Shown here: positions 1 through 58,655 of the stretch, piece after piece
Position numbering within the stretch: position 1 is the first letter of the stretch
Layout of the letters: every line of letters begins with the position of its first letter
Assembly (NCBI GenBank): GCA_015489175.1
Contig: WGAI01000020.1
Span: forward strand, 1 to 58,655
Origin: Caldifarciminota bacterium
GTDB taxonomy: Bacteria; Hydrothermota; Hydrothermia; B15-G9
DNA length: 58,655 bases
Direction: 5' to 3'
Notes under the pieces: generated by a model
The model's database searches: none
Seen by the model: only the letters and a program-made list of their open reading frames with translations
What the model was told of the DNA's origin: nothing
Translations under genes and position numbers: made by a program

Positions 1-207
1 GATGTCTCGTTCGATGTGGAGCGTGGTGCGAGGGCAGTAATTGCGCTTTACGATGTCACCGGCAGACAGGTCTGGAGAGGTGACTTCAAAGAAGGCAAAC
101 ACCATGTCACAAAACCTTTGCCTTCGGGAATTTACATCCTGAAAGCGAACATTAAGAACGATCAAAAAGAGCTTACACAGACTAAGAAACTGGTCATATT
201 GAGGTAA
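1..207 (+). CDS. C-terminal fragment of a secreted protein with type IX-like sorting domain
   Basis: The reading frame is open from base 1, so only the last 68 residues of a longer protein are present. They match the C-terminal sorting/FlgD-like Ig domain found on FCB-group secreted proteins: YDVTGRQVW, then EGKHH, then PSGIYILK and a basic tail ending KKLVILR. In such proteins this domain is the export and anchoring signal of the type IX secretion system. The same signature (DISGRRLWHGSFTEGKHH and SGVYILR) recurs in the LVIVD-repeat protein at 19396-21528. The N-terminal function is outside the window. A hairpin terminator follows at 237-274. Confidence 0.8.
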   Translation, partial: DVSFDVERGARAVIALYDVTGRQVWRGDFKEGKHHVTKPLPSGIYILKANIKNDQKELTQTKKLVILR

Positions 208-236
208 AAACAGGGAAATGCATTTCCTCAAACGAT

Positions 237-274
237 GCCCTCATGCAAAAATGGCATGGGGGCAAGTTTTTTTT
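237..274 (+). terminator. Rho-independent terminator
   Basis: A 10-bp stem (GCCCTCATGC at 237-246 with GCATGGGGGC at 254-263, one G-T pair) has a 7-nt loop and is followed by a run of eight T at 267-274. It ends the transcript of the first gene and isolates the gene starting at 339. Confidence 0.85.
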
Positions 275-338
275 CAGCATCGCAAAATTCGCTTTTACCC
301 TGACATGATTTAAAATTTACGAAAAAGGAGGCTGTGTC

Positions 339-629
339 ATGGCCATTATGGACATAACCGTAATCCCAACGGAAAAAACAAGCGTAAGTGACATCGTGGC
401 TGAGATCCTGAAAGTCATCAGGGAATCCGGCCTGAAGCACGAACTAACGGCGATGGGCACGATTGTTGAAGGTGAGATCGACGAGCTTCTGAGACTCGCC
501 GGCAGGGCTCACAATGTCCCGTTCGACATGGGCGTGCAGCGCGTTGTCACCATCATCAAAATCGACGACAGGAAGGACAAACCCAACACCATTGAGCGTA
601 AGGTGAAAGCTGTCATGGATAAACTGTAA
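339..629 (+). CDS. MTH1187 family thiamine-binding protein
   Basis: A 96-residue protein of the MTH1187/YkoF-like thiamine-binding family (formerly DUF77). Members are small ferredoxin-like-fold cytoplasmic proteins that bind hydroxymethylpyrimidine or thiamine and form tetramers. Family features visible are the N-terminal strand MDITVIP, the VSDIVAEILKVI helix, the GxxHELTAMGTIVEGE segment and the RVVTIIKIDDR strand. The start is preceded by AAGGAGG about 10 bases upstream. It stands alone between a terminator and a convergent histidine kinase, so context adds nothing to its role. Family assignment is firm; the physiological ligand is inferred. Confidence 0.88.
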   Translation: MAIMDITVIPTEKTSVSDIVAEILKVIRESGLKHELTAMGTIVEGEIDELLRLAGRAHNVPFDMGVQRVVTIIKIDDRKDKPNTIERKVKAVMDKL

Positions 630-631
630 AT

Positions 632-2602
632 TCAATCCCTGATAGGCAGGTAAATCCTGAATGTTGTGCCCTTATCGGGTTGACTTTCGACATCTATGTG
701 TCCGCCGTGTGCCCTGACAGTCCTTTCAACTTGCGAGAGGCCAAGGCCTGTGCCATTTGGTTTTGTGGTGAAATAGGGACGAAAAATCTGGTCGATCACA
801 TCGTCGGGTATGCCGACGCCTGTATCTGAAACCTCGATGACACAGTCATTTCCATCGCTATATGTCTTCACCGTGAGCTTTCCGCCATCGGGCATGGCCT
901 GAATGGCGTTGTCGATGAGGTTTTCGAGCGCGCGGCGCATTCGCACCCGGTCTATGCGGCAGCGAACCGATTTAAGCTCGGGCTCAACAGTTATGCGAAA
1001 AGCTTTAAACCTATCGTCCCAGTCCCTGATGATCTCTCCAACGAAATCCGCAATATCGGTCTCCACTCGATTAACCCTAAGAGGAGCAGCGAGTTGAAGG
1101 AATTCACGCATCTGCATCTCAACTCTGCCCACGCTCTCCTTGATCCGCGTTCCGGTCTCCCTGATTTTTTCGTCTGCATGACGCATAAGCCTTTGTGCCA
1201 TCAAGTTTATTGAGTTCAAAGGATTGCGTATGTCGTGCGCGAGCGCAGCCGCCAGCTCGGCTATCAGATCAAGTTCGCGCAGCCTTTGACGCACCCTCTC
1301 GGCTTCAAGCTTGTCGGTTATGTCCTCCACAATGGAGATGTAACCCGCTATGCCATCGCGCGCTATGATTGGGGCAGTCCGAATTGTGTATGTGCGCCTC
1401 TTACCGCTCGCATCACGTAGGATGACATCCTCGATCGTGACCGGCTCACCCTTCGATTTTGCCATCAGTATGCCGAGCGGATCATCGCTGAAGATCTCAA
1501 GGTAATCGCTTCCTCGCACCAATTTTTGAGGGAAATAACTACAAAACAGCTGGTTGCATGAGCGAATTTTCATATCAGGAGTTAAGAGGACAGCCCCCAA
1601 CGGCAATTGTTCAAGCATTTCATCGAACGACAGCTCCAGCTCCTCATACGCAACCTGAAGCAGCCCATATCCCCTCGAAAAGAGGAAAAACGCAAGCATC
1701 AGCATGAGCACAACCGCCACAAACACAACAAGTATGACTATCTGACGCTGTCCCGCCGCCACGATGCTTCGATACCCGCTGAGCGACAGACCAAGCCTGA
1801 AAAGACCTTCAAACTGCCCGTTGATGTAGATGGGTTTTACGAATTCAAATACCTTCTCGCCTCTGAAATCTGTCACCCGCCTGAGGACAGAATTCGTGTC
1901 CAGCATAGCTCTGCGCAGGAATGTGTCCGAATTTATGGATGCCAACGACTGTATGTTCTCGGTCGCAGCTATGATGCCGGCCGTATCCTGAAAAGCGATG
2001 TAAACCACGGCCGGGTTCCTACCGAGCCTCTGGATAATCCTGCCGATGGATATGTGATACTTGAGCCGATTGAGGTAACCTACATCGAAATACACGGCTA
2101 TGAAACCGTGCGGATCGTTGGGCACCACAAGGACATAGATGTCCTTTCCTTTGAGGTTGAGCTGGAAAACGGATACCGACCCGTTTCCTCTGGATGTGAT
2201 AGAATCCGCGGGAAAGGGAAGGGTTCTGGACATCCTGCTGGTCACGATGACCTTTCCGTCGGATGAGAGTATGTCGATGGCATAGAGGTCGTTGATGGCC
2301 ACGATGTCACGCAGGATACGCTCGTTGAGTTTCGGCAACCTTCCGATGAGATCAGCTATCGATATAAGGCGTTCCGCTACAAGGTTATCGACAACATAGG
2401 ATGCTTCAAGACCATTTCTGCCCGCCTGAACCGCCATGTCAACTATCGCTACACCGTCCCGCTCCACTAACTTGAAACTTATCTTTCTGAGCCTGTTTAT
2501 GGAGATTATGACGCTGAATGCGGCCACAACAAGCAGAATGACCGAAATCAGCACATAGAGCGGAAGGAGTTTTTTTATCTGGTCGTAATTGAACCCTTTC
2601 AT
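632..2602 (-). CDS. Membrane-bound PAS sensor histidine kinase
   Basis: A 656-residue sensor kinase. Domains in order: a transmembrane helix near residues 10-30, a periplasmic sensor of about 250 residues (Cache-like by position, not recognised by motif), a second membrane helix near 285-308 (VILVVFVAVVLMLMLAFFLF), a PAS/PAC domain (LEQLPLGAVLLTPDMKI), a HisKA helix with the phospho-accepting His in ALAHDIRNPLNS, and an HATPase_c domain with N box ENLIDNAIQAM, G1 box DTGVGIP and G2 box GTGLGLS. I chose the ATG at 2602 because GAGGTG lies 7 bases before it; an upstream GTG at 2623 is weaker. No response regulator is adjacent, so this is an orphan kinase with unknown signal. It converges with the gene ending at 629. 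Confidence 0.9.
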   Translation of the reverse strand: MKGFNYDQIKKLLPLYVLISVILLVVAAFSVIISINRLRKISFKLVERDGVAIVDMAVQAGRNGLEASYVVDNLVAERLISIADLIGRLPKLNERILRDIVAINDLYAIDILSSDGKVIVTSRMSRTLPFPADSITSRGNGSVSVFQLNLKGKDIYVLVVPNDPHGFIAVYFDVGYLNRLKYHISIGRIIQRLGRNPAVVYIAFQDTAGIIAATENIQSLASINSDTFLRRAMLDTNSVLRRVTDFRGEKVFEFVKPIYINGQFEGLFRLGLSLSGYRSIVAAGQRQIVILVVFVAVVLMLMLAFFLFSRGYGLLQVAYEELELSFDEMLEQLPLGAVLLTPDMKIRSCNQLFCSYFPQKLVRGSDYLEIFSDDPLGILMAKSKGEPVTIEDVILRDASGKRRTYTIRTAPIIARDGIAGYISIVEDITDKLEAERVRQRLRELDLIAELAAALAHDIRNPLNSINLMAQRLMRHADEKIRETGTRIKESVGRVEMQMREFLQLAAPLRVNRVETDIADFVGEIIRDWDDRFKAFRITVEPELKSVRCRIDRVRMRRALENLIDNAIQAMPDGGKLTVKTYSDGNDCVIEVSDTGVGIPDDVIDQIFRPYFTTKPNGTGLGLSQVERTVRAHGGHIDVESQPDKGTTFRIYLPIRD

Positions 2603-2641
2603 CGTGGGGCACCTCGCGGACACACCCCGAGTGCCGAGATT

Positions 2642-3379
2642 TTACCTTGGTTGCTCCGATATCATCCGAATGTGCACACCGTGCGGCGGTGTAAACTCGA
2701 AAATGGATGGAGACAGCTCAGCGTTCACCCTGACATCCCGAAAGGTCATAACCCGTTTGATTACCGCATCCCCGTGCTTCCTCGTGGAAACCACCTTTTG
2801 AGGCAATTTCACGCCATCTCCTGTATCGACATAGTCCATGTATTCGGTGCGGTTGGAAAACCCATCACCTTCAATGGTTATGCTCGATAGAAGAGTATCC
2901 TTAAGAGAGAGCTCGATCCCGATGTCCATCTTTATGTCAGCAAAATCGGGCGGGACGAGATGAATCCGCATCAGGGTATCGCCCGGTGTCTCAACTTCGG
3001 AGAACTTAAATCCGAGCGAAAGCAGGCTATCGACGATTCTGAACGAGGAGAATGGGGTCTCGACGGAGGATGTGTCCGAAGGCAACACGGAGAAATAGGC
3101 CACTGTATCGCCCGGCTGATACATCCACACCCGCTTCCCGTCCACGAGCATGATTCCGGTGTCAGGCGCTGTGAAGTCGTATCTGACCAAGTTGGGGGAT
3201 TTAAAGAAAAAGCGATAGGCGACAGAATCAACCGTTGAATCGAACGAATATGTCTCTCTGGCACTTACACTCATAGATATGGTCTTTATGTCGCTGTATC
3301 GGTCGAGCGCTGCTCTCAGTATTCTGCGGGCCTCTTGCCCATTCGCCGTTACAAGAAACAGAAATAAAATGGCTTTCAT
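2642..3379 (-). CDS. LolA-like outer membrane lipoprotein carrier protein
   Basis: A 245-residue exported protein. From the ATG at 3379 it has a short signal peptide (MKAILFLFLVTANGQ) and then the LolA/LppX pattern: an N-terminal helix (ILRAALDRYSDIKTISMSVSA), strand YRFFFKSPNLVRYDF, the loop GIMLVDGKRVWMYQPGDTVAYF and a C-terminal strand pair near RDVRVNAELSPSIFEFTPP. LolA-type proteins carry lipoproteins or lipids across the periplasm on a half-open beta barrel. A TTG start at 3406 would add nine residues before the signal peptide and is less likely. It lies upstream of, and in the same direction as, the histidine kinase (39-base gap), so the two may be cotranscribed. LolA proper versus a related DUF4292-type protein cannot be settled by eye. 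Confidence 0.75.
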   Translation of the reverse strand: MKAILFLFLVTANGQEARRILRAALDRYSDIKTISMSVSARETYSFDSTVDSVAYRFFFKSPNLVRYDFTAPDTGIMLVDGKRVWMYQPGDTVAYFSVLPSDTSSVETPFSSFRIVDSLLSLGFKFSEVETPGDTLMRIHLVPPDFADIKMDIGIELSLKDTLLSSITIEGDGFSNRTEYMDYVDTGDGVKLPQKVVSTRKHGDAVIKRVMTFRDVRVNAELSPSIFEFTPPHGVHIRMISEQPR

Positions 3380-3541
3380 ACTCTTAAGTTTATCGCCTGG
3401 GCGCAATTTTTACAAAACGCACAGAATTGGCGGGAAAAATGTTTTTTCATCTCTGTGACATGGGAAAAGCTTTCTGAAATAGGACAAACGGCCAATCCCT
3501 CACTGTTCCATCGCTCACAGCTGCGTTAATATTTAGAGCCT

Positions 3542-5107
3542 ATGAAAAAGAAACTACTTCTGCATATCTGTTGCGCTCCGGACGCCACTTATGGAATCGA
3601 ATATTTCTCAAAGGAGTTCGATGTCACGGTATTTTTTTACAATCCGAACATCCATCCGGAGGCGGAATACAAACTGAGGCTCATCGAGCTCAAGCGTGTT
3701 GCGAGAAGGTTCGGTGTTCCGATGATCGAAGGCGATTACAACCCTGACGCATGGTTTGAGGCCGTCAAAGGTCTTGAAAACGAGCCTGAGGGCGGGAAGC
3801 GATGCCCTGTATGCTTCAGAATGAGGCTTGAAGAGACTGCAAAGGTGGCCCATAAGCTTGGATTTGACGCCATCTCGACTGTGCTCACCATTTCCCCGAA
3901 GAAGGATTCCGAACTTGTCAACAGGATTGGGCGAGCCGCAGCGCTCAGGTATGGCCTGGAATGGATCGACGCAAACCTCAAGAAAGGCGGCGGCTTCAAG
4001 CGAAGCCTCGAACTCTCATCTCTTTTTGAACTGTATCGGCAGGAATATTGCGGATGCGTGTTCAGCCTGCGCGAGGCCGAGCACATCAGGCGCCTGAAGA
4101 CAATCGAAAGGATTGAGAGGGCGGAATTGGATGGCGACATGATACTGCCGAATTCGAGGTTCCCGGGCACATCCGCGGAGACGTTATTTCGTAAAGAGAT
4201 ACGGGATCGGCTTGAGGAACACGGGAGCTATAACCTAAAGGAGTTTGAGTTCCGCCTCATGGGATGGCGTCCTCTGCTCGCAAGGGTTTCCGTCGCAAAA
4301 ACCGGGCCTGAGTTCACGGCTCTACCGTGGGTTTATTCGGCTTCCGCTTCGGGACGCGTTAGGGGACTCGTCAACGATGTCAAAGACATAAAGGTAGAAG
4401 GCATCAGGTTCAAAAAGCTGAAACTGAGCAAAGGCGGTATTGAGCTGATGGCACGCATCGATGGGCCACCTATCCCGCTTGTCATTGACGAGTTCCCTGC
4501 ACTGAAACCGGTCATATCCGTTGACAGGGAAGTTCTCAACCATCTGGATAAAAAGTTAGATGTCCAGCTTATTGTGGAGTTTAACGACAGGGCAAGAAGC
4601 GGGATTTTACTGGCGTGGCAGGGAAAACCCACGCTCGCCGTGACGGCCCCATTGGATTCGATCTACAATTCCCCTGAAGGCAGCCGCATGGCGTCGGCCA
4701 TCAAGTTGCTGAAGCTGGCCGAAGGAGGGGTCGAGGATGTGGTTTTCGCTTTTCTCGGAGCAGAGCTGATGCATGGGATTGGGTTCAAAAAGTTCATCGA
4801 GGTAGCCTCCGAGATGTTCCCTCAACTTAAGGAAATTATTAGGCTTGGGCCAATTGGACTTGGGGACCGGATAATCCTTTATTACGACTCAGGTTTTGAG
4901 GAGCTGGATGACGCTTTTGGCGATGCGCCGTTCCCCGTCATGAGAAAATCCGACATTAGGGATATCTATCCTTACCATGTGGCTATTCTGAAGGCCGAAG
5001 GCAATCCACTTTACCACACGGTTAACGACCAGCTCAGTCGAGTAAACGAAAAGCTGGCCAATTCCATCACCGAGGCCGTCGAAAAATACATCGAAGGCCA
5101 CCATTAG
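3542..5107 (+). CDS. queH: Epoxyqueuosine reductase QueH fused to degenerate M28-like peptidase domain
   Basis: A 521-residue protein, about 300 longer than ordinary QueH. Residues 1-185 are QueH (former DUF208), which reduces epoxyqueuosine to queuosine in tRNA. The metal-cluster cysteines are all present: HICCAP (C10, C11), CPVC (C88, C91) and YCGC (C170, C172). Residues about 355-515 resemble an M28 aminopeptidase core: TLAVTAPLDSIYNSPEGS where M28 has AHxDS plus GAxDNxSG, then FAFLGAELMHGIGF where M28 has the EE motif, and YHTVNDQLSRV near the end, where M28 has the last His. The first His and the second Asp ligands are missing, so peptidase activity is unlikely. The middle (190-355) is unrecognised. 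No convincing ribosome-binding site precedes the ATG, and a TAATAT box ends 9 bases upstream, so the mRNA may be leaderless. QueH is confident; the C-terminal assignment is tentative. Confidence 0.8.
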   Translation: MKKKLLLHICCAPDATYGIEYFSKEFDVTVFFYNPNIHPEAEYKLRLIELKRVARRFGVPMIEGDYNPDAWFEAVKGLENEPEGGKRCPVCFRMRLEETAKVAHKLGFDAISTVLTISPKKDSELVNRIGRAAALRYGLEWIDANLKKGGGFKRSLELSSLFELYRQEYCGCVFSLREAEHIRRLKTIERIERAELDGDMILPNSRFPGTSAETLFRKEIRDRLEEHGSYNLKEFEFRLMGWRPLLARVSVAKTGPEFTALPWVYSASASGRVRGLVNDVKDIKVEGIRFKKLKLSKGGIELMARIDGPPIPLVIDEFPALKPVISVDREVLNHLDKKLDVQLIVEFNDRARSGILLAWQGKPTLAVTAPLDSIYNSPEGSRMASAIKLLKLAEGGVEDVVFAFLGAELMHGIGFKKFIEVASEMFPQLKEIIRLGPIGLGDRIILYYDSGFEELDDAFGDAPFPVMRKSDIRDIYPYHVAILKAEGNPLYHTVNDQLSRVNEKLANSITEAVEKYIEGHH

Positions 5108-5337
5108 AATGAAACCCTAATCTATCGGCAGAAGGCGCTTAATGCCATCGCATACGCTTCACAAGGTCTCAATATTTACTTTCTGTTTCTCAACCGGATA
5201 TCAACATCCGCTTTCCAAATCAAAAACCCGCCTTATCAGCGGTTTCACATCACTCTATGGCGCAAAGGGAATCGGTAAAACTCCTTGAATAGCCGAATTA
5301 TTTTCGTTATTATTTCCACAACGCGTGAGGTGATAAT

Positions 5338-6063
5338 GTGATAAGCAGTAAGCTCATACGAAAAATCTCGGATCTTGATCCGAAGATACGGGAAGTTCTC
5401 CTCGACCTGATTGATGAAGTCGAGGAGATGGTCGGGGAAACTGTAAAGAGAGATGATTTTTTAAAGTTTGCTCAGCAGACCAACGAGAATTTCAACAGGG
5501 TGTGGGCAGCCATAAATGAACTTGCTGAGGCGCAGAAGAAAACGGAGGAGAGGTTGAACAAACTTGCTCAGCGTGTTGACCAGCTCACTCAGCGTGTTGA
5601 CCAGCTCGCTGAGGCGCAGATAAGGACCGAAGAGGAAGTTCGGAAACTCGCCGAGAGGATGTCATTCGTCGAGGAGCGGCTTGAGGGTCTCTCCAACTCA
5701 GTTGGATATGGACTTGAAAACGAGACCTACAAATATCTGCCCGGTATTTTGAAGCGTGATTTCAACATCGAGGTGGATGGTAAATTAAGGCGGCGATATC
5801 TGGATGTCGGGAGCAAGAGAATCCAGATAAACATATTTGGTTATGGACGAAAGGGCGACGAGAGTTTAATGATCGTTGGTGAATGCAAGGTCAGGATGTC
5901 CAATAAAGAACTGGACACATTCCTTAAAAGGATCAAGAAGATAGAGGCACAGGAAGGAACAAAGGTCTTCCCTATAGTCGTTGCGCACGATTTCACACCT
6001 GAGATGGAGGAGCGGCTGAAAAAGCTCGGAATTACATACTACTGGTCGTTTGAGCTTGAATGA
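5338..6063 (+). CDS. Coiled-coil protein with C-terminal PD-(D/E)XK nuclease-like domain (DUF3782 type)
   Basis: A 241-residue protein. Residues 40-115 form a strong heptad coiled coil containing direct repeats (LAQRVDQLTQRVDQLAEAQ). The C-terminal part (about 125-241) fits the nuclease-fold proteins often annotated DUF3782: ENETYKYLPGIL, then RIQINIFGYGRKG, then LMIVGECKVRMS, which supplies the E-x-K of the fold. The Asp expected before it (usually in an xIDIFG-like strand) is Asn here (QINIFG), so catalysis is uncertain. The GTG start has GAGGTG 5 bases upstream. These proteins are common in thermophiles and candidate phyla, and their role is unknown. It stands alone with gaps of about 200 bases on both sides. 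Confidence 0.7.
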   Translation: MISSKLIRKISDLDPKIREVLLDLIDEVEEMVGETVKRDDFLKFAQQTNENFNRVWAAINELAEAQKKTEERLNKLAQRVDQLTQRVDQLAEAQIRTEEEVRKLAERMSFVEERLEGLSNSVGYGLENETYKYLPGILKRDFNIEVDGKLRRRYLDVGSKRIQINIFGYGRKGDESLMIVGECKVRMSNKELDTFLKRIKKIEAQEGTKVFPIVVAHDFTPEMEERLKKLGITYYWSFELE

Positions 6064-6270
6064 GTTGAAAGAGGAAGCAAGGCTGCACCTTGAACCTGAC
6101 TTTTCGCTGGTAACTTAAATGCTTTCGTCGGGCTTTCAGACTGTTTAACCGCTCTTCTGTTTCAAAGTCACAAGGGAATTGCTAAATCAACCTATATCAT
6201 AATCGGTTATCGGTTCTATCCGTATTTTGAAGTTCTTTGTTTCTTCTGTGATCGGAGCGCCCAACATGGC

Positions 6271-6894
6271 ATGGAAGATGGATCGCAAATCGAGCATAGT
6301 TTAAGCCGCAAAAAATTAATCTCACATTTTGGCTATAAAAAAATCACCATGGAAGACATCGCCAGAAAAGTCGGCATTGCTAAAGCTACACTTTATCGTT
6401 ATTTCTCTTCGAAAGAAGACATCCTGCGCGAGATTATCAACCATGAAGGTGAAATCCTGAGAAACAAACTGCAAGAAGTTGTTGAAAAGAACACCTCACC
6501 CGATCTCAAAATCGGGAATTACACATATACACGGTTTCATTATCTACGCAAATTGGCACTCTATTACAAAACCCTGTCAGAGGAATATTACGGTCAGATG
6601 CCGTTTATCGAACGCGAACGCCAGAGATTTGACCTCTTTGAATTGGACATGCTTGAGAAGATATTGATGGAAGGGCGCGAACAGGGGGTATTTGATGTGC
6701 ACGACACGCGGCTATATACCTTTGTTCTGCTCCAGGCTGTGAAAGCATTGGAATTACCACTTGCAAGGGGACAAGCGTCGAAAATGGACGACAGAGAGCT
6801 CGAGCTCGATGATGTGCTGGATTTGCTGCTTAAGATTCTGATAAGGGTATTGGGAAGAAATGAGATGGACATCTCGTGCCGTGTCATTGCTTAA
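6271..6894 (+). CDS. TetR/AcrR family transcriptional regulator
   Basis: A 207-residue regulator. The TetR DNA-binding helices are clear: GYKKITMEDIARKVGIAKATLYRYFSSKEDIL. The rest (about 65-205) is the helical ligand/dimer domain, with no recognisable ligand class. The N-terminus is odd: helix 1, normally (R)xxILxAAxxLF, reads SLSRKKLISHF, lacking the usual Ala pair. I see no clean ribosome-binding site, and several ATGs (6266, 6271, 6278) cluster at the start. The N-terminus may be divergent or affected by a sequencing or real indel. It is followed in the same direction by the ODP-type MBL gene, which has its own promoter at 6921-6948 and may be its target. Confidence 0.85.
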   Translation: MEDGSQIEHSLSRKKLISHFGYKKITMEDIARKVGIAKATLYRYFSSKEDILREIINHEGEILRNKLQEVVEKNTSPDLKIGNYTYTRFHYLRKLALYYKTLSEEYYGQMPFIERERQRFDLFELDMLEKILMEGREQGVFDVHDTRLYTFVLLQAVKALELPLARGQASKMDDRELELDDVLDLLLKILIRVLGRNEMDISCRVIA

Positions 6895-6920
6895 TAGTTC
6901 TTTAGAACTTATCGTTGATT

Positions 6921-6948
6921 TTGCACATACCCGTTTCCACATTAAAAT
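6921..6948 (+). promoter_or_regulatory. Putative sigma-70 type promoter for the ODP/MBL gene
   Basis: TTGCAC at 6921-6926 and TAAAAT at 6943-6948 are separated by 16 bases. The predicted start is near 6955, giving a leader of about 110 bases before the ATG at 7067. Confidence 0.5.
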
Positions 6949-7066
6949 TTGGAGGCCAATGGAACGGAAGCGTGCCTGAATGTGAGGTTATTGGATTTTC
7001 AAGCAATTTGCCTTAAGCTTTCGCTGCTGCTTTGTGCATTGGTCAAATGTCAGCAGGAGGAATGAA

Positions 7067-8185
7067 ATGGCTATAACAGATAGTCTGCATCAGATTGGTG
7101 TAGAGTTTTACATGTTAAGGAGCGAGGAGCCTGAATTTCACAGAAACATCTATTTCAAGAGGTTCATTGGCCCAGATGGGTCACAAGTCAATATGGTCAT
7201 GGATCCGGGCACAAAACTTGACCTCTCCCGTGTGATAGCAGCTGCAAACCATCTATTTGGCGGACTCCAAAACATAGATGTAATCTTTGTGAGCCATCAG
7301 GATCCTGACCTCACCTCCAACCTCGATGCGCTCCTCTCAGCAGCACCAAGAGCACTTTTGCTTGCCTCGATAGATGCGTGGCGTCTTATCCACATGTATG
7401 GACTGCCGGACAACAGATTTAAAGCGATCGAAGACTTCAGAACCGACACGCTGAAGATCAAGAAAACGGGTCACCTCATCAAATTCGTGCCGGCTTACTA
7501 TTGCCACTTTAGAGGCGCGATGATGGTTTATGACTTTGAAAGCCGGGTGTTGTTCACTGGCGACTTCATGGGAGGAACCGACACGAGGAAAGGACCGGGC
7601 ATCTACGCAACCGAGGAATCATGGGCAGGAATTGCGCTTTTCCACAGCATTTATATGCCAACCAATTCCGTTGTCAGGGCTACTATCGACAGGATCGGCA
7701 TGCTGGATCCGTTCCCAGAAGTAATAGCACCACAGCACGGTGATGTTATAAAAGGCGATCTTGTATACGATTTCCTTGGCAGGCTGATGGAGCTTGATGT
7801 CGGACTTGACCTGTTGGAGAAGAAGAAACCCGAGAAGGAAACCCTCGCCATAGCCGTTAATGAGTTCCTTGAGAAATTGAGAGCAAGCCATCCTGATATT
7901 TTCAACATCGTTTTTGAAAAACTCAAGGAGCCCGGAAAGTTCACCACGCCGTTCTACATACCCGGTGACACAGTGGTGGATGTCAAAGTGGATGTCGAAG
8001 ATGCCCTTCGATATCTTTGGGATGTGCTTGAAACCAGGATAACAGATCCATCATCGAGGCTTTCCGCTCAGAAAATGCTCGTAACTACGCTTAAGCAATA
8101 CAACATAAAAATTCCGTTCAAGGTGGAAGACATCGTCGAAAAACCCGAAGAGGGCGGCAGCATAATCATAGATTCTTTCGAATAA
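7067..8185 (+). CDS. MBL-fold oxygen-binding di-iron (ODP-type) protein
   Basis: A 372-residue protein with the metallo-beta-lactamase fold of flavodiiron proteins but without the flavodoxin domain. Metal ligands can be followed in order: the H-x-D-x-D motif in SHQDPDLTSNL, a His in YYCHFRGAMMVYD, an Asp in LFTGDFMGG and a His in APQHGD. This set corresponds to the di-iron site of ODP domains, which bind or sense O2, and of flavodiiron oxygen reductases. The C-terminal 130 residues are charged and helical with no recognised domain. The ATG at 7067 has AGGAGG 6 bases upstream; a longer start at 7034 is less likely. A TetR gene lies just upstream. Oxygen sensing or reduction is inferred from the family, and the electron partner is unknown. 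Confidence 0.8.
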   Translation: MAITDSLHQIGVEFYMLRSEEPEFHRNIYFKRFIGPDGSQVNMVMDPGTKLDLSRVIAAANHLFGGLQNIDVIFVSHQDPDLTSNLDALLSAAPRALLLASIDAWRLIHMYGLPDNRFKAIEDFRTDTLKIKKTGHLIKFVPAYYCHFRGAMMVYDFESRVLFTGDFMGGTDTRKGPGIYATEESWAGIALFHSIYMPTNSVVRATIDRIGMLDPFPEVIAPQHGDVIKGDLVYDFLGRLMELDVGLDLLEKKKPEKETLAIAVNEFLEKLRASHPDIFNIVFEKLKEPGKFTTPFYIPGDTVVDVKVDVEDALRYLWDVLETRITDPSSRLSAQKMLVTTLKQYNIKIPFKVEDIVEKPEEGGSIIIDSFE

Positions 8186-8529
8186 CTGCACAATTAGCTG
8201 TTGAGTGGTGGTAACGATTGGATAAATGCCGCTTTTGGGTAATCAATTGGACACTTTAACAACAGCTCCTGATTAGTATGTAAAAGCTTAGCGATGCATC
8301 TATACATTTTGTGATGTTTACATTTTGTCATGAATTTTTTACATGAGGTTCATTTATTTCACAAAACAACGATGTCACAAAGTAGTGCATGTCGTGCCCT
8401 TGAAAAATACCATCATTTTGTGCATAATTTCCGCATGAAAACGCGTTGTGATGCAAAAAGTTCAGCATGTAAATGCGGGAATTGGCTTTATAGCCAATTT
8501 TTTGTTACATACGACCAGGAGGATGGAAA
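8186..8529 (+). promoter_or_regulatory. 344-base intergenic region with repeated TTTTGTG/CACAAA motifs
   Basis: No gene is supported here; a 67-codon frame (8330-8533) has no family features. The stretch is AT-rich and contains TTTTGTGATG and TTTTGTCATG close together (8305-8332, both within a repeated TTACATTTTGT), TTTTGTGCAT near 8417 and TTGTGATGC near 8446, plus TTCACAAAAC and GTCACAAAG (8355-8380) as inverted copies. It ends with the hairpin at 8480-8503. It may be a regulator-binding region or a structured leader for the operon starting at 8530. Confidence 0.4.
8480..8503 (+). terminator. Hairpin plus T-run just upstream of an operon (terminator or attenuator)
   Basis: AATTGGCT (8480-8487), loop TTAT, AGCCAATT (8492-8499), then TTTT. 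It has a perfect 8-bp stem with a T tract. It sits only 27 bases before the start codon of the gene at 8530 and more than 290 bases after the previous stop, so it could attenuate the operon rather than simply end the MBL transcript. Confidence 0.65.
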
Positions 8530-9039
8530 ATGAGAGGAAGAAAAAATGAAATGTATGATGTCAAACTGAAAGACCCCTACATGGACAAAACCAATTATGA
8601 AGACCCCACAATTTGTCCCACATGTAAGCTGATTTACCATAACAAAAGATGGTTTTGGGATGAGAAATATTACAATGAATTGATGGAAGATAGAAACAAA
8701 GTGCATTTCAAGGAATGCCCAGCGTGTCGCAAGATAAGGGATCACTACCCGCTGGGCATTGTTCGATTTTCCCTTGACGGGCTTCGGCCCGACGAATATG
8801 AGAATTTGAAACGCAGGATAGAGAACGAAGCTGAATATGAGATGAAGAGGAATCCCCTTGCAAGGATCATGAATCGCCACGAGGAGGATGGGTATTACAT
8901 CGTCGAGACAACTACGGAGACGCTTGCCAAAAAGATAGCTAAAGCGGTCGAGAAAACATTTCATGGTAAACTTTCATATAGCTTTTCGGATGGGCAAAAG
9001 TTCCTAAGGATAGAATGGAGCAGGAACTCAGAAGCTTAG
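8530..9039 (+). CDS. BCAM0308-like zinc-ribbon protein, function unknown
   Basis: A 169-residue protein. It has two CxxC knuckles (CPTCKLIY and CPACRKIRD) about 38 residues apart, then a region RDHYPLGIVRFSLDGLRPDEYENLKRRIENEAE and a C-terminal alpha/beta part (YYIVETTTETLAKKIAKAVEKTFHGKLSYSF). This arrangement matches proteins annotated BCAM0308 family, which resemble the N-terminal part of archaeal NMD3 and have no established function. AGGAGG lies 8 bases before the ATG. It is the first gene of a tight cluster and overlaps the sirtuin gene by 25 bases, suggesting coupled translation. Confidence 0.7.
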   Translation: MRGRKNEMYDVKLKDPYMDKTNYEDPTICPTCKLIYHNKRWFWDEKYYNELMEDRNKVHFKECPACRKIRDHYPLGIVRFSLDGLRPDEYENLKRRIENEAEYEMKRNPLARIMNRHEEDGYYIVETTTETLAKKIAKAVEKTFHGKLSYSFSDGQKFLRIEWSRNSEA

Positions 9040-9767
9040 CTGAAAAAATAAAACCCTCTAAAGTAATAGTAGTGCTCACGGGGGCCGGTGCGTCAAAGGA
9101 GAGCGGAATACCCACTTTCCGTGACAAAGATGGCCTCTGGAGCCAGTATGATATGGAGCGTTTTGCATCACTTGATGGGCTTCTGGCTGATCCCCGCAGG
9201 GTCTGGGAGTGGTATAGAGATCGGTATTTGGAGGCGAAGAGAGCGCAGCCCAATCCTGGCCATAAGGCGCTTGCGGAGATCGAGGCGTTGCTTAGAAACC
9301 GAGGCAAGGATTTTGCCATCATAACTCAGAATATCGACGGACTGCATCAAAAGGCCGGCTCGGAGAATGTGATAGAAATCCATGGCAGCCTTTACAGAGC
9401 TAAATGCATGGAATGCGGAAAAACCTATGCAATGGACGATGTGATAAACGGTTCGCTTCCACCTTACTGCGAGTGTGGAGGGCTTATCCGACCGGATGTG
9501 GTGTTTTTCGGCGAACCACTCCCTGAACGGGAGATGGAAATGGCCATCTACTATGCCCAAAATGCCGATGTGTTCATAACCGCAGGCACCTCTGCGGTCG
9601 TTTATCCAGCCGCTTCTCTTCCATACATCGCCAAGGATGCTGGAGCAGTGCTTGTTGAAGTCAATGTCGAGGATACACCGTTGACGCCGCTCTGTGATTT
9701 CGTTCTTAGAGGCAGATTTGGTGAGGTGTTGCCCCGTCTTTACGATGAGATCAAAAACTCGATTTGA
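9015..9767 (+). CDS. cobB: Sir2-family NAD-dependent protein deacylase (class III, CobB/SIRT5-like)
   Basis: A 250-residue sirtuin that removes acyl groups from lysines, consuming NAD+. Motifs: GAGASKESGIPTFR (NAD binding), TQNIDGLHQKAG, catalytic His123 in EIHGSL, and four zinc cysteines (CMEC at 131-134 and CEC at 152-154). Tyr67 and Arg70 (WYRDR) match the Y-x-x-R pair that defines class III sirtuins, which favour succinyl- and malonyl-lysine; this supports desuccinylase rather than plain deacetylase activity. The start is set by AAGGA just upstream, inside the previous gene. The next gene begins within or just after its stop codon. Confidence 0.92.
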   Translation: MEQELRSLAEKIKPSKVIVVLTGAGASKESGIPTFRDKDGLWSQYDMERFASLDGLLADPRRVWEWYRDRYLEAKRAQPNPGHKALAEIEALLRNRGKDFAIITQNIDGLHQKAGSENVIEIHGSLYRAKCMECGKTYAMDDVINGSLPPYCECGGLIRPDVVFFGEPLPEREMEMAIYYAQNADVFITAGTSAVVYPAASLPYIAKDAGAVLVEVNVEDTPLTPLCDFVLRGRFGEVLPRLYDEIKNSI

Positions 9768-9769
9768 AA

Positions 9770-10588
9770 ATGAGCAAAGAAAAGAGGAAACATAAGAAAA
9801 AAGATGAGGATAAACCTCCGAGTAGCAGTCTGTTCAGAAAAATCGGCAATGTTATCGGTAAGATATTCTCAGGTGTTAAGTTCGAATGGGAATTAACCCG
9901 TTCAGCTTCTGGAATAGTTAACGAAATCGTTCATCTTAAGGACTTTAAAAGGAATTTCATTACAGGACTTGCCACCCTTGTGCCGCTTCTTGTTACCCTT
10001 TATGTGTTTTACCTCATCATCGAATCAGTAGGCGGCACACTCGCCAACCTTCTGATACTAATCCCCTTTATCAACAGGCTTCCGAAATTTATATTGACCT
10101 TGCTTTCACTTGGTCTTGTTGTGCTTATGACCTACGCTGTTGGCGCTATGACAAGCCATTGGGCGGGTCAAGAGATGATTCAGCAGATAGAGTCCCTCAT
10201 TCTGAAGCTTCCGCTTGTCAAAACCATCTATCTTCCAGCTAAAGAACTGACACAAACAATCTTCACAAGGAAAAAGCTTTCGCTAGGCCGCGTAGTGCTT
10301 GTCGAATTTCCGACGGAAGGCAGCTATGCCCTCGCATTCATAACATCCGATTTCGGAGGCGCACTTGGAGAAAAATACTACAATGTGTTCGTCCCAACCA
10401 CGCCTAACCCCACATCTGGCTGGTATTTGATTATGCCATCGGAAAAGGTTAAATTTTTAAACATCAAACCTGAAGCTGCTCTGAAAATAATTATTTCTGG
10501 TGGGATTATGTTCTCTGATCAGGAAGTGGAAAATATCACAAAACACCTTGAGGAACAGGCTACAAATGGGGGGCAAAAAGAGGGATGA
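9770..10588 (+). CDS. DUF502 family membrane protein
   Basis: A 272-residue integral membrane protein of the DUF502 family. A long basic, cytosolic N-terminus (about 65 residues) precedes two membrane segments (LATLVPLLVTLYVFYLIIE and FILTLLSLGLVVLMTYAVGAM) and a conserved soluble part with LPLVKTIYLPAKELTQT, VVLVEFPTEGSYALAFIT and FVPTTPNPTSGWYLIMP, the usual DUF502 signatures. The function of the family is not established. The start may be the ATG at 9770 or a TTG at 9764 that overlaps the sirtuin stop. It overlaps the next gene by 4 bases. Confidence 0.88.
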   Translation: MSKEKRKHKKKDEDKPPSSSLFRKIGNVIGKIFSGVKFEWELTRSASGIVNEIVHLKDFKRNFITGLATLVPLLVTLYVFYLIIESVGGTLANLLILIPFINRLPKFILTLLSLGLVVLMTYAVGAMTSHWAGQEMIQQIESLILKLPLVKTIYLPAKELTQTIFTRKKLSLGRVVLVEFPTEGSYALAFITSDFGGALGEKYYNVFVPTTPNPTSGWYLIMPSEKVKFLNIKPEAALKIIISGGIMFSDQEVENITKHLEEQATNGGQKEG

Positions 10589-11412
10589 AAATGATAGGAA
10601 AGATGATAGGCAGGTTATTCAAAGGACATAAATTGAAGAATATCGACGATTTTGAGAAAGCCGTTAAGGAAATCACCTCTATTGCCAGAGAAAGAGGAGT
10701 TATCGATAACTTCGTTGCCAACATGCTTGAAAGGGTTTTGGTCCTGTCTCGCAAGGAGGTCGGCAAGATAATGGTGCCTCGCGTCGATATGGTCTCCGTG
10801 AATGAGGACCAGCCGTTAACGGAGGCTATCGAAATCTACAAAAAATATGGTTTTTCAAAAATGCCGATAGTCTCAGGTAGGTCTGACAGGGTCGTTGGAA
10901 TCCTTTATGTGAAAGAACTGCTCAAAAACCTCGATAAAATTGCCACTTCCAAGGTTCGGGACTTCAAATGGACCGCTCATTTCATCCCTGAGTCTAAAAA
11001 AGTGCTTGATACTCTGCGGCTTTTCCAAAGAAACCACATCTCGATCGCGATCGTGGTGGACGAATTTGGCAGCGTTATAGGGCTTGTCACCCTCGAGGAC
11101 ATTCTCGAGGAGATCGTCGGGGAGATATGGGAGGAATTCGACAAAGAGGAAAAGCTATGGAGAAAGATTAGGGAGGGAGAATATGAATTTATAGCAAAGA
11201 TAGACCTTGACGAGGTGTCAAAGATACTCGGCATTGAATTCGATGCCGATGATTTTCACACTCTTAGTGGGTTTATAATGTCAAAAATCGATAAGTTTCC
11301 GGCCAAGAACACGGAAATCAGCTACAAGGGCTACAAATTTATCGTAACCGACGCCACCCAGCAGCGAATTAAAAAGGTTCGTGCCATCAAACTGGCGTCG
11401 GACAACTCATAA
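10585..11412 (+). CDS. CBS-pair hemolysin/CorC-like protein
   Basis: A 275-residue soluble protein of the CorC/HlyC type: a leader with VMVPRVDMVSVNED-like start of the CBS pair (MVPRVDMVSV near residue 63), two CBS motifs (RDFKWTAHFIPESKKVLDTLRLFQ and IAIVVDEFGSVIGLVTLEDILEEIVGEI) and a C-terminal CorC_HlyC domain (VSKILGIEFDADDFHTLSGFIM). It lacks the DUF21 membrane domain. Family members act in magnesium/cobalt efflux or as adenosyl-ligand sensors. It is the last gene of the 8530 cluster, starting inside the DUF502 stop. Confidence 0.9.
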   Translation: MKMIGKMIGRLFKGHKLKNIDDFEKAVKEITSIARERGVIDNFVANMLERVLVLSRKEVGKIMVPRVDMVSVNEDQPLTEAIEIYKKYGFSKMPIVSGRSDRVVGILYVKELLKNLDKIATSKVRDFKWTAHFIPESKKVLDTLRLFQRNHISIAIVVDEFGSVIGLVTLEDILEEIVGEIWEEFDKEEKLWRKIREGEYEFIAKIDLDEVSKILGIEFDADDFHTLSGFIMSKIDKFPAKNTEISYKGYKFIVTDATQQRIKKVRAIKLASDNS

Positions 11413-11457
11413 TACCTACTAACACCCTATAAAATATTAGCAAACTGGAGGATTTCA

Positions 11458-12345
11458 TTGAATTTGTTGCTAACATTACTCATGATCACACAATTCAGGT
11501 ATCTTACAAGGGCCGAGATAATGGATTCTACAAGGCCATTTGCGGAAGTGACATGGTATTGCGATTCGGCGAATGTGGCACCTGTCCCGGAATGCCCCGA
11601 TTGGTATCCCGATTATCAGGCGGGAAACACTTATCAGGGAATGGCATACGAATACGGAGGGTGGGATCGCGTAGGCCGTTTTCTTGACAAGCTTCAAGCT
11701 GGCTACAGGGCTGGATCCCATTCCGATAACGACTGCATATCGGGAGGAGGCGATCCATGGTGGGCCACGGGTCAGGACTGTTCCGGGCTCGTCTCAAGGG
11801 CATGGCAGCTTCCATACAAGCACAGCACTGGCATGTTGCCGGACATATCCCATCAAATAGACTGGAACGAATTGCTCCCCGGTGATATCATCGATTGGCC
11901 GCGCCACCATGTGGTGATCTTCGATGCATGGGCAGATTCCAATCACACGCATGTCTTCATCTATCAGGCCACTGACAGGCGACCAAATCCATCGACAACA
12001 GGACGGGACTATCGAAATATCGCCAACTACATGTCGTATTACACTCCATATCGATACAATTTCCTGATCAATATCGAGGAGGATCCCATGCCTCAGGACG
12101 AGAGAGCTGTGGCGGATGTCTTTCTCGATGGCAGTGTGCCGACCCTGAGATTTAACCCTCTTGCCGATGGAACTGCAGATGTCAGCATCTTTGATGTTGC
12201 TGGGCGTATGGTATCATCCGTCAAGATGGAAATCACAGGCGGGAAACGCTACCAGCTGCCGCTTTCCAGAAGCGGTGTGTATTTTGTGAGGGTGAACCTC
12301 AACGGGCATAGGCTCTTACAGAAAAAGATCGTCTATGTTAAATGA
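11458..12345 (+). CDS. Secreted NlpC/P60-like hydrolase with C-terminal type IX-like sorting domain
   Basis: A 295-residue exported protein. A TTG start at 11458 with GGAGG 6 bases upstream gives a short hydrophobic leader (NLLLTLLMITQF). The central domain has the NlpC/P60 Cys motif GQDCSGLVSRAWQ, followed by LLPGDIIDWPRHHVVIF, which supplies the catalytic His. Such enzymes cleave peptidoglycan stem peptides or similar amide bonds. The last 75 residues (DVSIFDVAGRMVSSV, then SGVYFVRVNLNGHRLLQKKIVYVK) are a sorting domain like those at 1-207 and 19396-21528. It is followed by a hairpin shared with the convergent rubrerythrin gene. Confidence 0.82.
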   Translation: MNLLLTLLMITQFRYLTRAEIMDSTRPFAEVTWYCDSANVAPVPECPDWYPDYQAGNTYQGMAYEYGGWDRVGRFLDKLQAGYRAGSHSDNDCISGGGDPWWATGQDCSGLVSRAWQLPYKHSTGMLPDISHQIDWNELLPGDIIDWPRHHVVIFDAWADSNHTHVFIYQATDRRPNPSTTGRDYRNIANYMSYYTPYRYNFLINIEEDPMPQDERAVADVFLDGSVPTLRFNPLADGTADVSIFDVAGRMVSSVKMEITGGKRYQLPLSRSGVYFVRVNLNGHRLLQKKIVYVK

Positions 12346-12357
12346 TTGAAATGTGAC

Positions 12358-12380
12358 AGGGAGGGTGCATTACCCTCCCT
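12358..12380. terminator. Hairpin between convergent genes
   Basis: AGGGAGGGT (12358-12366) pairs with ACCCTCCCT (12372-12380) around a 5-base loop. It lies between two convergent stop codons and can serve both strands, though neither side has a long T tract. Confidence 0.6.
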
Positions 12381-12386
12381 GCAACC

Positions 12387-12890
12387 TCAAAACTTCTTGA
12401 ACTTGCTCGAAGGGACACCACAAACGGGGCATTTCTCAGGCGGCGTTCCTATGTGGGTGTAACCACAAACAGGACAGATGTAAATTTCTCCTATTTCGAT
12501 GTCTTTGCCCTCTGAAACCTCTTTCTTCGCCTGCGAGTAAAGCTCAGCGTGTATCTTCTCAGCCTGAAGGGCAAAATCCATCGACCTCTTCGCCCCATTC
12601 TCCTCCTGAACCTCAGCTATGGCCTTGTATGCAGGATACATCTCCTCTATCTCGAATGTTTCACCGTCGATGGCCTCCTGAAGGTTATCGACCGTCTTTT
12701 TTAAAAGGCCCAAATTCCTTGCGTGATTTGTGGCATGCACCTGCTCGGCGTAGGCAATGGCTTTAAAAAGGCGAGCGACATTTGGAAAGCCTTCCTTCTC
12801 AGCAATCTCGCTGAACACGATGTATTTCATGTGTGCCATGGATTCCCCGGCAAAGGAATCGTGTAGGGCCTTTTCGGTCATCTTCTTCAT
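12387..12890 (-). CDS. rbr: Rubrerythrin
   Basis: A 167-residue non-heme iron peroxidase that reduces hydrogen peroxide in anaerobes. The N-terminal four-helix di-iron domain carries FAGESMAHMKY, EIAEKEGFPNVARLF and EQVHATNH; the C-terminal rubredoxin-like domain has CPVCGYTHIGTPPEKCPVCG. AAGGAGGT lies 5 bases before the ATG. A TATACT box about 50 bases upstream of the start suggests its own promoter. Its presence points to an anaerobic life style. Confidence 0.95.
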   Translation of the reverse strand: MKKMTEKALHDSFAGESMAHMKYIVFSEIAEKEGFPNVARLFKAIAYAEQVHATNHARNLGLLKKTVDNLQEAIDGETFEIEEMYPAYKAIAEVQEENGAKRSMDFALQAEKIHAELYSQAKKEVSEGKDIEIGEIYICPVCGYTHIGTPPEKCPVCGVPSSKFKKF

Positions 12891-13007
12891 TACTTACCTC
12901 CTTTTGAGTTGCCTAAAGTATAATGCATAAAATGTCGTTATTTGCATTAAGGTAGGAAGTTCCATCAGAAATATGATGAAAATTAAGGCGTCGCCTTACT
13001 TCCTGCT

Positions 13008-13151
13008 TAAAAATTTGTAGAGTAATGCACCGGCGACAAGCGTTACCAATCCTTCAGTGAACTGTTTTCGCAATAGGAAGAATATCCCTGCCCCTATGAA
13101 AAGCGTGACAAGAAACGCCACCATCAGGTTCAGGATTGTCTTTTCAGACAT
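13008..13151 (-). CDS. Small membrane protein translationally coupled to trpS
   Basis: A short frame of about 47 residues. It begins MSEKTILNLMVAFLVTLFIG, has one strong membrane helix (residues about 6-25), a basic turn (RKQ) and a second hydrophobic stretch (GLVTLVAGALL). The start codon overlaps the trpS stop (TGATG), the usual sign of coupled translation, which is the main support that it is real. The exact C-terminal end could lie a few codons further left (near 12997). I do not recognise a family. It may be a stress-type small membrane protein. Confidence 0.55.
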
Positions 13152-14347
13152 CACCACAGTTTCATTGCTTCTCGCACTTTTATCATCGTGGCTTCGGCCT
13201 CCGCTCTCGCCTTCTTTTCCCCTTCGTTCAATATCTCGGTAACAAGTTGCGGATTTGCCTCGTATTTGCTACGCATCTCCCTTATCGGCTCAAGCTGCTC
13301 GTTCATGTGCTTTATCAGGTTGAGCTTACATGCAACGCATCCGAGTTTGCCAGCCTTGCAATCCTCCTCGATCTGAGGGACTTCATCGGGATTGAATATC
13401 CTGTGATAGGCGAAGATCGGGCATTGTTCGGGGTGGCCCGGGTCGTTTTTCCGTATCTTGGCCGGATCTGTGTACGCCTTTCTGATCTTTTTCTCTATCT
13501 CGTTCGGCGGATCGCTTATGTAGATGGTGTTTCCATAGGATTTTGACATCTTCCTGCCGTCCGTCCCGGGCACTTTTGGGAATTCGGTCAGCACGGGTTC
13601 CGGGATTGGGAAGACCCTGTCATACATCGAGTTGAAGCGCCTTGCTATCTCGCGGGTCAATTCAAGGTGAGGCAGCTGGTCAGCCCCTATTGGGACATGA
13701 TCAGCTCGATAAACAAGTATGTCGGCGGCCTGAAGTATTGGATAACCGAGAAGGCCGTAATTCACGAGATGACCATAGGGGAGGTCTTCCTCGCTGCCAG
13801 TGAATGCATCCTTCAAGCTTTCCATAAATGCATCTTTAAGTTTCGCTTTCAGGACAGCTTTGTAGGAAGCGCTGTCAAGGTTGCCCTGTTCGTATTGTTC
13901 CAGAATCTCCAAGAACGAGTTGACGGCCGTCTCTGCCGATTGCTCAAGGACCTTCTTGGTCTTGTGTTTGAGTTCGCTGACCCTGAGTTCCGCAATTTTT
14001 TCCTTGAATGTAGGGACACGGAGCAACCTCGAAAGCGATACAAGCATCGAGAAAAGCACATGAAGCTCAGCATGTTGCAGGACATGGGACTGAACAAAAA
14101 GGACCGATTTCTCGGGATCAATGCCCGTCGCCAGCCAGTCAAGGGTAATGTTGAAGATGTTATCCCTCAATTGATCCGTTTTATCGTAAGCGTCTGTCAA
14201 TGCGTGCCAATCCGCTATCTCAAAATAACACTCATACTCATCTTGTAACTTCCTCCAGTTTGAAAGGACCCCGACAAGATGACCTATGTGCAACCTGCCA
14301 GTAGGCCTCATCCCTGAAAGTATCCGCCCCTTTTTGGTGCCGTTCAT
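13151..14347 (-). CDS. trpS: Tryptophanyl-tRNA synthetase with Fe-S type cysteine motif
   Basis: A 398-residue class Ic synthetase charging tRNA-Trp. HIGH motif in GRLHIGHLVG (residues about 18-27) and KMSKS in GRKMSKSYGNT. It is about 60 residues longer than common TrpRS because of a charged helical insertion (ELKHKTKKVLEQ to LKDAFTG) in the middle. The C-terminal half has four cysteines spaced C-x20-C-x6-C-x2-C (CPIF, EDCKAGKLGCVAC), close to the [4Fe-4S] motif of Thermotoga maritima TrpRS. The ATG at 14347 has AGGAGG 6 bases upstream; a longer start at 14446 is not needed. The coupled small membrane gene follows. Confidence 0.93.
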   Translation of the reverse strand: MNGTKKGRILSGMRPTGRLHIGHLVGVLSNWRKLQDEYECYFEIADWHALTDAYDKTDQLRDNIFNITLDWLATGIDPEKSVLFVQSHVLQHAELHVLFSMLVSLSRLLRVPTFKEKIAELRVSELKHKTKKVLEQSAETAVNSFLEILEQYEQGNLDSASYKAVLKAKLKDAFMESLKDAFTGSEEDLPYGHLVNYGLLGYPILQAADILVYRADHVPIGADQLPHLELTREIARRFNSMYDRVFPIPEPVLTEFPKVPGTDGRKMSKSYGNTIYISDPPNEIEKKIRKAYTDPAKIRKNDPGHPEQCPIFAYHRIFNPDEVPQIEEDCKAGKLGCVACKLNLIKHMNEQLEPIREMRSKYEANPQLVTEILNEGEKKARAEAEATMIKVREAMKLW

Positions 14348-14455
14348 CACCATCCTCCTTATTTTCTCTGCTGCAATTTTACGAATTGTGTCAGGGATAT
14401 TATAAACCAGCTCATCCTCCAGAAATTTCATATCGATGTAATGCACATCGGAAAA

Positions 14456-14484
14456 TTGCGTGAAGCTTTGGGGGAGATTATAAT
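14456..14484 (+). promoter_or_regulatory. Promoter for tRNA-Ser, tRNA-Ala and probably cdaA
   Basis: TTGCGT (14456-14461), 17-base spacer, TATAAT (14479-14484). The predicted start is about 6 bases before the tRNA-Ser gene. I see no terminator between the tRNAs and cdaA. Confidence 0.75.
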
Positions 14485-14496
14485 TTTGAAACTCAC

Positions 14497-14585
14497 GGAG
14501 AGGTGCCCGAGCGGCCGAAGGGGCACGACTGGAAATCGTGCAGGGGACTAAAATCCCCTCGCGGGTTCGAATCCCGCCCTCTCCG
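14497..14585 (+). tRNA. tRNA-Ser (GGA)
   Basis: An 89-base class II tRNA. Acceptor GGAGAGG pairs with CCTCTCC, the anticodon stem ACGACT/AATCGT encloses GGA, a long variable arm (CAGGGGACTAAAATCCCCTC) follows, and the T-arm is GCGGGTTCGAATCCCGC. The discriminator is G and CCA is not encoded. Confidence 0.95.
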
Positions 14586-14594
14586 TTTAGATAT

Positions 14595-14667
14595 GGGGCC
14601 GTAGCTCAGTTGGGAGAGCGCCAGAATCGCACTCTGGAGGTCAGGGGTTCGAATCCCCTCGGCTCCA
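14595..14667 (+). tRNA. tRNA-Ala (CGC)
   Basis: A 73-base tRNA. Acceptor GGGGCCG pairs with CGGCTCC (one G-T, typical of identity elements near the acceptor of some tRNAs), anticodon stem CCAGA/TCTGG with loop ATCGCAC gives anticodon CGC, and the T-arm is AGGGGTTCGAATCCCCT. CCA is not encoded. It ends 19 bases before cdaA. Confidence 0.92.
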
Positions 14668-14686
14668 TTTAGGATTTTGATACATC

Positions 14687-15520
14687 ATGGATTTCATCAA
14701 GCCTGGCATAAATGATATAATCGACATCTTAATTGTCGCATTTATTTTTTATCAAATCCTCAAGCTGTTCAGAGGCACCCGTGCTACCTACATGCTATGG
14801 GGTATAGTCATCATCCTTCTCCTGGCGTTCCTCGCCCAATTTCTTAACCTTGTGGCGCTTAAATGGCTCATTTCAGTTGTCGAGACCATCGGGCTCATAG
14901 CGCTCATAGTAGTTTTTCAGCCTGAGATCAGGCGCGCATTGATGGAGCTTGGCAGAAATCCGCGAATACGCTCCCTTTTCATGCACGGCGTGAAGGAACC
15001 CATACCGATCGACGAGATAACGAAAGCTGTTTTTAACCTGAGAGACAGAGGACTTGGCGCAATCATAGTGATCGAGAGGGAGATCGGGCTCCGCGATTAC
15101 ATCACAGAGTCCGGCATTGAGCTGGATGCCAGGATCGTGGCGCCACTTATAGTCTCCATTTTCGTGCCGCCTGGCCCGTTGCACGACGGGGCCATGATCA
15201 TAAAAGGGGACAGGATCATCGGGGCTAGAGTACTTTTACCCCTGTCCGACAACCCAGAGATATCGGCGGAGTTCGGAACACGCCATCGCGCAGCCATAGG
15301 GATAACCGAAAACTCCGATGCCGTAGCGATAGTGGTATCAGAGGAAAGAAAATCTGTAAGGGCAGCCGTCTCAGGGTCATTGACTGCTCCGCACACAAAA
15401 GAAAGCCTTAAGAAGCTCCTCGAAAAACATTTTGGCAGCGAAACTGGAAATACCACAGGCAATCAACATGCGAAAAAAGAAGGGTTCACAAGTGACAGTG
15501 AAGGAGGCAATCAAGCGTGA
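14687..15520 (+). CDS. cdaA: Diadenylate cyclase CdaA
   Basis: A 277-residue membrane-anchored enzyme making cyclic di-AMP from two ATP. Three N-terminal membrane helices (residues about 10-75) are followed by the DAC domain with the DGA motif (GPLHDGAMIIKGDRI) and the RHR motif (FGTRHRAAIG). CdaA controls osmotic balance and cell-wall homeostasis. It lies directly behind two tRNA genes and overlaps the YbbR gene by 4 bases, forming the conserved cdaA-cdaR pair. The usual third gene, glmM, is absent here and a DegT aminotransferase follows instead. A weak AGGA lies about 13 bases before the start. Confidence 0.95.
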   Translation: MDFIKPGINDIIDILIVAFIFYQILKLFRGTRATYMLWGIVIILLLAFLAQFLNLVALKWLISVVETIGLIALIVVFQPEIRRALMELGRNPRIRSLFMHGVKEPIPIDEITKAVFNLRDRGLGAIIVIEREIGLRDYITESGIELDARIVAPLIVSIFVPPGPLHDGAMIIKGDRIIGARVLLPLSDNPEISAEFGTRHRAAIGITENSDAVAIVVSEERKSVRAAVSGSLTAPHTKESLKKLLEKHFGSETGNTTGNQHAKKEGFTSDSEGGNQA

Positions 15521-16410
15521 ATTCTGATCTCAAACTCAAGATTTTGTCTCTGCTACTTGCAATAGTCGTGTGGTTCCACGCTGTTACAGAGAAAGTCTAT
15601 ATATCCCATGCCTCGCTTCAAATTGAATACAAACTCCCCCCAAAGACATACATCATAAATTCGCCGCCTAAAGAGTGTGAGCTTTTAGTCCGTGGTAAGG
15701 GCAAGATGCTCATACTTTTCAACCTCCACAAACACAGAGTCACCGTGGATCTATCAAAATACAGGCCCGGTAAGCGTGTGGTCAAAGTGCCCATCCCGAA
15801 CTACCGTGAAGTCGAAATTGTGAGTTGTATGCCCCAGAAAGTTGCCGTAGAACTGGATAAAATGGCAACCAAGAAGGTTAATGTAATTCCTGTTGTTGTT
15901 GGTGCACCGGCTGAAGGGTATAGTGTTGCGGAAGTGAGGGTTGATCCTCCTAAAGTCAAGCTCATAGGCCCATCAAAGTTGATCAGAAACATCAAAAATG
16001 TGCTTACACAAGATGTGGATATAGACGGAACTATACAAAGTTTCGGGAAGCGAGTTAAAGTCATTGTGCCGCAAGATACAACCGGACTGATAACCCCTGA
16101 TCCTCCTGATGTGAATGTCATGGTGACCCTTGAGGAAACCGAGATAGATTCCGTCCTTATCCCGATTGCGGTCAGAAGCTCAAGGTGGAGCTCTTTCAAG
16201 CTTGAGCCTTCAGAAGTTACCCTGTTTTACAGAGTGCCCAAGAGTTTAAAAACGCATATAAAATCCACGCAGTTCCACGCATGGGTAGAGGTGGACACCA
16301 CTGCGGACAGAGGGGACAAGCTGGAACTGCCTGTCAACTCTAAAGGGCCAAAAGATGTCAAAATAGTTGGAACAAATCCATCAAATGTTAAAGTTTTTAT
16401 TCGTAGATAG
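15517..16410 (+). CDS. cdaR: YbbR-domain protein (CdaR-like regulator of CdaA)
   Basis: A 297-residue protein with one N-terminal membrane helix (KILSLLLAIVVWFHAV) and several extracytoplasmic YbbR repeats; typical pieces are TVDLSKYRPGKRVVKVPI, VVVGAPAEGYSVAEVRVDPPKVKLIGP and ITPDPPDVNVMV. CdaR binds CdaA and modulates its cyclase activity. The GTG start overlaps the cdaA stop and has AAGGAGG about 9 bases upstream. Confidence 0.9.
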   Translation: MNSDLKLKILSLLLAIVVWFHAVTEKVYISHASLQIEYKLPPKTYIINSPPKECELLVRGKGKMLILFNLHKHRVTVDLSKYRPGKRVVKVPIPNYREVEIVSCMPQKVAVELDKMATKKVNVIPVVVGAPAEGYSVAEVRVDPPKVKLIGPSKLIRNIKNVLTQDVDIDGTIQSFGKRVKVIVPQDTTGLITPDPPDVNVMVTLEETEIDSVLIPIAVRSSRWSSFKLEPSEVTLFYRVPKSLKTHIKSTQFHAWVEVDTTADRGDKLELPVNSKGPKDVKIVGTNPSNVKVFIRR

Positions 16411-16421
16411 CGAAAAATCGT

Positions 16422-16427
16422 TATAAT
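16422..16427 (+). promoter_or_regulatory. Possible -10 box before the DegT gene
   Basis: TATAAT lies 33 bases before the start of the aminotransferase gene, but no good -35 sits at the proper distance. It may add internal transcription to the cdaA operon. Confidence 0.35.
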
Positions 16428-16460
16428 TTGAGAAGCTTAAAATTTAGGAGGTTGCATGTG

Positions 16461-17561
16461 ATGAAAGTCCCTCTTATTGACCTTGTCAGGCATCATAAGC
16501 CCATATTGGATGAGCTTAATGAGGCCGCTCAGAAGGTGATAGCTTCAGGTAGATATATACTTGGGCCTGAAGTCAAAGCTTTTGAAGAAGAACTTGCTCA
16601 ATATCTTGGTGCCAAACATGTTGTGGGTGTAGGCAACGGGACAGATGCTCTTAGGCTTGCGATAGAAGCCATCAGGTTGAAACCCGGTGATGAGGTTATT
16701 ACAACACCGTTCACATTTGTCGCTACCGCTGAAATCATAGCTGTTGCCTGCGCAAAGCCGGTGTTTGTCGATGTTGAGGACGATACACTCAATATCAATC
16801 CTGATCTCATTGAAGATGCGATAACCGAGCGCACGAAGGCGATCATCCCCGTTCATCTATTCGGTCAGGGCGCAAAGATCGAAAAAATCAACGATATAGC
16901 CAAGAAACATGGGATTGCCGTCATCGAGGATACAGCGCAGGGCATTGGAGCTGAGCGGCATGGCAAAAAACTTGGAACAACGGGCACCATGGGCACGCTC
17001 AGCTTTTTCCCCACCAAAAACCTGTCAGCGCTCGGCGATGCAGGAGCCGTTATAACCAATGACGATGACCTTGCACACATGCTTGTTACGCTGCGGATAC
17101 ACGGTGCAGAAGCCAAATATCATCATGTGAGGCTTGGATTTAACTCAAGGCTCGACGAAATACAGGCGGCTCTTTTGAGGGTCAAACTCAGACACATAGA
17201 CGAATGGAACCGCAGGAGAAGGGAGATCGCCGCCGTTTACACCGATGCTCTTAAAGATTATGTCAGGACACCTGTGGTCGATGAGGGTAATGTGCATATT
17301 TTCCACCAATACACCATCAGAACGGAAAGGAGAGATGAGTTGAGAGAGTATCTCGGCAACAAAGGAATTGCGACTGCCATCCACTATCCCGTGCCGCTCC
17401 ACATGCAGCCCGTATTCCAGTCGCTTGGCTACAAAGAGGGCATGTTCCCGATCGCCGAGAAAGCGGCTCGCGAAGTACTGTCTTTGCCGGTTTTCCCTGA
17501 GATGACAGAGGAAGAGATCGACCATGTGATAAACTCTATCATAGAATTCTTCAAAAAGTGA
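16461..17561 (+). CDS. DegT/DnrJ/EryC1/StrS family sugar aminotransferase
   Basis: A 366-residue PLP enzyme that aminates nucleotide-linked keto sugars for surface polysaccharide synthesis. Motifs: GVGNGTDAL, ITTPFTFVATAEI, VIEDTAQGIGA, and the PLP lysine K186 in SFFPTKNLSALGDAGA, followed by the RIHGAEAKYHHVRLGFNSRLDEIQAA segment. The ATG at 16461 has AGGAGG 9 bases upstream; an upstream TTG frame is spurious. It overlaps the LpxH-like gene by 4 bases. The substrate cannot be told from sequence. Confidence 0.92.
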   Translation: MKVPLIDLVRHHKPILDELNEAAQKVIASGRYILGPEVKAFEEELAQYLGAKHVVGVGNGTDALRLAIEAIRLKPGDEVITTPFTFVATAEIIAVACAKPVFVDVEDDTLNINPDLIEDAITERTKAIIPVHLFGQGAKIEKINDIAKKHGIAVIEDTAQGIGAERHGKKLGTTGTMGTLSFFPTKNLSALGDAGAVITNDDDLAHMLVTLRIHGAEAKYHHVRLGFNSRLDEIQAALLRVKLRHIDEWNRRRREIAAVYTDALKDYVRTPVVDEGNVHIFHQYTIRTERRDELREYLGNKGIATAIHYPVPLHMQPVFQSLGYKEGMFPIAEKAAREVLSLPVFPEMTEEEIDHVINSIIEFFKK

Positions 17562-18304
17562 AAATTTATTTGATCTCTGATTCCCATTTTGGCTCCGATC
17601 GCGGCAAACTTCCGAGCCGTAAAAGGGAGGAGCTTTTTTTTGAATTTCTCAGGATGGCCCGGTCCGATGCTGACTTGCTAATTCTGCTCGGCGATATTTT
17701 TGATTTCTGGTTCGAGTATAAGCATGTAATACCGGGCCATTACTTTCATATTCTGAAAGAGCTACACGATTTTGCGAGCTCCATCGAGACCCATTTCGTG
17801 GGAGGTAATCACGACCTATGGGTGGATGGTTTCATCGAGTCACTCAACATATCTGTCCACAGGGAAAGTTTTGAGTTTGAACTTGATGGCAGGAAGCTGT
17901 TCTTCGCACATGGAGACAAGCTAAGGAACACCGATCTCGGGGGCAAAACGGTTAGGATGATCCTCTCAAACAAAGTCTCCATCGGCCTTTTCTCTCTCAT
18001 CCATCCTGACATTGCCTATGAGATTGCGAGATTTGTCTCAAATGCGTCGAGGAACAGGTCATCAAAGGAAGAAGCGCCGTCGAACCCGATGCCTAACGCC
18101 GCTGTCGAACTCTTTGAGGAAGGGTACAGCCTTGTTGCGCTTGGACATACACATGTGCCATATCTGGATTACTGGAACGATAAGATATTTCTTAGCACCG
18201 GCGATTGGTATAATGTATTCAACTACGCGGTGGTAACGGAAAGCGAGGTGTCGCTTTATTGGTATCTTGAGAATCGAAAGAAAACGATTAAGTGGAAGTC
18301 TTAA
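17558..18304 (+). CDS. lpxH: UDP-2,3-diacylglucosamine diphosphatase-like metallophosphoesterase
   Basis: A 248-residue calcineurin-like phosphoesterase. Metal motifs in order: SDSHFG, GDIFDFWFEY, GGNHDLWVDG, FFAHGDKLRNTDLGGK and LGHTHVP. The order, the D-x-W-F after GDIFD and the length match LpxH-type enzymes that hydrolyse UDP-diacylglucosamine to lipid X in lipid A synthesis. It starts with GTG overlapping the upstream aminotransferase stop and converges with an LpxL/HtrB-like gene (17-base overlap), consistent with a lipid A role. LpxH versus the functional analogue LpxG/LpxI cannot be fixed by eye. Confidence 0.8.
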   Translation: MKIYLISDSHFGSDRGKLPSRKREELFFEFLRMARSDADLLILLGDIFDFWFEYKHVIPGHYFHILKELHDFASSIETHFVGGNHDLWVDGFIESLNISVHRESFEFELDGRKLFFAHGDKLRNTDLGGKTVRMILSNKVSIGLFSLIHPDIAYEIARFVSNASRNRSSKEEAPSNPMPNAAVELFEEGYSLVALGHTHVPYLDYWNDKIFLSTGDWYNVFNYAVVTESEVSLYWYLENRKKTIKWKS

Positions 18305-19193
18305 GGGCGGTCTCAGGCCATAGTGGCCTGAACATGAGCCATTGATCTGGCATTTGCCTTATGAGTTTTTCAAGGTCTCTGAGTATCTGCTCAGCGTAGA
18401 ACTTGACTATTTCGGTGCGATTACCTTTCAATCCCGGGATGATCGGCTTTCCCATTAACCTCACACGATAGCGAAGTTTGCCAAGTCTCTGGCTGTAAAC
18501 AGGTATCAAAGTAGCTCCTGTGGCCATAGCGAGCTTGATGTGGGCAGTGACAAGCCGCGTTGGCCTGCCAAAAAATGTCAGTGTGATATTTGAGTTGGGG
18601 TCAGGCCATTCCACGCCTGTGGCCACGATGCCGTTGTTTAAAAGCCTTTTGATGGCCTCTCTGATGGTATGCGTGTTGGCAGGAGTAGTGTAAAGTCCAA
18701 GCTCGTTCCTTATGCGGTTCTGCTGGATGTGGGCGCTGTAAGGGTTGGGGTATGTTAAGAGCTGCGGCGACTCATACCTGTTAGCAAAAGCGATCGCAGG
18801 TATGTCGAAGTTGCCGATATGACCGCTCACGATCAATGTCCCCTTTCCTCTTTTCTTCGATGCATAGTACACCTGTTCAAATTCTGCATCAAACTCAATC
18901 CTGTCGAGATAGTGCATCTCAGGCTTTGATAACACCTTAAAGAGGTCATAGTAAACATATCCGGATGTAACAATGATTTTTCTGAATAGCCTGTGAATCT
19001 GGCGTTTTTTGTAGTGTGGAAATACAACCCTGAGGTTGCTCGTGACAGCCCGATACAGGTTACTCTTCTGCGCCATGGATATACCTGTCACGATGTGAGC
19101 AAGCATCTCGATGAACCATGGCGGAGCATGTCGCCCGAGGAACATCCCGGTTTGCCATCCTTTTGAACTGTTAAAAAAATCCTGTAAGTCCAT
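18288..19193 (-). CDS. LpxL/HtrB family lipid A acyltransferase
   Basis: A 301-residue lysophospholipid acyltransferase-type enzyme that adds secondary acyl chains to lipid A. The catalytic H-x4-D motif is in VSGHIGNFDIPAIAF; the second motif GNGIVATGVEWPDPNSN and GRPTRLVTAHIKLAMATGATLIPVY are also typical of the HtrB branch. No clear membrane helix is seen beyond the weak N-terminal hydrophobic patch. Its 3' end overlaps the convergent LpxH-like gene by 17 bases. Confidence 0.85.
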   Translation of the reverse strand: MDLQDFFNSSKGWQTGMFLGRHAPPWFIEMLAHIVTGISMAQKSNLYRAVTSNLRVVFPHYKKRQIHRLFRKIIVTSGYVYYDLFKVLSKPEMHYLDRIEFDAEFEQVYYASKKRGKGTLIVSGHIGNFDIPAIAFANRYESPQLLTYPNPYSAHIQQNRIRNELGLYTTPANTHTIREAIKRLLNNGIVATGVEWPDPNSNITLTFFGRPTRLVTAHIKLAMATGATLIPVYSQRLGKLRYRVRLMGKPIIPGLKGNRTEIVKFYAEQILRDLEKLIRQMPDQWLMFRPLWPETALKTST

Positions 19194-19395
19194 AACCTAA
19201 CCCCTTTGTCTCAATGAAGTGTTTATGTTGGGACTTTTATGATAAACCACTCATTCACCTCGTGCATGTTAAGTGCGTCCTGTATACACACACTTTACAG
19301 GCCTTAAGTGGGTTCAGGTGATAAACAAATCGGTTTGCAATCTTCTACAGGTAGATTTACCATTGACACAAATTTTATAAAAGGGAGGCATTGAG
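19194..19395. other. Divergent intergenic region
   Basis: It lies between the minus-strand acyltransferase and the plus-strand LVIVD gene. It contains the imperfect hairpin CCTGTA...TACAGG (about 19279-19301). TATAAA lies near 19376, but I cannot pair it with a good -35. No gene seen. Confidence 0.4.
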
Positions 19396-21528
19396 ATGTC
19401 ACAGTTCATGATGCTGATGTTAGCGACTGCCCTCACAGGACAGCCGAATGTCACGCTCACCGAACACGATTCCATGAATGTCAGGTTCATCGGAAGGTGG
19501 AATTTCGGCATGGCGAGAGCGATCTACATGCAGGATACACTGGCCTTTTTGGGATCAGGCAATGGTGTGTATGTAATTGGCATCGAAAATGATGTGGCTC
19601 CTCACCTCATATCCGAATTCGCCACCCGTGGCGTCGTTATGGACATTTTTGTGGAAAACGACCGCATCTATATCGCTGACGGAGAAGATGGAGGACTTGA
19701 GATATGGGACATCAGCGATTTGTCTGCCCCGCATAGATTGGGTTCCTTACAGACAGAGGGAGATGCCTTAGGGATTTTCGTTTCCGGCAATTACGCTTAT
19801 CTTGCCGACGGATATAACGGCTGGCTCAAGATTATGGATGTAACCGATCCATCAAATCCCGTGCAGCTAAGCCGATTTTACGCCCCATACGCCAGCGATG
19901 TCTATGTTGTCGGAAATTACGCCTACATTACAGAGGGAAGGAACGGGCTTGCGATTGTCGATGTGAGCGACCCTTCCAATCCTCAGAGCATGGCGTCATT
20001 TGACACTCCGGGATATGCAACAGGCGTGTATGTCACAGGCAACTGCGCCTATGTCGCAGATGGCAATTCAGGTCTGAGGATCATCGATGTGAGCGTTCCG
20101 TCGTCACCACATGAGATCGGTTATGTGGATAACATTCAAGCAGTTAAATGCTTTGTGGCAGATGGCTATGCTTATGCTGCAAGCGGAAATCCAACCCTTT
20201 ACATGGTAGATGTCTCTGATCCTTCTAACCCTGAAGCTGTTTCCTATTATTACGGCGTCCAGCTGTTCAACGATGTGTATGTGAGAAACGGGTATGCTTA
20301 CACGGCCAACGGTTATGACGAGCTCAGCATAATCGATGTCAGGGACACAGCCAACCTCGAAATCGTAGGAAGATATAACACGATTTCAGGATACGCATTC
20401 GGCATAAGTGCGTCGGGGAACTCAGCCTATCTTGTCGGCGAAGGCGACATCTACGACACATCAGGATGGTTCAGAATTATTGACATCAGTGACCCATCTA
20501 ACCCAACGGAAACAGGGTATGCACCCATCATGCAGTCACCGAGAGACATATCGGCTGATAGCAATTACGCCTACATCGTAGGCTTTGAGACATTTCAGAT
20601 TGTGGAAGTCGATACATCACCTCCTCGTGTCATCGCTTCACTGAATTACCCCTACACCGAACTGCGCAGGGTAACGAAATACGGCAATCATGCATACGCA
20701 TTTGTCGATTCCTCCGTCCGCATTATCGACATCAGCGATCGCTTGAGCCCTTATGAGGTTGGCAGATACGATATGCCATATTACACACCAAACGGGATGG
20801 TGGGCCTGTTCCTTGCCGACACTATACTCTATGTGGCAGACGACACCGCGGGTTTATTTGTCCTTGATGTCAGCGATCCTCAAAACCCGGCATTGATCTC
20901 AAACTATCGCGATGATGGGGCAGCGAACGACATCTATGTTAGGGGCAATTACGCATACCTTGCAGATGGATGGGCTGGCCTTAAGGTTTTGGATGTCAGT
21001 GACCCGCATAACATAACTGAGATATCAAGTTATTCTACACCTGCAAACGCTATCAGGGTTTACGGAGCAATCGATAAACTATATCTCTCACTTGGAGCCA
21101 GTTTCTATACTTTTGACATCACCAATCCTACAAACCCTCAATTTGAAGGATATTACGAAGTTGCCGGTTTTGTGGATAAATTTGCTTATGGCATGGGGTA
21201 TTTACTTACAGCGGAATATGATGCAGGCATGGGGATCTACGAATATCATCCCGATAACGCCATAAGTGAGGGCGACGAATCAGCTATACCGTCCGATATC
21301 ATAATCTCAAACGGTTCTCTGAACCTGACATTTACAGTCAAGAGAGGCGCAACGATGGATATCGAACTGTTTGACATATCAGGCCGTCGGCTGTGGCATG
21401 GAAGCTTTACCGAGGGCAAACATCACCTGAGCAAGACCATGCATTCGGGGGTTTACATCCTTAGGTCGGTGCTACATGCCGCATGGGGGACACGGTCGAG
21501 TTCCCAGAAGATTTTGGTCGTCGATTAG
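19396..21528 (+). CDS. Secreted LVIVD-repeat beta-propeller protein with type IX-like sorting domain
   Basis: A 710-residue exported protein. After a short signal-like N-terminus, about 14 repeats of about 42 residues follow, each with the form VYVxGNYAYxADGxxGLxIIDVSDPSNPxxxG, the LVIVD pattern of surface beta-propellers. The C-terminus (residues about 630-710) is a sorting domain: DIELFDISGRRLWHG, EGKHH, SGVYILR. The repeats probably mediate binding or adhesion on the cell surface; the ligand is unknown. GGGAGG 7 bases before the ATG fixes the start. The sorting domain is nearly the same as in the fragment at 1-207. Confidence 0.88.
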   Translation: MSQFMMLMLATALTGQPNVTLTEHDSMNVRFIGRWNFGMARAIYMQDTLAFLGSGNGVYVIGIENDVAPHLISEFATRGVVMDIFVENDRIYIADGEDGGLEIWDISDLSAPHRLGSLQTEGDALGIFVSGNYAYLADGYNGWLKIMDVTDPSNPVQLSRFYAPYASDVYVVGNYAYITEGRNGLAIVDVSDPSNPQSMASFDTPGYATGVYVTGNCAYVADGNSGLRIIDVSVPSSPHEIGYVDNIQAVKCFVADGYAYAASGNPTLYMVDVSDPSNPEAVSYYYGVQLFNDVYVRNGYAYTANGYDELSIIDVRDTANLEIVGRYNTISGYAFGISASGNSAYLVGEGDIYDTSGWFRIIDISDPSNPTETGYAPIMQSPRDISADSNYAYIVGFETFQIVEVDTSPPRVIASLNYPYTELRRVTKYGNHAYAFVDSSVRIIDISDRLSPYEVGRYDMPYYTPNGMVGLFLADTILYVADDTAGLFVLDVSDPQNPALISNYRDDGAANDIYVRGNYAYLADGWAGLKVLDVSDPHNITEISSYSTPANAIRVYGAIDKLYLSLGASFYTFDITNPTNPQFEGYYEVAGFVDKFAYGMGYLLTAEYDAGMGIYEYHPDNAISEGDESAIPSDIIISNGSLNLTFTVKRGATMDIELFDISGRRLWHGSFTEGKHHLSKTMHSGVYILRSVLHAAWGTRSSSQKILVVD

Positions 21529-21670
21529 AACGCACATAGCTTTCTATAAGTTGGTGAGGCTAATAAACTATCGCTAAATGTGGTAGCTCTGCTCAATTGG
21601 CCACGCACTTGCCATAACGCAAAATCTGCAAAATTCTAACCGAGAAACGCTCAAGGATTTCGGAAATTTC
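21529..21670. other. Intergenic, no gene seen
   Basis: 142 bases of no recognised content precede a good promoter at 21671. Confidence 0.4.
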
Positions 21671-21700
21671 TTGACCGCCAGTTCGCTATGGCATTAAAAT
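21671..21700 (+). promoter_or_regulatory. Promoter of the 21725-26895 operon
   Basis: TTGACC (21671-21676), 18-base spacer, TAAAAT (21695-21700). The predicted start lies near 21707, immediately before AAGGAGG at 21713-21719 and the ATG at 21725, giving a leader of less than 20 bases. Confidence 0.75.
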
Positions 21701-21724
21701 CCAGTCAAAAGAAGGAGGTTGGGG

Positions 21725-22468
21725 ATGTTAAAAAGAATATTTGCTTTAATAGGTTTGGCATTGCCATACACTCTTTTAGCCCAGGACACCACATCGACTG
21801 GTGGGGGTTTACCAGACACAACTCAGAACTATATGGTTGGGCCACATGGTGTGTCGTTGCTTACAATTGCGCTGATAGTCTTTGCTATTTACATAATCGT
21901 CATTTTTGTGTATTTCGGTTACCTTCTCCACAAAACAGCCGAGCTCCAGAGAAAGAACAAGTTAGATATTGATATGAGCCGTCTTCCACTTGGCATACCT
22001 GAAGGGTCTGTCAGATCGACTGTTACTTTGAGCTTCATTTTTATCTTCGTGTTGTGGCTGTTTGTCTCCACAGCCGTGCACGGAAAGCCGGATGTACCTG
22101 AGCAGCTGTTTGGCATCTTGATGGCGATTGTAGGCTTCTATTTTGGATCGAGGGCGAGTTCATCAGCTGGAGAACATGTTGTGCCTCAGGAAAGGCATGG
22201 CACTATCAGGGGGCGCGTGAAACTTGAAGGCAGTAACGACCACTCAGGGGTCAGAGTCAAAATTGAGGAGACGGGAGCTTCTGCCGTTACTTCAAGTTCA
22301 GGCGAGTTCGTTATTGAAGATGTGCCTCCAGGGACATACACCCTGACATTTGAAAGAGAGGGTTATCTGGATAGAACTGTCGATCATGTTAGGGTTACAA
22401 GCGGTGGTGTGGCCTCTATCGGCGTGATTGAGCTTATAAAACTTGACTTTGATGACGACGAAATTTAG
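21725..22468 (+). CDS. Membrane protein with carboxypeptidase-regulatory-like domain
   Basis: A 247-residue protein of unknown role. A signal-like N-terminus (LKRIFALIGLALPYTLLAQ) precedes a membrane helix (LTIALIVFAIYIIVIFVYFGYLL), a charged loop, another membrane helix (VTLSFIFIFVLWLFVSTAV) and a short hydrophobic stretch (LFGILMAIVGFYFGSRA). The last 80 residues form a beta-sandwich of the carboxypeptidase-regulatory/CNA-B type: TIRGRVKLEGS, SSSGEFVIEDVPPGTYTLTFEREGY. It starts the operon with amidase, RecJ, guanine deaminase and MtgA. The ATG at 21725 is fixed by AGGAGG six bases upstream. Confidence 0.7.
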   Translation: MLKRIFALIGLALPYTLLAQDTTSTGGGLPDTTQNYMVGPHGVSLLTIALIVFAIYIIVIFVYFGYLLHKTAELQRKNKLDIDMSRLPLGIPEGSVRSTVTLSFIFIFVLWLFVSTAVHGKPDVPEQLFGILMAIVGFYFGSRASSSAGEHVVPQERHGTIRGRVKLEGSNDHSGVRVKIEETGASAVTSSSGEFVIEDVPPGTYTLTFEREGYLDRTVDHVRVTSGGVASIGVIELIKLDFDDDEI

Positions 22469-22487
22469 ATGAACGGAGGATTAAATC

Positions 22488-23045
22488 ATGGCAAAAAGGA
22501 TATTTTTGTGCGCCGGCCACAGTAAAGTATCGCCCGGCTATGTTACCCGTGAGTTCAGGGAATTTGATCTGAACTACGAGGCTTTGAAAATCGTATCAAA
22601 ACGGCTTCAAAAGATGGGTTTCGAGGTCATAGAGCTCGATGAGGCAGTCTATGATCTACCTTATCCACAATATCTTACGCGTAGGATAGAGATAATTAAC
22701 GAAACGCATGCATCACGCAGAATAGATCTGGCGATAGACCTTCACCACAACTCGTCCTCTTCGGTGAGGGCAAACGGATCATGGTTTATTTACGGCTCCG
22801 AATCCGGTGGGCAGCTCTCGAGGATTATGGCGGCGTCCATGCAGAGCATAGGCCACAAAGCCAGAGATATAAGCCTTGAAGAGCTCGGGCGCAGGCTTGG
22901 ATTTATAAAGAAGACACACCCTGTCGCTGTGATCATCGAAAATGCGTTCATGAGCGGGTCAGTAGATAAACTGATCCTCAGATTTGCAAGAGGTTTGCTT
23001 TACAACGCTGTTGCTGATGCGATAGCCGATTCGCTCAATAGTTGA
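22488..23045 (+). CDS. N-acetylmuramoyl-L-alanine amidase (Amidase_3)
   Basis: A 185-residue enzyme of the AmiC/CwlD fold that cuts the amide between muramic acid and the stem peptide. Zinc ligands and catalytic residues can be followed: AGH near residue 10, the E in FREFDLNYE, the HH in DLHHNSSSS and the E in VIIENAFMS. There is no signal peptide (it starts MAKRIFLCAGH), so it may act on cytoplasmic wall fragments or on another substrate. GGAGG lies 12 bases before the ATG. Confidence 0.85.
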   Translation: MAKRIFLCAGHSKVSPGYVTREFREFDLNYEALKIVSKRLQKMGFEVIELDEAVYDLPYPQYLTRRIEIINETHASRRIDLAIDLHHNSSSSVRANGSWFIYGSESGGQLSRIMAASMQSIGHKARDISLEELGRRLGFIKKTHPVAVIIENAFMSGSVDKLILRFARGLLYNAVADAIADSLNS

Positions 23046-23054
23046 TATTTTGTT

Positions 23055-24746
23055 ATGAGAAAAAGGTGGATAAAGCGTCCTGACTCATTTAACAGCGATC
23101 AGGTAGCCAGAGAATATCGGATACCTCGAGCGATAGCCAGAATTCTGGCAACAAGAGGAATCTCCTCCTCTCAAATCCTTGAATTTTTAGATCCTGATCT
23201 GAAGAAATTGCATTCTCCCCTGCTGCTCAATGACATCGATGTGGCGATCTATAGGTTGCGCGAAGCTATAGATAACGGGGAAACCATTTTCATTTATGGA
23301 GATTATGATGTTGATGGAGTGACATCCCTCGCATTGCTTTACCGAAACCTGAAACGGCTTGGGGCGAAAAAGCTTATTCCTTACATCCCTGACCGTTTCG
23401 TCGAGGGATACGGATTGTCAGAAAAAGGAATTTACGAGGCGAAGGAGAACGGAGCTTCCCTCATCATAACCGTCGATTCCGGGATAACTGCCATCAAGGA
23501 AATCAAGCTCGCATCGGAGCTCGGCATAGATGTGATCGTGACCGACCACCATGAGCCAAAAGACGAGTTGCCTAAGGCACTCGCTCTTGTCAATCCCAAG
23601 CTCGGCAAATACCCGTTCAAATTGCTTGCGGGCGTGGGGGTTACCTACAAGTTTCTTGAGGCCTTCTACAGCGAGTTCGACATCCCCACCAAAAGTTTGA
23701 TGTGGGATCTCGATCTTGTTGCTCTCGGAACGGTTGCAGACCTCGTGCCTTTGATAGACGAGAACCGCATTCTGACGAAATACGGCCTCATCGTGCTCGA
23801 AAAAACGCGTAAGGTCGGATTGATGGCGTTGAAGAATATCGCTCGTTTGAACGGCGGCCCAATGCAGGCGTGGCACATCTCATTCATACTTGGCCCGAGA
23901 CTGAATGCCATGGGAAGACTATCCACAGCCATGAAATCCTTGCAGCTTTTGATAACCCGAAACGGCCAGCAAGCGCTTGAGCTTGCGCGTGAGCTCGAAA
24001 TTGCCAACAAGAACAGACAATCAATTGAGCGTGAGATATTCAAAGAGGCTGTGGAGATCGTAGAAAATGAGATAGACCTTGACAGCGAACATGTCCTTGT
24101 GTTAGGCAAAGATGGATGGCACGAAGGCGTTATCGGCATTGTCGCATCAAGACTTGTGGATCGATATCGCCGCCCTGTGCTGCTTGTCAGTTTTAAGGAT
24201 GGGCTTGGAAAAGGCTCTGCCCGCAGCATAAGGGAATTCCCATTGCACGACGCTTTGAAACAGGCGGAGGAGCATCTCGAATCATTTGGTGGCCACCAGT
24301 TTGCAGCCGGGTTTAAAGTCACCGAGGAGAACCTTGATAAACTTGCGGCGAGTTTAAACCGCATAGCGTCTGAGATGTTGTCAGATACCGAGTTTCTGCC
24401 CGAGCTTGAATATGATGCTGAGGTAGTCCTTGCCGAAATCGACAGGGAATTCATGTTTTATTACGATAAGCTTGCGCCGTTCGGATACGGCAATCCCCAG
24501 CCACTGCTCCTCGCAAGAAATGTCGAGATAGTGTCAAAACCCCGAATCGTTAAGAACAGACATGTTAAGTTTTCGGTAAGTGATGGGACGGACAGAAGGG
24601 CAGTAATATTTTTCGATGGAATTGAAAGGATTGAGGATTTATGGGTTGGCAGAGTAATCGATATCCTGTTCTCAATAAAAGGGGACGATCTCAAACTTGT
24701 TGATTTCAGAGATGCCAACGAAAACGGAGAAAGGAGCGAGCAATGA
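23055..24746 (+). CDS. recJ: Single-stranded-DNA-specific exonuclease RecJ
   Basis: A 563-residue DHH-family 5'-3' exonuclease in recombination and mismatch repair. Motifs: GDYDVDGVTS (residues about 80-89), TVDSGIT, VTDHHEPKDELP, and the DHHA1 part with GWHEGVIGIVASRL and GSARSI, plus SFGGHQFAAGF; a C-terminal OB-fold follows (VIFFDGIERIEDLW). No obvious ribosome-binding site precedes its ATG, 9 bases behind the amidase stop. It overlaps the next gene by 4 bases. Confidence 0.95.
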   Translation: MRKRWIKRPDSFNSDQVAREYRIPRAIARILATRGISSSQILEFLDPDLKKLHSPLLLNDIDVAIYRLREAIDNGETIFIYGDYDVDGVTSLALLYRNLKRLGAKKLIPYIPDRFVEGYGLSEKGIYEAKENGASLIITVDSGITAIKEIKLASELGIDVIVTDHHEPKDELPKALALVNPKLGKYPFKLLAGVGVTYKFLEAFYSEFDIPTKSLMWDLDLVALGTVADLVPLIDENRILTKYGLIVLEKTRKVGLMALKNIARLNGGPMQAWHISFILGPRLNAMGRLSTAMKSLQLLITRNGQQALELARELEIANKNRQSIEREIFKEAVEIVENEIDLDSEHVLVLGKDGWHEGVIGIVASRLVDRYRRPVLLVSFKDGLGKGSARSIREFPLHDALKQAEEHLESFGGHQFAAGFKVTEENLDKLAASLNRIASEMLSDTEFLPELEYDAEVVLAEIDREFMFYYDKLAPFGYGNPQPLLLARNVEIVSKPRIVKNRHVKFSVSDGTDRRAVIFFDGIERIEDLWVGRVIDILFSIKGDDLKLVDFRDANENGERSEQ

Positions 24747-25972
24747 AACTATTTAAAGGCAGAATAGTGTCCTTCAAAAGCGATGAGAAAACCATCGACA
24801 TACCCGATGGGTACATCATCGTCGATGACATGGGCAAAATTATCGAGGTGGGGCAGAAAAAAATTCCATCAGGTGAGTTCGAGGTGTTCGATTTCTCGAA
24901 ATTCGTGATATTTCCGGGCTTTTTTGACATCCATGTTCATCTGCCACAATTTGACCAGAGGGCAAGATGGGGTAAAAACTTGCTTGAGTGGCTCGAACAT
25001 TACATCTTCCCTGCTGAACAGAAATTTGCCAGAGACGAAGTCGCAAGGGACACGGCGCGCAGATTTTTCAATTCATTGGTGAGCAACGGAACGACCACGG
25101 CGGTGATCTATTCATCCGCTCACCGCAGCGCCACTGAGATAGCATTTGAAGAGGCACGCAAGATAGGTATCCGCGCTCTGATAGGGCAGGTTCTGATGGA
25201 CAGAAACGCCCCTTTAGAGATGCTGACAACACCTGAGAGAGCGAAAAAGGATATTGAAGCTGTTGCATCCCAATGGCACGGCTATGACGACCGACTTTTT
25301 TATGTTGTGACACCGCGCTTTGCAATAAGCTGTTCGATGGAGCTCATGAAAGCGGCTTCAGAGGTGGCCGTCGCAAATGGGCTTTACATCCAGTCCCATC
25401 TCTCCGAACAGGTACCTGAGGTCGAATTTGTCAGAGAATTATTTCCTGACATTCCAAACTACACATCCGTCTATCACGCTGCCGGTCTGCTTGGCGAGAA
25501 GACGATAATGGCACACGCTATCCATCTGTCAGATAAGGAGTTGGAGCTTCTACGAGATACCGGAACGAAGATTGCACACTGCCCATCGTCAAACTTCTTC
25601 CTCCACAGCGGCCGCATGGACATGGAATTGATAGAAAAATATGACCTCGATGTAGGTGTAGGTTCAGATGTGGCAGGCGGGCCTTTTATAAACATGCTTG
25701 AAGTGCTGCGTGACGCTTACTACGCCAACAGGATAAGTCCCATCAAGGCTTTTTACCATCTGACCCTTGGCGGGGCGAAGGTGCTGGGCTGGGAAACGAA
25801 GGTCGGCACAATAGAGCCGGGTCGTGAGGCGGATTTTACCATTATTGACCCTCGACCGCTGGCGAATGTCAACGATGAGCTGACCGATGTGCTTGCCAAG
25901 CTGATGTTTCTTGGCGATGACCGCAATGTGGTCGCCACCTTTGTCAGAGGGAAACAGATATGGCATAAATGA
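24743..25972 (+). CDS. guaD: Guanine deaminase-like amidohydrolase
   Basis: A 409-residue zinc amidohydrolase. Metal ligands: HVHLPQFDQRARWG (HxH), SHLSEQ, the AHAIHLSDKE His and the D in VGSDVAGG. The segment LLEWLEHYIFPAEQKF and PSSNFFLHSGRM are characteristic of guanine deaminases, which convert guanine to xanthine in purine salvage. The ATG overlaps the recJ stop (ATGA), and its own stop overlaps the mtgA start. Guanine is inferred from family signatures; other purine or triazine substrates are possible. Confidence 0.85.
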   Translation: MKLFKGRIVSFKSDEKTIDIPDGYIIVDDMGKIIEVGQKKIPSGEFEVFDFSKFVIFPGFFDIHVHLPQFDQRARWGKNLLEWLEHYIFPAEQKFARDEVARDTARRFFNSLVSNGTTTAVIYSSAHRSATEIAFEEARKIGIRALIGQVLMDRNAPLEMLTTPERAKKDIEAVASQWHGYDDRLFYVVTPRFAISCSMELMKAASEVAVANGLYIQSHLSEQVPEVEFVRELFPDIPNYTSVYHAAGLLGEKTIMAHAIHLSDKELELLRDTGTKIAHCPSSNFFLHSGRMDMELIEKYDLDVGVGSDVAGGPFINMLEVLRDAYYANRISPIKAFYHLTLGGAKVLGWETKVGTIEPGREADFTIIDPRPLANVNDELTDVLAKLMFLGDDRNVVATFVRGKQIWHK

Positions 25973-26895
25973 TGTTAAGGAAAGGCGTTAAGATATTTCT
26001 GAGAATACTGATCGCCACCTTCATGTTGTTGCTCATCGGATATGCCGTTTATTCCAGTTTCCCTGACGGATCGGAGTTCAAGCACAAAAATCCGAAGCTC
26101 ACGGCTGTTATGCGCCAGCGTATTGAAGAAGCCCAAAAAGCAGGACTTAAGCCGCGAATCCGTTACATCTGGGTGCCACTGTCGAAAATTTCGCCGCATC
26201 TAATTCGTGCAGTGATACTTTCGGAAGACGCCAGGTTTTATCAGCATCATGGTTTTGACTTTCAGGCCATAAAGCTTGCTGCCGAAAAGAACTTGAAAAG
26301 AAAGAGGTTTGCTTACGGTGGTTCAACGATAACTCAACAGCTGGCGAGAAACCTGTATCTCAGCACGCGCAAAAGCCTGTGGCGCAAGTTCAAAGAGTTG
26401 ATAATAGCTTATCGCATGGAAAATGCCCTGAGTAAGAGGCGAATCCTTGAGCTCTACCTGAACATAGCCGAATGGGGGCGCTGGGTATTTGGCGCTGAGG
26501 CCGCATCAAGGTATTACTATCACAAACACGCAAATCAGTTGACCCTCGACGAAGCGGTAAGGCTTGCCGTGATTTTGCCGTCGCCTATAAAACATTCGCC
26601 ATACGACGGTTCAAAGTTCGTCGAAAGGCGACGCAGAAGAATACTCTACTGGATGTATCGGACAGGTTACATATCAAAAACTCGCTACCTTACCATGATC
26701 GGGAAAATCAAACCTGATACGATTGGACTTGACTCCCTTGTCGATGAAAGGCTCCCGCTTAAGATCAGGGATATACTCCAGGGCGACTCCGTGGAAAATG
26801 AAAAGGAGAGTCTTACGGGTAGGGACACGGGAGCCACGGGCTCTCCCGAACCCCAAACAGAGGGAAATACAACGACGCACACCGGCGCAAAATAA
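25969..26895 (+). CDS. mtgA: Monofunctional peptidoglycan glycosyltransferase MtgA
   Basis: A 308-residue GT51 enzyme that polymerises lipid II into glycan strands. One membrane helix (IFLRILIATFMLLLIGYAVY), then the GT51 motifs: ILSEDARFYQHHGFDFQAI, YGGSTITQQLARNLYL, KFKELIIAYRMENALSKRRILELYLNIAEWG and AVRLAVILPSP. It has a low-complexity tail. There is no transpeptidase domain. It is the last gene of the operon beginning at 21725, starting in the GuaD stop (ATGATG). Confidence 0.94.
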   Translation: MMLRKGVKIFLRILIATFMLLLIGYAVYSSFPDGSEFKHKNPKLTAVMRQRIEEAQKAGLKPRIRYIWVPLSKISPHLIRAVILSEDARFYQHHGFDFQAIKLAAEKNLKRKRFAYGGSTITQQLARNLYLSTRKSLWRKFKELIIAYRMENALSKRRILELYLNIAEWGRWVFGAEAASRYYYHKHANQLTLDEAVRLAVILPSPIKHSPYDGSKFVERRRRRILYWMYRTGYISKTRYLTMIGKIKPDTIGLDSLVDERLPLKIRDILQGDSVENEKESLTGRDTGATGSPEPQTEGNTTTHTGAK

Positions 26896-26908
26896 TATCA
26901 TCGTAATG

Positions 26909-26969
26909 AACCGATCCATAGAGGTCGAACATATCCTCAATCGGTTGATGTAATCGGGAGTATTTTTTT
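26909..26969 (+). terminator. Interrupted hairpin plus T-run after mtgA
   Basis: AACCGAT (26909-26915) pairs with ATCGGTT (26940-26946), with an inner GAGG/CCTC pair, and a run of seven T follows at 26963-26969. The gap between stem and T-run is longer than normal, so this is a modest terminator call. The remaining region to 27153 shows no gene. Confidence 0.45.
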
Positions 26970-27153
26970 AAGGCATTTCATATCAGCTCCGTTTTAAATG
27001 TTAGTTTGGAGCTTTCCCCCCTATCACAGTCTTAACTTCCCTTTATTCAGAAAAATATAAGTCATTGTATATTAACACAATACATTTTCAAAGTGGATGT
27101 CAAACCTCGATATGGTATCCTGAAAAACGGAAGCAAATCAATGGAGGTGTGTA

Positions 27154-29415
27154 ATGAGACACATGATATTGACACTTTTGGTGGTCACATCCCTGAACGG
27201 GATTCAATCGCATTTCATACCATCCAGTCGTGGAGATATTGTTGCATTCAGTTTCCCTGGAAATGTTACAATCCGCAATCACAGCATCCAGAGCAGAGGC
27301 GTTTTTATAAGATGGATCGATGAAAACGCCCCCGACCGAATAACATTCAAATATCCTCTCAAGGCCAATTTCAGCTTTTTTATTAGACGCGATTCTATGG
27401 GATGGGCTAATAGTGTAAGCTCCTACGCCCAAATCGTTTTTCATGAGGTTTATCCGGGAGTGCATAGGGTCATTACGGCCAAAAGAAGTGGCAAAATATC
27501 CATATCGTGGATTGTAGAACCGGGGGCTGATCCGGGATCGATAAAGTTCAGCATAGATGGCAGCGGGTTTCAGGTGAACGGTGACACAATAAAAGTTGGA
27601 AATCTTGAGATCACGAACTTTAAGGCGTATCAAGGCGTCACCGAGATTCCACTAAAACTTGTTCAGGATGATGGCATTTTTCGTTTTGCGGTTATGAATT
27701 ACGATCCCAACGAGGTGCTGGTGATAGATCCTGATTTAACCATGCTCTATGCAAGCACATTCATAGGTGAAGGCGGGTTTGAAAATGTCGAAGATGTTGT
27801 TGTTTCAGAGAGATACATCTACATAGTTGGCACAACTGATTCGTCTGATTTTCCCGTGACACAGGGAGCATACGACCGCTCACACAACGGTCAGGAGGAT
27901 ATATTCGTTGCCAAGTTAACCAGAGAGCTTGATACGCTCGTTGCCGCGACATTCCTTGGCGGTTCTTCCCCTGATTATCCCTCTGCAATCGGCGTAAACT
28001 CTTTGGGACAGATAGTTGTAGCTGGCGTGACAGCCTCAATGGATTTCCCGGTTCAATCGGCTGCATTGCCGTTTTTCTCAGGAGTTAGCGATGGATTTGT
28101 CACTATACTATCGAGTGATCTTCAATCCCTTGTGGCATCAACTTTTTTAGGCGGATCTCAGGGCGACAACCTAACAGATATGGAGATAGGGCCAGATGAC
28201 ACCATCTATGTATGCGGCACAACATATTCGAGCGACTTTCCAGTAAGCACAAACGGGTATCAGAGAAGCTATGGAGGGAATGGTGATGGGTTTGTAACTG
28301 TGCTCGAACCCGATGTAAGTAACATAGTTGCTTCTACATACATTGGAGGGACAAGCACGGACGAACTTAATGGTGTCACGCTTGGAGAAACTGACGACAT
28401 CTATGTTGTGGGCACCACATTTTCGACGGACATACCCGTATCAGCAAATGCTTTTGATAGAAACAACGGGGGCCAGGAGGCCTATATTGCAAACTTCAGC
28501 GGCGATCTTCAAACGCTTTACGATGCGACATATTATGGTTCAATAAATACAAGTGAGGTTCGCCCAACTGTGGCGCTTGATGTGGATTACATACAGTTTC
28601 CTGCATTCAACATATCGGGCAAAGTCCTCGTGGGAGGCTATACGAGCGTTCCTAATCTTCCTATAATAAATGGGTTCGATGACATAATGAATGGGGATCA
28701 GGACGGATTTGTGGCAATCTTCGAGCCGGCTCTCGACAGCCTTGTCGCCTCAACATTTATTGGCGGTTATGGATACATGGATGAGGTAGTAAAAGTTAAA
28801 AGAGGCAATACAATTTTTCCAGAGATAGTCGTAGCGGGCAATGCTGATTCGGGCGGATTTTGGGGGCCTCAAAACATAATACCCTATGATCCCACATATA
28901 GCGGAGGGGGGAGGGATGCATTCGTTTACAAACTGACATGGGATCTCGATACGATACTCGGTTTTTCATTTTATGGAGCGGATGACTACGATGAGCTTAA
29001 CTCCGTATTTTCAAAGGATAGCACTATTTACCTCGTTGGAAACAGTTCGTCCAGCAGATTGCCGATGAACAATGGATTTGACCAACAGATGAACGGCTCG
29101 GGTGATGGATTTGTAGCGGTTCTAAATCAGGATACCGCAAATCCTTCCAGATTAGAGGAAAGGATAAAACCACCTGTTTCTGCCATTGCCCCACACTGGA
29201 TTTACCCTGATAAGATAGTTCTTGAAATACCTTCAGCTGATTATGTAGGTGTCACAGTGATCGGAGTTGACGGAAGAAAATACCTTGAAAAATCGTTCGG
29301 AGTTCTACCAGAAGGCCCCCACACGCTCACAATCCCTGAGATAAAATCCGGACTTAACCTAATGATTATCAGGATAGGAGATGAAAGTTTCACTCTAAAG
29401 GCTGTAAAGTTTTGA
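27154..29415 (+). CDS. SBBP-repeat beta-propeller surface protein with type IX-like C-terminus
   Basis: A 753-residue secreted protein. N-terminal signal-like stretch, then about 175 residues of a DUF7948-like beta domain (FKYPLKANFSFFIRR, VYPGVHRVI), then seven to eight SBBP repeats of about 50 residues: DDTIYVCGTTYSSDFPVS, GGNGDGFVTVLEPDVS, VASTYIGGTSTDE. The C-terminal 80 residues (KIVLEIPSADYVGVTVIGVDGRKYL to GLNLMIIRIGDE) are a sorting-like domain without the EGKHH signature. GGAGG is 8 bases before the ATG. It precedes a large regulator in the same direction but is separated by two hairpins. Confidence 0.85.
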   Translation: MRHMILTLLVVTSLNGIQSHFIPSSRGDIVAFSFPGNVTIRNHSIQSRGVFIRWIDENAPDRITFKYPLKANFSFFIRRDSMGWANSVSSYAQIVFHEVYPGVHRVITAKRSGKISISWIVEPGADPGSIKFSIDGSGFQVNGDTIKVGNLEITNFKAYQGVTEIPLKLVQDDGIFRFAVMNYDPNEVLVIDPDLTMLYASTFIGEGGFENVEDVVVSERYIYIVGTTDSSDFPVTQGAYDRSHNGQEDIFVAKLTRELDTLVAATFLGGSSPDYPSAIGVNSLGQIVVAGVTASMDFPVQSAALPFFSGVSDGFVTILSSDLQSLVASTFLGGSQGDNLTDMEIGPDDTIYVCGTTYSSDFPVSTNGYQRSYGGNGDGFVTVLEPDVSNIVASTYIGGTSTDELNGVTLGETDDIYVVGTTFSTDIPVSANAFDRNNGGQEAYIANFSGDLQTLYDATYYGSINTSEVRPTVALDVDYIQFPAFNISGKVLVGGYTSVPNLPIINGFDDIMNGDQDGFVAIFEPALDSLVASTFIGGYGYMDEVVKVKRGNTIFPEIVVAGNADSGGFWGPQNIIPYDPTYSGGGRDAFVYKLTWDLDTILGFSFYGADDYDELNSVFSKDSTIYLVGNSSSSRLPMNNGFDQQMNGSGDGFVAVLNQDTANPSRLEERIKPPVSAIAPHWIYPDKIVLEIPSADYVGVTVIGVDGRKYLEKSFGVLPEGPHTLTIPEIKSGLNLMIIRIGDESFTLKAVKF

Positions 29416-29447
29416 TATGTAGGACTTAAAAGTCCATTGCCGTTGCC

Positions 29448-29472
29448 ACCCAGCGGGCAAAGCTCGCTGGGT
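29448..29472 (+). terminator. Hairpin after the SBBP gene
   Basis: ACCCAGCG (29448-29455) pairs with CGCTGGGT (29465-29472); a second perfect hairpin, GGACTT-AA-AAGTCC, lies at about 29422-29435. Neither has a long T tract, but the two sit between the stop at 29415 and the next promoter. Confidence 0.5.
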
Positions 29473-29485
29473 TAAATTTGAGTGT

Positions 29486-29514
29486 TTGATTTACACAAAG
29501 GTTTTAGGTAGAAT
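29486..29514 (+). promoter_or_regulatory. Promoter of the AAA/BTAD regulator; predicts a nearly leaderless mRNA
   Basis: TTGATT (29486-29491), 17-base spacer, TAGAAT (29509-29514). The predicted start is about 29521, two to three bases before the ATG at 29524. No ribosome-binding site is visible. Confidence 0.6.
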
Positions 29515-29523
29515 TTTCGCACC

Positions 29524-32500
29524 ATGGACGAGCAAATATTTATAGGCAGAAAAGGACAACTTAAAAAAGTTATAAAAACTATCACTTCTTCCCCAGAAAA
29601 TGGGCTATCAGTGATCCTTGTGACCGGTGAATCCGGTATTGGGAAGACTAGATTTCTTAAGGAAGTCTATACCGAAGTGGAAAACCTGACATTTTCATTT
29701 TGGTTCTCAGGGAAATTCGATGCCATCTCAATGCTGAAATCTTTCGCGCTCAATTATACTTATTTCATCCAGTTGTTCTGGAACGCATTTAAGCAGGAAG
29801 AACTCTCATACATAGTTGATTATATACCTGATCTTGCCCCATTTTTGCTCCATAAGCAAACCAAAACTGACGGTAACCAAAAGATCTCTTTGCGCCAGTT
29901 GACAACTAAATTTATAGAAACTCTTTCAATCGAGAGACCTCTCGTCATTTTTATTGATGATTTTGAGCCAGAAATAAGCAACTTCCTGAAAGAGATTATA
30001 GTCCGGTTTTACACACACCCACTTACGATTATCCTGTCCTCGACCAACAGAGATTTTAATCAGGTCAAAATTGATGATGTAATAACTCTTGGAGGATTTA
30101 ACAAAAGTGAGATCAGTGAGTTTATAATGGAAAAGGGGCTATCACTAGATGAAAAAGAGGTGGCTGAGATCTCTGAGATAACAAGAGGCAATCCATTACT
30201 ACTCTATATAGCTGTCGAAAAGAAGAAAAGAGAGGGAGAGATAACCCTTAGTTCTATGGAAGAAGCCATCTGTGAGATAGTAAAAGATAAAATTCATGAT
30301 GAGGATAATGCTCAGAAAGTCGCAGCTTTATTTATCAGTTTCCATGAACCATTATCCATGAACGAGATCCAATATCTCACGGGGTTATCATCTAAAACGA
30401 TAGGAAAATTTGTAAGTGCGGGGCTACTCAGAGCCACACCGGATGGCAAATTCACACTCTTCCATCCAACATTGACTAACTGCTTTACAATCAAGGACAT
30501 TAACAAGTATCGTCATGATTTTTCCCTTAAGATGATACGCAGAAGAGAGTTATGGTTTCATGCCAACAAAGCCTTGCTTGATCACCCTCCTCCACCATCA
30601 CTTATAAACGACTGGATTGAACTCCTTAAGTTTATGTATTCAAGATATTTGAGTAACGGCAAACATAAGGATGCCATAGACATATTGGAAGCTCTTTTGG
30701 AATTGATAAATGACAACGAAGAAAGAGAAAAGTTTTTATTTGAATATGGCCAGCTTATTGTGGATAGTAAACCAGATTCTCCTAAAGCCGATCGCATAAT
30801 CGATGAGCTGAACAACATAAAATTCCGATCTAAATTGATGGTTAAGCGTGGAATATATTACCTGCTCAACAACATGTCAGAAAAAACCTTGCAGATAATC
30901 AAAGAAATGAAAAAGAAAGCTCAATCCAGATGGGAAATAGATTATGCCAATTACCTTGATCTGGTCAGAAGAAGTTATATACCCAAAAACAGCAGTCATG
31001 AAATAATCAGAGAGTATGAGGAATTTATAGAGCATACCCCATTTGATGATTTGAAAGAAAAAGCGGTTCTTGCCATGTTGGGGCGTAAAGCCTGCTTGAA
31101 CGGATGGAGGGAGGTGGTTGACAATTTTGAGAAATGGAAAGATTACAAACTTGACGGACACAATCTGATAATACTCGCCAATTCCGCTTGCCACACAGGG
31201 GATCTAAAAACAGCGAGGTTAGCGATTGCCCGATACAGAAAGGAATTCCTGCCGATGGTCGCTCCAATAGAATATCTAAACTACCTTGCAATCACCCTTG
31301 TGTATTTGTTTTTCAAAGGTGGTCACAAGTGTTTCTATGAGACGCTCAAGTATTTCAACGATGTGTCGAGATATTTTCCTAACCTGCTGCTCACGCAGGA
31401 GGTTAGGAGAGCTGAGCTTTATCACAGCAAAGAACTGGGCATGATAGATCGGGTTGAGGAAATTTTCACTTCTCACAAGTGGATAGACTTCGGTTGTTAT
31501 CCCACAGGATGGTTTGACAGGTTTATGCTAATAGAAGATGCATGGATCAAAGCGCATGAAGGCGACCTTGAAGAAGCTTATAAAAATTTGAAGGAGATTG
31601 AGAAGGAAATAGATCTTGAATCGCTCGAAGCGTTTGCGATACTCGATTTTTACAGGTTGAAGGGATTTATCGAGTGGAAAAGAGGCAAAAAGAAAAGAGC
31701 AGAAGCTATTTGGGATGAGGGCATCAAGAAGTTCAAGGAGTGGCGGTTGATGAGCCTACTGATGTTCTTTTACAGGTTTGTTGCAATGGTAACTGGCAAG
31801 CGAAAATATAGAAATGAGTGGAGACGGCTGACATTAGAGATGGATGCCCCCGGGTGGTATGACGACCCGGATAACACCAAACGAACATTGTTGATGAGAG
31901 GGAATAAGATAAAAGTTCATACACTTGGCAAATTCAAAGTTGACACGCCATGGGGAAGTAGGGCGTTGACTGTGAAGGATATAAAGTATAAAAAATCCCT
32001 CGATGTGATTGGCGTTTTGATCGCAGAAGGTCGCAGGGGAATAAACAGGAAGGAATTGCTCGTTAAAATATGGCCGGAACAGTCATCCACTAATCCGCTT
32101 GATATTGCTATAAGCAACCTTAAGAGCTTGATATGGAAGGACTTTACTATAACTGAACACGGGAAGATAAAACTCAACTACCAATATCTCTGGATTGATG
32201 TCATTGAGTTCGAGAGATTGGCCAACCTTGGTTTGAAAGAACCAGACACACGCAAATCCATAGAGCTACTTCAACAGGCTGTAAAGCTCTACGATGGCCC
32301 ATTCATGCCAGATGCCAGAAGTTATGATGTCGAAATTTTCAGGTCGATGTTGTCAACACTCCACAGAAATGCAGCCATTAAACTTGCAAAGATCTGGTTG
32401 ATGAACAGAGAGCCAATAAGAGCCGCTAAAACAATTTACAGAGTGTTGAAAGAAGATATGATCGATGAGGAAGCAAATCTGCTGTTATTAAAGGCCTACT

Positions 32501-32628
32501 ACATGATGGGAGCTCGTGAGCTTGTGAAACGCCATTATGATAGGTTTAGGGAGCTCTACCTTCAGGAAATCGGCACCGAACCCGAAGGAGACATTTTGGA
32601 CTATATCAATGCACCCCAGATAACCTAA
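29524..32628 (+). CDS. Large AAA/TPR regulator with C-terminal DNA-binding and BTAD domains
   Basis: A 1034-residue cytoplasmic regulator. An N-terminal STAND-like AAA domain has P-loop GESGIGKTR (residues 35-43) and Walker B LVIFIDDFE (about 139-147), with an FIGRKGQL lead typical of AAA_16. The middle (about 330-780) is helical and TPR-like. At about 797 an OmpR/SARP-type winged helix begins (IKVHTLGKFKVDTPWG to AISNLKSLIW), followed by a bacterial transcriptional activation domain (BTAD; RSMLSTLHRNAAIKLAKIWL to REPIRAAKTIYRVLKED). In classical SARPs the DNA-binding domain is N-terminal; here it follows the ATPase, as in some MalT-like regulators. Target and ligand are unknown; nearby secreted proteins are candidates. 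Confidence 0.82.
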   Translation: MDEQIFIGRKGQLKKVIKTITSSPENGLSVILVTGESGIGKTRFLKEVYTEVENLTFSFWFSGKFDAISMLKSFALNYTYFIQLFWNAFKQEELSYIVDYIPDLAPFLLHKQTKTDGNQKISLRQLTTKFIETLSIERPLVIFIDDFEPEISNFLKEIIVRFYTHPLTIILSSTNRDFNQVKIDDVITLGGFNKSEISEFIMEKGLSLDEKEVAEISEITRGNPLLLYIAVEKKKREGEITLSSMEEAICEIVKDKIHDEDNAQKVAALFISFHEPLSMNEIQYLTGLSSKTIGKFVSAGLLRATPDGKFTLFHPTLTNCFTIKDINKYRHDFSLKMIRRRELWFHANKALLDHPPPPSLINDWIELLKFMYSRYLSNGKHKDAIDILEALLELINDNEEREKFLFEYGQLIVDSKPDSPKADRIIDELNNIKFRSKLMVKRGIYYLLNNMSEKTLQIIKEMKKKAQSRWEIDYANYLDLVRRSYIPKNSSHEIIREYEEFIEHTPFDDLKEKAVLAMLGRKACLNGWREVVDNFEKWKDYKLDGHNLIILANSACHTGDLKTARLAIARYRKEFLPMVAPIEYLNYLAITLVYLFFKGGHKCFYETLKYFNDVSRYFPNLLLTQEVRRAELYHSKELGMIDRVEEIFTSHKWIDFGCYPTGWFDRFMLIEDAWIKAHEGDLEEAYKNLKEIEKEIDLESLEAFAILDFYRLKGFIEWKRGKKKRAEAIWDEGIKKFKEWRLMSLLMFFYRFVAMVTGKRKYRNEWRRLTLEMDAPGWYDDPDNTKRTLLMRGNKIKVHTLGKFKVDTPWGSRALTVKDIKYKKSLDVIGVLIAEGRRGINRKELLVKIWPEQSSTNPLDIAISNLKSLIWKDFTITEHGKIKLNYQYLWIDVIEFERLANLGLKEPDTRKSIELLQQAVKLYDGPFMPDARSYDVEIFRSMLSTLHRNAAIKLAKIWLMNREPIRAAKTIYRVLKEDMIDEEANLLLLKAYYMMGARELVKRHYDRFRELYLQEIGTEPEGDILDYINAPQIT

Positions 32629-32818
32629 CTATGTGGATTCATCTACTCTGATGCGATGATTTGTAAAGCGTATTTCCCTATCCTTTGCACACTATTTCAC
32701 GGATTTTATCAACCTATTATGTTATTTCAAGCAGTTTTTATAGAGCGATGTAGAATCCATTGAATGTGAAACCATAGGGATTTAACATAAAGCTCCGTGT
32801 GAGACAAGGAGAAAAGAG
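32629..32818. other. Intergenic, no gene seen
   Basis: 190 bases between the regulator and rph. It is AT-rich with no convincing promoter pair or hairpin. AAGGAGA just before 32819 is the rph ribosome-binding site. Confidence 0.4.
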
Positions 32819-33565
32819 ATGAAATTGGATATGTCAAATGTCAGGCGGGAACTTTTTCAGAAACGGCATGAAATTCGTCCCACAAAAATCCATCGTAATT
32901 TTTTGAAAGACCCTGAAGGATCTGCCCTTATAGAGATGGGCAATACAAAGGTGCTGTGCACTGCAACGGTAACTGAGAAGGTGCCTAACTTCCTGAGGGG
33001 CACAGGTGAGGGCTGGATAACCGCAGAATACGCTCTCCTGCCGCGCTCGACGCCACAAAGGAATGTCAGGGAATCGCGTTCGGGCAGAGTGGATTCAAGG
33101 GCTATAGAGATATCGCGCATGATAGGCCGATCCCTTCGCGGGGTGGTCGATCGCGAGAAGCTCGGCGAACACACGATCATAATAGATTGCGATGTGCTTC
33201 AGGCGGACGGCGGCACGAGGACAGCCGCGATAAACGCTGGATTTTGCGCCCTTTATGACGCCATACGCTTCATGATAGGACACAACATGATAGAGGAGAA
33301 CCCGATCAGGGAATTCGTTGCGGCCATCTCCGTTGGCATAGTGGACGATATGTTTCTGCTGGATTTGAGTTACGATGAGGATGTGCGTGCGCTTGTTGAC
33401 CTCAATGTGGCAATGACGGAAAGCGGCAAAATCGTTGAGATACAGGGCACAGGCGAAGGAAGACCTTTTTCAAGGGAGGAACTCAACACCCTTGTCGATC
33501 TGGCGTGGGAAGGGGTTCAGCAGGTGATCAAGATACAAAAAGCAACTCTTGGACTAAAGGAATGA
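32819..33565 (+). CDS. rph: Ribonuclease PH
   Basis: A 248-residue phosphorolytic 3'-5' exoribonuclease that trims tRNA 3' ends. Motifs: GSALIEMGNTKVLCTATV, GEGWITAEYALLPRST, RSGRVDSRAIEISRMIGRSLRGVVD, DCDVLQADGGTRTAAI and EIQGTGEGRPFS. Trimming by this enzyme suits the tRNAs in this window, which lack encoded CCA. It converges with murA, three bases away. Confidence 0.96.
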   Translation: MKLDMSNVRRELFQKRHEIRPTKIHRNFLKDPEGSALIEMGNTKVLCTATVTEKVPNFLRGTGEGWITAEYALLPRSTPQRNVRESRSGRVDSRAIEISRMIGRSLRGVVDREKLGEHTIIIDCDVLQADGGTRTAAINAGFCALYDAIRFMIGHNMIEENPIREFVAAISVGIVDDMFLLDLSYDEDVRALVDLNVAMTESGKIVEIQGTGEGRPFSREELNTLVDLAWEGVQQVIKIQKATLGLKE

Positions 33566-33568
33566 ACT

Positions 33569-34834
33569 TCAGCTAACCCTTTTTATGTGAGCGCCGAGCG
33601 CCGCCAGCTTCAGCTCGAAATCTTCATACCCTCTATCGAGATGATAAATTCTGTCAACCACGGTCGTGCCGCGAGCCACAAGTCCGGCAAGCACAAGTGC
33701 AGCGGATGCTCGAAGGTCAGATGCCATGACAGGGGCTCCTGTCAGCTCTTTGACGCCCTTGACCACTGCGATCCCATCATCCACCTTGATGTCGGCTCCA
33801 AGTCGAGTAAGCTCAAATGCATGCTTAAACCTGTCTGGATAAATGCCCTCTCTTATGACGCTTGTCCCGTCTGCGATCGCCAGCATGGCCATGAACTGAG
33901 CCTGCATGTCCGTCGGGAATCCGGGAAATGGCGAAGTGAAGATGTCGAGGGGTTTTATCTCGGAATTGCGGGGTAAAATACTCAAGCTTCTGGAGTTTTT
34001 GTCCATCTCAAACTCGCTGCCAGCCTCTCGCAACTTCTCAAGCACCGTTCTGAGGTGCTCGATGCACAAGTCGGTAATGGTGACTTCGCCGCCGGTCATG
34101 TATGCAGCAACAGCATAGGTGCCAGCCTCTATTCTGTCGGGGATAACCTCGAACTCACCGGGCGACTTCAACGCATCAACGCCCTCGATGACGAGCTCAT
34201 CCGTGCCCTCACCGCTGATCTTTGCACCCGCAAGCTTCAGGAATTCGGCCAGCGTGACGACTTCGGGCTCAAGCGCTGCGTTTTCAATAGTCACCTTCCC
34301 GTCGGCAAGCGAGGCAGCCATCATAAGGTGGGCGGTGGCACCGACGGATTTCTTGTCGAAAGCTATCGACGCGGAGCGGAGTCGCTCTGCCTGAGCCACG
34401 ATGTAACCGTGTTCCACCTTTATGTCAGCCTGCATGAGCTTCAAGCCGCGTATGTGGAAATCGACAGGTCTCGGCCCAAAAGCGCATCCACCTGGGAGCG
34501 AAACGCGCGCCTTTCCAAACCTGACTATCAGAGGGCCGAGCACATAGATGGAGGCGCGCATGCGTTTGACAACATCGTATGGCGCGACGGTCTCGGATAT
34601 CGTCGATGTGTCTATCCTCCATACCCCCTTCTCAATGCGGTGGACTTTTGCGCCGAGGTCACGCAGCAACTGCGCCATTGTTCTGATGTCAGCCACATCA
34701 GGCACATTAAGGAATGTAATCGGCTCGGGGATGAGGATAGTGGCCGCAAATAAAGGAAGAGCGGCGTTCTTTGCGCCGCTCACCCTCACTGTGCCACGCA
34801 GCTTGTGCCCACCTTCAATGACAAACTTGTCCAC
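33569..34834 (-). CDS. murA: UDP-N-acetylglucosamine 1-carboxyvinyltransferase MurA
   Basis: A 421-residue enzyme that makes the first committed step of peptidoglycan synthesis. The N-terminus MDKFVIEGGHKLRGTVRVSGAKNAALP is typical, and the fosfomycin-target Cys is present as C117 in LPGGCAFGPRP. The start is a GTG that overlaps the rplQ stop (TAGTG), with no strong ribosome-binding site, so translation is probably coupled. It is the last gene of the alpha ribosomal operon, an unusual position. Confidence 0.96.
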   Translation of the reverse strand: MDKFVIEGGHKLRGTVRVSGAKNAALPLFAATILIPEPITFLNVPDVADIRTMAQLLRDLGAKVHRIEKGVWRIDTSTISETVAPYDVVKRMRASIYVLGPLIVRFGKARVSLPGGCAFGPRPVDFHIRGLKLMQADIKVEHGYIVAQAERLRSASIAFDKKSVGATAHLMMAASLADGKVTIENAALEPEVVTLAEFLKLAGAKISGEGTDELVIEGVDALKSPGEFEVIPDRIEAGTYAVAAYMTGGEVTITDLCIEHLRTVLEKLREAGSEFEMDKNSRSLSILPRNSEIKPLDIFTSPFPGFPTDMQAQFMAMLAIADGTSVIREGIYPDRFKHAFELTRLGADIKVDDGIAVVKGVKELTGAPVMASDLRASAALVLAGLVARGTTVVDRIYHLDRGYEDFELKLAALGAHIKRVS

Positions 34835-35280
34835 TATCTGGCGACCTTTTTAATTCTGTGTCTTCTGCCCCTTGTGTAATAGTCCTGGAAGGACTTTTCA
34901 GGAAACTCGACGAGCTCAAGGATAGCCATATCAGCCCCATCGCCGCGTCTCGGCTGAAGCCTGTAAATCCTTGTATAGCCGCCATTTCTGCCATTGAAGA
35001 CGGCAGGAAATTCATCAAAAAGCCAGTTGGTTACAGTTCTGTCAACAAGAAACTTACGGGCAAGCCTTCTAAGCGCCACTTTACGCTCAGGCTGTTCCTG
35101 TTTGGATGCTTTGAGTGCAAGCGAGATCATGCGTTCAGCTACCTGACGCGTGGCCTTCGCCTTTGCAAGCGTCGTTTTAATCCTGCCCGTTGTGAGCAAT
35201 GATATGACCTGATTTCTAAGCAACGATAATCTATGTTCTTTATCTCTGCCTAATTTCTTAACCTTTTTCATGTGTCTCAT
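34834..35280 (-). CDS. rplQ: 50S ribosomal protein L17
   Basis: A 148-residue protein of the large subunit. Conserved parts: KLGRDKEHRLSLLRNQVISLL, RIKTTLAKAKATRQVAERMI, GGYTRIYRLQPRRGDGADMAILELV. AGGAGG lies in the end of rpoA, 8 bases before the ATG. A C-terminal basic extension (YYTRGRRHRIKKVAR) is longer than in many bacteria. Confidence 0.97.
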   Translation of the reverse strand: MRHMKKVKKLGRDKEHRLSLLRNQVISLLTTGRIKTTLAKAKATRQVAERMISLALKASKQEQPERKVALRRLARKFLVDRTVTNWLFDEFPAVFNGRNGGYTRIYRLQPRRGDGADMAILELVEFPEKSFQDYYTRGRRHRIKKVAR

Positions 35281-35282
35281 GG

Positions 35283-36245
35283 TTATTCCTCCTCAGTAGC
35301 GAAAGAGAGGCCAAACTCCTCAAGCTTTTCTTTTATCTCCTGAAGGGATTTCTCGCCGAGATTTTTGACAGCAAGGATTTCGCTTTCGGTCTTCGACACG
35401 AGATCGCCGATCGTCATTATGCCGGCTTCGTTCAGGCAATTCAGAGTTCTCTTGGATATACCGAGCTTGTCGATGGGTTCATCCAAAATGTTCTTCTGAC
35501 CCTCAGGAGCTGCCTCGCCTTCAGGTTCAGCCTTTTCTTCCCCCGACGAAATTGATGAGAAGATGGCTTCAAACGAACGTTTCAGTATGTCAGCGGCACT
35601 TTCGAGAGCTCTGTCGGGATGAATTGTGCCATCAGTCCATATCTCGAGGGTGAGCTTTTCGTAGTCCGTCCTTGCGCGGACACGGACATTCTCAACTGTG
35701 TAGTTTACTTTTGTTACAGGCGAAAATATCCCATCTATCACAATGGTGTTAACAGGGAAGCCTTCCTTCGGTATGTCCTCGGAAGGCACATAACCGCGCC
35801 CCCTTATGACATAAAGCTCTCCGATGAGTTTGGCATCATCGGATGTGAGGGAAGCGATATGCACATCTTTGTTTACTATAGTGACATCGGCAGGCGCTTG
35901 AATGTCGCCCGCTTTAACCTCGCCTTCCCCCTCTGCAAAGATCCTGAGGGTAGCAGATTTGGCCTCTGGATTATCGAATTTTATGCGTATCTTTTTGAGG
36001 TTCAAAATGATTTCGGTGATTTCCTCATACACTCCCGGCAGGGTTGAGAACTCGTGAAGCACATTGTCAAATCTGACAGCCACGATAGCAGCGCCTTCAA
36101 TAGAAGAAAGCAACACCCTGCGGAGAGCGTTACCTATGGTGACACCATAACCGCGCTCGAGTGGGGTTATGACATATCTGCCATAAGAATCAGTAACTTC
36201 CTCTTTTGTCAGGCCGGAAGGAAGTAAAAGTTCATCATAATGCAT
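35283..36245 (-). CDS. rpoA: DNA-directed RNA polymerase alpha subunit
   Basis: A 320-residue alpha subunit. The N-terminal domain includes YGRYVITPLERGYGVTIGNALRRVLLSSIEGAAI and HEFSTLPGVYEE; after a short linker the C-terminal domain has DEPIDKLGISKRTLNCLNEAGIMTIGDLV, which binds UP elements and activators. It is the core gene of the operon; the stop is separated from rplQ by two bases. Confidence 0.98.
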   Translation of the reverse strand: MHYDELLLPSGLTKEEVTDSYGRYVITPLERGYGVTIGNALRRVLLSSIEGAAIVAVRFDNVLHEFSTLPGVYEEITEIILNLKKIRIKFDNPEAKSATLRIFAEGEGEVKAGDIQAPADVTIVNKDVHIASLTSDDAKLIGELYVIRGRGYVPSEDIPKEGFPVNTIVIDGIFSPVTKVNYTVENVRVRARTDYEKLTLEIWTDGTIHPDRALESAADILKRSFEAIFSSISSGEEKAEPEGEAAPEGQKNILDEPIDKLGISKRTLNCLNEAGIMTIGDLVSKTESEILAVKNLGEKSLQEIKEKLEEFGLSFATEEE

Positions 36246-36260
36246 TTTTCACACCCCTCA

Positions 36261-36890
36261 TCACTTAGAATAAAGCTCGACGATGAGCCTTTCGTTGATC
36301 GGATGGGTAATGTCCGATCTGATAGGCATTCTGAGGATGGTGCCCTTGTAGTTGTCTTTGTCAAGGCTCAACCATGCCGGCAAAGCGTTAGGGTCTTTTT
36401 CCTGCAAAGCTTCCTGAACGAAACCAAATTTCTTTGCTTTGTCTTTCAAAGTTATGACCTGACCGGGTTTAACGAGATACGAAGGGATGTTTACCTTTCT
36501 GCCGTCCACAATCACATGGCCGTGTGTGACCAGCTGTCTGGCCTGAGAGCGCGATGAGGCGAACCCGAGCCTATAAACGACATTATCGAGCCTTCTTTCG
36601 AGGATTGATAGCAGGTTTTCACCGATGTTACCGCCCATCTTCCTTGCAAGCTCAAAATATCTGCGGAACTGTCCTTCAAGCACGCCGTAAATTCTTTTAA
36701 CCTTCTGCTTCTCACGCAGCTGCATTCCGTAAATCGTTATCTTCCTTCTGCTACTCTTTCCGTGAATTCCAGGCGGGTATCTTCTCTTGTTGAACGGACA
36801 CTTATCCGTATAGCATTTTATGCCTTTGAGATAAAGCTTTTCGCCTTCTCTGCGACAAAGTCTGCATTTGGGACCGGTATATCTTGCCAT
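36261..36890 (-). CDS. rpsD: 30S ribosomal protein S4, zinc-binding form
   Basis: A 209-residue S4. It starts [19 protein letters not shown] and keeps all four zinc cysteines (CRLC and CYTDKC), the C+ form. The S4 RNA-binding domain includes [34 protein letters not shown]. The ATG at 36890 has GGAGGG upstream, overlapping the rpsK end. S4 is the usual translational repressor of alpha operons. A longer frame to 36926 is not the start. Confidence 0.97.
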
Positions 36891-36895
36891 AGTTA

Positions 36896-37300
36896 CTACA
36901 CCCTCCTCCTCTTGGGCGGTCTGCAACCGTTATGCGGTATGGGGGTGACATCTCTGATAGCGAACACCTGAAGGCCAGCCTGCTGAATTGCCCTAATAGC
37001 GGCCTCGCGTCCCGGGCCCGGCCCTTTAACCCATACCTCAACCCTTTCCATTCCAAGATCTCTGGCTTCGCTTGCAGCCCTTTCAGCGGCCTTAGAAGCG
37101 GCAAACGGGGTGCTCTTTCTCGTGCCAGAAAATCCGACTGTGCCACCGCTGGCCCAGGCGATCGTATTCCCTTTCAAATCGGTTATCGTGACGATGGTGT
37201 TGTTAAATGTGGACTGAATATGTGCGATGCCCACAGGCTCAACCCTTTTGGCTTTCTTTTTGCGCCTCTGAGCTTCGCCTCTCCTTGATCTTCTCGCCAT
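36896..37300 (-). CDS. rpsK: 30S ribosomal protein S11
   Basis: A 134-residue S11. Conserved: [51 protein letters not shown]-type region [14 protein letters not shown] and the C-terminal [18 protein letters not shown] is about 9 bases before the ATG. Confidence 0.98.
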
Positions 37301-37321
37301 AAATCAACGCCTCCTGAGAAT

Positions 37322-37693
37322 CTATTTTTTAGCCCTTTTCTTGAAGATATTGCCTCTCGGCCCTTTACGGGTGCGTGCATTCGAGCGCGTTCTCTGGCCG
37401 CGAACAGGCAACCCCAGCTTGTGCCGAATTCCACGATAACAGCCGATGTCAATGAGCCTCTTGATGTTCATCTGCACCTCTGTGCGAAGGGCGCCCTCAA
37501 CCTTGTATTTCTCAACTTCAGAACGAAGTCTCGCTATCTCCTCGTCGTTCAAGTCTTTAACTCTCTTGTTCGGATCCACATTTGCATCCTTAAGTATCTT
37601 TCGGGATCTGGAAAGCCCTATACCGTAAATGTAAGTCAGGGCAATCTCAATCCGCTTGTTCTTGGGTAGATCAACACCAGCAATTCTCGCCAT
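37322..37693 (-). CDS. rpsM: 30S ribosomal protein S13
   Basis: A 123-residue S13. Conserved: [30 protein letters not shown]-like NDEEIARLR, and [30 protein letters not shown] with a lysine-rich tail. GGAGG lies upstream of the ATG. Confidence 0.98.
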
Positions 37694-37703
37694 GCTCTAC
37701 CTC

Positions 37704-37817
37704 CTAACCCTGCCTCTGTTTATGTTTGGGGTTCTCGCAGATAACCATAACAACCCCTCTACGCCTGATAATTTTGCACTTAGGGCACATTTTCTTAACC
37801 GATGAACGCACTTTCAT
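37704..37817 (-). CDS. rpmJ: 50S ribosomal protein L36, zinc-binding form
   Basis: A 37-residue protein: [20 protein letters not shown], then [17 protein letters not shown]. It keeps the C-x2-C...C...H zinc ligands. It is the first gene of the operon; the usual infA, map and secY genes are not upstream. Confidence 0.95.
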
Positions 37818-37875
37818 GGTATCATCCCTCTCTTTTTCTTTCTCAATTATCTATCTCACAGAAAAATAGGCACTT

Positions 37876-37904
37876 ATTTTAAGAAGCCAATAATCACCTG
37901 TCAA
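37876..37904 (-). promoter_or_regulatory. Promoter of the alpha ribosomal operon
   Basis: Read on the minus strand: TTGACA (37904-37899), 17-base spacer, TAAAAT (37881-37876). The predicted start is about 37869, giving a leader of about 50 bases before rpmJ. This is the closest to consensus of any promoter in the window. Confidence 0.88.
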
Positions 37905-37912
37905 GGACAGGT
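37896..37912. promoter_or_regulatory. Inverted repeat over the -35 box of the alpha operon promoter
   Basis: ACCTGTC (37896-37902), spacer AAG, GACAGGT (37906-37912): a perfect 7-base inverted repeat. Its left arm covers the TTGACA hexamer, so a bound protein would block RNA polymerase. As it lies upstream of the transcription start it is not a leader hairpin for this operon. Confidence 0.5.
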
Positions 37913-38082
37913 AACACCTATCGCAACCGCCCACTTTGCTTTTCCGCCACTTCTGTTGAGTGCTTCATTATAAAGCATTCCATCATCCGTTTCATCGGGG
38001 ACGACATGCATCGCAAAAAACACTTTACCCAAAGAAGGGGCGGAATCTCACCGAGCCTCTCAACTGCCTTTTACGAGCGCTT
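37913..38082. other. Divergent intergenic region, no gene seen
   Basis: About 170 bases between the alpha operon promoter and the exonuclease promoter. Nothing recognisable. Confidence 0.4.
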
Positions 38083-38111
38083 TTGATGTGCCATGAACGT
38101 GGCATTAAAAT
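38083..38111 (+). promoter_or_regulatory. Promoter of the exonuclease III gene; predicts a leaderless mRNA
   Basis: TTGATG (38083-38088), 17-base spacer, TAAAAT (38106-38111). The predicted start at about 38118 is next to the ATG at 38120. The upstream ATG at 38093 lies inside the promoter. Confidence 0.6.
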
Positions 38112-38119
38112 TCAACATT

Positions 38120-38899
38120 ATGTTGAAAATAGCCACTTTCAATGCAAACTCGATAAGAAGCAGATTGCACATAATAGAGAAATGGCTTGAAAAAGAAAAG
38201 CCCGATGTCCTCGCCATACAGGAAACTAAAGTCGTTGACGAGCTCTTTCCGAAATCTGCCTTTGAGGAGTGGGGTTATAATGTCGTCTTCAGGGGCAAGA
38301 AAGCTTACAGCGGTGTTGCAATAGCCAGCAAATGGCCCATCGAAGATGTGGAATACGGCTTCGATGAGGATCCCCGTGACGAGGAAAGGCTGATCAAGGC
38401 CGTGATAAAGGGCATTCCAATCGTGAACACCTATGTGCCACAGGGTAAAAAGATCGACCATCCAGACTATCAATACAAGTTATGGTGGTTCAGGAGGTTG
38501 AGGGACTACTTTTCGAGGAAATTCAGCCCCGACGAACCGCTACTCTGGGTTGGCGACCTCAATGTCGCTCCTACTGAGTTGGATGTGACGAACCCCAAAA
38601 CCAAGAAAAACCATGTCGATTTCCACATCGATGTCAGGAGGGAGTTCCAGAAGACGCTCGAATGGGGATTTGTCGATGTGTTCCGCAAACACAGGCCGGG
38701 CCCCGGTGAATTCACATTCTGGGATTACCGCGTCCCGAAAGCGCTTGAGCGAAACATAGGCTGGCGCGTGGACCACATACTCGCGACAAAACCGCTGGCG
38801 GACAAGTCGGTTGATGCCTATGTGGACAGGGAGCCAAGGGCATGGACTAAGCCGTCAGACCACACTTTCCTCGTAGCCATTTTCGATGTAGATTGTTGA
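38120..38899 (+). CDS. xth: Exodeoxyribonuclease III
   Basis: A 259-residue AP endonuclease/3'-5' exonuclease in base excision repair. Motifs: LKIATFNANSIRSRL (Asn), AIQETK (metal Glu), YSGVAIASK, NTYVPQG, VGDLNVAPTELDV (Asp/Asn), FTFWDYR and a C-terminal KPSDHTFLVAIF (catalytic Asp-His). I chose the ATG at 38120 because the family starts at MKIATFN and the promoter lies just before it. Confidence 0.95.
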   Translation: MLKIATFNANSIRSRLHIIEKWLEKEKPDVLAIQETKVVDELFPKSAFEEWGYNVVFRGKKAYSGVAIASKWPIEDVEYGFDEDPRDEERLIKAVIKGIPIVNTYVPQGKKIDHPDYQYKLWWFRRLRDYFSRKFSPDEPLLWVGDLNVAPTELDVTNPKTKKNHVDFHIDVRREFQKTLEWGFVDVFRKHRPGPGEFTFWDYRVPKALERNIGWRVDHILATKPLADKSVDAYVDREPRAWTKPSDHTFLVAIFDVDC

Positions 38900-38929
38900 A
38901 ATACCTCTGATTTTTAAAACAAGGGGGTG

Positions 38930-39751
38930 ATGAAGGTGTGGGAAGCCATTTTCAAACTGTCGTTTGGCGGTATCGGTTCGGTATTCTGGTTTGGTCAGGA
39001 CGAATACAGGCACCTCGTGCCCATCGAGGAACCATCTGCCCCTTTGACGGGTGGTGTCAATATCTTCTCTTTCAGCTTCGATGACCTCGGAGATGTTACA
39101 GCTGAGCTGAACATGTTCAGGGAAAGAGAAATCAATGCTGCCCGAAGCATCTACTTCCTCAGCAACCTCGCACGGACACACCCGTATCTGGCAAAAGGCG
39201 CCGTGACAGTGGCTTATGAGATGATCGAGGAACACTGGCATCTGAACGACTGCGAGATCAACATCATCAAAAAGCTGCTATCCGATTACATGCCGGAATT
39301 GGTGATAGAGTCCTATCTCGGCGTGTGGCACTTTGATGAGGGGAACATAGAAAGATCCAACATCGCCCGCATCATGGGATACCGGCGCAGGGATGATTAC
39401 GAAAAATTTGTCTCGGACTTTTTCAGCGACGACTTCTCGCGCCTGAGAACGCGTGTGGTTGGCTTACGATACAGAAAGCACAGTTTTATCTCGCAAAATG
39501 GAAAACTTGATCTTTCTGTCGGCGCACCCGTCTATCTACATCGCGATTACGGCAACCCCCACGACAACTATGCCGTGGCCGTCCTTTACGAGAACGGTGA
39601 GATGCTGGGCTGGCTCAGGCGCACGATAGCATATCACATTGGCTACCTGATAGATAAAGGCATGCTGCTTAAAGGGCGTATCGCTGTAATTTTGCCGAAC
39701 GCCCTGAAGGACGACGAAAAGGTTTACATTGAGATATCGAGAATGGCTTGA
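38930..39751 (+). CDS. HIRAN-domain protein with unknown N-terminal region
   Basis: A protein of about 273 residues. The C-terminal 95 residues are a HIRAN domain: RVVGLRYRKHSFISQNG, LSVGAPVYLHRDYGNPHDNYAVAVLYENGEMLGWLRRTIAYHIGYLIDKG. HIRAN domains recognise DNA 3' ends or damage in helicases such as HLTF, but stand-alone bacterial members are uncharacterised. The first 170 residues, rich in acidic helical segments (FSFDDLGDVTAELNMF, NIIKKLLSDYMPELVIESY), match no family I know. Start could be ATG 38930 or GTG 38936, which fits the AAGGGGG site better. It lies 30 bases after exonuclease III, so a DNA-repair link is possible. Confidence 0.72.
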   Translation: MKVWEAIFKLSFGGIGSVFWFGQDEYRHLVPIEEPSAPLTGGVNIFSFSFDDLGDVTAELNMFREREINAARSIYFLSNLARTHPYLAKGAVTVAYEMIEEHWHLNDCEINIIKKLLSDYMPELVIESYLGVWHFDEGNIERSNIARIMGYRRRDDYEKFVSDFFSDDFSRLRTRVVGLRYRKHSFISQNGKLDLSVGAPVYLHRDYGNPHDNYAVAVLYENGEMLGWLRRTIAYHIGYLIDKGMLLKGRIAVILPNALKDDEKVYIEISRMA

Positions 39752-39773
39752 CTACAGGTTATAATCTGAGGTC

Positions 39774-40286
39774 ATGAAAAAGTTATCGCTGATAATCTGG
39801 ATTGTTTTGTTGGCAGGATGTCACAAATCCGATAAAAATAGGGCGTCAATCGGTGATCTTGCGGGGGACGAGGTTATCGACTCGGCCCTCATCGTCCAGA
39901 GCAAGAAAGACAGAAAATTGTGGGAGCTCAAAGCTGCCAGAATTGAATTTGTCGATAGCACCACAAAGGTATATGGATTTAAGCTGAAATTTTTCGGTGT
40001 AAACGGATTGGTCGTTTCGGTGCTTCAGGCCGATTCTGGCATGGTCTATGAAGCCACCGGCGACATGACGGCAATCGGGCATGTCACCGTCGTGACGCTC
40101 GACAGCACAAAACTAACCACCAACACGCTGAGCTGGGACAACAATCGAGAGAAAATCTACACAGACGACTACATAACGATCGTTGATTCAAGCGGAAAGG
40201 TTTTGAAAGGCAAAGGCTTTGAGGCCGACCCGGGGTTGACCCACATAAAAATCAAGAGCGAGGTGAAAGCTTATGGGACTGATTGA
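39774..40286 (+). CDS. lptC: LptC-like LPS export lipoprotein
   Basis: A 170-residue lipoprotein: signal peptide with lipobox LLAGC (Cys16), then a beta-jellyroll with the family pattern KDRKLWELKAARIEF, VYGFKLKFFGVNGLVVSVLQADSGMVYEATGDMTAIGHVTVVTLDSTKLTTNTLSWDNNREKIYTDDYITI. LptC shuttles LPS from LptBFG to LptA. It overlaps the next gene by 14 bases. A TATAAT sits 10 bases before its ATG, so it may have an extra promoter. Confidence 0.82.
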   Translation: MKKLSLIIWIVLLAGCHKSDKNRASIGDLAGDEVIDSALIVQSKKDRKLWELKAARIEFVDSTTKVYGFKLKFFGVNGLVVSVLQADSGMVYEATGDMTAIGHVTVVTLDSTKLTTNTLSWDNNREKIYTDDYITIVDSSGKVLKGKGFEADPGLTHIKIKSEVKAYGTD

Positions 40287-40650
40287 CTTCTTTAAAACAG
40301 CTATCCAATCGTCGGAAACAAAATCGGATGAGCTGAACGATGCCGAGATTGAGGAGCTTATCGAGAAAGTCGCAAGGCGTGTCGTGGACTGGAGAATGTC
40401 CATTCCTGCCATCGTGGTGCTCGAAAGTGGCAAACCTCTGTCGTTCGTCGCGAGTCAGGTCCTGGTCTTCTTCGAGCCCATCGTGCAGTCAATTTTCACG
40501 ATAAAAGATTACGATAGGTTTATTCGCTTGCTTGAGGACAGGGACAAGGTGGAGCTTCTGATCCAGAGAATTGAACAACTTGAGGACGAGTTCCAGCACG
40601 GGGCTAAGGAGCCTGAGACCAATGGCGAAGATAGTCAGAACGGCGATTAA
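40273..40650 (+). CDS. Unknown 125-residue protein between LptC and DUF4159
   Basis: I do not recognise a family. It starts MGLIDFFKTAIQSS, has an acidic helical stretch (ELNDAEIEELIEKVARRVVDW), a mildly hydrophobic core (SIPAIVVLESGKPLSFVASQVLVFFEPIVQSIF) but no clear membrane helix, and a helical charged tail. GAGGTG lies 7 bases before the ATG, which is inside lptC; its own end overlaps the next gene. The hydrophobic middle may bind the membrane peripherally. The tight overlaps suggest that it works with its neighbours in the envelope. Confidence 0.65.
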   Translation: MGLIDFFKTAIQSSETKSDELNDAEIEELIEKVARRVVDWRMSIPAIVVLESGKPLSFVASQVLVFFEPIVQSIFTIKDYDRFIRLLEDRDKVELLIQRIEQLEDEFQHGAKEPETNGEDSQNGD

Positions 40651-41296
40651 ACTGCTCCTCATAGTGCCTCCGATAATCCTGACATCGATGGGGGCGTCGA
40701 ACGGCGACTATGACATTGTAATTGCGCGACTTCAGTATCAAGGAGGCGGAGATTGGTATAACGATCCCGATGTTATTCCCAACCTTGCAAAAGAGATCAA
40801 CCGCAGGACATCGCTGAGGGTAGCAGTGAAACAGGAGGTCGTTTCACCGTCTGATCCCGCTATCTTCGCATACCCCATCGTTTACATCACAGGGCACGGG
40901 AACATAAAATTCTCGGATGAGGATGTCAAAAATCTGAGGCGCTATCTGGAAAACGGGGGTTTCCTGTATGCCGATGACGATTACGGTATGGATGAGGCCT
41001 TCAGAAGGGAGATAAAAAAGGTCTTTCCGGACAAACAACTCGTCGAAATACCGTTTGACAATCCGATTTACCACATCTTTTACCAATTTCCGATGGGATT
41101 GCCCAAGATACACGAGCATTACAAGGGGCCGCCTCGCGGATACGGTATCTTTTATCAGGGACGCATGGTCGTCTTTTACACCTACAACACCAACATCTCA
41201 GACGGGTGGACACCCAACCACAACGATCCGCCTGAGAAAAGGGAGCAGGCGTTCAGGATGGGGGTCAACATAGTCCTTTATGCCCTGAGTTACTGA
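40622..41296 (+). CDS. Secreted DUF4159 protein
   Basis: A 224-residue protein with a signal peptide ([24 protein letters not shown]) and a DUF4159 domain: [83 protein letters not shown]. The domain resembles the GATase-like fold of other DUF4159 proteins and has no known function. AAGGAG upstream supports ATG 40622; a longer frame is not supported. It ends 7 bases into the convergent mscL gene. Confidence 0.82.
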
Positions 41297-41685
41297 GCTT
41301 TTGCTTTCAGGTAATCTCTGATCTCACGCAGAAGAAGCACTTCTTCTGATGGCTTCGGTGGCGCTGCCGCTTTCTCCTTCTTTTGTGTTTTCTCTATCTG
41401 CTTCATCATCAAAAAGATGACGAAAGCGATTATCAGGAAGCTGATAATGGTATTGATGAAAACACCGTAGTTTATCGTGACGGCTTCTGATGTGTCCGTG
41501 ACCTTTTTCAGCACTATGACGAGTTTAGAGAAGTCAACTCCTCCAAGCAGCAGGCCGATAGGCGGCATCAGAATGTCGTTGACAAAGGAAGTCACAATCT
41601 TGCCGAACGCCACGCCCAGCACTATGCCCACGGCCATGTTGAAGATGTTGCCTCTCATAACAAACTTCTTGAAATACCTCCACAT
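41290..41685 (-). CDS. mscL: Large-conductance mechanosensitive channel MscL
   Basis: A 131-residue pore that opens under extreme membrane tension. The N-terminus [45 protein letters not shown] is classic TM1; TM2 is [24 protein letters not shown]. The ATG at 41685 has AGGAGGT 5 bases upstream. Its own promoter is at 41724-41753. Confidence 0.97.
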
Positions 41686-41723
41686 AACGCACCTCCTGTT
41701 TGAGTTTAGGGCATCTGCGACCG

Positions 41724-41753
41724 AGTATAGCAGTTGGCTGTAGCCTGTTTCAA
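41724..41753 (-). promoter_or_regulatory. Promoter of mscL
   Basis: On the minus strand: TTGAAA (41753-41748), 18-base spacer, TATACT (41729-41724). Confidence 0.75.
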
Positions 41754-41786
41754 ATTGAGACAACAATTTGCCCAATCATCGCCAGT

Positions 41787-41816
41787 TTGAGGGGCGCCGA
41801 AATCAGACAATATAAT
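41787..41816 (+). promoter_or_regulatory. Promoter of the HIT-sbcD operon
   Basis: TTGAGG (41787-41792), 18-base spacer, TATAAT (41811-41816). The predicted start is near 41823. It is divergent from the mscL promoter, whose -35 lies 34 bases to the left. Confidence 0.7.
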
Positions 41817-41838
41817 TTCCCTCAAAAGGAGAGCAGAG

Positions 41839-42333
41839 ATGAAAAAGTTATGGGCACCATGGCGAATGGCTTACATCCTCCATGCCGATGAAACAGCCAA
41901 GAACGATTGCATTTTCTGTTCCAAGCCTCTCGGCAACGACGAGGAGAACTACATCCTCTATCGCGGCGAAAAATGCTTTGTGATAATGAATATCTTCCCC
42001 TACAACACGGGACACTTGATGGTGGCGCCTTATGCCCACAAAAACACACTTGAGCTCCTCGATCATGAGGAAAGCAGCGAGATGTTCTGGCTCGTTCAAA
42101 GATCCATCGAGATTTTGCGCCAGTCGATGCGGCCGGATGGGTTCAATGTTGGCGCAAACATCGGCAGGGTGGCAGGCGCGGGGTTCGACGGCCATGTTCA
42201 CATCCACATAGTGCCACGATGGAACGGCGACACCAACTTCATGCCCATCATCGGGGATGTGAAGGTCATCCCAGAGGGGCTCAGAGAGACATACAATCGA
42301 CTTAAACCCTATTTCGAGAAGCTGAAGAAATGA
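41839..42333 (+). CDS. HIT family nucleotide hydrolase/phosphorylase
   Basis: A 164-residue HIT protein that acts on nucleoside phosphoester or phosphoramide bonds. The signature H-x-H-x-H is in GHVHIHIVPRW, and a CIFC motif near residue 28 suggests a zinc site like that of Ap4A phosphorylase-type HIT proteins. Start KLWAPWRMAYI is typical of this branch. AGGAGA precedes the ATG. It overlaps sbcD by 4 bases. Confidence 0.92.
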   Translation: MKKLWAPWRMAYILHADETAKNDCIFCSKPLGNDEENYILYRGEKCFVIMNIFPYNTGHLMVAPYAHKNTLELLDHEESSEMFWLVQRSIEILRQSMRPDGFNVGANIGRVAGAGFDGHVHIHIVPRWNGDTNFMPIIGDVKVIPEGLRETYNRLKPYFEKLKK

Positions 42334-43523
42334 AAATCCTGCACACTGCGGACTGGCATCTCGGTAAGTCGTTTGATAGTAGTGAGTTCGACCTTATTAC
42401 CGAACAGGGAAAGCTGTTACATTCAATCGTTGACATCGCCCGCTATGAGGAAGTCGATGTGGTGGTGATAGCCGGCGATGTCTTCGATTCGTATTCTCCA
42501 TCTGCGTCCGCCAGACGCCTGTTCTACGAAACCGTGTGCGAGCTGTCGGACATGCGGAAATTGGTCATCATAATCGCTGGGAACCACGATTCGCCTGAGA
42601 TGCTTCGCGCGGAAATTCCCCTTTACAAAGGCAGAAACATCATCATCTCAGGCACGCCATCGGATGATTTGACCATCTTTCAGGACGGCGTAAGGGATTT
42701 CGAGGTAGAGATAAACGGCCATTTCGTCCTCGTGAAAAGGGATTCCCCGACCGCATTCTTTCTGCTGCCCTATGCATCGGAAGTGCGGCTCAGAGAAGCC
42801 ATAAATGGCGATTCTGCGGCTCAGGAGGCGTCCGACTACACTCAGAAAATAGCCCGAATTATGGCATCGGAGCCCCCGTTCGATGGCGCAGATTACATAG
42901 GCGTATCACATCTTTTCATGGAGAACGGCGAGGAGGCGGGTTCCGAGCGGCAACTCATACTCGGAACAGCTTATCGCGTGCCGCTTTCGGCTGTCCCGCC
43001 CCACTTCAACCTCATGCTTTTGGGCCATCTGCACTCATACCAGACGATAGGAAATCGGGCTGTGTATTCTGGCTCCCTGTTCCCGCTGTCAGCATCCGAG
43101 GCGCAAAGGAGCCCGGAAAAGTTCGTTGTGCTGGCCGATGGAAGCGGACACTTCGAGCCCATCACCATTTTGCCGCCAAACAGGGTCAAATCGCTGAGCT
43201 TCAATTCAGTCGAAGATGCCCTAAATGCAGCGGCTCGATACAGCGAAACGCTGGTTTTCCTCGAAATCAGGACGATGGCGGTGTCCTCGGAGAACATATC
43301 CGCGATAAAAAAGGCCTACCAGAACAACCTGATAACATTGAGGTTCTCATTTGGCGACGAAAAGGGGCGCGCGGGCGAGATCAACATCAAAGCTATGAGC
43401 CACGAGGAGGTTTTCAGGCGTTTTTACAGAGAAAAACACGGGGTTTCGCCTGACGATGAGCTTGTCAGGCTGTTCCTCAGCATGCTCCAGCAGACTGAGG
43501 AAAAAATGAATGGAACTGTTTGA
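42330..43523 (+). CDS. sbcD: Exonuclease SbcD family metallophosphoesterase
   Basis: A 397-residue Mre11/SbcD nuclease. Motifs: HTADWHLGKSFDSSEF, IAGDVFDSYSPSA, IIAGNHDSPEMLR, GVSHLFMENGEE, LLGHLHSYQTIG. The C-terminal capping part is present. SbcD normally pairs with the ATPase SbcC to open DNA hairpins; sbcC is not next to it in this window. Start overlaps the HIT stop (ATGA). Confidence 0.92.
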   Translation: MKILHTADWHLGKSFDSSEFDLITEQGKLLHSIVDIARYEEVDVVVIAGDVFDSYSPSASARRLFYETVCELSDMRKLVIIIAGNHDSPEMLRAEIPLYKGRNIIISGTPSDDLTIFQDGVRDFEVEINGHFVLVKRDSPTAFFLLPYASEVRLREAINGDSAAQEASDYTQKIARIMASEPPFDGADYIGVSHLFMENGEEAGSERQLILGTAYRVPLSAVPPHFNLMLLGHLHSYQTIGNRAVYSGSLFPLSASEAQRSPEKFVVLADGSGHFEPITILPPNRVKSLSFNSVEDALNAAARYSETLVFLEIRTMAVSSENISAIKKAYQNNLITLRFSFGDEKGRAGEINIKAMSHEEVFRRFYREKHGVSPDDELVRLFLSMLQQTEEKMNGTV

Positions 43524-43568
43524 CATGTTCGCAGTTATGCATGATCCTTGCCACAGGGAGGTGATGAG

Positions 43569-44516
43569 ATGAAGGTTCTGGTCGCAATGCGAAATCCGTT
43601 GCCCGATGCTCTGAAAGATGAAATCAGGGCCATTTTCGACGGCATAAGCGATGTGGTTTTCCTTGAGGATGTGAGCGACAAGTCGTCGCTCAGGGATGTT
43701 AAGGCCATGCTGTTCTTTGAGTTCAAAGGAGTTGTGGACAAACTCTTGCCTTACCTTGAGAATGCGAGGGTTTTCCAAACGATAACTGCCGGCACTGACC
43801 ACATCCCGACTGACAGATTGCCGAATGGTGCTATCGTCCTATCAGGGAGCGGTGCAACTGCCCACTGGATAGCAGAACATGTGTTCGCCCTGATGTTAGC
43901 TGCAGCCAAAAAGGTGGTTTACCACACGATCACCATGAGAAACGGCGAGTTCCACCAGGAGGCGTTCTCAAAACCGCTCGCAGATGCGACGCTTGGCATC
44001 GTTGGACTTGGTCACATAGGCTGTGAAGTCGCCAAAAGAGCCCGCTGTTTCGATATGAAGATAATGGGATTGAACAGGAGCGGACGGGGCAGGTGCGACG
44101 CCGATTTCGTCGGCCGGATATTCGACAGAGCCGACTTTGAGAAGGTGCTGAGGGAGGCCGATTTCCTCCTGATATCCATCCCTTTAACGCCTCAAACAAG
44201 GGGCCTTATCGGGGAAAAGGAGCTTAAACTCATGAAAAAAGACGCCGTCCTCGTGAATGTGGCGAGAGGAAAAGTCATCGATCTGGAAGCGCTTTACAAG
44301 CATCTTCTGCAAAACAAAGAATTTACGGCCGCCCTTGATGTTTGGTGGAAATATCCGCGCAGGGGCGAGAAGTTCGCACAACCATTTCCGATCGAGCAGC
44401 TGCCCAATGTCGTGATGACCCCGCATCTCGCACCTAAGGTGCCGGGGTTCTTCGAGCAGATGGTCAGGTTTTCGGCCATGAAATTGCGCGAATACCTTGA
44501 AAAGGAGCGTGTCTGA
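43569..44516 (+). CDS. D-isomer specific 2-hydroxyacid dehydrogenase family protein
   Basis: A 315-residue NAD-dependent dehydrogenase. Rossmann motif GIVGLGHIGCEVAKRA, catalytic Arg in VNVARGKVIDLEAL, Glu in the TRGLIGEKEL region and His in VVMTPHLAPKVPG. The specific substrate is unknown. It starts at ATG 43569 with GGAGGTG upstream; its stop overlaps the next start (TGATG). Confidence 0.9.
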   Translation: MKVLVAMRNPLPDALKDEIRAIFDGISDVVFLEDVSDKSSLRDVKAMLFFEFKGVVDKLLPYLENARVFQTITAGTDHIPTDRLPNGAIVLSGSGATAHWIAEHVFALMLAAAKKVVYHTITMRNGEFHQEAFSKPLADATLGIVGLGHIGCEVAKRARCFDMKIMGLNRSGRGRCDADFVGRIFDRADFEKVLREADFLLISIPLTPQTRGLIGEKELKLMKKDAVLVNVARGKVIDLEALYKHLLQNKEFTAALDVWWKYPRRGEKFAQPFPIEQLPNVVMTPHLAPKVPGFFEQMVRFSAMKLREYLEKERV

Positions 44517-44911
44517 TGAGAAAGAGCGTGCATCGGTGCCCGCTTTGCGGCGCCGAGCTTGTGATAACTTCCCTGAAATGCCCTTCATGCGGCACTGAAA
44601 TTCGGGGCGAGTTCCAGATGTGCGAGTTCTGTCGGCTCAACGAAAGCCAGCTGGATTTCCTTCGGGTTTTCATAGCTTCCAAGGGCAACCTATCTCTTGT
44701 TTCGCGGAAGTTGGGCATATCGCATCCGACTGCGCGCGCGAGGTTGAACGCAATCATCAAGGAACTGGGTTATGAGCCCTACCAACAGGATGAGACTGAG
44801 CGCACCGGCATCAACGAGATACTGGAGATGGTCGAGAGAGGTGAACTGACAGCTGAAGAGGCAGCTGAACTAATCAAGGGGATAAAAAGCAATGCCGGGG
44901 GAGGGATTTGA
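44516..44911 (+). CDS. DUF2089 zinc-ribbon/HTH protein
   Basis: A 131-residue protein. Three CxxC knuckles (CPLC, CPSC, CEFC) in the N-terminal 40 residues form a zinc ribbon, followed by a helix-turn-helix-like part LVSRKLGISHPTARARLNAI and a C-terminal helix (ILEMVERGELTAEEAAELIKG). It fits DUF2089, which is likely a transcriptional regulator. Its last 19 bases overlap the 3' end of the opposite-strand tRNA-Leu. Confidence 0.85.
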   Translation: MRKSVHRCPLCGAELVITSLKCPSCGTEIRGEFQMCEFCRLNESQLDFLRVFIASKGNLSLVSRKLGISHPTARARLNAIIKELGYEPYQQDETERTGINEILEMVERGELTAEEAAELIKGIKSNAGGGI

Positions 44912-44975
44912 ACCCTCACGGGATTGCTCCCAGCGGATTTTGAATCCGCCGCGTCTTCCGTTCCGCCACCCCGGC
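44893..44975 (-). tRNA. tRNA-Leu (CAA)
   Basis: An 83-base class II tRNA on the minus strand. Acceptor GCCGGGG pairs with CCCCGGC, anticodon stem GCGGA/TCCGC with loop TTCAAAA gives anticodon CAA, and the T-arm is GAGGGTTCAAATCCCTC. The discriminator is A; CCA is not encoded. The 3' end overlaps the DUF2089 gene by 19 bases on the other strand. Confidence 0.93.
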
Positions 44976-44990
44976 TTGTTTCGTGCCAAA

Positions 44991-45019
44991 ATTATCATTT
45001 CTTTGCTCGGAGTTGTCAA
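44991..45019 (-). promoter_or_regulatory. Promoter of tRNA-Leu
   Basis: On the minus strand: TTGACA (45019-45014), 17-base spacer, GATAAT (44996-44991). The predicted start lies about 8 bases before the tRNA. Confidence 0.8.
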
Positions 45020-45111
45020 TCAGGCAGGGTGGCAATAGAAAAAAAACTGCCTTAGAGTTTTCCCAATCTACATTGACGGGAGAAAAGCAGGGCTTTTAAA
45101 TATCCCCCGTT

Positions 45112-46296
45112 ATGTGGCAATTCATTCTCATGACTTCATCGGTTCTTGCCTATTGGCTTTACGAAAAGCTTTCCTTAGCGCGGGCGAGGGACAGATTGCG
45201 GATACGGATTCATGTGAACGGCACGCGAGGCAAATCCTCGACCACAAGGCTCATTGCCGCCGTCCTGAGGGCTGGTGGAATTAAAACTTTTGCGAAAGTC
45301 ACTGGCACGCTACCGGTCTTCATCTACGATGACGGTTCAGAGGTCTTCATTCCCCGTCCAGGGACGCGTGACTTCAGAGAGCATGGGCTGCCAAACATCA
45401 ACGAATACATCAAAGTCATCCGTGCGGCCGCCGAGCTCGGCGGCGAAGCGCTTGTTGCCGAATGCATGGCGCTGAGACCAGACCTGCAATGGACGGCGGA
45501 ACACGCGATGATGAAATCCACTGTCGGCGTCATAACCAATGTGCGCCGTGACCATCTCGATGTTATGGGGCCGACCGTGCGCGATGTAGCGCTTGCACTC
45601 GCATCTACAATCCCGTTCAACGGACATCTCATAACGGCCGAGCGCGAATACCTGCCGATATTTCAAACCGTTGCTGATGAGAGGAACACGAAAGTGCACT
45701 ATGTCACAGGCGATTCTGTAGATCCGTCCATTATGCAGGGATTTAGCTACATCGAACATGCTGATAATGTGGCTATTGCATTGAAAGTGGCGGGGCTGTT
45801 CGACATACCGCACGATGTGGCCATCAGAGGGATGCATTCGGCAAAACCTGATCCCGGCGCCCTAAAAATCCTCAGAGTTAACGATTTCGGAAAGAGCATC
45901 CATTTCGTCAACGCCTTTGCTGCGAACGATCCCGATTCGTTCAGGGTTATCTGGAACCTCGTCCGCAACAGGTTTGACAGCTGGATAATCGTCATGAACT
46001 GCCGCGAAGACCGAATTGAGCGCTCAATCCAGCTGGGCGAGCTGTTCGTTCAGGACATGCTGGATGTGCACGGCTTGGTTGTGACCGGGAAAGCCGTTTC
46101 CGCATTCACAAAGGTCGTTGAGCCTAAATACATGGGCAAAATAGTTGATTGCGAGGGATGTAGCGTGGAAGAAGTCTATCGCGCCATTTTCGAGCTTGCG
46201 CCGAACGGCGCTGGTGTGTTTGGAATGGGCAACATGGTTCCGTTCGGCGAACTTTTGATGGAATTCATAACGGAGAGGGCTGAAAATGCTGGCTGA
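45112..46296 (+). CDS. pgsB: PgsB/CapB family poly-gamma-glutamate synthase ligase
   Basis: A 394-residue Mur-ligase-like ATP-dependent ligase. One N-terminal membrane segment (QFILMTSSVLAYWLYEKL) and the P-loop HVNGTRGKSSTTRLIAAVL, then TNVRRDHLDVMGPT and FVNAFAANDPDS typical of PgsB. PgsB activates and adds glutamate to make poly-gamma-glutamate in the PgsBCA complex. It overlaps pgsC by 11 bases. Confidence 0.93.
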   Translation: MWQFILMTSSVLAYWLYEKLSLARARDRLRIRIHVNGTRGKSSTTRLIAAVLRAGGIKTFAKVTGTLPVFIYDDGSEVFIPRPGTRDFREHGLPNINEYIKVIRAAAELGGEALVAECMALRPDLQWTAEHAMMKSTVGVITNVRRDHLDVMGPTVRDVALALASTIPFNGHLITAEREYLPIFQTVADERNTKVHYVTGDSVDPSIMQGFSYIEHADNVAIALKVAGLFDIPHDVAIRGMHSAKPDPGALKILRVNDFGKSIHFVNAFAANDPDSFRVIWNLVRNRFDSWIIVMNCREDRIERSIQLGELFVQDMLDVHGLVVTGKAVSAFTKVVEPKYMGKIVDCEGCSVEEVYRAIFELAPNGAGVFGMGNMVPFGELLMEFITERAENAG

Positions 46297-46735
46297 AAGC
46301 GTCGGTATCGGGATAATTGTGAGCCTTTTCATGGTAGAGCTTGTAGGTGTAGCGGCCGGCGGCATCGTCGTGCCGGGCTATTTCGCTTTCTATTTCGACA
46401 GAATTGACATGGTTCTCCTGACTGCCACAATAGCTTTCGTGGTCATCGGATTGCTGAAATTAATCGAAAAGATAGCCATCATCTACGGCAGGCGGCTGCT
46501 CGTCATATCGCTGCTTCTGGGTTACACCATCGGGCGCATGACCGACCTGCTCGCACCGATGGCATTTCGGGCTATCCCTATAGAATTGCAAGTCATAGGA
46601 TATGTCATCCCCGGTCTGATGGCATACTGGATGCACAGACAGGGCATCATCAGGACCGTGTCGGCACTGATAATCGGAGCCGTGTTTACGAGGGGGCTGC
46701 TCATCCTTTTGAACGGCGGCGCAATGATAAAATGA
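46286..46735 (+). CDS. pgsC: PgsC/CapC family membrane protein
   Basis: A 149-residue integral membrane protein, exactly the usual PgsC length, with four or five membrane helices: GIGIIVSLFMVELVGVAAGGIVVPGYFAF, VLLTATIAFVVIGLLKLI, GYVIPGLMAYWMHRQGIIRTVSALIIGAVFTR. It pairs with PgsB in polymer synthesis or export. PgsA, which normally completes the set, is not adjacent; a glycerate kinase follows with a 4-base overlap. Confidence 0.93.
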   Translation: MLAESVGIGIIVSLFMVELVGVAAGGIVVPGYFAFYFDRIDMVLLTATIAFVVIGLLKLIEKIAIIYGRRLLVISLLLGYTIGRMTDLLAPMAFRAIPIELQVIGYVIPGLMAYWMHRQGIIRTVSALIIGAVFTRGLLILLNGGAMIK

Positions 46736-47862
46736 AGCTGGTAGTCGCACCAAATGCGTTCAAGGAGTCGATGAGCCCGGTCGTGGCCGCACATATCATG
46801 AGGGATACGGCCGCTGGTTCGTGTTTCAGCGAAATCGTCGTCCTTCCGATAGGCGACGGGGGTGACGGCACACTTGAGGCGTTAGCTGAGGTGGTCGGCG
46901 GCGAGATCGTTGCTGTTGATGTGCACGACCCGCTCGGCAATCCCATAAAAGCCCCGCTTCTCTTGTGGGATGGCCGTAAAAAGGCCTTCGTCGAAATGGC
47001 GAAGGCGTCAGGTCTTGCCCTTGTCCCGCCAGAACTCAGAAATCCCATGAGGACAAGCACATACGGCACGGGAGAACTTATCAAAGCAGCCATTGAGATG
47101 GGGGCGGAAGAGGTCATCATCGGCGTAGGAGGCTCCGCTACAGTTGATGGCGGGCTGGGCGCGCTGGAGGCGATCGGATTCCGTTTCACCGACGCAAAAG
47201 GCGCTCCTGTCCGCAGAGGCGGAGCTGGACTGCTTGAGCTCAGCCGTGTTGAACCACCCTCTGGATTTCCGAATACCGTCAAGATCAGGATTATGGCCGA
47301 TGTGCGCAATCCTTTGCTTGGAACTGAAGGGGCTGCGCGGGTTTACGGGCCTCAAAAAGGCGCTTCCGAAGCTGAGGTCGAGATGCTGGAAGGTGGCCTT
47401 GAACGGCTGTCTAAAATCGCAAAAGAGACGATGGGAGTTGACATCTCTACGGTCGAGGGCGGCGGTGCGGCCGGCGGGATAGCCGCTGCGTTTTACGGAT
47501 TTTTAGGTGCATCGATCGAGAACGGGGGAGAACTTTTCCTTGAACTCGTGGGATTTGATAAGAAGGTTCGGGGCGCTTCGCTCGTCCTGACCGGAGAAGG
47601 CAAGCTCGACAGGCAAACGGCTTACGGAAAGGGGGTTGCCGCGGTCGCAAAACACGCATCCCGTCTGGACATCCCCGTTGTGGCTTTCGCTGCAATAATC
47701 GAGGACAGGGATGTGCTCCATTCACTTGGGATAACCGCTGCAATCTCGATTATCGACAGGCCTGAACTCAGCGTGGAAAAAGGGATTGCGGACGGGGAGG
47801 AACTCCTCGCCTCCTCCGTCCGCGAGATCATCAGGTTGAGTTGCAGCCTGTTGGGCCGCTGA
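46732..47862 (+). CDS. garK: Glycerate kinase (GarK/GlxK family)
   Basis: A 376-residue kinase that phosphorylates glycerate (2-phosphoglycerate forming). Motifs: APNAFKESMSP, PIGDGGDGTLEAL, STYGTGELIKAAIEMGAEEVIIGVGGSATVDGGLGALEAIG, VLTGEGKLDRQTAYGKGV. The ATG overlaps the pgsC stop. Translational coupling to pgsBC is unusual; the reason is unknown. Confidence 0.95.
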   Translation: MKLVVAPNAFKESMSPVVAAHIMRDTAAGSCFSEIVVLPIGDGGDGTLEALAEVVGGEIVAVDVHDPLGNPIKAPLLLWDGRKKAFVEMAKASGLALVPPELRNPMRTSTYGTGELIKAAIEMGAEEVIIGVGGSATVDGGLGALEAIGFRFTDAKGAPVRRGGAGLLELSRVEPPSGFPNTVKIRIMADVRNPLLGTEGAARVYGPQKGASEAEVEMLEGGLERLSKIAKETMGVDISTVEGGGAAGGIAAAFYGFLGASIENGGELFLELVGFDKKVRGASLVLTGEGKLDRQTAYGKGVAAVAKHASRLDIPVVAFAAIIEDRDVLHSLGITAAISIIDRPELSVEKGIADGEELLASSVREIIRLSCSLLGR

Positions 47863-47870
47863 AGCCTATC

Positions 47871-48809
47871 TCATTCCTCAAAGTAATAGCTCAACTCGCC
47901 CCTCGATGCCTCTTCGAGCCGTTTCCAGTCCTCCTCATCAAGTGCCCATCCCATTGCGCCTGCATTACTTACCACATGTTCGACCTTTTTGGCACCAGGA
48001 ATAGCCACAACACCGTCCTGCTGGATCAGCCATCTAAGCGCAACCTGAGGTATGGTTTTCCCGTATTTATCGGCCAGTTCAGACAGGAGCTCGATGATTT
48101 TGAGCGCCCTGTCAAGGTTTTTGCGCCAGAAATATGCCGCTCCGGAACGGATTGCGTCAGATGGGAGATGGTCTCGATTGTATTTTCCGGTCAACATGCC
48201 CATGGCAAGCGGGCTGAACGCGATGATGTGAATCTGATGCTTCAGGCAATACGGTTTTATCGCCTTCTCGATACTCCTGTCGAGCAGGTTATAGCGAACC
48301 TGATTTGTTATCAATTTATCGCCCATGATGTTGCGCAACGGCTCTATGAGCTCAGGCGGATAGTTGGACACGCCGACATAGCGGACTTTACCCTGCTCAA
48401 GCAAGAGCTGCAACGCTTCCGCTACTTCTTCGGACGGAACATAGCCGTTAACCCAATGCAGCTGATAGAGGTCGATCCAGTCGCGATTGAGCCTTTTCAG
48501 TGAGCCCTCAGCGGCTTTCAAAAGGTCGTTCTTCTGAAAATGGGGCCCAGAGACCTTCGTGGCTATTATCACATCGTTAATTTTGCTGCCCAGTGCTTCC
48601 GAAATTATCCGCTCGGATTCGCCTCCGCCATACGCCTCAGCGGTGTCTATCCAGTTGATGCCGCTATCGATTGCAGCCTTGACCACATTGATTGCATCAT
48701 TGCGATCGAAATCTTTGCCAAAGCCCCACCCTTCAGTCCCAAATTGCCATGTCCCAAGCCCAATTTTGGTAACTTCCAGCTCACTTTTGCCAAGTTTCGT
48801 GTATTCCAT
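47871..48809 (-). CDS. Aldo/keto reductase
   Basis: A 312-residue NADPH-dependent oxidoreductase. Motifs: IGLGTWQFG, WIDTAEAYGGGESERIISEAL (Tyr of the tetrad), DLYQLHWVNG (His), QVRYNLLDR and the C-terminal IPGAKKVEHVVSNAGA. It is like general-stress AKR11/YajO-type enzymes; the substrate is unknown. It follows alr in the namZ gene group. Confidence 0.92.
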   Translation of the reverse strand: MEYTKLGKSELEVTKIGLGTWQFGTEGWGFGKDFDRNDAINVVKAAIDSGINWIDTAEAYGGGESERIISEALGSKINDVIIATKVSGPHFQKNDLLKAAEGSLKRLNRDWIDLYQLHWVNGYVPSEEVAEALQLLLEQGKVRYVGVSNYPPELIEPLRNIMGDKLITNQVRYNLLDRSIEKAIKPYCLKHQIHIIAFSPLAMGMLTGKYNRDHLPSDAIRSGAAYFWRKNLDRALKIIELLSELADKYGKTIPQVALRWLIQQDGVVAIPGAKKVEHVVSNAGAMGWALDEEDWKRLEEASRGELSYYFEE

Positions 48810-48823
48810 AGTCCTCCTCCTTG

Positions 48824-49927
48824 TTAGATGTAAACCCTTTTTGTGCGAGGCATTATCCTCGTCACGATCTCATAATTGATGGTCTTGGCCCATGTGCCAA
48901 CCTCCTCGGCACTTATGCGTTCATCGCCCATCTGGCCGAGGAGAACGACCTCATCACCCACGCTAACACCATCGATATGTGTCACATCAATCATGGTGAG
49001 GTCCATGCAGACCCGACCAGCTATCGGCGCCCGTTTTCCCCTGACGATAACCTCAGCCCTGTTAGATAGGATGCGCGGATATCCATCGCCATAGCCGACT
49101 CCGAGCACTGCAATTCTGGATCTTCTGGTAGTCTTATAGGTCAGGCCGTAGCTTATGCCAACGCCAGCAGGCACATCCCTGAGCTGCAGGATGCGCGTCT
49201 TCCATGTGAGTGCAGGCTTGAGAAACGGCATCTCATCGGCCATGCTGACATCAGGCAGAAGTCCATAAATTGAGATCCCGGGCCTTATCATGTCGAAAAC
49301 CGCATCTTTCATCCTGACAGAGGCTGCACTGTTCGCTGAGTGGATTATCGCCTGCGGGAAAAGCTTCCTCACATGTGGGACAACCTGCTTTGAAAATCGG
49401 CCAAGCTGTTTGCGTGCGAAACTCACATCGACATCCGCAGTCGCGTAATGGGTGAAAACACCTTCAACCACAATGCCATCGATAGAACTGATATCTTCTA
49501 ACACCTGTATGCCCCGTGAAATCTCGTAACCCGTGCGCGTCATGCCCGTGTCGAACTCCACATGCACATAAGCCGGTTTGTTAAGCCTCCTTACTGCCTC
49601 AATTGTGTTTTTAAGAACTATGTCGTTTGAGAGATTGAACCTTATGCCGCGCCTGACCGCCTCCTCGACCTCTTCACGGTCTATCAGGACGCCGAGTATG
49701 AGTATTTTTTTGTCAATCCCATTATCCTGAAGCTCGATTGCTTCGTCCAGAGTGGCAACAAGCAGAAAATCAACTATGTCCGAGATGGCTCGGGAAACGG
49801 CAACGGCACCATGCCCGTAAGCGTCCGCCTTCACTGCGGCGGCGACGCGCGCCGCTCCAGAGATCTTTTTAATCGTGAGGATATTATGCCTGATTGCATT
49901 AAGGTCTATCTCAGCCCAACACCTCAT
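48824..49927 (-). CDS. alr: Alanine racemase
   Basis: A 367-residue PLP enzyme making D-alanine for peptidoglycan. PLP lysine K33 in VKADAYGHGA, catalytic Tyr in ISYGLTYKTTRRSRIAVLGVGYGDGYPR region and the MDLTMIDVTHI segment. The ATG at 49927 overlaps the stop of the upstream gene (ATGA). Confidence 0.95.
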   Translation of the reverse strand: MRCWAEIDLNAIRHNILTIKKISGAARVAAAVKADAYGHGAVAVSRAISDIVDFLLVATLDEAIELQDNGIDKKILILGVLIDREEVEEAVRRGIRFNLSNDIVLKNTIEAVRRLNKPAYVHVEFDTGMTRTGYEISRGIQVLEDISSIDGIVVEGVFTHYATADVDVSFARKQLGRFSKQVVPHVRKLFPQAIIHSANSAASVRMKDAVFDMIRPGISIYGLLPDVSMADEMPFLKPALTWKTRILQLRDVPAGVGISYGLTYKTTRRSRIAVLGVGYGDGYPRILSNRAEVIVRGKRAPIAGRVCMDLTMIDVTHIDGVSVGDEVVLLGQMGDERISAEEVGTWAKTINYEIVTRIMPRTKRVYI

Positions 49928-50403
49928 TGCCACACCAACCCCATTATGCTTAAGTTAATGCCATACAGGATGATAGAATTGGATTTCGACGGGAAGACGG
50001 TCGTGTAGATGCCGGTCGCCAGCGCCCCGAAAGACGATTCCACGATGTTGAGCCCCAATTCCACCTCAACGATGGATGAAAAACCGCTTTCCTGAGCACC
50101 GGAAAACCTGCGCCAGAACTTGCCAGCTCCAGCTTTGCCGATGATGTAGAACTTGCCGAAAGCCATACCGATGTTGGGTTCAAGGCCAGCAAAACCTACC
50201 GAGTAAGGAGCCGCAATTCCGGGCATGGATGTCATGGTCATCTCGGCGCCGACCCACCTATCGTCGCCAAACCTTACCCCGATAGAAAATCGGTTCGCAC
50301 TTATCACCTCGCGGGCGATCGGCCCAGAAGGCACTCCAAAACCAGCATTTACATTAAATCCGATCGGATTTACCCCTATGAGAAAAAAGGTTAACAGGTT
50401 CAT
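49924..50403 (-). CDS. Small exported protein, probable beta-barrel, unknown function
   Basis: About 159 residues from the ATG at 50403, which has a GGAG 9 bases upstream. It starts with a signal-like N-terminus (NLLTFFLIGVNPIGFNVNAGFG) and is rich in alternating Gly/hydrophobic strands (YIIGKAGAGKF, IVEVELGLNIVESSFGALATGIYTTVF), like a small outer-membrane barrel. I do not recognise a family. It lies between NamZ and Alr with a 4-base overlap with alr. Confidence 0.6.
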   Translation of the reverse strand: MNLLTFFLIGVNPIGFNVNAGFGVPSGPIAREVISANRFSIGVRFGDDRWVGAEMTMTSMPGIAAPYSVGFAGLEPNIGMAFGKFYIIGKAGAGKFWRRFSGAQESGFSSIVEVELGLNIVESSFGALATGIYTTVFPSKSNSIILYGINLSIMGLVWQ

Positions 50404-50417
50404 GGCTGTCTCCATTT

Positions 50418-51545
50418 TTAGTAAAGCAACATATCCTGATAGATGTCCATCTGGCTGTTGACCGAGTTTTCGTTCAGAAAATCGTCGAGGCCGCCCTGTT
50501 CAATGGCTTCTCTGAGTTTTGATGTCCCTGCGAGCTTGTCGATCCAATATTCATCACCGTGTTTAACCCATTCGAAATCATCAGGATAAAGTCTCATGGC
50601 CATCTCTATGAGTTTCAACGCAGTCAGCACGGGTCGAAAAGCATCCCTATCCGTTACAAAGACTTCAACCCCTTCGCACAGCTTACCGGTGTGTTTTGAG
50701 AGAGATGGCTTGAAGAAAGCGGGGAGGAATTTCACGCCCGGCAGGTTAACGGAGTTCATGGCATCGGCCACCTTGAAGGCGTCCATCCAAGGCGCGCCTA
50801 CAGTAAAGAACGGGCGTGTCGTCCCGCGCCCTTCGGACATGTTCGTGCCCTCTATGAACCCCATGCCAGCATAGACCAGAGCCGTGTCAGGCGTTGGGAC
50901 ATTCGGAGATGGCGGCACCCATGGGAGTCCCAACTCGTCGAGCCACAGAGATTTATCGTATCCGGGCATGGTGATGACATCAACGAGATCGTTCACGCCA
51001 AGCTCTGTGGCGTAGAGCCTCGCCACCTCTCCAATAGTCAACCCGTGACGCACCGGGATGTCTGCCGCACAGACAAATGAGTGAAATTCTGGCTCAGGCA
51101 GCCAGCCCTCTACCCGCCCGGTTATCGGATTAGGCCTGTCAAGGACGATAACCTCGTATCCGTTGTCCGCTGCGCCTTCGATGAACTTCCTCAATGTGCT
51201 GATGTAGGTGTAAAATCGAACTCCGACATCCTGAATGTCGAACAGCACGACATCTGCGAACTCGTTTACCCTCGAGATGGCCTCGTCTATCCTGGGGTAT
51301 GTGGAGATTACAGTTATGCCGGTCGGTTTGTCCTTTGTCTCGCTCACAGGCTCTCCATCGCGTGCAGCAGCGTAAAGCCCGTGTTCCGGCGAAAATATGA
51401 CCTCAAGATGGACGCCAGCTGACAGGAGCGCTTCGATGTTGCGTTCGAGAGTGGATGTCACACCGCTCCTGTTCGTCATCAAACCTACCCTCCTGCCAGA
51501 CAGCAATTCCGGTGATTTTAGCAATCTTTCGAGACCTGTAACCAT
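50418..51545 (-). CDS. namZ: NamZ-type exo-beta-N-acetylmuramidase (DUF1343)
   Basis: A 375-residue protein of the DUF1343 family, shown in Bacillus to release N-acetylmuramic acid from the nonreducing end of glycan chains. Motifs: LMTNRSGVTS, IFSPEHGLYAAARDGEPVS, LFDIQDVGVRFYTYISTL, LDRPNPITGR, GRGTTRPFFTVGAPWMDA. No signal peptide is apparent, suggesting a cytoplasmic or periplasm-adjacent role in wall turnover. GGAGAG lies upstream of the ATG. It begins the operon with the barrel protein, alr and aldo/keto reductase. Confidence 0.9.
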   Translation of the reverse strand: MVTGLERLLKSPELLSGRRVGLMTNRSGVTSTLERNIEALLSAGVHLEVIFSPEHGLYAAARDGEPVSETKDKPTGITVISTYPRIDEAISRVNEFADVVLFDIQDVGVRFYTYISTLRKFIEGAADNGYEVIVLDRPNPITGRVEGWLPEPEFHSFVCAADIPVRHGLTIGEVARLYATELGVNDLVDVITMPGYDKSLWLDELGLPWVPPSPNVPTPDTALVYAGMGFIEGTNMSEGRGTTRPFFTVGAPWMDAFKVADAMNSVNLPGVKFLPAFFKPSLSKHTGKLCEGVEVFVTDRDAFRPVLTALKLIEMAMRLYPDDFEWVKHGDEYWIDKLAGTSKLREAIEQGGLDDFLNENSVNSQMDIYQDMLLY

Positions 51546-51617
51546 ATCTCTCTCCTGTGACTGCCTATTTTACACTATGAAATCGGCTAATGCAGAGCTG
51601 AATCCATCTTTGGGCAT

Positions 51618-51623
51618 TATAAT
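51618..51623 (+). promoter_or_regulatory. Possible -10 box before the PLD gene
   Basis: TATAAT lies 34 bases before the start of the PLD gene; I see no convincing -35 at 17 bases. Confidence 0.35.
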
Positions 51624-51656
51624 CTTTTCTGAAAAGACGAACAGGGAGGTAACAAA

Positions 51657-52559
51657 ATGAAAAAATATGTGGTTATAGCGTTGATAATTCTGGGCATTGT
51701 ATTTTACGGGGGTTATCGTCTTGGGCGTAGCAGTAGTGGCGGCGAGCTGACCGCCAGCTCATCGATGGCAAGTGTGAAAGGCGTTTTCAACACCGATTAT
51801 TATCCCACAGCACTGCGCATGATAAAGTCCGCCAGATCATCTGTGCACCTCATAATGTTCGCCCTCAAATACTATGAGGGCAAGCATCAAACGGACACCC
51901 TATTGATGGAACTGAAGAAAGCGGGGCAGCGTGGGGCAGATGTGCGGGTGGTGCTGGAAGGTGGCGACGACGAGTTTCTCGGCAAGGCATTCAAGAAAGA
52001 GGCGCAACAGGTGGCCAAATTCCTTGAAGACGGCGGCTATGTCGATGTCCGCTTTGATCCAAGATGGCGCACCACCCATGCCAAACTCCTCATAGTTGAC
52101 GGTAGAAACATACTTGTTGGCTCAACAAACTGGACGATGCAGGCGTTCACGAGCAACAATGAAAGCAATGCGCTCATAAGGGGCAATGTCAGCGATTTCG
52201 AGAAATACTTCGAGAAGGTCTGGAAACAATCCCATGAGCCAGAGGAAGACACTGTCATCGTTCGCCCATCGGTCAGCCAGATATTGAAAAACCCGGAGGA
52301 ATACGACGGCAGGATTGTTGAAGTTGAAGGGCTTGCAGGCGACATCAATTTCAAGACATCCAAATCCGGCAGGAAATACACGACCTTCAAACTCAGCGAC
52401 AACTATGGAAGGACACTGAAAGTTTACTATGGCAAAGGCCATCCGCGCATATCAGACGGCGACAGGGTGTTAGTCAAGGGAATCTACCGCAAGGTCAAGA
52501 GGATCGGCAGGTATCAATACAAGAACCAGATCGATGCTTCGGAGGTCAAGCGGTTATGA
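51657..52559 (+). CDS. Membrane-anchored phospholipase D-like protein with OB-fold
   Basis: A 300-residue protein. One N-terminal membrane helix (YVVIALIILGIVFYGGYRLG), then a single PLD-type nuclease/phosphodiesterase domain with H-x-K-x4-D motif in THAKLLIVDGRNILVGSTNWT, as in Nuc-type endonucleases that act as dimers. The C-terminal 90 residues are an OB-fold (IVEVEGLAGDINFKTSKSGRKYTTFKLSDNYGRTLKVYYG), which suggests nucleic-acid binding. The combination argues for an extracytoplasmic nuclease. It overlaps the next gene by 4 bases. Confidence 0.82.
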   Translation: MKKYVVIALIILGIVFYGGYRLGRSSSGGELTASSSMASVKGVFNTDYYPTALRMIKSARSSVHLIMFALKYYEGKHQTDTLLMELKKAGQRGADVRVVLEGGDDEFLGKAFKKEAQQVAKFLEDGGYVDVRFDPRWRTTHAKLLIVDGRNILVGSTNWTMQAFTSNNESNALIRGNVSDFEKYFEKVWKQSHEPEEDTVIVRPSVSQILKNPEEYDGRIVEVEGLAGDINFKTSKSGRKYTTFKLSDNYGRTLKVYYGKGHPRISDGDRVLVKGIYRKVKRIGRYQYKNQIDASEVKRL

Positions 52560-53524
52560 AAGCGCTTGTCACAGGCGCTAACGGCTTTGTGGGCAGTTAT
52601 TTGACTGAACAACTGCTGTCCGACGGATGGAATGTGCGGGTTTTCGTCAGAAAAACCAGCAATCTGAGATGGCTCAAAGGCCTATCTGTAGAATACGCTT
52701 ACGGGGATCTTGCGAAAAACGATGGGATCGAGGAAGCGTTAAACGGCATAGATGTCGTGTTCCATGTGGCGGGCGTTGTGAGGGCACTTAACAGGGATGG
52801 CTACATCGCAGGCAACTATCTGTCCACCAAAAACCTGTATGTTGCGTCCGAGAAGGCCGGAATTAAGCGATTTGTGCTTCTGAGCAGTCGCGCTGCCGTA
52901 GGGCCATCGCCACCAACGACAAGGATTCCAGAGGATTATCCAGCCTCACCGATCTCGAATTACGGTATCTCCAAACGGATGGCGGAAGATTTTCTAAGGG
53001 AAAGGCACACTGTCCCTTTCGTGGTGCTCAGGCCCGTCGCAGTCTATGGCCCAAGGGACTACGGAGTTTACAAGTTCTTTCAACTCATAAAGAACCACCT
53101 CAACATCTACATCGGAAAGGGCACCTATGTCAGCATGATCCATGTGCTTGACCTCGTGGACGCCATCGTCAAAGCCGCAGATAAAGGCAGGGACGGAGAG
53201 GCCTACTTCGTGTGCGGTGAAAGGGATCTCCATGTCAGGGATTGGGGGGTATTTCTGGCGGAGCTGTTGAACATCGCTCCCCTCCTCAACATCAGAATTC
53301 CAAAGTGGATAGCTATGTCAACGGCTTATGTGGCACATTTCTTCGCCCGAATGATAGGCAAACCAACTTTTGTGAACCCAGACAAGATCAAGGAGCTCAC
53401 AGCCACAGGCTGGTTGTGCTCCAACGAAAAGGCAAAAAACGAGATTGAATGGAGGCCAAACATAGACGAAAAAGAGGGATTTCTGAGCACATTTGAGTGG
53501 TATATTCGTAACGGTTGGCTTTAG
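52556..53524 (+). CDS. Extended-SDR NAD-dependent epimerase/dehydratase
   Basis: A 322-residue SDR enzyme. Rossmann motif GANGFVGSYL, then Tyr-x3-Lys in NYGISKRMAEDFL, and PVAVYGPRDYG. Substrate unknown. It starts inside the PLD gene stop, and its own stop overlaps the convergent gmhB stop by four bases. Confidence 0.88.
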   Translation: MKALVTGANGFVGSYLTEQLLSDGWNVRVFVRKTSNLRWLKGLSVEYAYGDLAKNDGIEEALNGIDVVFHVAGVVRALNRDGYIAGNYLSTKNLYVASEKAGIKRFVLLSSRAAVGPSPPTTRIPEDYPASPISNYGISKRMAEDFLRERHTVPFVVLRPVAVYGPRDYGVYKFFQLIKNHLNIYIGKGTYVSMIHVLDLVDAIVKAADKGRDGEAYFVCGERDLHVRDWGVFLAELLNIAPLLNIRIPKWIAMSTAYVAHFFARMIGKPTFVNPDKIKELTATGWLCSNEKAKNEIEWRPNIDEKEGFLSTFEWYIRNGWL

Positions 53525-54051
53525 GGCATGGCTTTTTGGATTATCCATCTGGCCGCATCAAAGAAGTCAGGCGTCCAGTAATCGACATCGAAATTCGGGG
53601 GTCCGGTGGAGAGCAGCACCTTTTTGAGGCCAATTTTTTCTGCGGAGACCATGTCGCGCTTCGAGTCACCGACCATAAAGCTGCGGCTTAAATCGATCTC
53701 GGGATGAAGATGAAAAATCCGCTCGAACATGGCGGTTCCTGGCTTGCGACAGCCACATCGCTCGTTGGGATGGTGCGGACAGAATTCGGATTGTGTGATG
53801 GACACGCCCCATGAGTGCATGTCGAGCTCAATCTGCCTGTTTATCCGCCTCATCATCTCAAATCCGAAGTAGCCCCGACCGACGCCGGATTGGTTTGACA
53901 CCACAAACAGCTCAAACCCATGTTGCTTGAGCAAAACCAGACCTTCTCTAACCCCTTTGAGATAACGGATTTGCTCAGGTGTATTCAGATAATGCTTGTC
54001 TTCGATTATAGTGCCGTCGCGATCAAGAAATACGGCGGGAATTAAAGCCAT
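53521..54051 (-). CDS. gmhB: D-glycero-manno-heptose 1,7-bisphosphate 7-phosphatase
   Basis: A 176-residue HAD phosphatase. DxD motif FLDRDGTI (D9, D11), zinc ligands in CPHHPNERCGCRKPG, and MVGDSKRDMVSAEKIG. GmhB removes phosphate from heptose bisphosphate for LPS inner core. It overlaps rdgB by 10 bases. Confidence 0.92.
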   Translation of the reverse strand: MALIPAVFLDRDGTIIEDKHYLNTPEQIRYLKGVREGLVLLKQHGFELFVVSNQSGVGRGYFGFEMMRRINRQIELDMHSWGVSITQSEFCPHHPNERCGCRKPGTAMFERIFHLHPEIDLSRSFMVGDSKRDMVSAEKIGLKKVLLSTGPPNFDVDYWTPDFFDAARWIIQKAMP

Positions 54052-54638
54052 TGTTTCAACATCTCTTTTAGCACGGACAGCGCTCTGCCCCGATGGCTAA
54101 CACGGTTTTTAATCCTCACTGGAAGCTCTGCAAATGTCCGTCCCATAGGCGGATACAGGAAAACAGGATCGTAGCCGAAGATGCCGCTGCCGCGTTCTTC
54201 CTCGGTGATAAATCCGTTCACTCGCCCTTCGATGGCATGCCTCTTGCCATCGGGATCAAAAAAAACGATCTGGGTTATGAAGTATGCCCTTCTTCGGTTA
54301 AACGGCACACCTTCAAGCAGTTTCATAAGCTTCTTCCTGTTCTGCTCGTAAGTTGCATTTGGACCAGCAAATCGAGCCGAGAACACGCCCGGCATACCGT
54401 TCAGATAATCGACGCAAAGCCCTGTATCATCCGCAAAAACCGGTTTTTTATAGCGCTTGTAAATCGTCTCAGCCTTCAAAGTTGCGTTTTCAAGGAATGT
54501 GAACCCTGTCTCTTCGATCTCAGGGACATCCGAAAGCCCGAAAAGAGGGATAAGTTTCAACCCATCAAGTTTTAGATAGTCCGAAATTTCAACAAATTTC
54601 TCCCTGTTAGTCGTAGCGACTATGAGCTCAAACGACAT
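54042..54638 (-). CDS. rdgB: XTP/dITP diphosphatase (RdgB/HAM1)
   Basis: A 198-residue house-cleaning enzyme. Motifs: ATTNREKFVEI, EETGFTFLENATLKAETIYKRYKKPVFADDTGLCVDYLNGMPGVFSARF, and the SHRGRAL C-terminal motif. It hydrolyses non-canonical purine triphosphates. It starts 21 bases after the SPOR lipoprotein, with no clear ribosome-binding site. Confidence 0.95.
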   Translation of the reverse strand: MSFELIVATTNREKFVEISDYLKLDGLKLIPLFGLSDVPEIEETGFTFLENATLKAETIYKRYKKPVFADDTGLCVDYLNGMPGVFSARFAGPNATYEQNRKKLMKLLEGVPFNRRRAYFITQIVFFDPDGKRHAIEGRVNGFITEEERGSGIFGYDPVFLYPPMGRTFAELPVRIKNRVSHRGRALSVLKEMLKQWL

Positions 54639-54659
54639 GTTTTTTGTTGATGGGTTGTG

Positions 54660-55337
54660 TCAGGGCGTGGATGTCATCACACCCACGATAAAAGCGTCCT
54701 TGTAGCCTTTCGACTTGAAGAACTCTTTGGCTTTCTCCGCATCCATGCGAGTTGGGAAATCTCCAGCACGAACCTTGGCAAGTCCGTCTTCATTCTCGAC
54801 CACGAATTTGTAAGATGGATACTGTTTTCTGAGCTGGCGCATGACATCGGTCGCTTTCTTGAACGAACTGAATGCAAAAAGCTGAACCTGATACACGAAA
54901 GTCTGAGCCGTAGGTTGCCCAGCTTCAGGTTGAGGCACAGAAGGTGTTGGCGCAGGTTGTGGAGGCGGTGGTGGCGGCGATTGAGGCTTCGGTTTCACCT
55001 CTTTCGTCTCTGTGAACTGCGTTGTTGTTGTTTTGCCCGTCGTCGAAGGAGCAGGAGATTGCGTCTTTTTAGGCGGCAGAGATTCCGGAGGCACCTTATT
55101 TACCGACGATGTCGTATCAGATATCGGATTACTCTCTTTAGGCGTAATCTCTGTTATCGTAGTCTCCCCAGTTGCCCCCGGCACCGGAGGTGGTGGCGGC
55201 TTCTTGGCCAGTTTGCCGGAGGGCATAATGCCTGGCTCTGTGGTAACAGGCGATGTGGTGGGCTTTTTCTTGGGTGCACAGCTGAGACCAGCAGCTAAAA
55301 AAGCCCCCATCACAACCCATGAAACTAACTTCTTCAT
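54660..55337 (-). CDS. SPOR-domain lipoprotein
   Basis: A 225-residue protein with a lipobox (LAAGLSC), a long Pro/Lys/Thr-rich linker (including PPPPPP-like stretches) and a C-terminal SPOR domain (TFVYQVQLFAFSSFKKATDVMRQLRKQYPSYKFVVENEDGLAKVRAGDF). SPOR domains bind denuded glycan at division sites. The ATG at 55337 has GAGGGGTG upstream; it overlaps the end of rpmE closely. Confidence 0.9.
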   Translation of the reverse strand: MKKLVSWVVMGAFLAAGLSCAPKKKPTTSPVTTEPGIMPSGKLAKKPPPPPVPGATGETTITEITPKESNPISDTTSSVNKVPPESLPPKKTQSPAPSTTGKTTTTQFTETKEVKPKPQSPPPPPPQPAPTPSVPQPEAGQPTAQTFVYQVQLFAFSSFKKATDVMRQLRKQYPSYKFVVENEDGLAKVRAGDFPTRMDAEKAKEFFKSKGYKDAFIVGVMTSTP

Positions 55338-55339
55338 AT

Positions 55340-55561
55340 TCACCCCTCTGTTTTCCAATTATATTTCTTGACAAATTTATCGACACGGCCGCCCGCATCG
55401 AGCGCAGCTCTTGCTTTCAGCTCGCCCGTGTAGAATGGGTGACATTTGGAACAGACTTCTACCCTTATCTCTTTTTTTGTAGAGCCTGTAACAATCACAT
55501 TTCCGCAGGCGCAACGAATTACCGCATCCTCGTAGTAAGTCGGATGAATCCCCTTCTTCAT
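55340..55561 (-). CDS. rpmE: 50S ribosomal protein L31, zinc-binding form
   Basis: A 73-residue L31: [20 protein letters not shown], then [14 protein letters not shown]. Four cysteines (CAC, CSKC) define the C+ form. AGGAGG lies upstream. Confidence 0.96.
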
Positions 55562-55642
55562 CTTATTTTCACCTCCTGAATTAGCGGATGTTTATTATAG
55601 CCGTGCAAAAACCAGCCGTCAAACGCCCCAACACACACTTAA

Positions 55643-57892
55643 CTATTGATTGGACTGCATAGCGGCAAGTATGGCCATACCAAGCGATAGTCCGCCATCG
55701 TTAGGCGGCACTTCATGATGTATGAGCACATCAAATCCTATGCTCTCAAGGGACGAAACTACCAATTCTAACAGTGTCAAATTCTGAAAGACACCACCTG
55801 AAAGGGCAACACGCTTTATACCTGTATCCGCTGCGATGCGCCGGACAACTTCGACAATGCCATCTGCAAGCGTGCGGTGAAATTTGAAGGCTCTGTGACT
55901 GACATCATCACCATCCTGAAGCATATCCCTGAACGCAGGCAACATGTCGAGCACATAGCCATTGCCATCATTTTGGACTTCAAATCCATATCGCCCATCT
56001 GTGGCAACAGCAGCTGCCTCAAGTCGCATAGGCGCTTCCCCATCGAATGTGTTTTCCTCACAAATTCCAAGCAGGTAAGATGCCGCATCGAACAGACGAC
56101 CGGCACTCGATGTCATCACACCGGCAAAACGGTTCTTGATGGCACCCAGCAACATGGGGTAATCATTGCTAAATCTTTCCTCAAACCTCCATGGATCTTC
56201 ACCCAACTCATAAAGTATCGAAAGCGCAAATTTCCAGATGTGGCGTATGCTGGAATCGCCCCCTGGCAGGAAAACATATCGCAGATGGCCAACCCTTTTG
56301 AGAGCACGAACTTCTCCCGCGAAGAATTCCCCGCCCCAGATAGCACCATCATCGCCGTAGCCGGTGCCATCCATTGCCACACCGATGACCTCGCCCTTAA
56401 AACCGTGTTCTGCCATAACACCTGCTATGTGAGCACGGTGGTGCTGTATCTCGATAACCTCGGCATCCGGAAATTCGTCGGCGATCGAACGGTTGGGATA
56501 AAGCGGATGTTCGTCTATTGCCACAACATCGACCTTACCAACCTGAAACAGGTTGATGAAATGGTTTATAGCCTCTATCTCAGCTTGTAGCCCCGCAAGC
56601 GTATCAGTATCCCCTATGTGCTGACTGAGAAATGCGTTTCGGCCTATGAGAAGTGTGAATGTCGTCCTCATCATCGGCCCAACGGCAAGGATTGTCCTCT
56701 CTGAATCTATGGGAAGTCTCACCGGCAACGGAGCATATCCGCGAGAACGCCTGACCGGGTATCGCACCCCCCGAAATACCATGTCGACGGAGTCATCTGC
56801 ACGGATGTAAATGTCACGGTTATGCGTCAGGACAAGATCAGCAAATTCCAGCAGCCGATTTATCTCATCTCGGAAAATAATTGGCTCCCCGGTCGGATTT
56901 GCGGAGGTGAGGACTATCGGCCTTTTAAGATCTTCCATAAGAAGGAGATGAAGTGGGGTGTATGGTATCATAAAACCAAGTCTTTTCTGGCCCGGTGCCA
57001 CAAACTGCGAGACTACGCCGTCGGATTTAGGTTCAAGTAAGACTATAGGCGCAGCAGTCGATTGGAGAAGCGCGAGCTCGCCCTCGGAAAGACTGCATAA
57101 CCGCTCTATGTCCTCCATACGAGCCATAAGGGCAAAAGGCTTGTTATACCTTTTCTTCCGCATTCTTAGCTTCTTAACCGCATTATCATTCGTGGCATCG
57201 CATGCGAGATGGTATCCACCGAGCCCTTTGATTGCCACGACTTTGCCCTCAAGGATCGCCTTAGCAGTAAGCTTGATCTGGTCACCTTCGACTTCACCTT
57301 CAGGCCCTATCAGGAAAAGTCTTGGCCCACAAACGGCACAGCAATTCGGTTGAGCATGAAATCGCCTCGATGATGGGTCATGGTATTCAGCATCGCATTC
57401 CGGACACATCTTAAAAACGGCCATGGTGGTATTGGGTCGATCGTAGGGCAGGGCTTTGATGATGGTGAACCTCGGGCCACAATTGGTGCAGTTGATGAAA
57501 GGATAGCGGTATCTTCTGTCAGATGGATCGAAAAGTTCGCGCTTACAATCCTCGCAGATGGCGGCATCAGGCAAAACGAGAGCCTGAACCTCATTGCCAT
57601 GGCTGCTCTTTTCTATGATGAAATCATCGTAACCGACAGGCTCAAGCTCATGCCATTCGACACCGGTGAGTTTCGCAAGGGGCGGAAGGTTAGATTTCAC
57701 ATGGTCAACGAAATCCTCCGCATGGACATCTCCTTCAATCTCAACTATAACTCCTTCAGTTGTATTACGGACGCTGCCCTTAACGCCGAGCGATTTTGCC
57801 AGCCTGTAAATGGTAGGTCTAAACCCAACTCCCTGAACAGCACCATAAAAATAGATGCGAAACCGCCTCACCTGTCCGTTTTTACCCACCAT
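55643..57892 (-). CDS. hypF: Carbamoyltransferase HypF
   Basis: A 749-residue hydrogenase maturation protein. Domains in order: acylphosphatase (RRFRIYFYGAVQGVGFRP), zinc finger with CEDC...CTNC, CPEC...CAVC, YrdC/Sua5 (VVAIKGLGGYHLACDA), and Kae1-like carbamoyltransferase (HHRAHIAGVMAEHG, MDGTGYGDDG, ALSGGVFQNLTL). HypF makes the CN ligands of NiFe hydrogenase with HypE. I chose ATG 57892; GGAGG lies 12 bases upstream. No other hyp or hydrogenase genes are in the window. Confidence 0.94.
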   Translation of the reverse strand: MVGKNGQVRRFRIYFYGAVQGVGFRPTIYRLAKSLGVKGSVRNTTEGVIVEIEGDVHAEDFVDHVKSNLPPLAKLTGVEWHELEPVGYDDFIIEKSSHGNEVQALVLPDAAICEDCKRELFDPSDRRYRYPFINCTNCGPRFTIIKALPYDRPNTTMAVFKMCPECDAEYHDPSSRRFHAQPNCCAVCGPRLFLIGPEGEVEGDQIKLTAKAILEGKVVAIKGLGGYHLACDATNDNAVKKLRMRKKRYNKPFALMARMEDIERLCSLSEGELALLQSTAAPIVLLEPKSDGVVSQFVAPGQKRLGFMIPYTPLHLLLMEDLKRPIVLTSANPTGEPIIFRDEINRLLEFADLVLTHNRDIYIRADDSVDMVFRGVRYPVRRSRGYAPLPVRLPIDSERTILAVGPMMRTTFTLLIGRNAFLSQHIGDTDTLAGLQAEIEAINHFINLFQVGKVDVVAIDEHPLYPNRSIADEFPDAEVIEIQHHRAHIAGVMAEHGFKGEVIGVAMDGTGYGDDGAIWGGEFFAGEVRALKRVGHLRYVFLPGGDSSIRHIWKFALSILYELGEDPWRFEERFSNDYPMLLGAIKNRFAGVMTSSAGRLFDAASYLLGICEENTFDGEAPMRLEAAAVATDGRYGFEVQNDGNGYVLDMLPAFRDMLQDGDDVSHRAFKFHRTLADGIVEVVRRIAADTGIKRVALSGGVFQNLTLLELVVSSLESIGFDVLIHHEVPPNDGGLSLGMAILAAMQSNQ

Positions 57893-57927
57893 ATCGCGAA
57901 ATTTCCTCCAGATTCGATGCTGTATCA

Positions 57928-57956
57928 ATTATCAAACATGACCTATGAGTTCGCAA
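57928..57956 (-). promoter_or_regulatory. Promoter of hypF
   Basis: On the minus strand: TTGCGA (57956-57951), 17-base spacer, GATAAT (57933-57928). The predicted start is about 30 bases before the ATG at 57892. Confidence 0.7.
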
Positions 57957-58013
57957 AGTGGGATATCGGGATTTTGAGAAGTGAAAAAGATTTTTAGGTG
58001 GAAGGATGGCGAA

Positions 58014-58038
58014 TAAAAAAGCCCCAAGCAGGGGCTTA
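58014..58038 (-). terminator. Rho-independent terminator after 16S/tRNA-Ile
   Basis: On the minus strand: AAGCCCC, loop TGCTT, GGGGCTT followed by a T-run (58020-58015). It lies right after the tRNA-Ile gene and before hypF. Confidence 0.9.
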
Positions 58039-58040
58039 AA

Positions 58041-58114
58041 TGGGCCCGGGTGGAGTCGAACCACCGACCTCTCGCTTATCAGGCGAACGCTCTAACCAAC
58101 TGAGCTACGGGCCC
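58041..58114 (-). tRNA. tRNA-Ile (GAT)
   Basis: A 74-base tRNA. Acceptor GGGCCCG pairs with CGGGCCC, anticodon loop CTGATAA within stem TCGCC/GGCGA-type arms gives anticodon GAT, and the T-arm is GGTGGTTCGACTCCACC. It sits 78 bases after 16S rRNA. CCA is not encoded. Confidence 0.95.
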
Positions 58115-58184
58115 CCAATCAGGGGAAAAGAAAAAAGGAAAGTGGAGTGTCTCCAGACAGTGAGACAGGGGATAATTATTTAAG

Positions 58185-58192
58185 CTCCTTTG

Positions 58193-58199
<7 letters not shown>
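58185..58199 (-). other. Palindrome at the 16S 3' end
   Basis: CTCCTTT (58199-58193 on the minus strand), C, AAAGGAG (58191-58185). The anti-Shine-Dalgarno stretch of the 16S gene can pair with the first bases of the spacer in the precursor. Confidence 0.5.

Positions 58200-58655
<456 letters not shown>

Follow-up and report, generated by a model that had tools for sequence, protein, structure and literature searches.

How should a single reading frame be understood in which a tRNA-modifying enzyme is followed by what resembles a peptidase without its metal site? The frame in question belongs to a WOR-3 metagenome-assembled genome (G000; 2.06 Mb, 96% complete) and lies near one end of the window, by which we mean the whole stretch of 58,655 nucleotides that was analysed. 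The initial annotation had described it as QueH joined to a degenerate M28-like domain, and this description is confirmed by profile searches, alignment, fold comparison, and relatives. The fusion is a new domain architecture of a known enzyme, both domains being well known separately, and is laid out as follows.

3542-5107, + strand: single open reading frame of 521 amino acids, fused QueH and degenerate M28 peptidase domain; the same frame is present in four related genomes (G001-G004).
3554-4075, + strand: QueH (epoxyqueuosine reductase) domain, residues 5-178; Pfam PF02677, alignment with 7LC5, and 7LC5 and 7LC7 as top Foldseek matches.
4076-4153, + strand: variable helical linker, residues 179-204; alignment and model.
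4154-5104, + strand: degenerate M28 metallopeptidase domain, residues 205-521; profile searches, Pfam, Foldseek, and alignment.
4259-4576, + strand: PA-like insert within the M28 domain (residues ~240-345, limits approximate); alignment with a PA-bearing M28 protein (L065) and Foldseek matches to BSAP, 2ek8, transferrin receptor, and GCPII.

QueH converts epoxyqueuosine-34 in tRNA to queuosine. The PF02677 match over residues 5-178 (E 3.4e-66, 223 bits) spans profile positions 1-175 of 175, and this half can be aligned end to end with the T. maritima QueH 7LC5 (E 2e-38), with C10, C11, D14, C88, C91, C170, and C172 kept. All six metal-site cysteines that the initial annotation had expected of a complete QueH are therefore aligned to those of 7LC5, together with Asp14 (Asp13 in T. 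maritima). The linker behind this half is poorly conserved, only 2 of the 19 columns at residues 186-204 being invariant. Across the phylum, the N-terminal motif of QueH occurs in two forms, HICCAPC (loci such as L006, L008, and L011) and HICCAPD (such as L013, L032, L042, and the window). It is the Asp form that is found in the fused proteins and in the T. maritima enzyme, for which the structure of an Asp13 mutant has been solved.

The genomes that carry the fusion show the setting of queuosine synthesis by QueH, in which QueA and Tgt are present and QueG is absent. QueA is found in G000, G001, G002, and G004, and Tgt in G001-G004. Tgt was not found in the incomplete G000, in which only 77 of 3000 bases of the G001 Tgt region are matched, suggesting that the G000 gene probably lies in an assembly gap. 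Neither QueG nor a second QueH was found in any of the five genomes, and together with the presence of QueA and Tgt this suggests that the fused QueH is probably the working epoxyqueuosine reductase. In the sister family f3, no QueH was found and QueG is present in three of the four genomes (G005, G007, and G009). In a single order, the last reaction of queuosine synthesis thus falls to QueG in one family and to the fused QueH in the others, which is a clean non-orthologous replacement.

The in-depth search covered one phylum only, with 147 genomes, 10 of which are of the same order. Full-length copies of the fusion, which the initial annotation had proposed to seek in related genomes, are present in five genomes from three genera of one order, showing 87% (G001), 59% (G002), 58% (G003), and 43% (G004) identity to the copy of G000, and no stop or frameshift was found in any of the five. 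Its presence in five genomes rules out an assembly or annotation error. The initial annotation had also considered that relatives might carry the two parts as separate genes; no C-terminal M28-like part outside the five fusions was found in the 147 genomes of the phylum, including the 10 of the order. A search of the genome contigs returned only the near-identical sister. A QueH match is present in 65 of the 147 genomes, mostly in open frames of ~175-205 amino acids. The five fused QueH domains group in a single clade (support 100/99) when 31 such domains are placed in a tree, and their branching, G004(G003(G002(G000,G001))), is the one expected if all derive from one fusion event. No report of a QueH domain fusion, or of WOR-3 with queuosine, was found in the literature searched, which was mostly without subscription papers and is weak evidence in this respect.

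The 330 residues behind QueH provide a lesson for annotation, since they are left unnamed by a sequence search with a single genome and are resolved through homologues. Residues 190-521 of the window copy alone show no match in Pfam or NCBIfam. The G003 copy alone exceeds the Pfam M28 cut-off (PF04389; 22.9 versus 21.3 bits), and a profile of the five C-terminal domains searched against all PDB sequences returns M28 aminopeptidases as its top three matches (2ek8, E 5e-4; PaAP, E 3e-3), with no significant match beyond M28 enzymes. Comparison of the fusion domains with five WOR-3 M28 sequences by hhalign gives an E value of 1e-5 with a probability of only 81%, probably because both alignments are shallow. 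The lid region also gave weak PDB-sequence matches, to ribosomal eS4 and OmpR (E 0.05-1.6), which were rejected as chance because neither is supported among the Foldseek matches listed.

Structural models were also compared. The full-length AlphaFold model, built from the five fusion proteins only, has a low pLDDT of 62, and its Foldseek matches are QueH structures, followed by M28 peptidases (3k9t, E 2e-9; LapB, 2e-6; LapA, 1e-5). A domain-only model, for which three WOR-3 M28 sequences were added to the alignment (pLDDT 74, pTM 0.71), is matched across the whole domain by PA-bearing M28 enzymes (2ek8, E 6e-13; BSAP, TM 0.67) and then by transferrin receptor and GCPII. The latter result depends on the added M28 sequences, whereas the full-length model, with no M28 sequences in its alignment, provides an independent match. 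A 29-sequence full-length alignment put an M28-only row onto QueH and was excluded from modelling. Collectively, the PDB profile matches, the Pfam match of G003, and the Foldseek results rule out a C-terminal part unrelated to M28, the doubt for which the initial annotation had recommended a fold comparison. By profiles and models, the C-terminal part comprises an entire M28 metallopeptidase domain that has degenerated and that contains a short PA-like insert. Since the domain-only model matches PA-bearing M28 enzymes over its full extent, the M28 region is placed from about residue 205 onwards, with the insert included. The M28 resemblance originally noticed at residues 355-515 is upheld, but its limits are not, because the region runs from ~205 to 521 and only the core had been recognised.

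The positions of the zinc ligands were read from an alignment that includes M28 sequences with intact ligands, and the residues are given in the order G000, G001, G002, G003, G004.

4649-4651, + strand: Pro370, at the position of the first zinc ligand (His of HxD); P/P/P/P/A.
4685-4687, + strand: Arg382, at the position of the bridging Asp (DN); R/R/R/R/E.
4766-4768, + strand: Leu409, at the position of the Glu ligand (second E of EE); L/L/V/E/S.
4847-4849, + strand: Gly436, at the position of the Asp ligand (N-x-D); G/G/V/N/R.
5015-5017, + strand: His492, the last His ligand (HTxxD), kept; H/H/N/H/R.

Three of the ligands are lost in all five homologues, a fourth is lost in four, and the fifth is kept in three, with at most two in any one copy. 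None of the copies has the five co-catalytic ligands H, D, E, D, H of an active M28 metallopeptidase, and the early impression that most zinc ligands are lost is borne out across the five homologues. As aligned, these residues would not make a dinuclear zinc centre possible in the usual way. The loss of this site suggests that a protein-cutting fold has been reused as a non-cutting attachment. In addition, Asp372 (of HxD), the general-base Glu408, and Asp496 (of HTxxD), which are D184, E220, and D308 of alignment A3 and lie within 4655-5029 of the window, are invariant in the five fusions and in three aligned M28 sequences with intact ligands. The retention of Glu408 could be explained by structure or by the remaining pocket.

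Purifying selection acts on the C-terminal part, though less strongly than on QueH. Between G000 and G001, the only pair used because the others are saturated at synonymous sites, the Nei-Gojobori dN/dS is 0.19 over the whole C-terminal part (bootstrap 0.12-0.26), about 2.7 times the 0.07 of QueH; within the C-terminal part it is 0.12 in the PA-like portion and 0.24 in the M28 core. The YN00 estimates rise to about 0.28 (C-terminal part) and 0.44 (core) and are also below 1. Invariant columns number 110 of 185 in QueH, 30 of 136 in the helix and PA-like part, and 20 of 181 in the former catalytic core, which is the least conserved. The net charge of the C-terminal domain in the five homologues is -6, -3, -6, +1, and -2 (pI 5.4-8.1), whereas QueH itself has pI values of 8.2-9.3 and is thus basic.

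The fusion gene is solitary, with gaps of 135 bases upstream and 230 downstream. Its neighbours, as named by reading their open frames, differ between lineages: G000 and G001 have LolA-like and coiled-coil genes, G002 has ribosome recycling factor and UppS, G003 has a CoA-ligase-like gene, and G004 has a Nif3-like gene. The gene context therefore suggests no partner. The downstream gene of the window (5338-6063, + strand) has in-frame repeats, QRVDQL and EAQKKTEERL, before a conserved C-terminal part, and their copy number differs, giving 241 amino acids in G000 and 276 in G001.

These data can be read in several ways. The main rival to a functional module is a tolerated passenger, in which the loss of a stop codon created the fusion with an M28 gene, the catalytic activity of the M28 part then decayed, and the domain persists through folding constraints alone, with no function other than doing QueH no harm. 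The faster evolution of the C-terminal part is consistent with this, as is the near-complete loss of ligands, which differs by lineage (L/L/V/E/S and G/G/V/N/R). However, 330 residues have been retained in frame and at full length across genera at 43-59% identity, and the dN/dS of about 0.19 has an interval below 0.26, so that we consider a passenger unlikely. It is also rather improbable, and somewhat more so, that the M28-like domain serves in tRNA docking and so helps QueH to reach the anticodon of its substrate tRNA. QueH does act on tRNA, the fusion is fixed, and conservation is higher in the PA-like part than in the core, but four of the five homologues carry a net negative charge on this domain next to a basic QueH half, which makes a simple, charge-driven tRNA-binding role less favoured. 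Moreover, a single domain of ~180 amino acids is the usual form of QueH in the same phylum, indicating that the reaction can proceed without an extra domain.

Two further readings have very little probability. The invariance of Asp372, Glu408, and Asp496 could point to a different activity kept by the domain, either metal-independent or with a single metal; the first-shell ligands are nevertheless replaced by Pro, Arg, Gly, and Leu, the retained acids may be structural, and a metal site is unlikely with Pro and Arg in the pocket. Slimmer still is the chance that the frame yields two proteins, a free pseudo-peptidase also being made by internal initiation, for instance at Met200, just before the M28-like part. 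This Met or a nearby one is present at the domain border in four of the five homologues, but G003 has no Met there and no clear ribosome-binding site was seen for the candidate start.

We favour, with a probability of about 0.55, an active QueH to which the pseudo-peptidase, joined once, is attached as a module for docking or oligomerisation and not for catalysis. The joining of QueH with an M28 aminopeptidase that had a PA domain would have taken place in an ancestor shared by part of a WOR-3 order. Speaking for this reading are the complete QueH with its metal ligands, the assignment to M28 by three independent routes, the loss of ligands in all five copies, the single clade of fused QueH parts, the intact frames, the lack of another epoxyqueuosine reductase in the five genomes, and a dN/dS well below 1. 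The QueH half would reduce oQ in tRNA, and the M28 half, presumably unable to hydrolyse peptides, could hold a partner protein or stabilise a QueH dimer. The better conservation of the helix and PA-like part than of the former active-site core was noted in connection with this module; the faster evolution of the C-terminal part compared to QueH, the least conserved core, and the absence of a partner suggested by the neighbours count against it. A more far-reaching proposal, somewhat doubtful at present, is that the pseudo-M28 domain may now be an essential, non-catalytic part of the tRNA-modifying enzyme, such as a docking site tying the last queuosine step to another cellular protein. If the domain has a role, an otherwise small QueH could be regulated or tethered via a borrowed fold.

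A second QueH fusion is seen in another WOR-3 family, f27, in which QueH is joined to a uracil-DNA glycosylase (UDG) superfamily domain in six genomes (G068-G071, G073, and G075; L032:1483-2643, L040:871-2037, L052:1480-2643, and also L047, L048, and L051). The three tested match Pfam UDG at E 4e-29 to 6e-30, and the domain is family-4/UdgX-like, below NCBIfam cut-offs. These fusions have motif-like GQAPG and HPSG stretches and adjoin a purA-like gene, and their six QueH parts form one clade (100/99), separate from the M28 fusions. No relevant report of QueH with UDG was found in the literature searched, mostly without subscription papers, which is weak evidence. Since this fusion occurs in a separate family, QueH may have gained several different C-terminal domains in the phylum, of which the M28 domain would be one.

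Compared to known systems, the QueH half shares with T. maritima QueH (PDB 7LC5) the whole family length, the six cysteines, and the N-terminal Asp at 39% identity in the Foldseek alignment, whereas the fused protein adds the 330-residue C-terminal domain. Other QueH proteins of the phylum have ~175-205 amino acids, except for the QueH-UDG fusion. The PA-bearing M28 aminopeptidases, BSAP/YwaD of B. subtilis (6HC6), the Aneurinibacillus aminopeptidase (2EK8), and PaAP of P. aeruginosa (8AC7), share with the C-terminal domain the predicted fold and the order of N-terminal helix, PA-like insert, and M28 core (Foldseek E 1e-11 to 6e-13, TM 0.54-0.67), but the fused domain is without the co-catalytic zinc site and sits behind QueH. 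No signal peptide is apparent in the fused protein, which is therefore probably cytosolic. Among WOR-3 M28 proteins the closest sequence found is L065 of G003, a 415-amino-acid M28 peptidase from the same WOR-3 family, which is colinear over the whole domain at 22% identity; it stands alone and has the intact ligands H, D, EE, D, H, in contrast to the fused domain. The significance of the fusion lies in the fixed joining of a tRNA-modification enzyme to a dead peptidase, which would place a pseudo-M28 protein in the bacterial cytosol, and the closest parallel to our knowledge is the extracellular, eukaryotic transferrin receptor. Transferrin receptor 1 is related to M28 enzymes but has no peptidase activity and serves as a binding and dimer protein. 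Its PA and M28 fold is matched by the domain model (Foldseek E 5e-10), it has an extra helical domain, and its likeness to the working of the fused domain is one of analogy only, at the level of fold and not of sequence. The odds are roughly even that the M28 half of the fusion has a docking or oligomerisation role of the kind served by pseudo-M28 proteins.
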